From Cyclobacteriaceae bacterium (GTDB lineage: Bacteria > Bacteroidota > Bacteroidia > Cytophagales > Cyclobacteriaceae), in NCBI GenBank assembly GCA_024644875.1, contig JAHEGY010000040.1, forward strand, positions 1 to 35,706: a stretch of 35,706 bases of DNA, given 5' to 3'. Made by a program: the position numbers and the translations under genes. Shown here piece after piece: positions 1 through 35,706 of the stretch. Positions within the stretch are counted from its first letter, which is position 1. The number at the start of each line of letters is the position of its first letter. Under the pieces are notes generated by a model that made no database searches, was not told the DNA's origin, and saw only the letters and a list, made by a program, of their open reading frames with translations.

Positions 1-88
1 GGAGAGGTGACCGAGTGGTCGAAGGTGCTCGCCTGGAAAGTGAGTGTGCCCCACAAGGGTACCATGGGTTCGAATCCCATCCTCTCCG
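1..88 (+). tRNA. tRNA-Ser (anticodon GGA)
   Basis: A complete cloverleaf can be folded. The acceptor stem GGAGAGG (1-7) pairs with CCTCTCC (81-87), with discriminator G at 88. The anticodon stem CTCGC (28-32) pairs with GTGAG (40-44) around loop CTGGAAA, which gives anticodon GGA at 35-37. The T arm is ATGGG-TTCGAAT-CCCAT (64-80). The long variable arm (about 45-63, GTGCCC pairing with GGGTAC) is diagnostic of class II tRNAs and confirms serine. The CCA end is not encoded (CTA follows). A T-run at 93-99 just after the gene could help termination. Confidence 0.97.
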
Positions 89-160
89 CTAATTTTTTTA
101 ATAACTAATCGGATATTTTAACTATAATTTGTATACTTGAAAAAATCAAAAAACTGAATT

Positions 161-964
161 ATGAAAAAGTTACTGGCTTTATTTATGCTTTGCGGAGCAT
201 TAACTTTCGGTTTCACAACTGCTATCTACGCGCAGGACGATGAAGCTGAACAACCAACAGAAACAACCTCATCTGCTGTAGCTGATGACAGCATGGCATC
301 TGAGGATTTCGTGGTAGAGGAAGAGACCTTTCATCAGGCGATCAAAACCAAGTTCATTGAAGGTGGATGGCAGTTCATGTCCATCGTATTACTATGTTTA
401 ATTCTTGGACTTGCTGTTGCCATAGAGAGGATTATTACCTTGAACCTTTCTACTACCAATACAAAGAAATTATTATCCAATGTCGAGGAAGCTCTCAGTT
501 CTGGTGGTGTTGAAGCGGCTAAGGATGTTTGTAAAAACACACGAGGGCCGGTTGCATCAATCTTCACTCAAGGCCTGTTACGTATTTCTGAAGGAATCGA
601 AATGGTTGAGAAATCAATTATCTCTTATGGTTCTGTAGAAATGGGTAGGCTGGAAAGAGGCTTGGTCTGGATATCATTATTTATATCTCTGGCTCCTATG
701 TTAGGTTTTATGGGAACTGTAATTGGTATGATTGATGCCTTTGACGCTATTGAAGCTGCCGGGGATATTTCTCCATCACTTGTTGCTGGTGGTATTAAGG
801 TTGCCCTGTTAACAACTGTAGGTGGTCTTATAGTAGCTGTTATTTTACAACTTTTCTATAACTACCTTGTCTCAAAAATTGATTCACTTGTGAATCAGAT
901 GGAAGATGCTTCAATATCATTCGTTGATATTCTTGTTAAGTATAATTTAACACAGGGAAAATAA
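161..964 (+). CDS. exbB: MotA/TolQ/ExbB-family proton channel protein
   Basis: This is the inner-membrane proton-channel subunit of an ExbB/ExbD motor that energises TonB-dependent outer-membrane transport or a related envelope process. The 267-aa product starts with a cleavable signal-like segment (residues 1-24, ending IYA before QDDEAEQ) and an acidic periplasmic stretch. Three TM segments follow at about 70-92, 168-195 and 210-235. The last two carry the family signature, including SLAPMLGFMGTVIGMIDAF and a GGIKVALLTTVGGL stretch. The signal peptide plus acidic leader is typical of Bacteroidota ExbB proteins and absent from the E. coli one. It is the first gene of a four-gene operon; the next start is 11 nt downstream. 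The substrate receptor it serves cannot be told from sequence. Confidence 0.93.
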   Translation: MKKLLALFMLCGALTFGFTTAIYAQDDEAEQPTETTSSAVADDSMASEDFVVEEETFHQAIKTKFIEGGWQFMSIVLLCLILGLAVAIERIITLNLSTTNTKKLLSNVEEALSSGGVEAAKDVCKNTRGPVASIFTQGLLRISEGIEMVEKSIISYGSVEMGRLERGLVWISLFISLAPMLGFMGTVIGMIDAFDAIEAAGDISPSLVAGGIKVALLTTVGGLIVAVILQLFYNYLVSKIDSLVNQMEDASISFVDILVKYNLTQGK

Positions 965-975
965 TCTAAAGACAT

Positions 976-1305
976 ATGGAACAGGATTTTGTTGATATAA
1001 TGATAATTGCTTCATATGCCTTGCTTGGATTGGCAGCGCTTGCAGCAATTATTCTCCCGCTGATCAATGCCATTGGGAATCCCAAATCATTGGTTACAGG
1101 AGCTATTGGCCTTGCAGTTATCCTCATAATTTTTGGAATTGGATATAGCTTTGCTGGGTCAGAGGTTACTGCGACATACTCCAAATTCGGAATAGAATCA
1201 GGAATGTCAAAGTATATTGGTGGTATAATTAATACTACTTACATATTAATAGTAGTAGCAATAGTAGGAATTGTATTTACTGAAATTTCAAAAATATTTA
1301 GCTGA
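976..1305 (+). CDS. Small three-TM membrane protein of the ExbB/ExbD locus, function unknown
   Basis: The 109-aa product is almost entirely membrane-embedded. It has hydrophobic segments at about 8-30, 38-58 and 86-105, with a short polar loop between the second and third. No catalytic motif is visible. It sits between exbB (11 nt upstream) and exbD, and its stop overlaps the exbD start in a TGATG junction at 1303-1307, so it is translationally coupled. A protein of this size recurs at this position in Bacteroidota Exb loci (family knowledge), which suggests an accessory membrane subunit of the motor. That role is inference from context. Confidence 0.8.
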   Translation: MEQDFVDIMIIASYALLGLAALAAIILPLINAIGNPKSLVTGAIGLAVILIIFGIGYSFAGSEVTATYSKFGIESGMSKYIGGIINTTYILIVVAIVGIVFTEISKIFS

Positions 1306-1943
1306 TGGCAAAAAGTAAAAACAGAAAGGTTGATATTCCTTCAGCATCATTGGCGGATATCGCATTTTTATTGCTGATATTCTTCCTGGTTACGACGACC
1401 ATTGCCTCTGATAAAGGAATTGCCTTATTGTTGCCACCTAAGCCTGATCCAAACGTAGAGCCACCGGATATAACCAAGAATCAGAGGAATATATTCAAAG
1501 TGAATGTAAACTCGAGTGACAGGATTCTGGTGGAAGACGAACCATTACAGGATATTTCGAAAATCAGGGATATGGTAAAAGAGTTTGTCTTGAATTTTGG
1601 TGATCAGAATCAGGAAAATCAGGATCTGATAAATTCTCTATCAGGCGCTCAAAGGAATTTTGTCCTTTCCCAGGGCCGAAAACCTGATTCATCGGATAGC
1701 CCAGGGGATGCTGTTGTATCTTTTAAAACAGACCGGGGAACAAGTTATGAAATATATCTTGGTATTCTTGATGAGATAATGGGGGCATATGATGAAATTT
1801 ATGGCGATCGGGTTGGATTGACGGCTGAGGAATTCAGAAACCTGGATAAAAGTGATCCGGCACAGAATGACGTATATAGTAGAGCAAGAGAAGGTATTCC
1901 AAGGAACGTCTCGATTGCTGAACCAACAAAAATAGGAGAATAA
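1305..1943 (+). CDS. exbD: ExbD/TolR-family biopolymer transport protein (first copy)
   Basis: ExbD partners with ExbB to form the proton-driven motor. This 212-aa protein has a short cytoplasmic N-terminus, then one TM helix (about 17-38) with the conserved motif SLADIAFLLLIFFLVTT. Its Asp near residue 18 is the expected proton-carrying residue. The rest is a periplasmic domain. This copy is longer than a classical ExbD (about 140 aa) because of an insertion at about 95-140 that is rich in Asn, Gln and Ser before the usual C-terminal fold. It is coupled to the upstream gene by a 1-nt overlap. The second exbD starts 2 nt after its stop, so two different ExbD chains are probably made from one mRNA. 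Confidence 0.92.
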   Translation: MAKSKNRKVDIPSASLADIAFLLLIFFLVTTTIASDKGIALLLPPKPDPNVEPPDITKNQRNIFKVNVNSSDRILVEDEPLQDISKIRDMVKEFVLNFGDQNQENQDLINSLSGAQRNFVLSQGRKPDSSDSPGDAVVSFKTDRGTSYEIYLGILDEIMGAYDEIYGDRVGLTAEEFRNLDKSDPAQNDVYSRAREGIPRNVSIAEPTKIGE

Positions 1944-1944
1944 A

Positions 1945-2403
1945 ATGTCAAAATTTAAGAAAAAAGCCAGTACAAGTCAGGATATCCCTACGGCTTCTTT
2001 ACCGGACATTATCTTTATGCTTTTGTTCTTTTTTATGGTAACAACCGTTCTTAGGGAATCAGATATTCTTGTTGAACAAAAAATTCCTGCAGCAAAGGAA
2101 TTGAATAAACTGGAAAGAAAATCTCTTGTAAGTTATATCTACATTGGGAAACCAAAACAATCTGATATGGGGGCTGAACCCAGGATCCAGATCAATGATC
2201 GTTTGGTGCAACCTACCGATATTCAGAAATTTGTCAACGAGGAAAAAGATAAATTAACAGAAGTGGAAAGAGATCAGATTACTATGGCCCTTAAGGTAGA
2301 CCGAGATGTTAAAATGGGTATAGTGGTTGATGTACAGCAGGAACTAAAAGAAGTGAATGCACGTAAAATTCTCTACTCCGCTATTAAAAGGATTGATCGT
2401 TAA
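1945..2403 (+). CDS. exbD: ExbD/TolR-family biopolymer transport protein (second copy)
   Basis: This is a second, shorter ExbD (152 aa). The single TM helix lies at about 22-42 and carries SLPDIIFMLLFFFMVTT with the conserved Asp. It is followed by a periplasmic domain that ends in a canonical ExbD-like KVDRDVKMGIVVDVQQELK stretch. It differs clearly from the neighbouring copy, so the pair is an old duplication and may form heteromeric ExbD. It is the last gene of the operon, and a strong intrinsic terminator begins about 25 nt after its stop. Confidence 0.93.
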   Translation: MSKFKKKASTSQDIPTASLPDIIFMLLFFFMVTTVLRESDILVEQKIPAAKELNKLERKSLVSYIYIGKPKQSDMGAEPRIQINDRLVQPTDIQKFVNEEKDKLTEVERDQITMALKVDRDVKMGIVVDVQQELKEVNARKILYSAIKRIDR

Positions 2404-2427
2404 TTCCTAAGATCTAAAAGGAAATCT

Positions 2428-2475
2428 AAATCCCGTCCTAACAACCTGCTTGAGCAGGAAGGCGGGATTTTTTTA
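2428..2475 (+). terminator. Rho-independent terminator of the exb operon
   Basis: The stem AATCCCGTC (2429-2437) pairs with GGCGGGATT (2461-2469) with one G-T wobble. An inner hairpin, CCTGC-TTGA-GCAGG, lies at about 2445-2458. A run of T residues follows directly (2468-2474). It lies just downstream of the last exbD. Confidence 0.88.
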
Positions 2476-2735
2476 TTACATGCCATAAAGCTATATGATG
2501 AAGATAAAACTGCAAGGAATTCTGCTTCAGATTTTTTCTTATTTTAATTCTACACCGGTTTTCTTGATCCAGCATTTAGAAGCTATGATTTTTCCGGGAT
2601 CGTAGTTTGAAGGGTGATGATTTTAATCCAAAGTAGCTATTCTTATTTTCCAAAAAGAATATTATAAAATTCGATAAGCACCAAGGAAGATAAATGGTAA
2701 GATTTGATTTTAACAATCACAGGCCACAATTCAGA
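2476..2735. other. Intergenic stretch with no intact gene
   Basis: This is the downstream region between two converging units (exb on plus, SLC13 permease on minus). No complete ORF with a plausible start is present. The only protein-like signal is a 28-codon open stretch on the minus strand (2539-2622), which has no start codon and is reported as a finding. I see no RNA gene, repeat or promoter here. Confidence 0.6.
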
Positions 2736-4523
2736 TTACATTGGGATAAATACCTTATTGTAAAGCACAAGGAGTGCAAGGAAGGCCACTGTTAGGTAAA
2801 TCAACGTGACTGGTACTCCTATTCTCACAAAATCTTTTAGATTATACCCGCCCGGACCGTAAACCAGCAAGTTCGTTTGATAGCTGAACGGGGTGATGAA
2901 TGCAGCTGAGGCAGCATAGGCTATCCCCAGAAAATAGGGTGAAGGATCGATCCCCATGCTCTGACCAATACCCAATGCAATTGGAAAGGTGATCGATACG
3001 GCTCCTACATTTCCAATTAGAGAGGTGAGTAAATTCGTGATCAATATGAGCCCGATCAAAATGGCCGTACGTCCAAATGGAGATAATAATCCGATCAGCC
3101 ATTCTGCAACCATAACACCGGCTCCTGACAGGATCATCGCCTGTCCTATGGCCAGAGAGAAGACAAGTATACCAATAAGATTAAAATCTAGTTCGCGGCG
3201 AATATCCTGAACACTTATAAGGCCAAAACCCACCATGATCGTAAAAATGATCAGCAAAGATGGAAAAAGAGCAAGCCCCTTAGTGATCAGGAGCACTATT
3301 GAACCCAATAAGATCAAGCCTATGGCATAGTATTTTTTTCGTCCCGGTTCAGCAATTTCCCGCACCTTATTGATTACATATATATCTTTATAAAGTTCTA
3401 CCCTGTTGCCAAAATCCTTACCTGTGAACAGCAACAGTACATCTCCAGGGTTGATCTCTATATCCCCTATTTTACCGCTTATCTTTTCTCCATTTCGATG
3501 GATGGCTATAATGGCTGCATCATACCTGTTTCTAAAATTTGATTCCTTTACAGTTTTTCCAATAATAGAAGAAAATCCAGCGACCACCGCCTCAATTACT
3601 TCTGTTTTATCCTGGTGATAGTCGCTTGCTTTCTCCGGAAGTATCAAACCTTTCTGTTCATTGATCAAATCCATAATATTGGTTGTGTCACCAGCAAAAA
3701 ACAACACATCATCTTTTTGCAGTATCTCATGAGGTGTAATTGGTGAGATCATCTGTCCTTGTCGCTGGATCTCGACGAGGTATACCCCTTGCAGATTTCG
3801 AAGGCCTGCCTCAATCACCGTTTGATTGATCAGGGGGGAATTTTTATCCAGCCAGGTTTCTATCAGGTAATTTCTTTTATTTTTTGAGAAGTCCTGCAGC
3901 GTATCAGTATGGTTAGGTAGCAATTTGAATCCAATGAAAACGATGAATGCAATCCCGGTAATGGTAACCGCTGATCCAATAAAGATCAGGTCATTAAACC
4001 TTATCTCATGCAATCCGGCTTCAGTTATAAATCCATTCAGGACAAGGGTTGTTGATGTACCGATCAATGTTAGCATCCCACCCATAATGGTAGCGTAGGA
4101 AAGGGGGATTAGCAATTTTGATGGAGCTATGTTATTCTTTCTTCCATAATTGTAAACATAGGGTGTCATCAGGGCCACGACTGCCGTATTGTTAATCATC
4201 GCACTTAAAATTGCCACCTGGGCCATCATCCGAATCAGGAAATTCCGGTAAGTCTTGGCCTTCTTGAATACCAGGTCAAAAATCAGCTCAATCTTATAGT
4301 TTTTACGTATTGCTGCTGTGATTACAATTAGTAAGATAATTACCGCAATCGAACTGTTTGAAAATCCTGCCAGAACATGTTCGGTATCCAGGATTCCGGT
4401 GATGGTGAAAATAAGAACAGCCAACAGGAAACTTACAGATGGTCTGAGTACCTCCAGATATATCAATGCAAAAGTCAGAGATAGAACAATTAGAACAAAA
4501 TAAGGTTGAAATGCTTCAGCCAT
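2736..4523 (-). CDS. SLC13-family permease with paired TrkA-C (RCK-C) domains
   Basis: This is a predicted inner-membrane anion/solute symporter of the SLC13/DASS superfamily. It has a block of about six TM helices at the N-terminus, then a soluble insert (about 210-390) with two TrkA-C-like beta modules (one around LRNLQGVYLVEIQRQG, one around NRYDAAIIAIHRNGE), then further TM helices to the C-terminus. Family members with this layout are often sodium/sulfate or dicarboxylate carriers regulated through the RCK-C insert; the substrate is not deducible. I chose the ATG at 4523 (MAEAFQPYF, 595 aa), because the longer reading from 4529 would begin with TTG. It starts 17 nt after the stop of the AMP nucleosidase gene on the same strand, so the two are probably cotranscribed. 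Confidence 0.88.
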   Translation of the reverse strand: MAEAFQPYFVLIVLSLTFALIYLEVLRPSVSFLLAVLIFTITGILDTEHVLAGFSNSSIAVIILLIVITAAIRKNYKIELIFDLVFKKAKTYRNFLIRMMAQVAILSAMINNTAVVALMTPYVYNYGRKNNIAPSKLLIPLSYATIMGGMLTLIGTSTTLVLNGFITEAGLHEIRFNDLIFIGSAVTITGIAFIVFIGFKLLPNHTDTLQDFSKNKRNYLIETWLDKNSPLINQTVIEAGLRNLQGVYLVEIQRQGQMISPITPHEILQKDDVLFFAGDTTNIMDLINEQKGLILPEKASDYHQDKTEVIEAVVAGFSSIIGKTVKESNFRNRYDAAIIAIHRNGEKISGKIGDIEINPGDVLLLFTGKDFGNRVELYKDIYVINKVREIAEPGRKKYYAIGLILLGSIVLLITKGLALFPSLLIIFTIMVGFGLISVQDIRRELDFNLIGILVFSLAIGQAMILSGAGVMVAEWLIGLLSPFGRTAILIGLILITNLLTSLIGNVGAVSITFPIALGIGQSMGIDPSPYFLGIAYAASAAFITPFSYQTNLLVYGPGGYNLKDFVRIGVPVTLIYLTVAFLALLVLYNKVFIPM

Positions 4524-4540
4524 GAACAATACTAAAAAAA

Positions 4541-5314
4541 TTACTCAAATTTCAGGTGCTTTACAGAATCACCACTGAATATTAATTCTTTTAATGCATC
4601 TATCCCAATTTGCAGATGTAATTTTAGAAATTTATCAGATACTTTTTTATCGCTTTCACTGGTTTTTACACCATGAGGGATCATAGGATTATCTGAAACG
4701 AGTAAAAGTGCACCTCTCGGGATTCCATTTTTAAAGCCCACTGTAAATAAAGTCGCAGTTTCCATGTCTACAGCCATAGCCCTTGCCATTCTCAGGTATG
4801 ATTTAAACTGCTTGTCATGCTCCCACACCCTTCTGTTGGTTGAATAAACCGTTCCGGTCCAGTAATCACAGGCATGTTTTTTTATCATAGATGACACAGC
4901 CCTTTGCAATTGAAAGGAAGGTAGGGCAGGTATCTCCTTAGGCAAATATTCATTACTTGTTCCTTCACCACGAATGGCTGCGATAGGCAGGATAAGATCG
5001 CCCAGTTTTGTTTTTCGTTTTAGTCCACCGCATTTACCCAGGAAGAGTACCGCTTTTGGTCTGATTGCGATAAGAAGATCCATAATGGTGGCGGCCATGG
5101 CACTACCCATTCCAAAATTTATTAAAGAGATGTTCTCTGCTGTAACAGTCTGCATAGGCCGGCCTTCCCCCAGGATTTCCTTTCCATGCATTTCAGAAAA
5201 AATTTCAAGATAAGTATGGAAATTTGTTAATAATATATATTTCCCAAAATCCTTAAGGGGTGTTCCGGTATATCTTGGCAGCCAGTCTTTAACGATCTCC
5301 AATCTTGTTTTCAT
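4541..5314 (-). CDS. amn: AMP nucleosidase
   Basis: AMP nucleosidase hydrolyses AMP to adenine and ribose 5-phosphate, so it acts in purine salvage and adenylate balance. The 257-aa protein is the short Bacteroidota form without the N-terminal regulatory domain of E. coli Amn. It has a purine-nucleoside-phosphorylase-type fold. Recognisable segments are NFGMGSAMAATIMDLL, AVLFLGKCGGLKRKTKLGDL, the ribose-contacting VDMETATLF, and LLVSDNP with the catalytic-type Asp. The start codon is ATG, with an AT-rich divergent promoter region upstream. It is the first gene of a probable two-gene operon with the SLC13 permease. Confusion with an MTA/SAH nucleosidase is possible from fold alone, but the sequence pattern fits AMP nucleosidase well. 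Confidence 0.92.
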   Translation of the reverse strand: MKTRLEIVKDWLPRYTGTPLKDFGKYILLTNFHTYLEIFSEMHGKEILGEGRPMQTVTAENISLINFGMGSAMAATIMDLLIAIRPKAVLFLGKCGGLKRKTKLGDLILPIAAIRGEGTSNEYLPKEIPALPSFQLQRAVSSMIKKHACDYWTGTVYSTNRRVWEHDKQFKSYLRMARAMAVDMETATLFTVGFKNGIPRGALLLVSDNPMIPHGVKTSESDKKVSDKFLKLHLQIGIDALKELIFSGDSVKHLKFE

Positions 5315-5356
5315 TGGTCAGTTTTACTATTCATAACCTCCATGGAATTTCAAAGA

Positions 5357-5399
5357 ATTAAAATAATCAATTTATTACGACTATTATGATTATTTTAAT
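5357..5399. repeat. Perfect 13-bp AT-rich inverted repeat in a divergent promoter region
   Basis: ATTAAAATAATCA (5357-5369) is repeated in inverse orientation as TGATTATTTTAAT (5387-5399) across a 17-nt spacer. It lies in the 124-nt gap between the divergent amn and HsdR-N-like genes. No T-run follows, so it is more likely an operator or a cruciform-prone element than a terminator. That role is inference. Confidence 0.5.
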
Positions 5400-5438
5400 C
5401 ATATTGCTTCAAAAGATATTATTTAAGAATTTTAAGTA

Positions 5439-5885
5439 ATGAACAAAAAATTGAGCTTTCCCTCCTTCGAATTTCGAATTGAAAAGATCAATGACAAATT
5501 AATGATTTTTGATGTATTACGAAAAAAAAGCGTGAGATTAACACCCGAAGAATGGGTAAGGCAGCATTTGATCAGATACCTGATTGACTTCAGAAAATAT
5601 CCGAAATCTATGATAAAAGTGGAGTCAGGTCTTAAATACAATACACTATTGAAACGTTCAGACATACTGGTATTCGGTCAGGACGGTAAACCTTTTATGG
5701 TTATAGAATGTAAATCTCCCGATTCGAAGCTGGATGATAAAGTTATTCACCAGGTGGCCGCATATAGCCGTTCTCTCCAGGTAAAGTATATAGGAATAAG
5801 CAATGGACTGAAACACTTTTGCTGGAAAATAGATCAGGAAAACCACTCTACCCGGAGCCTTGATGATTTCCCGGAATACAAATAG
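5439..5885 (+). CDS. HsdR N-terminal domain-like PD-(D/E)XK protein (orphan)
   Basis: This 148-aa protein has the fold signature of the N-terminal nuclease domain of type I restriction enzymes (HSDR_N_2-like). An N-terminal helical part (about 35-60) is followed by the catalytic pattern: Asp75 in RSDILVFG, then Glu90-Cys-Lys92 in MVIECKSP, and a QVAAYSRSL helix. The D...ExK motif is intact, so nuclease activity is possible. No helicase, methylase or specificity gene is nearby, so this is not a restriction system. Orphan proteins of this type are widespread in Bacteroidota, and their role is unknown to me. It is a single gene, divergent from amn and convergent with the mmd operon. Confidence 0.85.
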   Translation: MNKKLSFPSFEFRIEKINDKLMIFDVLRKKSVRLTPEEWVRQHLIRYLIDFRKYPKSMIKVESGLKYNTLLKRSDILVFGQDGKPFMVIECKSPDSKLDDKVIHQVAAYSRSLQVKYIGISNGLKHFCWKIDQENHSTRSLDDFPEYK

Positions 5886-5945
5886 GAATCAAATCTGGTG
5901 ATAATTTAAGATCTTGACTAAAACTATTAACCGGAAGAGATTTTA

Positions 5946-7286
5946 TTAAAGTAAGAAACTCAACAAAATTCCCGCCGCCACGGCTGATCCAATAACACCA
6001 GAAACATTGGGGGCCATGGCATGCATTAACAGGTGATTCGTTGAATCGGCTTTGAGTCCCTCATGCTGCACCACCCTGGCACTATCCGGAACAGCAGAAA
6101 CTCCAGCTGCGCCTATTAAGGGATTCAATTTATTCTTCCCCTTTAAAAAGAGATTCATGAACCTGGCGAATATTAGTCCTCCCGCTGTTGCAATCATAAA
6201 TGACAATGCACCCAGTGCAAATATCAGCAATGAATCCGGTGTAAGAAATACATCAGCCTGAGTTGAAGCACCCACTGTGATCCCCAATAGTATGGTTACT
6301 ATGTCGATCAGGGAATTTTTTGCAGTTTCTGCTAACCTGTTTGTCCTGGTTGATTCTTTTAGAAGATTTCCAAAAAACAGCATACCAAGCAATGGCAGAG
6401 CATTCGGTGAAATAAATCCGGTCAGCAGAAGACCTATGATAGGGAAAAGGATTTTCTCTGTTTTCGATACAGCCCTCGGTGGTTTCATTCTGATCTTGCG
6501 TTCATTTTTGCTTGTCAGTAATCGCATGATTGGTGGTTGAATAACCGGAACCAGGGCCATATATGAATAAGCGGCTATTGCGATAGGCCCTATCAGGTTT
6601 TTTACTGTGGTACCGTCTGGCAATATATTAATTCCATTGGCTAAACGAGATGATATAAAAATAGCCGTTGGGCCATCTGCTCCACCAATGATACCAATGG
6701 CACCAGCCTCGGGTGGAGCGAATCCAAGCATGAGGGCGCCGAGAAAAGTTAAAAATATACCCACTTGTGCGGCTGCCCCCAGAAGCATCAGGCGTGGATT
6801 CGATATCAGTGATGAGAAATCTGTCATAGCACCTATACCGAGAAAAATCAAGGGTGGATAAATGCCCTTTACAACCCCATAATACAAATAATTTAGGACA
6901 CTTCCATCTTCATAAATTCCAATCTGAAATCCAGGCACAAAGGGTATGTTCCCGATAATAATACCAGTACCTATCGGGATCAATAAAAGAGGTTCATAAT
7001 TATACTCTATAGCAATGATGATAAAGAAGAGCCCTACTATAAGCATGGCAATATGTCCAAGGGTAGCATTGGCAAATCCTGTGTAACTAAAGAAATTCTT
7101 GATGCCTTTCAATGCCCCGTTCGATTTCTTAGCTTCGGAAAGATTATCTGTTCCTTCCTCAATGGTAATCTCTTTTTTGGCCAACTCATTTTCGCTTTCA
7201 GAGGCCGGGTGATCTGCACTGACAAAAGACAATCGCACCAGGGATAAAATAGCTATAATTCCTATAACTGTAAATAGTTTTCTCAT
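5946..7286 (-). CDS. mmdB: Sodium ion-translocating decarboxylase, beta subunit
   Basis: This is the integral membrane subunit that decarboxylates carboxybiotin and exports sodium (OadB/MmdB/GcdB family). The core (about 80-446) contains many TM helices and the hallmark GAIGIIGGADGPTAIF, whose Asp is essential in characterised homologues, plus PPLIFLGIGAMTDF and a C-terminal NVSGVIGSAVAAG. The 446-aa chain carries an unusual N-terminus: a signal-like helix (1-24) and an acidic, lysine-rich linker (about 25-60) before the family core. The start codon is ATG, 6 nt after the biotin-carrier stop. It is the last gene of the operon mmdA-oadG-mmdC-mmdB. Assignment to methylmalonyl-CoA, rather than oxaloacetate or glutaconyl-CoA, rests on the alpha subunit. 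Confidence 0.92.
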   Translation of the reverse strand: MRKLFTVIGIIAILSLVRLSFVSADHPASESENELAKKEITIEEGTDNLSEAKKSNGALKGIKNFFSYTGFANATLGHIAMLIVGLFFIIIAIEYNYEPLLLIPIGTGIIIGNIPFVPGFQIGIYEDGSVLNYLYYGVVKGIYPPLIFLGIGAMTDFSSLISNPRLMLLGAAAQVGIFLTFLGALMLGFAPPEAGAIGIIGGADGPTAIFISSRLANGINILPDGTTVKNLIGPIAIAAYSYMALVPVIQPPIMRLLTSKNERKIRMKPPRAVSKTEKILFPIIGLLLTGFISPNALPLLGMLFFGNLLKESTRTNRLAETAKNSLIDIVTILLGITVGASTQADVFLTPDSLLIFALGALSFMIATAGGLIFARFMNLFLKGKNKLNPLIGAAGVSAVPDSARVVQHEGLKADSTNHLLMHAMAPNVSGVIGSAVAAGILLSFLL

Positions 7287-7292
7287 CTCTCC

Positions 7293-7712
7293 TTATTCAA
7301 TTTCAATTAACAGATCACCCTGAAGTACAGAGTCGCCCTCTTGCACAAGAATCTTTTTTACCACGCCCTCTTTTTCAGCGAGAACATTGTTTTCCATCTT
7401 CATGGCCTCCATTATTAATACAGTATCACCTTTCTTAACAGCATCTCCCTCTTTGGCAATCAATTTAAAAATAGTTCCGGGTAAAGGGGCGGTAATCTTA
7501 CTTAATCCAGATCCCTTTTGAATCTCTGGTGGAGCTTTTTGTACAGGTTTTTCCGGTCGGATCAATTTTGGAGTCTTGGATGTTTTGATCTCCTGCTCCA
7601 TTTCTACGGTATAAGGTGTCCCATTAAGTTCAATTTCAGCTATATTATCTTCAAAAGACTTTATGTTAACCGTATACTTGTTGCCGCTGATGGTAAATTT
7701 GTATGTCTTCAT
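7293..7712 (-). CDS. mmdC: Biotin carrier (gamma) subunit of the decarboxylase
   Basis: This 139-aa protein is a biotin/lipoyl-attachment protein that shuttles the carboxyl group between the MmdA carboxyltransferase and the MmdB membrane pump. An N-terminal beta module (1-42) is followed by a Pro/Lys-rich flexible linker (about 44-68) and then the biotinyl domain. The domain includes TAPLPGTIFKLIAKEGD and the canonical EAMKMEN, so the biotinylated residue is Lys105. Gene order supports the role: OadG-like gene upstream, beta subunit 6 nt downstream. The 82-nt gap before it is the largest within the operon; I see no terminator in it. Confidence 0.94.
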   Translation of the reverse strand: MKTYKFTISGNKYTVNIKSFEDNIAEIELNGTPYTVEMEQEIKTSKTPKLIRPEKPVQKAPPEIQKGSGLSKITAPLPGTIFKLIAKEGDAVKKGDTVLIMEAMKMENNVLAEKEGVVKKILVQEGDSVLQGDLLIEIE

Positions 7713-7794
7713 TCGAAATTCAGTAATTTTTTCGGTTTCTAATTATTGATGTAATGATGGTATATTATTTTTATTCTCAGTCTTACCATACCGG

Positions 7795-8166
7795 CTAAAA
7801 TCTTCTGTTTAATCCCCTCGTTATTCCGTAGATCTTTGAACTCCAGGGAGAATAACTCTTGGATATTTTCCGGATGGTGATAATAGTATCCTCCTCATCA
7901 TGCATCTCATTGAAAAACATGAATATCGCTGTGCCTATAGCGGCATTACCTTCACCTGACAAATCCTCAGTGGAAGCTAAAAGTGTAGCCTCCTTGCCTC
8001 TCTTTCTTAAATACCGTCTTTTCTGAAAATCCAGCAGCTTAGGGACGGCATTGAATACAAAAGCAAGTAGTACTAAAGCCATAAAAACAATAAGGTATCC
8101 TACCAATGTAATTACCAGCCCGTCATTTAAAAGATAGTGCCAATTTATTTCAGCCAGATTCATCAT
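7795..8166 (-). CDS. OadG-family sodium-pump decarboxylase small subunit (delta)
   Basis: This 123-aa protein has one TM helix (about 14-40, GLVITLVGYLIVFMALVLLAF) and a charged cytoplasmic tail. It matches the small OadG/MmdD subunit that anchors and assembles the carboxyltransferase with the beta subunit. Residues about 68-105 (LSGEGNAAIGTAIFMFFNEM and following) resemble the conserved tail of Bacteroidota OadG proteins. It begins 10 nt after the mmdA stop and is clearly cotranscribed. Two adjacent ATG codons (8166 and 8163) could each serve as start. The family is poorly conserved, so the call depends partly on the operon. Confidence 0.88.
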   Translation of the reverse strand: MMNLAEINWHYLLNDGLVITLVGYLIVFMALVLLAFVFNAVPKLLDFQKRRYLRKRGKEATLLASTEDLSGEGNAAIGTAIFMFFNEMHDEEDTIITIRKISKSYSPWSSKIYGITRGLNRRF

Positions 8167-8176
8167 ATCAAATAAA

Positions 8177-9736
8177 TTATAATGGGATGTTTGAGTGTTT
8201 CTTAGGTGGATTAAAATCCTTTTTTGTAGACAGGATCTTTAATCCCCGGATTATCCTGAACCGGGTATTCCTGGGTTCAATTATATCATCTATAAAACCA
8301 TATTTAGCTGCCTGGTATGGATTGGCAAAATTTTCAATATATTCCTCTTCCTTCTCAGAGATAAATTTCTGTCTTTCTTCTTTATCAACGATTTCACGTA
8401 ATTTTTTGCCTTCTAATACCTCAACTGCTCCTTTAGCACCCATTACGGCTATTTCAGCAGAGGGCCAGGCATAGTTGAGGTCCCCTCTTAACTGCTTACA
8501 ACTCATCACATCATGAGCGCCACCATAGGATTTACGAAGTGTAATAGTGATTTTTGGAACGGTTGCTTCCCCATAAGCAAATAATAGTTTCGCTCCGTGA
8601 ATAATGATCCCTCCCAATTCCTGAGCACTACCGGGTAAAAAGCCCGGAACATCGACCAAAGTAATAATCGGGATGTTAAATGCATCACAGAAGCGAACAA
8701 AACGGGCAGCTTTCCTGGAAGCATCTATGTCAAGAACACCCGCCAGGTAATCCGGCTGGTTGGCAACAATACCCACCGGCATTCCATTAAACCTGGCAAA
8801 GCCGATAATGATGTTCTTGGCATAATTCCTTTGTATTTCCAGAAACTCATGCTCATCTGTAATGGCATGTATTACATCCTTGACATCATAGGGCTTGTTT
8901 GGATTTTCAGGAATTAATTCATTCAATTCATCTTCAAGCCGGTCTATTGGGTCTTTTGTTTCTGTAATTGGGGGTTCTTCAAGATTATTTGAAGGGATAT
9001 AACTCATCATCTTTCTGATTAACAGAAGCCCTTCTTCTTCTGATTCGACCATGAAATGAGAAATCCCGGATTTGGTCGAATGTACATTGGCCCCACCCAG
9101 ATCCTCAACGGAAATATCCTCACCGGTTACGGTTTTAACTACCTTCGGTCCGGTTACAAACATGTAACTTGACTTTTCGCTCATGATTATAAAATCAGTA
9201 AGGGCAGGAGAATATACTGCACCACCCGCGCAGGGGCCAAAAATCGCAGAGATCTGAGGTATCACGCCGGAGGATAAAATGTTTCTCTGAAATATCTCTG
9301 CATATCCGGCGAGACTGCGAACACCTTCCTGTATCCTCGCACCCCCGCTATCATTCAACCCAATTACCGGGGCACCTACCTGCATCGCCTGATCCATTAT
9401 TTTGCATATTTTCTGAGCGAACATTTCTGAAAGGCTGCCACCAAATACGGTGAAGTCCTGTGAGAATACGTATATCAGCCTGCCATCAATTGTACCATGC
9501 CCGGTAACCACTCCGTCTGATAAGAATTTCTGGTCCCACATTCCAAACGACTTTGTCCTGTGTGTAACGAACATATCGTACTCCTCAAAACTACCTTCAT
9601 CCAATAGAAGCAGGATCCTCTCCCTTGCCGTTAATTTGCCTTTGTTATGCTGGCTTTCAATACGTTTTTCGCCTCCACCCATACGCGCTTCAGCACGTTT
9701 TTCAATTAGCTCATTAATTTTTTCCTGATTGGTCAT
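8177..9736 (-). CDS. mmdA: Methylmalonyl-CoA decarboxylase alpha subunit (carboxyltransferase)
   Basis: This cytosolic carboxyltransferase moves the carboxyl group of an acyl-CoA, most likely methylmalonyl-CoA, to biotin on MmdC. The 519-aa protein is full length for the acyl-CoA carboxylase beta family, with two crotonase-like halves. Signatures include [39 protein letters not shown] and [18 protein letters not shown] in the N half, and [23 protein letters not shown] and [15 protein letters not shown] in the C half. These are the oxyanion-forming Gly-rich loops of the family. It is the first gene of the sodium-pump operon, which separates it from a propionyl-CoA carboxylase. No methylmalonyl-CoA epimerase gene precedes it, although one often does in relatives. 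A candidate Crp/Fnr-regulated promoter lies upstream. Confidence 0.94.
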
Positions 9737-9849
9737 TGCTAATAATTATTTAAAAATAAAATTGGTAACTCAATTTTCTTCAGATTATAAATGAAGGGAT
9801 AAGATATTTTTGTAACATAATCTTTGAAAAAAGGTGCATTTTTTTGTCA

Positions 9850-9857
9850 CAAAATTA
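9850..9857 (-). promoter_or_regulatory. Candidate -7 promoter element for mmdA
   Basis: On the minus strand the sequence reads TAATTTTG, an exact match to the Bacteroidota -7 consensus TAnnTTTG. Transcription would start near 9844, about 108 nt before the mmdA ATG. The only TTTG upstream is 15 nt away, which is shorter than the usual 19-21, so the promoter looks weak without an activator. Confidence 0.4.
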
Positions 9858-9877
9858 CTAATATAAAATTTTCAAAG

Positions 9878-9893
9878 TATGATAATTATCACA
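9878..9893. promoter_or_regulatory. Candidate Crp/Fnr-type operator upstream of the mmd operon
   Basis: The sequence TATGATAATTATCACA is a near-perfect palindrome that fits the Crp/Fnr-family pattern TGTGA-N6-TCACA with one mismatch; the inner 12 bp, TGATAATTATCA, is perfectly symmetric. Its centre (9885.5) is about 41 bp upstream of the transcription start predicted from the -7 element at 9850-9857. That is the classical position for an activator contacting RNA polymerase. The regulator is not encoded in this window. Confidence 0.45.
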
Positions 9894-10003
9894 AAAGTCT
9901 TTGAAAGGGATATTAAAATTAAACAAATCAGATTGAAGTGTTATTAATCCTTATTCAATTAAATGTTAAGATTAAAACGGCTTGAAACATGGGGTAGGAT
10001 TGT

Positions 10004-10447
10004 TCATTGACAATTCTCCAGGAGTTCAATCACTTGGTCTGGAGTGAATAAACTATCGCTTTCGCTCCACATGCCATATAAATAGGTTGTTAGTTCGGCA
10101 ATCTCCAGGTTTGACAGATCTGGATTTGCGGGCATCGGCTGGTTAAACGAAATGCCATTCACGAAGATCTCCCCAACCTGACCATAGCGTATGATGCAAA
10201 CTGTTCTTCCCGGATCTTTCTGAAAGTAAACAGAACCCTTGATTGGAGGATATAATCTTACCAGACCTGTACCATCCTTTTGATGACAATTACTGCAATG
10301 GTTCAGATATAACCTTCTTCCATTATTAAAATACTGCCTGTATTTTACTTTTTCAGCATAGGTTTTCCCATCTCCTGATCCTGTTCCACAGGAAGAAAGT
10401 AGAAATAATATAAAAAGAATAAGTATTGCCAGGGATCTAAAGACCAT
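10004..10447 (-). CDS. Lipoprotein c-type cytochrome (monoheme)
   Basis: This is a predicted envelope-anchored class I cytochrome c for electron transfer. I chose the ATG at 10447 (147 aa) because it gives a clean lipoprotein signal, MVFRSLAILILFILFLLSSC, with the lipobox Cys at 20. The open frame extends to 10591, but that extra N-terminus lies inside the SCO gene and has no signal character. The heme-binding site is Cys51-Ser-Asn-Cys54-His55, and the likely axial Met is Met105 in NQPMPANPDLS, followed by a C-terminal helix. The start overlaps the end of the SCO gene by 11 nt, so the two are translationally coupled. The partner may be a cytochrome oxidase encoded elsewhere. Confidence 0.88.
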   Translation of the reverse strand: MVFRSLAILILFILFLLSSCGTGSGDGKTYAEKVKYRQYFNNGRRLYLNHCSNCHQKDGTGLVRLYPPIKGSVYFQKDPGRTVCIIRYGQVGEIFVNGISFNQPMPANPDLSNLEIAELTTYLYGMWSESDSLFTPDQVIELLENCQ

Positions 10448-11087
10448 ATTCTTGTAAAAGCTTGGGGATATCAGAGATAAGCCGGTCAACCTGGTCTTCC
10501 TTTGTCCCATCATACAAGCCCCTGATATGTCTTTCGGGATCAATAAGTATAAAAGCACCACTGTGCAGATATCCGCCGGGTTCGTTTTCATCCTCCATCG
10601 CTGTTACCATATAGCTGTTCTGACCAATTTCATAAATGTATTCTTTGAGGCCGGTAACGAAGTGCCACTTCTTGCTCGATACGCCAAGTCTTTCAGCGAA
10701 ATCATGAAGTAAAGCCACTGTGTCATGATCCGGATCGATCGTGTGTGATAAAAACAGGATCCCATCATCATCTTCAAAGTGTTCATACACACGTAACATC
10801 TGTGTTTTCATAATAGGACAAATTGTAGGACAGGTAGTGAAAAAAAAGTCAGCTACATAAATCTTATTTTTAAAGGTACTGTTGGTCACTTCCATAGAAT
10901 CCTGGTTAGTGAATCTAAAGTCCTCAATCTGGTGGTAAACCGTGTCGAAGGTAACAGTCCCATTAACTGTTTTTTCCTGAATGCTTTTACGGCCCAGTAT
11001 TGGCAGTTTATTATTTTCAGGATTTGAGCATCCGGTAATTATCAAAAGGATCAGAGTAAATAATAAACGAGATCGATTTTTCAACAT
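10437..11087 (-). CDS. SCO1/SenC-family copper chaperone lipoprotein
   Basis: SCO proteins deliver copper to the CuA centre of cytochrome c oxidase or act as thiol reductants in the envelope. From the ATG at 11087 the protein is 216 aa, with lipoprotein signal MLKNRSRLLFTLILLIITGC (lipobox Cys20). The thioredoxin-like fold carries the copper-binding pair Cys86-x3-Cys90 in FFTTCPTICPIMKTQ, and the third ligand is probably His175 in YLHSGAFILID. A frame open to 11147 is rejected as start because that ATG overlaps the predicted -7 promoter element (11135-11142) and would hide the signal peptide. It is followed by an overlapping cytochrome c gene, a pairing typical of respiratory accessory operons. 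Confidence 0.92.
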   Translation of the reverse strand: MLKNRSRLLFTLILLIITGCSNPENNKLPILGRKSIQEKTVNGTVTFDTVYHQIEDFRFTNQDSMEVTNSTFKNKIYVADFFFTTCPTICPIMKTQMLRVYEHFEDDDGILFLSHTIDPDHDTVALLHDFAERLGVSSKKWHFVTGLKEYIYEIGQNSYMVTAMEDENEPGGYLHSGAFILIDPERHIRGLYDGTKEDQVDRLISDIPKLLQEYGL

Positions 11088-11134
11088 TTTAAAAATAAAA
11101 TATAGTCGGAAAGATATTTTCGATTTTCTGAGTA

Positions 11135-11167
11135 CAAATTTATTCATATTTGTCTTTCCGCGGCAAT
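11135..11167 (-). promoter_or_regulatory. Candidate Bacteroidota promoter for the SCO-cytochrome c operon
   Basis: On the minus strand, ATTG (11164-11167; one mismatch to TTTG) is followed by 21 nt and then TAAATTTG (11135-11142), an exact TAnnTTTG match. The predicted start near 11128 leaves a leader of about 40 nt before the ATG at 11087. This supports that start over 11147. The -33 box touches the end of the MOSC gene. Confidence 0.5.
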
Positions 11168-11973
11168 CATGAGTTATAATTTGATACCGGAATAAGATTA
11201 TCCCCTGTTTTTACCACTCCTTCCCTAAGGCAGATAAGGTTTTGTCCGAATAATACCTTCTGGTCAATTTTCCTGTATTCTGAAAGTGTTTTTAGAGGTT
11301 CTTTTGACCTTTTCCCTGTCAATTGATCTGTAGTGGTGATTATACACCGGGAACAGGGCTTCACCCTTTTAAATATCGCTTCACCAAGGTGAAAAATGTC
11401 AAGATCATCTTCAGTGAAAGGTGTTTCAGTGGATACGACAATATTAGGTCTGAAACGATCCATGGGAACTGGTATTTCAAGTCTTTGATTCAAATCCGCA
11501 AGTGACCCGGTACTTATGATAAGGTATGGAAAGCCGTCAGCATAACTGACTTGTTCATTGCTGACAGCATATTTACGATCAACTGGTCTATTACTTACCT
11601 TATCCATAAAAACAAGATGGCATTCCTGATCCAGATGTTCCGAGAACCACCTGTTGTAATAATTATCTGCTGCGGGTGCTGTTACCTGGTCATCCCATAC
11701 AGTAACCTTTCTGTATTTTTCCGATGACAGTTTAAAAGGTATGTGAATCCTGTCATTATCATACTGTACGATAAATCCATCTTCATCTGTTGATAATTTG
11801 AACCTGGCCAATGCCGGAATCTTCCGTTGTGAGAGAAACCGTCCTTCCCCGTTGGTAAGCATCATTCTTCTGTCAAACTTAAATCCCCTGATTAGTGCTT
11901 TCGATTCTTGAAGGGATATCCCACCCATAGATTTGATTGGATATATGTAAATCTCTTCCAGCCTGATATTCAT
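11167..11973 (-). CDS. MOSC-domain protein with N-terminal beta-barrel domain
   Basis: MOSC proteins bind a sulfur-carrying molybdenum cofactor or related sulfur species and include the mARC/YcbX type of N-hydroxylated substrate reductases. The 268-aa protein has the MOSC N-terminal beta-barrel (MNIRLEEIYIYPIKSMGG, about 1-95) and the C-terminal MOSC domain. The conserved Cys lies in VKPCSRCIITTTDQLTGKR (Cys207 and Cys210), and RFRPNIVV precedes it. I chose the ATG at 11973, since the longer frame starts with TTG at 11985. It lacks the C-terminal ferredoxin domain of YcbX, so electrons would come from a separate protein. It is transcribed in the same direction as SCO, but a promoter candidate separates them. 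Confidence 0.9.
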   Translation of the reverse strand: MNIRLEEIYIYPIKSMGGISLQESKALIRGFKFDRRMMLTNGEGRFLSQRKIPALARFKLSTDEDGFIVQYDNDRIHIPFKLSSEKYRKVTVWDDQVTAPAADNYYNRWFSEHLDQECHLVFMDKVSNRPVDRKYAVSNEQVSYADGFPYLIISTGSLADLNQRLEIPVPMDRFRPNIVVSTETPFTEDDLDIFHLGEAIFKRVKPCSRCIITTTDQLTGKRSKEPLKTLSEYRKIDQKVLFGQNLICLREGVVKTGDNLIPVSNYNS

Positions 11974-12022
11974 AGAATTTCTCAAATGTTTTTTTTAAAT
12001 GAACAGAATCCAGTTATGTATT

Positions 12023-12039
12023 TTATATCTTCGATATAA
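12023..12039. promoter_or_regulatory. Perfect palindrome in the divergent MOSC/HAD promoter region
   Basis: TTATATC (12023-12029) is followed by TTC and then GATATAA (12033-12039), a perfect 7-bp dyad. It lies in the 100-nt gap between the divergent MOSC and HAD genes. A role as an operator is possible; a chance AT-rich palindrome is equally possible. Confidence 0.25.
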
Positions 12040-12073
12040 TTATTTGTTCAATCAAATTAAGTATTTTAATTTA

Positions 12074-12736
12074 ATGAAAGCGGGATTAGGAGTTATATTT
12101 GATATGGATGGCGTAATTATGGATAACAATCCTTATCATGAGGAAGCCTGGAAGGCTTTTTGTAAGAATCACCAGGTGCATCTTACCGACGAAGAACTCC
12201 AAAAGTACGTTTTCGGACGTATTGCAAAAGATACCATTGACTTTATATTTAAAAAGAAGCATGCACAGGAAGATGTTGACCGGTATGTGAATGAGAAAGA
12301 GGAAGTATACCGGGCAATGTATACCGATAAAATTAAATTATTAAATGGATTAAAGGAGTTCCTGGAGGAATTAAAGGATAATAAAGTTCCTGCAGCTGTT
12401 GCAACTTCCGCTCCACGGGATAATGTTGATTTCGCATTTAAATATCTTCCCATTCGAAATTATTTCGAGTTTGTCCTTGATGCCTCACACATAAAAAATG
12501 GAAAACCTGACCCTGAAATATACCTGAAATCAATATCAAAACTTGGATTGGAGCCGAAGCAATGCATTGTTTTTGAAGATTCATTATCGGGAGTTCAGGC
12601 TGCTTTAGATTCAGGTGCACACGTGATAGCGGTATCCACCACACATAGACCCGAAGAATTTCAAAAGGTAAGTGGTATCATCAATGACTTCCGGAACATG
12701 AATTATGAAAAACTGAGATCCCTAAACATAACATAG
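12074..12736 (+). CDS. HAD-superfamily hydrolase, beta-phosphoglucomutase-like
   Basis: This HAD subfamily IA protein with a helical cap is most like beta-phosphoglucomutases and small sugar-phosphate phosphatases. The start at 12074 (220 aa) puts the family motif near the N-terminus: GVIFDMDGVIMDN with nucleophile Asp10 and acid/base Asp12. Motif II is the VATSAPRDN segment, motif III is KNGKPDPEIYLKS with Lys, and motif IV is CIVFEDSLSGVQAA. All catalytic positions are present. An in-frame ATG at 11999 would add 25 residues that do not fit the family and would be read through the palindrome. The next gene begins 2 nt after the stop, so it is cotranscribed with the M42 peptidase. The exact substrate is unknown. 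Confidence 0.9.
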   Translation: MKAGLGVIFDMDGVIMDNNPYHEEAWKAFCKNHQVHLTDEELQKYVFGRIAKDTIDFIFKKKHAQEDVDRYVNEKEEVYRAMYTDKIKLLNGLKEFLEELKDNKVPAAVATSAPRDNVDFAFKYLPIRNYFEFVLDASHIKNGKPDPEIYLKSISKLGLEPKQCIVFEDSLSGVQAALDSGAHVIAVSTTHRPEEFQKVSGIINDFRNMNYEKLRSLNIT

Positions 12737-12738
12737 AA

Positions 12739-13797
12739 ATGAGAATCAACATTAAGGAATTAAAGGAAATTTGTGAGACTCCTGGTGCGCCGGGTTTTGA
12801 AGGCCCCATCAGGTCAAAGATCATCGGTAATATTCAATCAAGCGTTGATGATTATTATACGGATAATATGGGTAACCTGATAACAATTAAAAGGTCTTCG
12901 AATAATCCGGATAATAAGAAGCTCATGTTTGCAGCCCATATGGATGAGATAGGATTCATCGTGACGCACATTACCAAAGACGGTTTTTTAAAATTTCATA
13001 CGCTTGGTGGGTTTGATCCCAAAACATTAACCGCCCAGAGGGTGATGGTCCATGGGAAAAAGAACCTGATTGGTGTAATGGGAACAAAACCCATCCATGT
13101 AATGTCACCGGAAGAACAAAAGCGGGTTCCAAAATCAACTGATTTTTTTATTGATCTGGGTATGAAAAAAAAGGAGGTTGAAAAATATATTGAGATTGGG
13201 AATCCTATTACAAGAGAACGTGAATTTATAGAAATGGGAGACTGCATCAATTGTAAGTCCATCGATAACAGAATTTCAGTATATATACTTATGGAGGTAC
13301 TCAGGAAAATAAACAATCCACCATTTGATGTATATGGTGTATTTACAGTTCAGGAGGAATTGGGTATGAGAGGAGCCAATGTAGCGACTCATCATATCAA
13401 TCCGGATTTCGCTATCGCTATTGATACAACCATTGCTTTTGATGTTCCCGGTGCACAGGACCACGAGAAAGTGACATCACTTGGCCATGGAGCAGCCATA
13501 AAAATAATGGATGCTTCAGTCATCTGTGATCCGAGGATGGTCGAATATCTGAAAAATACAGCTGAACAAAAGAAAATAACCTGGCAGCCTGAAGTGCTTA
13601 CTGTTGGCGGGACGGATACAGCTATAATGCAGAAAACAGGTAAGAATGGAGCGATCTCCGGCGCAATTTCGATACCTACACGGCATATACACCAGGTAAT
13701 TGAAATGGCCCATAAAGAAGATATTAAAAATTGTATTGACCTTTTAGGTGAAGCTGTTAAGAATATTGATCAATGGAATTGGAATTATAAAAGTTAG
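12739..13797 (+). CDS. M42-family metallopeptidase (glutamyl aminopeptidase/tetrahedral aminopeptidase-like)
   Basis: This is a cytosolic dinuclear-metal aminopeptidase that trims peptides. The 352-aa length is normal for M42. Metal and catalytic residues are all visible: His67-x-Asp69 in AAHMDEIGFIV, Asp in KSIDNRIS, Glu-Glu in VQEELGMRGANVA, Asp in IAIDTTIAFDVPG, and His in IPTRHIHQVIEM. The usual LDDR motif reads SIDNR here, so the first Asp, the bridging ligand, is kept. It starts 2 nt after the HAD gene. The family forms large self-compartmentalised dodecamers. Endoglucanase annotations for this family are historical misnomers. Confidence 0.93.
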   Translation: MRINIKELKEICETPGAPGFEGPIRSKIIGNIQSSVDDYYTDNMGNLITIKRSSNNPDNKKLMFAAHMDEIGFIVTHITKDGFLKFHTLGGFDPKTLTAQRVMVHGKKNLIGVMGTKPIHVMSPEEQKRVPKSTDFFIDLGMKKKEVEKYIEIGNPITREREFIEMGDCINCKSIDNRISVYILMEVLRKINNPPFDVYGVFTVQEELGMRGANVATHHINPDFAIAIDTTIAFDVPGAQDHEKVTSLGHGAAIKIMDASVICDPRMVEYLKNTAEQKKITWQPEVLTVGGTDTAIMQKTGKNGAISGAISIPTRHIHQVIEMAHKEDIKNCIDLLGEAVKNIDQWNWNYKS

Positions 13798-13880
13798 TCT
13801 AATAATATTAAGTATATTATTCAATTAAATTTTTATTTTTATATATTGGTAAATTGTAAAACAAATCAAATACTCAAATC

Positions 13881-14273
13881 ATGAAAACAAGAAATCTTCT
13901 TTTCCCAATAGCTCTGATCGCTATTGCAGTTATCTTTCAGTCAAGTATCCTTATCGATGGTAACAGTAAAATAACAGGAGATGTGAACATACCTGAAGAT
14001 GTAAAATCTGTTTTAGATAATAAATGTTATGGCTGTCATAATATGGAAGCCAAATCAGACAAATCCAAAGACAAGCTGCTACTTGATAAATTGGGTGATT
14101 TATCTAAGGCGAAACTGATCGCGAAATTAGGTGATATCGGAGAAGTGGCAGGTGAAGGTTCCATGCCGCCTGAGAAATTCTTGGAACAAAAACCCGAAAA
14201 GAAACTCACTGAAGACGAGCAAAAACTGCTGGTTGATTGGGCCGAAAAAACAGCCGATGAAATGCTGAATTAG
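13881..14273 (+). CDS. Small exported c-type heme protein (first of tandem pair)
   Basis: The 130-aa protein has an N-terminal signal anchor (about 7-25) and one heme c site, Cys49-Tyr-Gly-Cys52-His53, in a stretch resembling the haem-binding domain family of Bacteroidota. The later GEGSMPPEKF segment supplies a likely Met ligand, and a C-terminal helix (about 108-130) ends in WAEKTADEML. The middle (about 58-85) is very rich in Lys, Asp and Leu. The next gene, also a heme protein, begins 11 nt downstream. Electron carrier or redox sensor roles are both possible; no enzyme domain is attached. Confidence 0.82.
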   Translation: MKTRNLLFPIALIAIAVIFQSSILIDGNSKITGDVNIPEDVKSVLDNKCYGCHNMEAKSDKSKDKLLLDKLGDLSKAKLIAKLGDIGEVAGEGSMPPEKFLEQKPEKKLTEDEQKLLVDWAEKTADEMLN

Positions 14274-14284
14274 TCCCTTCGCAA

Positions 14285-14746
14285 ATGAAGATCCTGAAAA
14301 TTACGGTATGGGTAGTACTGGCTTTGTTTGTTATTCTTCAATTTATCCCGAATACGTATCCTGAGATTAAAAAGTCGAATGAACATGACTTGATCCTGAC
14401 AGGGGATGTGCCGGAAGAAGTAGCACTGATACTGAAAACTTCCTGTTATGATTGCCATTCAAATGAAACCAGATATCCCTGGTACGCCTATATCGCTCCG
14501 ATCAGCTGGCTGGTGGTAAGGGATGTGAAAAATGGACGGGGTGATCTGAATTTTTCAGAATGGGATAGTCTGAAATCCAGGGATAAGATCAAACTTCTGG
14601 ATGAAATTGCAGAAGAAGTAGAAGAGGGGAATATGCCCATGCCCATATATACCATAACTCATGGAGATGCTTCTCTGGATGATGTTAAAAAACAGATATT
14701 GGTGAAGTGGACTGAAGATTTGATGAATGATATTCTCGGAGAGTAA
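14285..14746 (+). CDS. Haem-binding-domain protein (second of tandem pair)
   Basis: The 153-aa protein carries an N-terminal membrane anchor (about 4-22) and a Haem_bd-type domain. It contains Cys54-Tyr-Asp-Cys57-His58 in SCYDCHSNETRYPWYAYIAP, followed by SWLVVRDVKNGRGDLNFSEW, a highly recognisable pattern of this family. MPMPIYTITHGDASL supplies possible axial Met or His ligands. It is cotranscribed with the preceding heme protein (11-nt gap), suggesting a two-protein electron-transfer or peroxidase-linked unit. That joint role is inference. Confidence 0.88.
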   Translation: MKILKITVWVVLALFVILQFIPNTYPEIKKSNEHDLILTGDVPEEVALILKTSCYDCHSNETRYPWYAYIAPISWLVVRDVKNGRGDLNFSEWDSLKSRDKIKLLDEIAEEVEEGNMPMPIYTITHGDASLDDVKKQILVKWTEDLMNDILGE

Positions 14747-14777
14747 AATCTCCACTTATTCAAATGCTTATTCAGGT

Positions 14778-14802
14778 ATAATTGTTATTAATGCACAATT
14801 AT
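14778..14802 (+). terminator. Possible weak terminator hairpin after the heme-protein pair
   Basis: ATAATTGT (14778-14785) and ACAATTAT (14795-14802) form a perfect 8-bp stem with a 9-nt loop, followed by TTTC. It lies 31 nt after the stop of the second heme gene and upstream of a new promoter candidate. The stem is AT-rich and the T-run is short, so this is tentative. Confidence 0.3.
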
Positions 14803-14812
14803 TTCACCAACC

Positions 14813-14843
14813 TTCCATTCCGGATGAAAAAACTATACTTTTG
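14813..14843 (+). promoter_or_regulatory. Candidate promoter of the Asp-box protein gene
   Basis: TACTTTTG (14836-14843) exactly matches TAnnTTTG. A poor -33 box (TTCC at 14813-14816) lies 19 nt upstream. Transcription would start near 14849, about 18 nt before the ATG at 14867. Confidence 0.35.
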
Positions 14844-14866
14844 GGCCGGAATTTAATTTAGTATTT

Positions 14867-17674
14867 ATGAAGAAGTTTTTCTTGTTTTCTATTCTGACTA
14901 TTCTGGTCGAACAATTCGGCTTTGCTCAACAATCGTATACCTCCGGCACGGAAATTTTAAAAAGTGTTGAACGCCGGTCGGCCAATAAAGATTTTAGTAT
15001 ATATTCAAATTATCCGGTCAGGAATGTGGGACCTGTCGTCCAGGGTGGCCGGATCACTGATATCGCTGTTAATGCCTCAAATACGAAAGAGTTTTATATA
15101 GCATTTGCATCCGGTGGCGTTTTCAAAACATCAAATAATGGTATCACTTTTGATCCTGTGTTTGATAACCAGGGGGCCTTGACTATTGGCGACATCTGCT
15201 TATCTCGATCTGATGATCAGGTGCTATGGGTAGGTACTGGTGAAAACAATAGCAGCAGGTCCAGTTACGCCGGATCAGGTGTTTATAAATCATCTGACGG
15301 AGGGGATAGTTGGGAATTCATGGGACTGGAATCCACGCAACATATCGGACGAATAATCATACATCCTGATAACCCGGATATAGTTTGGGTTGCTGCTATG
15401 GGAAATTTATATACACATAATCCTGAACGCGGTGTTTTCAAAACTAAAGATGGTGGTAAGTCCTGGTCTAAAACCTTGTTTGTCAATGATAGTACGGGTG
15501 CCATTGACCTGATCATAAATCCTGAGGATCCGGATATGTTATGGGCGTCCATGTGGGAAAGAACAAGAAAGGCCTGGAATTTTAAAGGTCATGGACCCGG
15601 ATCAGCCATTTATAAATCGACAGACGGGGGGAACAGCTGGGAAGAGGTTATGAATGGCATCGCTGACCGGGAATATGCTGGGAGAATAGGCCTGGATATT
15701 AGCCAGAGCTCACCAAACATATTATATGCCCTGATTGACAACCAGCTTGAAACCAAAACAGAAAAAGAAAGGGAGGAGGGCGAATTACTGGCAGCCGACT
15801 TCATTGAAATGACGAAGGCGGAATTCCTTGAACTTGAAGATGAAAAGCTGGATGATTTTCTGAAAAATAATTTTTTCCCTAAAAAATATGATGCCAAAAA
15901 AGTCAAAGTTGAAGTAGAGGAAGGTAAATATGAACCAAAGGCTATTGCAGATTATCTGGGAGATGCGAATAATGCGCTGTTCGACACGGAAGTTAAAGGT
16001 GCAGAATTATATCGTTCCGATGATTATGGATCAACCTGGAAGAAAACACATGATTATGATCTTAAGGGAGTATATTTTACATACGGATATTATTTTGGAG
16101 AAGTAAGAGTATCGCCTGCTGATCCTGAAAGAATATATATTTTCGGAGTTCCTTTACTGCGATCAGACGATGGCGGAAAGAGTTTTTCAAGGGCTGATAC
16201 GATAGGGGATGTGCATGCTGATCACCAGGCCATGTGGATAGATCCCAAAGATCCTGAGCATCTTTTGCTTGGCAACGATGGCGGATTATATATGTCTTAT
16301 GATGGAGGGATTGCCTGGAACCATATTAACAATATTGCGGCAGGTCAATTCTATACTGTGAATTATGATATGGAAAAACCCTATAATATTTACGGGGGAC
16401 TACAGGACAATGGGATTTTATTCGGTTCATCAAGGTCTGTACCCAATGAAACAAAGAATTGGGAATACCTGTTTGGTGGGGATGGTATGTTTGTAATACC
16501 GGATCCTCGTGACTTTAACCTTGTATACGTAGGATATCAGTTTGGGAATTACTACAGGATAAATACAAGGACTAATGAAAGGAAATACATCACCCCCAGG
16601 CCTGATATAGGTGAAGAAAATCTTAGATTTAACTGGCGTACACCTGTAGTTATGAGTACCCACAATCCTGATATTATCTACATGGGGGCAAACAAATTAT
16701 TCAGGTCGCTTAACAAAGCCGAGACATGGACAGCCATCAGCGACGACCTGACAAAAGACTTAATTAACGGGAATGTACCCTATTCAACCATAACCTGCAT
16801 TTCTGAATCAACCATGAAATTCGGTCTATTGTACGTTGGGACGGATGACGGGAACCTGCAGGTATCTAAAGATGGCGGTAATACGTGGAACCTAATCAGT
16901 AAAAATCTTCCTCAAAACAAATGGGTGTCCAGCATTTATCCATCCACATTCGATGAAGCTACCGTTTTTGTTTCCTTAACAGGCTATCGAAATGATGATT
17001 TCAGTACGTATGTTTTTAAGTCAGAAGACTACGGTTTAACCTGGAGGGCCATAAATGGAAATATAGAAATGGAGGCTGTAAATGTAGTTTTACAAGACCT
17101 TAAAGAACCAGGACTTTTATTTATGGGTACGGACCATGGATCTTATGTCTCATTAAATGGCGGAAGTAGCTGGGACCTGGTTCCTCAAATTCCCAATGTA
17201 GCATCTTATGATATGGTTATTCATCCGAGGGATCATGATCTGATAGTTGGAACACACGGCCGAAGCATTTATGTCATGCCCATAGAACCAATTCGCGCAA
17301 TCTCAGAATTGCCGGAGGAGAGTATATTTCATGTATTTAAACCGGAAAAAGTAAGGTTCTCGAAGCGCTGGGGTGAAAAGCGATTTCCATACCTGAAAGC
17401 ATATAAACCTGAAGCCAGTATTATGTATTTTATTTCCGATAAAAATACGAAAATTCGTTTTGAAGTGTTTAAAGATGATCTTAAGTGTTATGAGACAACA
17501 TTTAGTGCATCTTATAAAGGATTTAATGAATTTAACTGGGACCTCCTGATTCATCCTTTAAAGGATAACAACAAGCCAAACACAAAAGAATTGACCTATG
17601 CAGGAAAAGGTAAATATATCCTGAAATTTACCGCTATGGGTGATACTAAGGAAGTCGAATTTGAAATTGAGTAG
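14867..17674 (+). CDS. Exported sortilin/VPS10-like Asp-box beta-propeller protein
   Basis: The 935-aa protein has a signal peptide (MKKFFLFSILTILVEQFGFA, cut before QQSYTSG) and a long series of Asp-box (BNR) motifs. Examples are SSDGGDSWE, TKDGGKSWS, STDGGNSWE, SDDYGSTWK, SDDGGKSFS, SYDGGIAWN, SKDGGNTWN, SEDYGLTWR and SLNGGSSWD. These indicate one or two large beta-propellers of the sortilin/VPS10 or WD40/YVTN/BNR-like class. Residues about 290-375 form a charged, probably helical insertion between propeller blades. The last 110 residues form a separate beta-sandwich-like domain. No catalytic sialidase residues or sorting domain are visible, so glycosidase labels for this family are unproven. 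It is a single gene with its own promoter candidate. Location is periplasm or cell surface. Confidence 0.88.
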   Translation: MKKFFLFSILTILVEQFGFAQQSYTSGTEILKSVERRSANKDFSIYSNYPVRNVGPVVQGGRITDIAVNASNTKEFYIAFASGGVFKTSNNGITFDPVFDNQGALTIGDICLSRSDDQVLWVGTGENNSSRSSYAGSGVYKSSDGGDSWEFMGLESTQHIGRIIIHPDNPDIVWVAAMGNLYTHNPERGVFKTKDGGKSWSKTLFVNDSTGAIDLIINPEDPDMLWASMWERTRKAWNFKGHGPGSAIYKSTDGGNSWEEVMNGIADREYAGRIGLDISQSSPNILYALIDNQLETKTEKEREEGELLAADFIEMTKAEFLELEDEKLDDFLKNNFFPKKYDAKKVKVEVEEGKYEPKAIADYLGDANNALFDTEVKGAELYRSDDYGSTWKKTHDYDLKGVYFTYGYYFGEVRVSPADPERIYIFGVPLLRSDDGGKSFSRADTIGDVHADHQAMWIDPKDPEHLLLGNDGGLYMSYDGGIAWNHINNIAAGQFYTVNYDMEKPYNIYGGLQDNGILFGSSRSVPNETKNWEYLFGGDGMFVIPDPRDFNLVYVGYQFGNYYRINTRTNERKYITPRPDIGEENLRFNWRTPVVMSTHNPDIIYMGANKLFRSLNKAETWTAISDDLTKDLINGNVPYSTITCISESTMKFGLLYVGTDDGNLQVSKDGGNTWNLISKNLPQNKWVSSIYPSTFDEATVFVSLTGYRNDDFSTYVFKSEDYGLTWRAINGNIEMEAVNVVLQDLKEPGLLFMGTDHGSYVSLNGGSSWDLVPQIPNVASYDMVIHPRDHDLIVGTHGRSIYVMPIEPIRAISELPEESIFHVFKPEKVRFSKRWGEKRFPYLKAYKPEASIMYFISDKNTKIRFEVFKDDLKCYETTFSASYKGFNEFNWDLLIHPLKDNNKPNTKELTYAGKGKYILKFTAMGDTKEVEFEIE

Positions 17675-17677
17675 AAA

Positions 17678-18247
17678 TTACTGACTGATATAATCAATGA
17701 TTTCAGGGAAGAACAACCTGAAATCATCTTCCAGGTCCTGATAATGTTTTACTAAATCAGTACTGGCATCCTCCATTCCTGATTTGAAATTGGTCCTTCT
17801 TGAAAGTCCAGTGAGAGAACGGTCTATGCCCTCAATAGTACTGTAGTTCAATAACCAATTAGATTTGACCATAAATGGAAGCATATATCTGGCCTTCTCA
17901 GGTATTATGTGTTCCTGTTCAAGAATAATATCATATAGTTTTACTGTAAAACTACGGAGGGGGATATCAGAATACTCCTCCCAGTTTTTGGCCAGAAAGT
18001 GGTCATAAAAAAGATCGATGATGACACCGGAGTAATGATTATATTTTTCTCTTATCCTGTTTTTACTTTGTTTAAAAACGGGATGATTATCCGTAAATGT
18101 GTCAATCTTTCTGTGCATAACAATGCCCTCGGATATCCCATCCTCATATTGCTCTATTTGCTTCCCTTTAACAAAATCACCGATAAAGTTACCTATGATT
18201 AGTGGTACTGAGGGATGGGCAAGGTAAGCGTGGGCTAAAAAATTCAT
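17678..18247 (-). CDS. acpH: AcpH-like acyl carrier protein phosphodiesterase
   Basis: AcpH removes the 4-phosphopantetheine arm from holo-ACP. The 189-aa protein matches that family (about 190 aa). MNFLAHAYLAHPS at the start, IGNFIGDFVKGKQ, HRKIDTFTDNHPVF and IDLFYDHFLAKNW carry the His/Asp set of its HD-like metal site. It converges on the Asp-box gene with only 3 nt between stops and no terminator between them. The paralogous DUF479 name covers the same family. True ACP activity outside gamma-proteobacteria is less well tested, so the product name is by homology. Confidence 0.88.
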   Translation of the reverse strand: MNFLAHAYLAHPSVPLIIGNFIGDFVKGKQIEQYEDGISEGIVMHRKIDTFTDNHPVFKQSKNRIREKYNHYSGVIIDLFYDHFLAKNWEEYSDIPLRSFTVKLYDIILEQEHIIPEKARYMLPFMVKSNWLLNYSTIEGIDRSLTGLSRRTNFKSGMEDASTDLVKHYQDLEDDFRLFFPEIIDYISQ

Positions 18248-18365
18248 TTAAAACTGAAATATATTAATATAGACAAATATCTGAACATCAAATCACGATG
18301 ATTTACAATTATAACCCATAATTCCGATACTTTGGAAATTCACAATATTTTGTACTGTTTTTTCG

Positions 18366-18397
18366 TTTGATAGTAGTGTATGCTGCCCTTAACTTTT
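18366..18397 (+). promoter_or_regulatory. Candidate Bacteroidota promoter of the J-domain gene
   Basis: TTTG (18366-18369) is followed by 20 nt and TAACTTTT (18390-18397), which differs from TAnnTTTG only in the last base. Spacing is ideal. A start near 18403 gives a leader of about 50 nt before the GTG at 18454. Confidence 0.45.
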
Positions 18398-18453
18398 ATT
18401 AGAGCGATTAGTATATATTAATAGATGAGTTTCCGTTATAATTTATGTAGTCG

Positions 18454-19254
18454 GTGAAGGATTATTATAAAATATTAAACATCGACAGGTATGCTACTGA
18501 GGGTCAGATAAAAAAGGCATACAGGGATCTGGCATTAAAATACCATCCTGATAAAGCCGGAGCTTTTAATTCACATCACATATTTACAGAGATTAATGAG
18601 GCCTATCAGGTATTGAGTCGAAAAGACCACAGGGAGAACTACAATTTCATCTATGACTACGAACACATCGATAAAAAACGACAACGCGCCGATACCATCT
18701 TCACTGAAACGGTAAACTGGAAAACAAATAACAGGAGAGGATGGAAGCACCCTTTTTATCGAAGAGATGAGGATAGTATTGATTTAAAGCCCTATATAAA
18801 ATCTGTCAGGATCATCTCCATGCTTTCGTTCTTATTTACTTTCCTGATCATTCTTGATTATTTTCTGCCAAAAGTCAATTACGAACAAACCGTACAGGCA
18901 AAACTGACAACCTATAAATCGATGAATACGATTGTTATCGCAACGGAAGATTTCGAATTTCCCGTGAGTTTCCGGTATTCAAAGATGATCAGGGCCGGAA
19001 ACAATGCTATTGTTTCACTTTCGCCCATTTTTGGGATTCAATACAAATTAACCGTCGAATCCAGAATGGATAAATATGTGTTTAATCCTCATTACAGCAT
19101 TTACAATATATTCGCCTTCTTTTTAGTAATCCTCCTGGTCACTTCTTATATCGGTCTGTATCAGAAGAGAAATAATCCCGAATTGATATTCAGTGCTGGC
19201 GTTGCGAACGTATTTTTATCGGTCCTCGTGATGTACCTGATATTTTCAAAATGA
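18454..19254 (+). CDS. Membrane-anchored J-domain (DnaJ-like) protein
   Basis: The 266-aa protein has a J domain (1-65) with the essential His31-Pro32-Asp33 in LKYHPDKAG, so it can stimulate an Hsp70 ATPase. It lacks the Gly/Phe, zinc-finger and C-terminal substrate domains of DnaJ. After a basic linker (about 70-110) come a TM helix (about 119-138), a beta-rich extracytoplasmic-like segment (about 140-205), and two more TM helices (about 208-232 and 242-263). The start is GTG at 18454, placed right at the J domain; no better ATG exists in frame. It probably recruits DnaK to the membrane. It is a single gene. Confidence 0.85.
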   Translation: MKDYYKILNIDRYATEGQIKKAYRDLALKYHPDKAGAFNSHHIFTEINEAYQVLSRKDHRENYNFIYDYEHIDKKRQRADTIFTETVNWKTNNRRGWKHPFYRRDEDSIDLKPYIKSVRIISMLSFLFTFLIILDYFLPKVNYEQTVQAKLTTYKSMNTIVIATEDFEFPVSFRYSKMIRAGNNAIVSLSPIFGIQYKLTVESRMDKYVFNPHYSIYNIFAFFLVILLVTSYIGLYQKRNNPELIFSAGVANVFLSVLVMYLIFSK

Positions 19255-19263
19255 CATCAGGTA
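19234..19263. terminator. Hairpin between two convergent genes
   Basis: TACCTGAT (19234-19241) and ATCAGGTA (19256-19263) are perfect inverted repeats that span the end of the J-domain gene and the gap before the PaaN-like gene stop. An inner ATTTT/AAAAT can extend the stem. No T-run follows on either strand, so a role in bidirectional termination or mRNA end protection is only suggested. Confidence 0.3.
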
Positions 19264-20928
19264 TCAGTTAAATACAGGCTGCTTGCATCCTACCCAGGTA
19301 AATCGTTGCAGGACAAAATCCAGGTTTGACGCAGAGGCATTACTGGCTGTATTTCCCCCTGTCAGGTGGTATTCATCGTAATCAGCCCCCGGGACAATAT
19401 AAATATTCCCCACCATATTAAAAGTAATTGGTGTATTTGTGGAGGTTATCTGGTCAATGGCTATGTCCTTGAATTTTTCGTTTGTAGTAAAAACACTACA
19501 ATATAATGCCCCTTTTCTTTCAGCTGTTTCATAGGCAAGTTCCAGGGAGTGAAAAGAGTTTTTTGTTTTTATGAAGAACCCAACAGGACCGAAATGTTCT
19601 TTCATGTAGGTGTCTTTCTGGTCAGGGAACAACTCCATGATCATTGGAGATAATGTTCTGGCATTCTTATATTCTGGATGTGGGAATGAGCTGGCCTTGT
19701 AAATTAATCCCCCATTTTGTTTCTCCAGCTTTTCGATAGCAGATATGGTTTTTACATCCTGAATAGCTCCAAGGATCTGGGCACCTGTTTCATTATTAAT
19801 CAATTCAGAAAGTCCCTTGATAAACCGGTTAACAAATTCATTATAAGATATGAGGCCATCTGGTGTCTTAACACCTTCTTCCGGAATAAAGAAGTTTTGA
19901 GGCGTATTATTCATTTGACCGGAATACAAGGCGAGGGACATTACGAGGTTTTTTATACCAATTTCCAGATCGTCAAATGAATCGATAATTACTGAGTTAA
20001 CGCTGTGTTTTTCAGTAAATACCGTTTTGCCTTTCAGGTTCTTTAAATAATCTGCAAATAAACAGCTTCCTTTAAAGTCGATCAGTTTAATATGAGGATG
20101 TTCAACGAGAGATTTAATATAGTCTTCATCATCACTATCGACAGCCAGCTGGCAAACATTTGGATCAAACCCGTTCTCACTGAATACTTTCTGAATTTCC
20201 GCCACAACTATTGCAATAGGTAATATGGATGAAGAGTGTGGTTTGACTATCACGGGATTTCCGGTCATCAAACTCGCAAATATGCTTGGGACTGTATCCC
20301 TGGAGGGGAAATTCGGGCAGCCAAGGATAAGGCTGATTCCTTTGGGAACTGCAATCCAGGACTTTCCGAGTTTAATGCCGAATTCATCCTGCACTATCTT
20401 TCCAAAACGCGTGACCGGGTATCTTCTTAATGCATCAAAACCAGATGCTACGGCATTAAGAGCCCGTTGAGCCGAGTGTGGTCCCGAAATTTGAAATGCC
20501 ATAACATATCCCATGCCACTGGTGTGCATCGTGGCATATGCGATCTCAAAGAACCGCTTCTTAATTCGTTCCAGGGATTCAATTAAAAGCCCGGCCCGAT
20601 CCTCGACGGAGACTTTTCTCCATTTATGATATTCATTCTTTGCCCTTTCAATAAGTGTATTAATATCGAAAGTAGGGTATTGTATATTTAAGGGTTGTAA
20701 AAGAAATGGGGATTGTTCATTTCCTTCCCAACTTTCCGGCATGGCCTGCCGTAGCTCCTGGAACTTATTGTTAATATGACTTTTAAACTTCTGATAGCCT
20801 TCTGATATTGAATTTTCACCATATATCTTATCCGTGGGCAACTCCGGATATTTATTAAAGAAATATCCTTTATGAATTGATTTTATGGTATCATTTATGG
20901 TGCTTTTATATTTTTCGAATAAAAACAT
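19264..20928 (-). CDS. PaaN-family aldehyde dehydrogenase-like protein lacking the catalytic cysteine
   Basis: The 554-aa protein matches the PaaN (phenylacetic acid degradation, ALDH superfamily) type along its whole length. It has a family-specific N-terminus (FEKYKSTINDTIKSIHKGYF), then YATMHTSGMGYVMAFQISGP, then VPKGISLILGCPNFPSRD and TGNPVIVKPHSSSILPIAI for the cofactor domain, then the base region FTEKHSVN with Glu306, and YHLTGGNTASNAS near the end. The nucleophile position should read SGQMC. Here it is SGQMNNTPQN, with Asn340 (19909-19911) in place of Cys, so ordinary aldehyde oxidation should be impossible. The frame is intact and the rest is well conserved, so the gene is not a simple pseudogene. 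No other paa genes are nearby. A binding, structural or non-dehydrogenase role is possible. Confidence 0.85.
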   Translation of the reverse strand: MFLFEKYKSTINDTIKSIHKGYFFNKYPELPTDKIYGENSISEGYQKFKSHINNKFQELRQAMPESWEGNEQSPFLLQPLNIQYPTFDINTLIERAKNEYHKWRKVSVEDRAGLLIESLERIKKRFFEIAYATMHTSGMGYVMAFQISGPHSAQRALNAVASGFDALRRYPVTRFGKIVQDEFGIKLGKSWIAVPKGISLILGCPNFPSRDTVPSIFASLMTGNPVIVKPHSSSILPIAIVVAEIQKVFSENGFDPNVCQLAVDSDDEDYIKSLVEHPHIKLIDFKGSCLFADYLKNLKGKTVFTEKHSVNSVIIDSFDDLEIGIKNLVMSLALYSGQMNNTPQNFFIPEEGVKTPDGLISYNEFVNRFIKGLSELINNETGAQILGAIQDVKTISAIEKLEKQNGGLIYKASSFPHPEYKNARTLSPMIMELFPDQKDTYMKEHFGPVGFFIKTKNSFHSLELAYETAERKGALYCSVFTTNEKFKDIAIDQITSTNTPITFNMVGNIYIVPGADYDEYHLTGGNTASNASASNLDFVLQRFTWVGCKQPVFN

Positions 20929-21073
20929 CTTAAAAAATTCGCAATTCTTTAACGTAATTTAGAAAAAAGTCTAAAAACATAAGCCCAAAAGCCCAGTTAA
21001 TTTAATACTTTAATATATTTAACGAAAAGGGGCTTAATGTGTTATTTATCTGGACAATTAATTGATTACTTAA

Positions 21074-22327
21074 ATGAAAATAATAAGGGCTACCGTCTTA
21101 ACAATAGGTGAAGAGATCTTGTACGGTCATATTTTGGATACAAATGCCAACTATATAAGCAATGCGCTTTCGGATGTGGGGATTAAGGTGGTGATGCATC
21201 TCTCGGTAGGCGATATTTATGATGATATTCTTCAGGCATTAGAAGTAGCCGGATCCAAATCTGATATCGTACTGATAACTGGTGGAATCGGACCCACGAA
21301 TGATGATATCACTAAAAAATGTCTTTCAGATTATTTTAATTCAGAAATAAAATTAAATCAGAAGGTACTTGATGAGCTGTCTGACTATTTCAAAAAGCGA
21401 GGTTTCCCTTTTACTGAGCGTAATCAAAAACAAGCTTATTTGCCTGAAAATGCGGAAATAATCCCTAATGCGATGGGTACAGCACCAGGAATGTGGTTTA
21501 AAAAAGATAATAAGATATTTATGTCAATGCCAGGGGTCCCACATGAAATGAAGCACCTTTTGGAAGAAGAAGTTATTCCAAGGTTAACCGGAACTTTCAA
21601 GACAAGCATAATCTACCATAAGCTAATTATGACGGCTGGCCTGGGTGAGTCCTGGCTCGCTGAGAAAATTGAAGAATGGGAAGATTCATTGGCGGATTGG
21701 TTATCACTTGCCTATCTCCCATCTTATGGACAGGTAAAACTAAGGTTAACCGCCAGGGGACAGGATAAACAATTTCTTATTAAAGGCGTGGAGTCTTATA
21801 TACGTTCTTTATATAAATATATAGGGCAATATATTTATGGGGAGGACGGTGAAACCATACAGGAAGCAATCGGAAAGAAATTGATCTCCAGCCAACAAAC
21901 ACTGGCTATTGCTGAAAGTTGTACCGGGGGGTATATTTCTCATTTAATTACCAGTGTTCCAGGCTCCTCCGCCTACTATAAGGGTGGTGTTATAGCGTAT
22001 AACAACAGTATCAAAGAAAGTACGATAAAGGTAAAACATGAAACCCTTCAGAAATATGGAGCTGTTAGTGAAGAAACAGTAAAAGAGATGGCAGATGGGA
22101 TCAGGCTGAGTTTCAACACTGATTATGCTGTTGCCACAAGTGGGATAGCCGGGCCTGGTGGAGGTACCGCTGAAAAACCTGTAGGTACAGTCTGGATAGC
22201 AATTTCCGGTCCGGATGGATGTACTACAAAAAAGTTGACGATACTGAAAGACCGCTCGAGCAATATAAAATACTCATCTGTACAGGCATTGGTATTACTG
22301 TGGCAAAGAATATCCCAAAAAAATTGA
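21074..22327 (+). CDS. cinA: CinA-family protein (NMN amidohydrolase/ADP-ribose pyrophosphatase type)
   Basis: The 417-aa protein has both CinA domains. The N-terminal MoaB/MogA-like domain (about 1-170) contains ILTIGEEILYGHILDTN-like residues, LITGGIGPTNDDITKK and MPGVPHEMKHLLEE. The C-terminal PncC domain (about 255-415) contains AIAESCTGGYISHLITSVPG, YKGGVIAYNNSIKES and ATSGIAGPGGGTAEKPVGTVW. PncC deamidates nicotinamide mononucleotide for NAD recycling. All of these motifs look intact. It is divergent from the PaaN-like gene and followed after 54 nt by the E2 gene, which has its own promoter candidate. The old competence-induced name does not imply competence here. Confidence 0.94.
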   Translation: MKIIRATVLTIGEEILYGHILDTNANYISNALSDVGIKVVMHLSVGDIYDDILQALEVAGSKSDIVLITGGIGPTNDDITKKCLSDYFNSEIKLNQKVLDELSDYFKKRGFPFTERNQKQAYLPENAEIIPNAMGTAPGMWFKKDNKIFMSMPGVPHEMKHLLEEEVIPRLTGTFKTSIIYHKLIMTAGLGESWLAEKIEEWEDSLADWLSLAYLPSYGQVKLRLTARGQDKQFLIKGVESYIRSLYKYIGQYIYGEDGETIQEAIGKKLISSQQTLAIAESCTGGYISHLITSVPGSSAYYKGGVIAYNNSIKESTIKVKHETLQKYGAVSEETVKEMADGIRLSFNTDYAVATSGIAGPGGGTAEKPVGTVWIAISGPDGCTTKKLTILKDRSSNIKYSSVQALVLLWQRISQKN

Positions 22328-22353
22328 ACTGAAGACTTAAAATGTTAATTTTG
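22323..22353 (+). promoter_or_regulatory. Candidate promoter of the E2 gene
   Basis: ATTG (22323-22326, one mismatch to TTTG) is followed by 19 nt and TAATTTTG (22346-22353), an exact TAnnTTTG match. It overlaps the end of cinA. A start near 22359 leaves about 23 nt before the ATG at 22382, which supports that ATG. Confidence 0.5.
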
Positions 22354-22381
22354 TTTATACCCGTCATCAAAAGATTTGATT

Positions 22382-23710
22382 ATGGCACTTGTTGAAATGG
22401 TAATGCCTAAAATGGGCGAAAGTATAATGGAGGCTACAATATTGGAGTGGCTTAAAGGAGAAGGAGATCAGATTGACCAGGATGAGTCTATCCTGGAAGT
22501 TGCCACTGATAAAGTAGATACAGAAGTTCCATGTACACACGGTGGGATTTTGAAGGAGATCCTGGCTAAAAATGGGGAGATTGTGCCTGTGGGCTCACCT
22601 ATAGCAATTATTGAAACGGATGAGGAGATCAAACATCCTCTGGGGCTTGATGATCTGCCAGATGATTACGAACACCCGGAGGAAATTGATGTACATGATG
22701 TAACGGGCTTGCCCTCCGGCACACGAGGTAATGGAATTAACGAGTTAAGCAAACCTGAATCATACCGTTTTTATTCTCCACTTGTCAAAAGCATTGCCAG
22801 GCAGGAAGGCATCAGTCTCAACGAACTGGATGAAATAACTGGATCAGGAAAGAAAGACCGGCTGACGAAGAAGGATATCCTGGCTTATATAGCCAATAAG
22901 AAATCAAGGGAAGCAGCAAAAATTCAGGAAGTAATATCTATTGCAGAAAGACCCCTGCCTGCTGAATATGATGAGTTTGAGGATGCAAACTTCAAAGCAG
23001 GTGAAGATGAGATCATTGAGATGGACAGGATGCGGGCCATGATCGCAGAAAGAATGGTGGAATCCAAGAAGATATCTCCTCATGTAACTTCATACGTTGA
23101 AGTCGACGTCACTAATGTAGTTATGTGGCGAGAAAAGATAAAATCAGAATATGAGGCAAAATATGGTCAGAAATTAACATACACGCCCTTGTTCCTGGAG
23201 GCAGTGATTAAATCGATAAAGGATTATCCTATGATCAATGTGTCGGTTGACGGGAATCGGATTATAAGGCATAATAAAATTAATATTGGGGTAGCTGTTG
23301 CCTTGCCTGGTTTTAATCTTATTGTGCCGGTGATAAAGAACGCAAATCAGTACAGTATAAACGGGCTGGTGGTGAAGGTCAACGACCTGGTTGTCAGAGC
23401 GAGAAACAATCAGCTTAAACCCGATGACCTGACCGATGGAACCTATACCGTTACAAATGTGGGATCTTTCGGTAATGTAATGGGAACTCCAATTATAATG
23501 CAACCGCAGGTAGCTATTCTTGCTATAGGTGCTATAACAAAAAAGCCTGCGGTGATTGAAACCCCAACAGGTGATACTATCGGGATCCGTCATAAGATGT
23601 TCTTGTCTCATTCATATGACCACAGGGTAATCGATGGGGCACTCGGTGGTTCCTTTATACGAAAGGTGGCCGATTATCTGGAAGATTTTAATATCCAGCG
23701 GGAAATTTAA
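22382..23710 (+). CDS. 2-oxoacid dehydrogenase E2 (dihydrolipoamide acyltransferase), probably branched-chain type
   Basis: E2 is the core of a 2-oxoacid dehydrogenase complex. It carries acyl groups on lipoyl-lysine and transfers them to CoA. The 442-aa protein has a single lipoyl domain (1-78, Lys44 in EVATDKVDTEVP), a linker, a peripheral-subunit-binding domain (about 130-170, YSPLVKSIARQEGISLNEL), a second linker, and the catalytic domain. The domain ends with SHSYDHRVIDGALGGSF, in which His414 and Asp418 are catalytic. I prefer the ATG at 22382 over a TTG two codons upstream. E1 and E3 genes are not adjacent, as is common in Bacteroidota. A branched-chain substrate is inferred from the lipoyl domain's general look and is not certain. 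Confidence 0.9.
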   Translation: MALVEMVMPKMGESIMEATILEWLKGEGDQIDQDESILEVATDKVDTEVPCTHGGILKEILAKNGEIVPVGSPIAIIETDEEIKHPLGLDDLPDDYEHPEEIDVHDVTGLPSGTRGNGINELSKPESYRFYSPLVKSIARQEGISLNELDEITGSGKKDRLTKKDILAYIANKKSREAAKIQEVISIAERPLPAEYDEFEDANFKAGEDEIIEMDRMRAMIAERMVESKKISPHVTSYVEVDVTNVVMWREKIKSEYEAKYGQKLTYTPLFLEAVIKSIKDYPMINVSVDGNRIIRHNKINIGVAVALPGFNLIVPVIKNANQYSINGLVVKVNDLVVRARNNQLKPDDLTDGTYTVTNVGSFGNVMGTPIIMQPQVAILAIGAITKKPAVIETPTGDTIGIRHKMFLSHSYDHRVIDGALGGSFIRKVADYLEDFNIQREI

Positions 23711-23761
23711 CTTCCAGTGACTTGTTGCCCGGGATCCCTAACGCTTAAATCAAATTAATAA

Positions 23762-24124
23762 TCAGGCAAGTTCCGGATGATTCTTCAGCGTCTGTCTAAT
23801 AAAATGATTTATCGCGATCCTTGAATCAACGGCTTCTGTAATATAAACCTCTTTCTGGGCTTTTACCAGTTCTTCGAACATCAGTTTCCCAAAACCATTT
23901 GATATCACAATCTGACAATCCCAGATGGCTGAAACGAGGGATAGTTCCTTTTCTATTGAATTATCCTGATCTGCTTCCTCTTCAAGTCTCTCAATTGATT
24001 TCCTTGAAATATATGATTCAGCAATAATTTCCCCGTTAGCTATTTCATATACATTAAAGCCATTAATACTTTGGATATTGGAAGATATCCGTCTTCCATC
24101 ACGAGTAGGTATTGCAATTTTCAT
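23762..24124 (-). CDS. NifX/NifB-like (FeMo-cofactor-binding fold) protein
   Basis: This 120-aa protein has the dinitrogenase iron-molybdenum cofactor biosynthesis fold: MKIAIPTRDGRRISSNIQSI at the start, and DCQIVISNGFGKLMFEELVK in the second half, where family members read a Gly-rich turn. It is smaller than NifB, lacks a radical-SAM domain, and no nif gene is visible. In Bacteroidota such proteins occur outside nitrogen fixation and may bind metal clusters or nucleotides (inference). It follows ackA by 76 nt on the same strand and converges with E2. It may be the last gene of the pta operon or separately expressed. Confidence 0.78.
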   Translation of the reverse strand: MKIAIPTRDGRRISSNIQSINGFNVYEIANGEIIAESYISRKSIERLEEEADQDNSIEKELSLVSAIWDCQIVISNGFGKLMFEELVKAQKEVYITEAVDSRIAINHFIRQTLKNHPELA

Positions 24125-24200
24125 TTTTACTATTTTATAGGTTTTATATCTTCAAATAATCTCTTCTCAAACAAATAATTTACTATTATTTATATTCATT

Positions 24201-25409
24201 TTATTTTTCTTCTTTTAGTATCCGTACTGTTTCCTGTGCTATTACCAGTTCCTCATTGGTTGGGATAACAGTGACCTTCACTTTTGAACCTTCCTTACTT
24301 ATTATCCCCTCTTTTCCCTGTATAATCTTTTTATTTACTTCCTTGTCAATTTCTATACCCAGGAATTCCATATTCCTGCAGGCTTCATAGCGGGTATTGA
24401 TATCATTTTCACCTATTCCTCCTGTAAAAACAACTATATCCATACCTTCCATAGCTGCACAATAGGCCCCTAGATATTTTTTTATCCTGTAGCTATACAT
24501 TTTCAAAGCGAGTTGGGATCTTTTATGACCATCGATCGCCGCTTTCTCAACTTCCCGCATATCAGAGGAAACACCTGAAATCCCCAGCATACCACTGTGT
24601 TTATTGATAAGGGTATTCGCTTCCTGTACCCTGATCTCTTCCTTGTTCATGATAAAGGTCAGTACTCCAAGATCCAGGTCTCCTGATCTGGTTCCCATGA
24701 TCATGCCTTCCACAGGGGTGAGGCCCATGGATGTGTCCACTGATTTACCGTATTTAATAGCAGCCACTGAGGCTCCATTTCCCAGGTGGCAGGTAATAAT
24801 CCTCTGTTTCTTAACATCGACATTGAGCATTTCGCAAGCTTTACTCGAAACATATTTATGACTAGTACCGTGAAACCCATATCTTCTTAGCCCATATTTT
24901 TTATACAAGGAATAGGGGATAGCATACATATACGCATAATCTGGCATAGTCTGATGAAAGGCTGTATCGAATACTGCAACCTGAGGGAGTTCTGGCAACA
25001 GGTATTTTACAGCATAGATCCCTTTGAGATTGGGAGGATTATGTAGTGGGGCCAATTCTGCAACCTCTTCAATCTTTTTGATCACCTCATCATCGATAAG
25101 TACGCTTCCTTTGAAAGTTTCACCACCATGAACAACCCTGTGCCCAACAGCATTTACATCATCCATGGAGCTTATACTTCCATGTTTTTTACTGATCAGT
25201 ACACCAAATATATATTCAATCCCAGCCTGATGATCTACAATCTCTCCGACCAATTTAACTTCATCGCCATCGTTTCTGGTGTTGTGCAGGCAGGAACCCT
25301 GCATGCCGATCTTATCAACAGAACCTTTGGCCAGCAGTGTTTTCTTTTCGATCTCAAATAACTGGTATTTAATTGAAGAAGAACCGGAATTAATTATTAA
25401 AACAATCAT
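24201..25409 (-). CDS. ackA: Acetate kinase
   Basis: AckA converts acetyl phosphate and ADP to acetate and ATP. The 402-aa protein is full length, with the ASKHA fold. Motifs include VLIINSGSSSIKYQLFE at the N-terminus, GHRVVHGGE, VFDTAFHQTMPDYAYMYAIP, YGFHGTSHKYV, CHLGNGASVAAI, MGLTPVEGMIMGTRSGDLD and VVFTGGIGEND. All are typical of active enzymes. It lies 33 nt after a 3-hydroxyacyl-CoA dehydrogenase-like gene and two genes after pta, so substrate-level ATP formation from acetyl-CoA is encoded in one operon. Confidence 0.97.
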   Translation of the reverse strand: MIVLIINSGSSSIKYQLFEIEKKTLLAKGSVDKIGMQGSCLHNTRNDGDEVKLVGEIVDHQAGIEYIFGVLISKKHGSISSMDDVNAVGHRVVHGGETFKGSVLIDDEVIKKIEEVAELAPLHNPPNLKGIYAVKYLLPELPQVAVFDTAFHQTMPDYAYMYAIPYSLYKKYGLRRYGFHGTSHKYVSSKACEMLNVDVKKQRIITCHLGNGASVAAIKYGKSVDTSMGLTPVEGMIMGTRSGDLDLGVLTFIMNKEEIRVQEANTLINKHSGMLGISGVSSDMREVEKAAIDGHKRSQLALKMYSYRIKKYLGAYCAAMEGMDIVVFTGGIGENDINTRYEACRNMEFLGIEIDKEVNKKIIQGKEGIISKEGSKVKVTVIPTNEELVIAQETVRILKEEK

Positions 25410-25442
25410 TATTTGTCATATTATTCATTAAAAACTCAGAAC

Positions 25443-26417
25443 TCAGCACGACTCATGCCTGTCTGGTACGATCCTTTTCCTTTCCTCATCATATTCATAA
25501 AAGCCAATCCCAGCTTCACGTCCGAGGTGATTGGCACGTACACGTTTTTTCAACATTGGTGAGGCCTTATACTTTATGTCCCCAAATTCGCGATATAGGT
25601 TGTCCAGCCAGCGGATCACCATATCCAGACCGATCTTGTCTGCCATCTCAAATGGTCCGAGCGGGAAGCCGTAACCAATTTTCATGGTATCATCTATGTC
25701 TATCATATCCGCAACCCCCTCCATAAGTATTTCACAGGCCTCGTTGATCATCGGTGCAATTAATCTTGTGCTGATAATTCCAGGAGATTCAATGACCGGA
25801 ACAATGCGTTTGCCTAAAAGTCTTGTAAACCTGCATACCCTTTTATAGGCATCATCAGAGGTATACAGACTTTTCGCTACTTCTACCAGGGGAATATCTC
25901 CTGCGGGGGAAATGAAGTGGAGACTGACACATCGCTCAGGATGTTTTAACTCTGCCGCAAGCTCTGTAATAACCAGTGTCGTCGAATTAGTTGCAATAAT
26001 TGCTTTCTCATCAACCACTTTTTCAATATGTTTAAAAATCTCCTTACGCGTATCGACACTTTGTTCCCTCGTTTTAGATTTGATCGATTCAATAACCACT
26101 TCACACCCTCTCAGGTCTTCGTATTCGAGTGTTCCGCGGATTCTTGACATAATAGCCCGCTTATCACTGTCGGTCATCCCCCAGCGTTTTATCATGTGCC
26201 TCAGATCCCGCTTGATTCCCTTAATGGCCTCAGTAATCTTACTATTGGATAATTCCAGGAATATAACATCGATCCCATAGCTGCTGACCATCCTGGCTAT
26301 TTCCTGGCCCAGAATACCACAACCCACAATCCCTACTTTCGTAAATGTATCAGATTCATGTTTCTCGTTTCCGGAACTCTTCAGAGCATATTCTTCAATA
26401 GGTTCAACCTGTTCCAT
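25443..26417 (-). CDS. Divergent 3-hydroxyacyl-CoA dehydrogenase-family protein
   Basis: The 324-aa protein has a Rossmann NAD domain (GIVGCGILGQEIARM, about 29-43, with GxGxxG) and the C-terminal 3HCDH domain (YGFPLGPFEMADKIGLD, LGREAGIGFYEYDEE). Catalytic His167 and Glu179 are present in LHFISPAGDIPLVEV, but the usual HFFNP reads HFISP, the NTSSL motif reads NSTTL, and the Asn of PGFxxNR is Thr217 (PGIISTR). A 25-residue polar N-terminal extension precedes the Rossmann core. It is tightly placed between pta (15-nt gap) and ackA (33-nt gap), which suggests a function linked to acetyl-CoA or butanoyl-type fermentation. Activity on 3-hydroxybutyryl-CoA may be altered or absent. Confidence 0.88.
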   Translation of the reverse strand: MEQVEPIEEYALKSSGNEKHESDTFTKVGIVGCGILGQEIARMVSSYGIDVIFLELSNSKITEAIKGIKRDLRHMIKRWGMTDSDKRAIMSRIRGTLEYEDLRGCEVVIESIKSKTREQSVDTRKEIFKHIEKVVDEKAIIATNSTTLVITELAAELKHPERCVSLHFISPAGDIPLVEVAKSLYTSDDAYKRVCRFTRLLGKRIVPVIESPGIISTRLIAPMINEACEILMEGVADMIDIDDTMKIGYGFPLGPFEMADKIGLDMVIRWLDNLYREFGDIKYKASPMLKKRVRANHLGREAGIGFYEYDEERKRIVPDRHESC

Positions 26418-26432
26418 TGTATTCAGTTTTAA

Positions 26433-27440
26433 TTATTTCTTAATTCCAGCTGCCTGATTCGCGGTAATGGCGATCATGTTGATAATATCTGAAACGGAGC
26501 AGCCTCTGGATAGATCATTTATCGGGGCGGCCATGCCTTGCAGGATCGGTCCTATTGCTTCCGCATTGGCAAGTCGCTGGACCAGTTTATAGGCAATGTT
26601 GCCTGAGTTCAGGTCAGGGAATACGAGCACATTCGCTTTCCCGCCGATAGGACTACCAGGTGCCTTTTTCTTACCTATGGCTTCCACAATCGCAGCATCA
26701 GCCTGCAACTCTCCGTCAATAAGCAGATCAGGATCTGACGATTTTGCTATTTTGGTGGCATTTGCCACAAGGTCCACCATTTCATGTCTTGCACTGCCTT
26801 TTGTTGAGAAACTTAATAAAGCTACTCTTGGCACCAGGCCTGCAATGTCTTTTGCCGTTTTAGCAGTTGCTATGGCTATTTCCGCCAACTGGTTTTCATC
26901 GGGATCGGGGTGAACGGCACAATCGGCAAATATCATAATGCCATCATCTCCGTACATGGATCCAGGAAGTATCATTATAAATGCGCCGCTTACTACTGAA
27001 ATGCCAGGCAATGTTTTGACATACTGAAAGGCAGGTCTCAATACATCGCCTGTGGCATTCATGGCGCCAGCAACTTCGCCATCCGCATCACCATTCTTGA
27101 TCATAAGCGTGGAGAGATACAGCGGATTTTCAATGAGTTTTGATGCTTCATCACGAGTCAATCCTTTATGTTTCCTGATCTCCACCATCATATCTATATA
27201 TAGATTCTTTTTGTCATGATTTATTGGATCAATTATAGCAGCCTTATCCAGAGCATCTAATTTAAGATCAACAGCGTGGGATAAGATCTTTTCTTTATTT
27301 CCAAGGAGTATAATTTGAGCTAAACCCTCTTCCAGGGCAGCATTGGCGGCCTTTAATGTCCGTTCTTCATAGCTTTCCGGCAGGATGATTCTCTTCTGGT
27401 ATGTTCTGGCATTTGTACGTATTTTATCAAGCAAAGTCAT
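26433..27440 (-). CDS. pta: Phosphate acetyltransferase
   Basis: Pta converts acetyl-CoA and phosphate to acetyl phosphate, feeding AckA. The 335-aa protein is the short, single-domain form. Motifs include RIILPESYEERTLKAANAAL, VAGAMNATGDVLRPAFQYVK, SGAFIMILPG, DGIMIFADCAVHPDPDENQL, LLSFSTKGSARHEMVD, DGELQADAAIVE, and VLVFPDLNSGNIAYKLVQRL. It is the first gene of the pta/3HCDH-like/ackA operon. The leader contains an imperfect inverted repeat (27469-27510). A phosphate butyryltransferase is the main alternative, but the pattern and the ackA partner favour acetate. Confidence 0.95.
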   Translation of the reverse strand: MTLLDKIRTNARTYQKRIILPESYEERTLKAANAALEEGLAQIILLGNKEKILSHAVDLKLDALDKAAIIDPINHDKKNLYIDMMVEIRKHKGLTRDEASKLIENPLYLSTLMIKNGDADGEVAGAMNATGDVLRPAFQYVKTLPGISVVSGAFIMILPGSMYGDDGIMIFADCAVHPDPDENQLAEIAIATAKTAKDIAGLVPRVALLSFSTKGSARHEMVDLVANATKIAKSSDPDLLIDGELQADAAIVEAIGKKKAPGSPIGGKANVLVFPDLNSGNIAYKLVQRLANAEAIGPILQGMAAPINDLSRGCSVSDIINMIAITANQAAGIKK

Positions 27441-27468
27441 TATAATATCGTATTCATTTCAAAAAAAT

Positions 27469-27510
27469 ATCCAGATTAGAAAACTAAAAGTGAAAAAATA
27501 GTTTCTGGAT
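27469..27510 (-). repeat. Inverted repeat in the pta leader
   Basis: ATCCAGA (27469-27475) plus AAACTA (27481-27486) can pair with TAGTTTCTGGAT (27499-27510), giving about 12 pairs with a 5-nt bulge. It sits 29 nt upstream of the pta ATG on the strand that is transcribed. It could be an operator or a leader hairpin; there is no T-run that would make it a terminator. Confidence 0.3.
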
Positions 27511-27659
27511 TAAGATACGAAAAAATACGCAATTCTGCTTCTTATTCTGGGTTAACTTTTTAAGAAATATTGCTAAACGGCCTTAATTGGGGAAGAACTG
27601 TTGGTTAAGGTTGGAATAGAGTTTTTTTTTTAATAAACTTATGCTATAAGTATAAATCT

Positions 27660-28412
27660 GTGAAACTGGGAGAGCAACTATTTTTAGCCTATAAATCCTA
27701 TGGTCAGGCGTTCCGTACACTGGATAATAAGCGACTTTGGTCAATCCTGATTCTCCCTTCCATTTTGAGCCTTCTAATAGCGGTTGGTGTCGGAGTACTG
27801 GCATGGACAACCTCTGATGATATCCTGCTTTATGTAAACGGGAAATTCCTGGTCAGGGAATTTGATTCCGCTGTCGGAAATCTATTTCATATTATCGCCA
27901 CCCTCGCGATTCGTGGTTTAACCTTTTTTTTATATTTAAAGTTATACCGTTACCTTATACTAATAGTACTTTCACCGGTGTTTGTCAATATTTCAAATAT
28001 TTTTCACCGCTTAGTAAGTGGGGAGGATCACAAAATGAACATATGGGCGTACTGTTTTTGTTCTTTCCGGGGAATAAAATTTGCAGTGCGGAACTTTGTC
28101 CTGGAAATTCTTATTACAATACTTTTAACGCTGTTGGCGATTCTTATATTCTGGATATTTCCACTGATTCCCATCCTGATATTTATCGCTGAGAGCTATT
28201 TTTTTTCCATGGTCCTGATGGACTATGCCTTTGAGATGAGAGGACTGACCATGAAGGATAGCATTAAAAAGAGCCAGAATATGCCAGGAATTCCTATCAC
28301 AAATGGATTGATATTTAACTTCATATTACTAATACCTGTTATCGGTGTCATTGTCGGACCGGTCATAGCCTTCATTGCAGCCCAGGAATCAGTCAATGCC
28401 CTAAAAAAATAG
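27660..28412 (+). CDS. EI24/CysZ-like integral membrane protein
   Basis: The 250-aa protein has an EI24-type layout: a short amphipathic N-terminus (GEQLFLAYKSYGQAFRTL), four main TM segments (about 27-50, 85-108, 150-178, 215-242), and a conserved cytoplasmic segment before the last TM (MDYAFEMRGLTMKDSI). CysZ, a member of this family, imports sulfate, but most relatives are uncharacterised and no sulfur genes are close. The start is GTG at 27660, which directly yields the family N-terminus; no in-frame ATG precedes it after the last stop. The dehydrogenase gene begins 6 nt after the stop, so they form a two-gene operon. Confidence 0.82.
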   Translation: MKLGEQLFLAYKSYGQAFRTLDNKRLWSILILPSILSLLIAVGVGVLAWTTSDDILLYVNGKFLVREFDSAVGNLFHIIATLAIRGLTFFLYLKLYRYLILIVLSPVFVNISNIFHRLVSGEDHKMNIWAYCFCSFRGIKFAVRNFVLEILITILLTLLAILIFWIFPLIPILIFIAESYFFSMVLMDYAFEMRGLTMKDSIKKSQNMPGIPITNGLIFNFILLIPVIGVIVGPVIAFIAAQESVNALKK

Positions 28413-28418
28413 ATTGCC

Positions 28419-29786
28419 ATGCCAATTTCATCAATAAATCCCTATAACTCAGAAGTGCTTGAGGAGTTTATCGAATTCAAAGATCATCAAATAGAGCAGG
28501 CGCTACAGGATGGCCAAAATGCATTCCGTGAGTGGTCAAAGACTTCTTTTTCCCATAGGCAGGAATTAATGCATAAATGTGCTGATGTTCTTGAACAGAA
28601 TATTGAAAAATTATCTAAGATCATTACCCTTGAGATGGGTAAGATAATTTCCGAATCAAGGGCTGAAATTAATAAATGTGCCTGGGTTTGTCGTTATTAT
28701 GCTGATCATGCTGAAACTTTTCTCAGGGACGAGAGGCTGGATGTGGAAGAAGCGGATAGTTACCTTGTATATGATCCGATAGGCATAGTTCTGGCGATTA
28801 TGCCATGGAATTTCCCTTTCTGGCAAGTATTCAGGTTTGCCGCTCCGGGACTGATGTCCGGGAATGTTGGAATCTTAAAACACGCCTCAAATGTACCGCA
28901 ATGCGCACTTGCGATAGAGGGGGTTTTTCGGGAATCCGGATTCCCGGAAGGTGCCTTTCAGACACTTTTGATCGGATCAGGTAAAGTGCCTAAAATCATT
29001 GATGATTCGAGAATTAAGGCAGTTACTTTGACAGGAAGTGATTTAGCGGGAAGAAGGGTTGCTGAGCGTGCTGGCAAGAACCTTAAAAAGCTGGTCCTTG
29101 AATTGGGTGGGAGTGATCCTTTTATCGTATTAAAAGAGGCAGACATTAAAACCGCAGTGGATACGGCTGTAAAAGCCCGTATGATCAATTGTGGACAGAG
29201 TTGTATTGCAGCAAAACGTTTTATTCTGGAAGAAACGATTTTCGATGAATTTATTGATCTTTTTGATAAGGCCTTTAGAGGTATGAAGGGTGGTGATCCA
29301 ATGTTGGATCAAGTCGATTATGGGCCAATGGCCAGAGAAGATCTCGTAGCAGAAATAGGCCACCAGGTGGAAGCTTCGGTAAACCTGGGGGCAAAGATCC
29401 TGACCGGCGGCGAAAGACCCACCACCAAAGGAAGCTTTTATAAACCTACTATTCTTACGCATGTAAAACCGGGCATGCCTGGTTTTGATGAAGAGCTTTT
29501 TGGTCCGGTAGCTTCAGTAATATCAGCCAGGGATGCCCCGGATGCTGTTAACATAGCAAATAATTCAAGATTCGGACTTGGCGCTTCCCTCTGGACGCAA
29601 GACCGGGACAATGCCTGGGAATTGGCAAGAAAAATAGAAACGGGAGCAGTTTTTGTGAACGCCATGGTTGCCTCTCACCCGAAAGTTCCCTTTGGAGGGA
29701 TCAAAGATTCCGGCTATGGGCGGGAACTTTCATATCTGGGCATCCGGGAGTTCATGAATGCAAAATCGATATGGGTGTCCGGATAA
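28419..29786 (+). CDS. NAD(P)-dependent succinate-semialdehyde dehydrogenase
   Basis: SSADH oxidises succinate semialdehyde to succinate. The 455-aa protein is full length for this ALDH class. It has AIMPWNFPFWQVFRFAAPG, the nucleotide site TLTGSDLAGRRVAERAG, base Glu228 in LVLELGGSDPFIVL, nucleophile Cys262 in MINCGQSCIAAKRFIL, and the C-terminal VPFGGIKDSGYGRELS. All catalytic residues are intact, in contrast to the PaaN-like protein at 19264-20928. It follows the EI24 gene by 6 nt and converges with YdcF with only 1 nt between stops. A GABA transaminase is not nearby. Other short-chain semialdehydes are possible substrates. Confidence 0.92.
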   Translation: MPISSINPYNSEVLEEFIEFKDHQIEQALQDGQNAFREWSKTSFSHRQELMHKCADVLEQNIEKLSKIITLEMGKIISESRAEINKCAWVCRYYADHAETFLRDERLDVEEADSYLVYDPIGIVLAIMPWNFPFWQVFRFAAPGLMSGNVGILKHASNVPQCALAIEGVFRESGFPEGAFQTLLIGSGKVPKIIDDSRIKAVTLTGSDLAGRRVAERAGKNLKKLVLELGGSDPFIVLKEADIKTAVDTAVKARMINCGQSCIAAKRFILEETIFDEFIDLFDKAFRGMKGGDPMLDQVDYGPMAREDLVAEIGHQVEASVNLGAKILTGGERPTTKGSFYKPTILTHVKPGMPGFDEELFGPVASVISARDAPDAVNIANNSRFGLGASLWTQDRDNAWELARKIETGAVFVNAMVASHPKVPFGGIKDSGYGRELSYLGIREFMNAKSIWVSG

Positions 29787-29787
29787 T

Positions 29788-30555
29788 TTATATGTATCCT
29801 GCGATTTTATAAGATATCAATCCCAGTAACTCATGGATAATCATATGCCAGTCCCTGAAGGCTGATGGATCAGGTATCAATATCATGTCCAGGTTAAATT
29901 TGCGGTCTTTTGTATAAAAATCCGTACTAAATCCGTCGACATCCATACCCAATTTCCTGAAGCACAGAAGTGATCTTTTGAGATGGAAACCTGAAGTAAT
30001 AACGAGGTGTTTTTTACCTGGATACTCATTTTCCAGGATTTGCCCGGAGTACAAGGCATTCTCATAAGTATTCCTGGCATTGTTTTCCAGGATAATATCC
30101 GTCGGATCCATCCCACATAATATCAGATAATTATACAGGTTGTCGGCTTCTTTGTATTTAAAATCCTTCAGTTTACTTGATCCCCCGGAAACCAGGATTT
30201 TCCTGATCTTACCCAGCTTGTATAATTGATAAGCATGGATTATCCTGTCTGCGCCCTTGGAAAAAAATACCCTGTCCCTGGGTGTTTTTTCACTGTTCGT
30301 CACGCCACCCATAACAATTCCGGCATAATATTCCTCCGTGATATTTTCATAAGGAGTGGGCGGGATCTCCCATAATAAAAGGACTTCATTGACTATAAAC
30401 CTGTTCGAGAAAAAGAATAAGTAGACTAATCCCAGTATCAAAAATTTTACTCTGATTGACCTTTTCTTCAGTGATATTCCCAGAATAAACCAAATACACA
30501 TTTGAGTAAATGGTAAAAACAGAAAGGCAATCAGTTTTGATAAATAAAAAAACAT
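29788..30555 (-). CDS. YdcF/SanA/ElyC-family (DUF218) membrane protein
   Basis: The 255-aa protein has two N-terminal TM helices (about 7-27 and 33-52), then a soluble DUF218 domain. The domain has AGIVMGGVTN near residue 80, FFSKGADRIIHAYQLYKLG, ILVSGGSSK, ENNARNTYENALYSGQIL and LVITSGFHLKRSLLCFRKLG, which together mark the family. Members have been linked to cell-envelope integrity and undecaprenyl-phosphate metabolism, but no enzyme reaction is firmly known. It lies 55 nt after the stop of the ABC transporter gene on the same strand, so cotranscription is likely. A small hairpin (CACTC-AGCA-GAGTG) lies in the gap without a T-run. Confidence 0.87.
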   Translation of the reverse strand: MFFYLSKLIAFLFLPFTQMCIWFILGISLKKRSIRVKFLILGLVYLFFFSNRFIVNEVLLLWEIPPTPYENITEEYYAGIVMGGVTNSEKTPRDRVFFSKGADRIIHAYQLYKLGKIRKILVSGGSSKLKDFKYKEADNLYNYLILCGMDPTDIILENNARNTYENALYSGQILENEYPGKKHLVITSGFHLKRSLLCFRKLGMDVDGFSTDFYTKDRKFNLDMILIPDPSAFRDWHMIIHELLGLISYKIAGYI

Positions 30556-30610
30556 ATGTGAACAGATTATAAGGCCACTCAGCAGAGTGCGTCAATCACC
30601 AGCTTTAATT

Positions 30611-33600
30611 TTAAATGCTTGCTGATTGCTTCTTCAGGTCGACCTTGCTGAAACTGTGGACTAATTTACGAAGAAGATCAAAATACAATGCAATAAATAG
30701 CAAGATTGTCATAAACCATATCATGCCAATATTAAACCACAATGTGTCTCTCAGTTTGCCGGCAAAATATTTATTCGGGGAATAGAACAGGGTTCTGAAA
30801 TCGAAAAAATGGTCAGGATTAACAGGATCATGAAAAATTGGATATATCTTCTGAACAAGATGGTTTTTATATACTATGATACGGACGACCTCATTTCTTT
30901 TTTTGACCATTTCTTCAATCCTTTTATTGTAGTGGTCTCTTTTGAGCCGATTAAAAATTTCCCTCTTTTCGGGGCTGTCAGTCATAGATTGAACAAGAGC
31001 GTCCTTTTCCTCACTTTTTTCATTGTACCGCCTGACATAGACCCTTTTGAGTATCTTCAGGAATTCATCAGTCTCTTTATAGACCTGATGATCAAAATCA
31101 TTAATATTTAATTTAGGATAAAGTGGCAGGCGGTCATGCCCGAATTCATTCAGCCTTTCTCCTATTTCATTTCTCAATAAAGCGAAGCCATTATTAACAA
31201 GTTCTATTGTCTCTGTATTGGTGGATTTGTAGTTTATATTGCAATAATTCAGTTTCGTCATTAATGCCGGCACATAATATAGATTATAATATTCGGCAGT
31301 ACTTTTCTCTTTATCCAGTTCAAAAAATGCTTTCTCAAATTTATTTTCCTTGAACTGCGTCACCATAGCCGCCTCAAACGCCCACCTGGAGGCCATGATC
31401 TCACCTATCAGGGGTACCTTGTCCTTGCTTGAAATACCCGGATTCAGCTCCTCAAATTTAACAACCACTCCGGACAGTAATATCTGGGGGATCAACAGGA
31501 TGGGGATTAAAATATAAATAGTAACTGCTGAATTGAATGCCGCGGAAATATTGAGTCCAAGCACATTGGCAAAACAGGATGTACTGAATAAAATAAGCCA
31601 GAACGAAAGATCCATGCTTCGAATTTCAAGTATGTAATTACCAATCAGCACGTAAGACAATGTCTGAATAGCGGATAAAGTAAATAGGATAAGCAGTTTC
31701 GAATTCAAATAACTGCCCTTGCTCAGGTTCAGGAACGATTCACGCTGAAGGATCCTGCGGTCACGTATAATTTCTTCGGCACTCACAGTCAATCCCATAA
31801 AGAGCGCCACGATAATACTCATAAAAATATAGGCCGGGATATTAACATTATCGCTAAAGCTGTAGGCAGTTTTAAAACTATCACCCGTAAATGGAAAATA
31901 CTTTACAATATAAGCCAATAAAAAAGCCAGCAGGGGTGCCTCCAGCATGTTGATGATCATGTATTGCCTGTTGACTATTTTAGCCAGGAAATCCCGTGTT
32001 GCAAATATTTTGAATTGTTTAAGCCTGTTTGGGATCCTGAGTGCGGATTTCAGTTGATGGGTATGTTCAGTGGAATGAATTATCTCTGTTTTCTTTTGAA
32101 AGATATCATGCCACTGAGCCGGTGTGACTTTTCTTTGCTTTGTCAGCTTCCCGAATTCATTGACAACCTGGGTTTCTATAATGTTGAAGATCTGTTCCGG
32201 GTTAACATTACCGCAGGTCATGCAGGTTCCATGATCGCTATCGACCAGGTTAAAAAGTGCCTTAAAATATACGACGGCTTCAACAGGGTTCCCATAATAT
32301 ATCTGATATCCCCCCTCATCCAGAATAATGAGTCTATCAAATAATTTAAATATATCAGAGGATGGTTGATGGATTACCGCAAAGATCAGTTTTCCTTTTA
32401 AAGAAAGTTCTTTAAGCAGGTCAATAATGTTTTCCGAATCCCTGGAAGATAATCCCGATGTAGGTTCATCCACAAACAGAACTGTAGGCTCCCGGAGCAG
32501 TTCCAGGCCGATATTTAACCTCTTTCTTTGACCACCGCTTATCGTTTTATCAAGAGGAGTTCCTACCTTCAGGTCTCTTGTTTCGCTTAATCCCAGGTTA
32601 ATCAATGTTTTTTGAACCAGTTCATCAATATTCTGATCATTCAGGTTACTGAAACAAAGTTTAGCAGCATAAAACAGATTTTGGTATACAGTCAGGTCTT
32701 CAATCAGAAGATCATCCTGTGGTACATATCCAATTACACCTTCTATTCTTTTCTTTTCAAGGTGGATATTGATCCCATTGAGCAATACTTTTCCTTTATC
32801 GGGTTTTTCATTTCCGTTAAGTACATTAAGTAATGTTGATTTACCGGAACCACTGGAACCCATAATGCCTACCAGTGTCCCGTTTTCCTCACTGATATTG
32901 ACCTTGTTCAGGCCCACTGTTCCTGACCTGAACCGATATTCTATGTCTATAGCGGAAAAAGACATCTTCGCCTCATCTTCTGTCTTGGAAAAACCACCGA
33001 CAATATCGCTGTAATAGATCGGGCTGAAAGTGGTTCCCCTGATGGTGCTTCCTGCAGGCAATACCCTTATCTCACCTTTCTTCAGTGGGATGTTGTTTAT
33101 GAAAATGACAGAGGAACCCACATATTTGATAAAGAAAGATCCGGAGTAATTCATCAACTGCAGGATTGAAATAAAACCATCTATTCTTTCTATATGAATA
33201 CTGCGGGAATGATTCCTGAGGTGTTCTTCTTTTGAAGCAATGATCAACGAGATGTCATTTTCCAGGCTTGTAGTATCCTCAGCCAGAGAAAACCGCTTTA
33301 TAGATTCAATATCCTGGGAATCAACCTTGATTTCTCTAGCGATGAAGTTTAGCAGTGTTTCTTCCTTCGCTGAAATTCTGCCGTCGGCGATGATAAGCAT
33401 GATCAGATCAAGCGATAATACGATTTTCTGATGATGCGTTAGTTCTGCATTTATCCGGCGGCTTATTTTTTCAACCTCCTGCTTTTCATTATCTTTTTTT
33501 TCATCGGCGGACATTTTGTCCCCCTGTTTCTTGTATACCTCTATGAGACTTACGAAAAGATCATAATATTTCAGGGCTGTCTTTTCATTAAGCCGGTTTA

Positions 33601-33703
33601 GCAGGAAGTTCTTTATTGTCTTTTTTTCATCCTCCGATACGCCGTCAACCTTCGCCAGGATTGCAAACAATAATATTACGGCCTTAAGGAGTTGTTCACT
33701 CAT
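30611..33703 (-). CDS. Fused TerB-like / FHA-like / ABCG-type ABC transporter
   Basis: The 1030-aa protein has an unusual domain order. Residues 1-150 form a TerB-like helical domain, with acidic metal-binding-type turns KVDGVSEDEKK and IADGRISAKEE. Residues about 165-235 are beta-rich and FHA-like by appearance. Residues 250-480 are an ABC ATPase: Walker A GSSGSGKST (282-290), Q-loop VPQDD, signature ISGGQRKRLNIGLELL, Walker B VLFVDEPTSGL, switch His445. A CMTCG motif (494-498) follows. The permease part is ABCG-like, with TM helices at about 582-600, 622-640, 667-690, 698-750 and a final one near 990-1015, separated by a large extracytoplasmic loop (about 755-985). All ATPase motifs are intact. 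AAGGAT about 12 nt before the ATG is a ribosome-binding site. Substrate unknown. Confidence 0.87.
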   Translation of the reverse strand: MSEQLLKAVILLFAILAKVDGVSEDEKKTIKNFLLNRLNEKTALKYYDLFVSLIEVYKKQGDKMSADEKKDNEKQEVEKISRRINAELTHHQKIVLSLDLIMLIIADGRISAKEETLLNFIAREIKVDSQDIESIKRFSLAEDTTSLENDISLIIASKEEHLRNHSRSIHIERIDGFISILQLMNYSGSFFIKYVGSSVIFINNIPLKKGEIRVLPAGSTIRGTTFSPIYYSDIVGGFSKTEDEAKMSFSAIDIEYRFRSGTVGLNKVNISEENGTLVGIMGSSGSGKSTLLNVLNGNEKPDKGKVLLNGINIHLEKKRIEGVIGYVPQDDLLIEDLTVYQNLFYAAKLCFSNLNDQNIDELVQKTLINLGLSETRDLKVGTPLDKTISGGQRKRLNIGLELLREPTVLFVDEPTSGLSSRDSENIIDLLKELSLKGKLIFAVIHQPSSDIFKLFDRLIILDEGGYQIYYGNPVEAVVYFKALFNLVDSDHGTCMTCGNVNPEQIFNIIETQVVNEFGKLTKQRKVTPAQWHDIFQKKTEIIHSTEHTHQLKSALRIPNRLKQFKIFATRDFLAKIVNRQYMIINMLEAPLLAFLLAYIVKYFPFTGDSFKTAYSFSDNVNIPAYIFMSIIVALFMGLTVSAEEIIRDRRILQRESFLNLSKGSYLNSKLLILFTLSAIQTLSYVLIGNYILEIRSMDLSFWLILFSTSCFANVLGLNISAAFNSAVTIYILIPILLIPQILLSGVVVKFEELNPGISSKDKVPLIGEIMASRWAFEAAMVTQFKENKFEKAFFELDKEKSTAEYYNLYYVPALMTKLNYCNINYKSTNTETIELVNNGFALLRNEIGERLNEFGHDRLPLYPKLNINDFDHQVYKETDEFLKILKRVYVRRYNEKSEEKDALVQSMTDSPEKREIFNRLKRDHYNKRIEEMVKKRNEVVRIIVYKNHLVQKIYPIFHDPVNPDHFFDFRTLFYSPNKYFAGKLRDTLWFNIGMIWFMTILLFIALYFDLLRKLVHSFSKVDLKKQSASI

Positions 33704-33731
33704 AAACTAGTTGATCCTTCGTAATTTAAAT

Positions 33732-33766
33732 AAAAAAAGTATTGAAAGAATAACCAATCAATACTT
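33732..33766 (-). terminator. Rho-independent terminator upstream of the ABC gene
   Basis: Read on the minus strand, AAGTATTGA (33758-33766) pairs with TCAATACTT (33737-33745) around a 12-nt loop, and a T-run follows directly (33732-33738). It sits downstream of the 301-aa lipoprotein gene and would end that unit before the ABC transporter gene, which starts 29 nt further on. Confidence 0.65.
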
Positions 33767-33787
33767 CATCATTTATTTTTCTTATTC

Positions 33788-34693
33788 TTAGTAGGTGACA
33801 GTACTTCTGATCTTCTGTACCTGTATGGTTATTCGCTCAAGTACTTTGTCAGACAGAACCACATTTCCTTTATTATCATCAAGCAACACATCAATATCCA
33901 GTTCTTCATAGTTGGATTTCAATTCCTCCATACTATTGATCAGGCCTTCAATCCAGTCCCCTTTATTGTCGATACTTTTTAATAAACTGATCATATTGCC
34001 GAGTGCCGTTTCCTGCTCCAGAACGATACGGATCAATGGAGTTAATATCAGATTCCGGTCATCATTTGTGAGCATATCTTTTGGATAAGAATCTACAATT
34101 TGTGTGGCTATATATAATCCTTCAATGAATGTGCCGGCGATTACCAGTGCAGCGATATTGTTCCTTTCATTCTCTTTCAGATAGGAATCACTTTTATTAA
34201 TAGCATCGTTAATTATAGCCGCCAGGGTGTCTCTTTCTCCAAGATTTGCTTCAAATTTTTCGATGATAGAAACATCTATGGTGCTCTGCAACCCTAATGA
34301 CTCCCCTATATCAAGACAACCATCCATATAGTTGAGGGCTTCCTGCACCTTCTCATAGGTCACTAAGTATCCGATATCTGATGCGTAAACGCCCAGGTTC
34401 ATGGCAGCAACCTTTGTTGAGGAGGTATACTTTTCATATTTGCTCAGGTCGTTTACCAGTTGCGGAATATATTCAGCCCCTGTTGCCTGGATTATGAAAG
34501 GAATCTCAGAAGGAGACGGGATCTCATAAATAATAGCTTCCACCTTTTCCTTTATTTCTGAAGCCGCTTCATCGAATTCATCAGAAGAAGTTTCTTGCTT
34601 TTTGTCAGTACCGCAAGAATATGCGAAAAGCATAATTATCAATAAAAATCCTGCTGAACAAAAGTTCTTTATTAATGGAGTGTTCATATTCAT
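33788..34693 (-). CDS. Predicted lipoprotein of unknown function, mostly helical
   Basis: I do not recognise a named family. The 301-aa protein has a lipoprotein signal (lipobox FAYSC, Cys27) followed by an acidic, low-complexity stretch (residues about 28-50, rich in Asp, Glu and Ser). The rest is predicted alpha-helical with many Leu/Ile/Glu repeats, and no Cys. Sequences such as AAMNLGVYASDIGYLVTYEK and KSDSYLKENERNNIAALVIA look like a repeated helical bundle typical of exported Bacteroidota proteins. The start is the first of two ATGs (34693 or 34687). It lies 46 nt after a second exported protein gene on the same strand and is followed by a terminator, so the two probably form a unit. 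Confidence 0.75.
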   Translation of the reverse strand: MNMNTPLIKNFCSAGFLLIIMLFAYSCGTDKKQETSSDEFDEAASEIKEKVEAIIYEIPSPSEIPFIIQATGAEYIPQLVNDLSKYEKYTSSTKVAAMNLGVYASDIGYLVTYEKVQEALNYMDGCLDIGESLGLQSTIDVSIIEKFEANLGERDTLAAIINDAINKSDSYLKENERNNIAALVIAGTFIEGLYIATQIVDSYPKDMLTNDDRNLILTPLIRIVLEQETALGNMISLLKSIDNKGDWIEGLINSMEELKSNYEELDIDVLLDDNKGNVVLSDKVLERITIQVQKIRSTVTY

Positions 34694-34739
34694 TTAATTT
34701 GTAATTGCACTGTTTGTTATTGAAATCTTTATTTAATTT

Positions 34740-35267
34740 TTAGAATTCGGGATCGAAAATGCTTATTGTTCTGACTTCATTGTTATCAAGTCCAAAGCAT
34801 ATCCCATCCTCCCTGTAAGCATAATACTGTATATCCCCACTGGTATATTGAAGCTGGGATACCTCTTGCCCATACAATTCACGGACCTGATTCAATGAAT
34901 CCCAGAATTTGAGGCCAACCGAAGTTGTCAGGTCCTGGCAAATAAACTGATTGTATTCAGGATAACTGCTAATGGTAAAGAAAACGACAAGGTTATCCTT
35001 GAAATAAACGCTGGTAACAGGGAGGTCCATTATATAACGGAAATTGACCACGTAATCGAAATCTATACTCAACTCTATGAGCGGTTCACGTAGCATTTCA
35101 GGTGCACTTTCCCTCGAAAGTTTGGATCCGTCAAACCCGATTATCCAGATCACATCTTCGTATGTGACGCCAAGTTTCAGATCACCAAACCGTTCTTTGG
35201 GTATTATATCCTGAGCTGAAACATAAAAGGCAGTAAAGAACAATACAATAAATACAATTATTCTCAT
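34740..35267 (-). CDS. Exported protein of unknown function
   Basis: I do not recognise a named family. The 175-aa protein begins with a clear signal peptide (MRIIVFIVLFFTAFYVSA, cut before QDIIPKE). The mature part is about 157 aa with alternating beta-like and short helical segments: FGDLKLGVTYEDVIWIIGFD, RYIMDLPVTSVYFKDNLVVF and KFWDSLNQVRELYG. There is a Cys pair (near residues 115 and 157) that could form a disulfide. It is the first gene of a two-gene unit with the lipoprotein gene. The upstream sequence is AT-rich, with only weak promoter matches. A periplasmic or outer-membrane role is likely. Confidence 0.72.
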   Translation of the reverse strand: MRIIVFIVLFFTAFYVSAQDIIPKERFGDLKLGVTYEDVIWIIGFDGSKLSRESAPEMLREPLIELSIDFDYVVNFRYIMDLPVTSVYFKDNLVVFFTISSYPEYNQFICQDLTTSVGLKFWDSLNQVRELYGQEVSQLQYTSGDIQYYAYREDGICFGLDNNEVRTISIFDPEF

Positions 35268-35421
35268 AACTTAGTTATTTTAATAGCCAGTCTTGTTTTA
35301 ATTAAAAAGTAATCCAATTCAATGTGCTTTAAAAACACCTTAGTATTTAAATTACAACGATTAAATTAGTATATATTATTATATTTTTACTTAAATTTCT
35401 TTACCTGTAAGCTAATTATTT

Positions 35422-35549
35422 ATGGTTAAACATGTAGTAATGTGGCGATTGCATCAGAATAATGCCGAAAACATCCCGAACATATATTGGTTGCCAGACG
35501 TATAACTGAATTAGCAAAGGAAAGGGTGGTAGTAGATTTCGAATACTAG
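35422..35549 (+). pseudogene. Internally deleted Dabb-family (stress-responsive A/B barrel) pseudogene
   Basis: The two ends of a Dabb protein are present but joined out of frame. From the ATG at 35422 the frame reads MVKHVVMWRL, the typical Dabb N-terminus, then HQNNAEN and a stop at 35503-35505 (27 aa). In another frame, from about 35463 to the TAG at 35547-35549, the sequence reads CRKHPEHILV and then ARRITELAKERVVVDFEY, the typical Dabb C-terminus (HPEH, then RVVVDYE). An intact Dabb is about 95-100 aa, so some 50-60 codons of the middle are missing. Both remnants are little decayed, so the loss looks recent. It ends 4 nt before the next gene start. Confidence 0.75.
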
Positions 35550-35553
35550 AAAT

Positions 35554-35706
35554 ATGTTGAACGAGGTTGAGTTCATGAATATACCTTTTTTCGAAAAAGT
35601 AAAGAAAATTTACTTTGAAGGAGAGTTCATAGTGGCCATCCGATATTATGGATATAAGATCAATTTATATCTGTATAATAATTTTTATGTCGAAGTATTT
35701 TATAAT
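35554..35706 (+). CDS. Small unknown protein, N-terminal part only (runs off the window)
   Basis: An open frame starts with ATG at 35554 and continues without a stop for 51 codons to the window edge. It reads MLNEVEFMNIPFFEKVKK, then FEGEFIVAIRYYGYKINLYL, then YNNFYVEVFYN. The aromatic-rich, beta-strand-like pattern resembles small uncharacterised Bacteroidota proteins whose next residues are usually charged. The ATG at 35575 (MNIPFFEK) is an equally good start, and GAACGAGG just upstream of it could serve as ribosome-binding site. The product is not assigned. Confidence 0.6.
   Translation, partial: MLNEVEFMNIPFFEKVKKIYFEGEFIVAIRYYGYKINLYLYNNFYVEVFYN

Follow-up and report, generated by a model that had tools for sequence, protein, structure and literature searches.

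What becomes of an aldehyde dehydrogenase (ALDH) whose nucleophilic cysteine is gone, and does its host still make use of it? An ORF in the draft genome of a Cyclobacteriaceae bacterium (97% complete) raises this question. It lies on the minus strand of the window, that is, the whole stretch of 35,706 nucleotides of DNA that was analyzed, and it encodes 554 amino acids from an ATG start with zero internal stops. According to the original prediction, the ORF encodes a full-length member of the PaaN family with Asn340 in the place of the nucleophile, which selection appears to maintain.

The family assignment held. The TIGR02288 (PaaN_2) profile matched residues 3-551 (1.2e-135, 452.9 bits) without reaching its cut-off of 578.75. 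This sub-cut-off score alone does not set the protein apart, since 22 of the 85 class-sample genomes with a TIGR02288 match, the window included, likewise fall below the cut-off; it is the lowest score among the full-length matches of that sample. Pfam Aldedh (PF00171) matched residues 88-515 with 108.4 bits, exceeding its cut-off of 23, which places the protein in the ALDH superfamily. The Glu306 and TGGN blocks named in the prediction were both found, and codon 340, at the predicted position, was read as AAT (Asn). The closest solved chain, 5uju, has SGQMC in the nucleophile block where the window protein has SGQMNNTPQN. A second PaaN was not found in the window genome, whose two other matches are ordinary ALDHs, 23-24% identical. 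The window also contains a second, ordinary ALDH (28419-29786, plus strand; best NCBIfam match NF006915, 591.3 bits, cut-off 730) which has kept the NCGQSC nucleophile block.

PaaN proteins were collected from overlapping samples of the family (196 genomes), order (390 genomes, E <= 1e-150), class (395 genomes), and phylum (395 genomes), together with a few rows from a larger family sample and four plasmid records of Alpha- and Betaproteobacteria. The column census comprised 221 distinct PaaN rows, fragments included, so that two fragments from one genome (G008) count as two rows. Fifteen of 236 loci were skipped as duplicate views, neighboring stretches, or ordinary ALDHs (L002 and L003), and the phylum-sample matches G1362 and G1234 were left out. 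In an earlier alignment, 10 loci were omitted as repeat views or neighboring stretches, and the ordinary ALDHs L002 and L003 were below its threshold. Conserved-column analyses were confined to full-length rows, i.e., 181 Cys-type proteins and the two proteins of the genus.

Cys-Thr occupied the nucleophile column and its neighbor in all 219 other PaaN rows, and Asn340-Asn341 occurred only in the two species of the genus (Table 1). A replacement Cys at the nucleophile column was looked for in the alignment and not found. Beyond the tabulated columns, position 292 is Gly in 218/218 other covering rows and Ala or Val in the two species, and position 309 is Ser in both species and elsewhere Gly (214/218) or Ala (n = 4). 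Phe446, found in 216/216 other covering rows, is kept in both species. From the usual layout of ALDHs and from the alignment with 5uju, we take the altered columns to correspond to reaction-center and cofactor residues of other ALDHs; the roles of the cofactor Lys and of the E-x-F-G-P block are likewise presumed to hold in the window protein. Cys302, Glu268, and Lys192 are among such residues given in PMC8160307. Of the features expected of an active ALDH, the nucleophilic Cys is absent, and the general-base Glu306, Lys229, and E-x-F-G-P (Glu444 and Phe446) are present.

Table 1. Features of the window, with residue states across the PaaN rows
Feature	Position	Strand	Remarks
Cys-less PaaN ortholog, 554 aa	19264..20928	-	TIGR02288 1.2e-135, residues 3-551, under cut-off; Pfam Aldedh 108.4 bits
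Glu444 codon, E-x-F-G-P block, kept	19597..19599	-	Glu in 216/216 other covering rows
Asn341 codon AAT	19906..19908	-	Thr in 219/219 other rows; congener Asn, AAC
Asn340 codon AAT (plus strand att), nucleophile column	19909..19911	-	Cys in 219/219 other rows; congener Asn, AAC
Glu306 codon, general-base column, kept	20011..20013	-	Glu in 218/218 other covering rows and congener
Cys289 codon, Cys at this column in this genus only	20062..20064	-	Both species; elsewhere S, T, P, N, A, others
Lys286 codon	20071..20073	-	Thr in 218/218 other covering rows; Lys in both species
Lys229 codon, cofactor column, kept	20242..20244	-	Lys in 216/216 other covering rows and congener
Arg210-Asp211 codons	20296..20301	-	Trp, Asn in 216/216 other covering rows; Arg-Asp in both species
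Asn206 codon	20311..20313	-	Thr in 216/216 other covering rows; congener Tyr
cinA (presumed name), divergent neighbor, rate control, ancestral-locus marker	21074..22327	+	Near Cys-type paaN in L054, L009, L042

At a conservation of at least 99%, the 181 full-length Cys-type proteins define 71 columns, on which the extent of the change was assessed. Fifty-three of these columns were kept in both species, nine carried the same new residue in both, seven were changed differently, and two were changed in a single species. In a deviation test, each protein was judged only against proteins less than 60% identical to it, again at columns at least 99% conserved. Both genus proteins differed at 17 of 71 columns; after them, the largest deviation among the 183 full-length proteins was 4 of 58 columns, with a median of 0.

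The genus was sampled by two species, the window genome and a second genome (G004, 87% complete), and both have Asn. The congener's locus (L033, from Cyclobacteriaceae bacterium isolate SH-MAG193, which appears to be G004) encodes a PaaN 75% identical to the window protein, with the same SGQMNNTPQN block written with AAC-AAC codons. It was the single further locus found when exact peptide patterns were scanned over genome contigs, and no third PaaN of the genus type was seen among matches at E <= 1e-190 in 390 family genomes (G924 left out). The search for a close ortholog that retains Cys thus led to one close ortholog, itself without Cys, and the clade fixed for Asn under low dN/dS that the prediction called for is represented by two of two sampled species.

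Gene order is common to both species: DnaJ, paaN, cinA, E2, NifX-like, ackA, and hbd. Domain matches back the names DnaJ, NifX-like (under its cut-off), and 3-hydroxyacyl-CoA dehydrogenase; cinA, E2, and ackA are what we take those neighbors to be from their sequences. In the window, paaN and cinA are divergent with no gene in between. A DUF4197 gene separates paaN from a divergent cinA in L009 and L042, and in L054 both DUF4197 and an FMN-dependent dehydrogenase lie between the two. Since cinA is divergent from Cys-type paaN in these three loci as in the window, orthology by descent is indicated, and the best explanation of the arrangement is that the window gene is the lineage's own, vertically inherited paaN rather than a stray paralog. 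Absence of cinA elsewhere says little, because most loci had a flank of 1.5 kb only.

DUF4197 (unknown function), which often lies upstream of paaN in the family, was found close to paaN in 19 of the 44 family and order loci that had a flank, and it is present elsewhere in both genomes of the genus, which has thus retained it. It adjoins Cys-type paaN in, e.g., L050, L053, and L054, often with the FMN-dependent dehydrogenase next to it, and the DUF4197 protein is a possible partner of PaaN. The small NifX-like protein (23762-24124, minus strand; PF02579, 22.7 bits, cut-off 26.3) adjoins ackA and hbd, and its counterpart in L033 (2119-2502) is 63% identical to it. At 5946-9736 on the minus strand lies what, by eye, we presume to be a sodium-pumping acyl-CoA decarboxylase cluster consisting of a carboxyltransferase, a small membrane subunit, a biotin carrier, and a membrane pump. 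The region upstream of paaN gave no match to a Bacteroidota promoter pattern in either species.

PaaA and PaaC are both subunits of the phenylacetate pathway's ring epoxidase. The PaaN family is tied to this pathway by the arrangement in Azospirillum lipoferum, where an annotated paaN has paaABCDE on one side and paaGHI on the other, and paaK lies further along. In the family sample, PaaN (E <= 1e-30) was found in 67 of 196 genomes and a PaaA match in 81, of which 80 were above the cut-off. Outside the genus, PaaN-bearing genomes had a PaaA match in 60 of 65 cases (that of G062 being just a sub-cut-off fragment), and the five without one (G051, G081, G167, G180, and G188) are 81-87% complete. 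Both genus genomes bear PaaN, and neither the window genome nor G004 gave a PaaA match. PaaC was searched for in both and found in neither, and is present in all four controls. PaaK (TIGR02155) had no match in the window genome and matched G004 weakly and in part, which is uninformative since the control G172 had none either and none of the six genomes had one above the cut-off; PaaZ (TIGR02278) was above its cut-off in 0/6 genomes. The phenylacetate pathway thus seems to have been lost in both species. As these have one common history, the coincidence of pathway loss and Cys loss would count as a single event. PaaA matches without PaaN at E <= 1e-30 occur in 21 of the 196 family genomes, in which another protein may open the ring.

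The prediction that selection acts on the ORF was borne out: both ORFs are intact, and a pairwise codon model gave an omega of 0.042 for PaaN between the two species (limits 0.02-0.06, the lower being the lowest value of the grid), a value that is soft because synonymous sites are saturated. Counting estimates were saturated as well, with an infinite dS for 9 of 10 genes between the two species. An omega of 1 fit the PaaN pair worse by 249 log units, and the same model gave 0.016 and 0.025 for two Cys-type PaaN pairs. Fits for CinA and E2 (unbounded divergence) and for DnaJ (t = 23) were discarded. Among ten genes compared between the species, PaaN ranked third in identity (74.7%) behind Hbd and AckA, with CinA at 57.6%; the corresponding identities in three Cys-type pairs are 80-84% for PaaN and 71-75% for CinA.

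Most of the divergence falls before the two species separated. Across five genomes, the PaaN tree (553 columns) has a genus stem of 0.71 and tips of 0.14 and 0.19, versus 0.49, 0.41, and 0.44 for CinA (213 columns) in the same genomes. As the stem/tip contrast of PaaN has no counterpart in CinA, the burst on the stem is thus specific to PaaN relative to this one control gene, and constraint followed it. The genus pair is a single clade (support 100) in a 90-protein tree, where its stem measures 1.1 changes per column and its tips 0.21 each, and the tree does not fix where the pair belongs within the order. A long branch by itself proves nothing, because there are also fast PaaN branches with Cys intact (stem of L141/L145/L162, 1.19; tip of L172, 1.58). 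By the marks of a pseudoenzyme, a conserved catalytic residue is missing and the gene is kept by selection.

Taken together, these observations make it very probable that the dehydrogenase reaction has been lost and that the protein serves a selected function. The prediction that Cys-based ALDH chemistry is ruled out is well supported by a constrained protein with Asn in the nucleophile column. Probably, this is a stranded PaaN, remodeled after loss of its pathway and kept as a pseudoenzyme of the ALDH fold that binds a dinucleotide or another ligand. The sequences show that the nucleophile and several residues invariant in all other PaaN read have been replaced, with the bulk of the change on the stem, ahead of the split of the two species, and that strong purifying selection has held the protein after the split. 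Pathway loss would have released PaaN from its former reaction, leaving a stand-alone ALDH-fold protein from which aldehyde oxidation is gone. Its likeliest working mode may be binding: as the cofactor site retains Lys229 and its E-x-F-G-P block, NAD(P)(H) or some similar ligand is probably still held, and the protein would serve in binding or regulation, a mode to which we give a chance somewhat short of even. The two species would represent one evolutionary event, one of them known from the 87% complete G004. An AlphaFold2 model built from the window protein and its congener (two rows) had a mean pLDDT of 33.9 and was discarded.

Alternatively, though less likely than not, the old active site may have acquired a new function after pathway loss, without duplication, either as another enzyme or in sensing redox state or a metabolite. 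Its pocket would be polar, with Arg210, Asp211, Lys286, Ser309, Asn340, and Asn341 surrounding Glu306, which is retained, as is the dinucleotide site. The narrower proposal of a new enzyme in this pocket, whose reaction might be a hydrolysis, a hydration, or imine chemistry at Lys286, is the main rival to the binding reading but is unlikely. It accords with the identity of the pocket residues in both species at columns that are invariant or nearly so elsewhere, and with the strong constraint since the split. However, positions 206 (Asn/Tyr) and 292 (Ala/Val) differ between the species, and the neighboring genes point to no substrate. Moreover, where a column had changed, the new residue was common to both species at a frequency of 0.50 at the most conserved columns versus 0.45-0.64 at the others. 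Shared changes thus show no excess at the invariant columns that were lost; these frequencies give no sign of constraint specific to the new pocket and count against a claim that the pocket itself is selected.

A protein that is still an aldehyde dehydrogenase, with another nucleophile such as Cys289, specific to the genus, or Cys204, present across the family, is very improbable. Among the rows read, Cys289 occurs in the two species alone, and Cys204 is kept in both and present in 44/44 loci of one comparison. Cys204 is not a replacement nucleophile, however, because Cys-type proteins have it too, and the Thr residues at 206 and 286, adjacent to the reaction center by alignment, are altered as well.

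Substituted catalytic residues and a lost pathway are also what an unneeded enzyme would show, but a relic slowly decaying under relaxed selection is at odds with the two intact ORFs and the low omega, and the PaaN-to-CinA difference ratio in the genus (0.61-0.63) lies inside the range of Cys-type pairs (0.54-0.74), so that we consider this reading extremely improbable. An erroneous codon 340, introduced in sequencing or assembly, is conceivable in a draft of 254 contigs but is refuted by a second draft genome from another species that encodes Asn-Asn by different codons, and its probability is negligible; together with the strong purifying selection, the same observation argues against neutral decay.

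Pseudoenzymes are commonly attributed to gene duplication, in which one copy remains active and the other is freed. ALDH pseudoenzymes are already known, and what seems unusual here is the route, an apparent pathway loss with no duplicate copy: PaaN appears to owe its freedom to the loss of the remaining pathway. No Cys-less PaaN was found in the literature searched, which leaves out most subscription journals. The stranded PaaN would be a compact case of an ALDH fold gaining a non-dehydrogenase role, with change on one branch set against 181 full-length Cys-bearing relatives. In practice, annotation as "PaaN" by family profile could falsely assign phenylacetate degradation to the genus.

Of known systems, the closest is PaaN_2 itself (TIGR02288, e.g., 5uju), with which the window protein shares the full-length alignment, the recognizable blocks, Glu306, the cofactor residues, and the cinA-side locus. 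It differs in the missing nucleophilic Cys, the altered invariant columns, a score below the equivalog cut-off, and a genome in which PaaA and PaaC were not found. The bifunctional ring-opening PaaZ (TIGR02278) belongs to the same superfamily and, by name, to the same pathway, but the window protein scores just 25.2 bits with its profile (cut-off 562.8) and lacks the hydratase part. ALDH-derived lens crystallins (PMC10211241, PMC8160307) also illustrate non-catalytic use of an ALDH protein, though in the animal eye, in a structural role, at high abundance, and unconnected with bacterial pathway loss. Human ALDH16A1 (PMC8160307) is an ALDH without the catalytic Cys and is proposed to act by binding, much as suggested here. 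Whereas ALDH16 has an extra C-terminal ALDH-like region, the 554-aa window protein has one Aldedh match (88-515); it is a bacterial, single-domain member of another subfamily and, as we read it, the leftover of a catabolic pathway.
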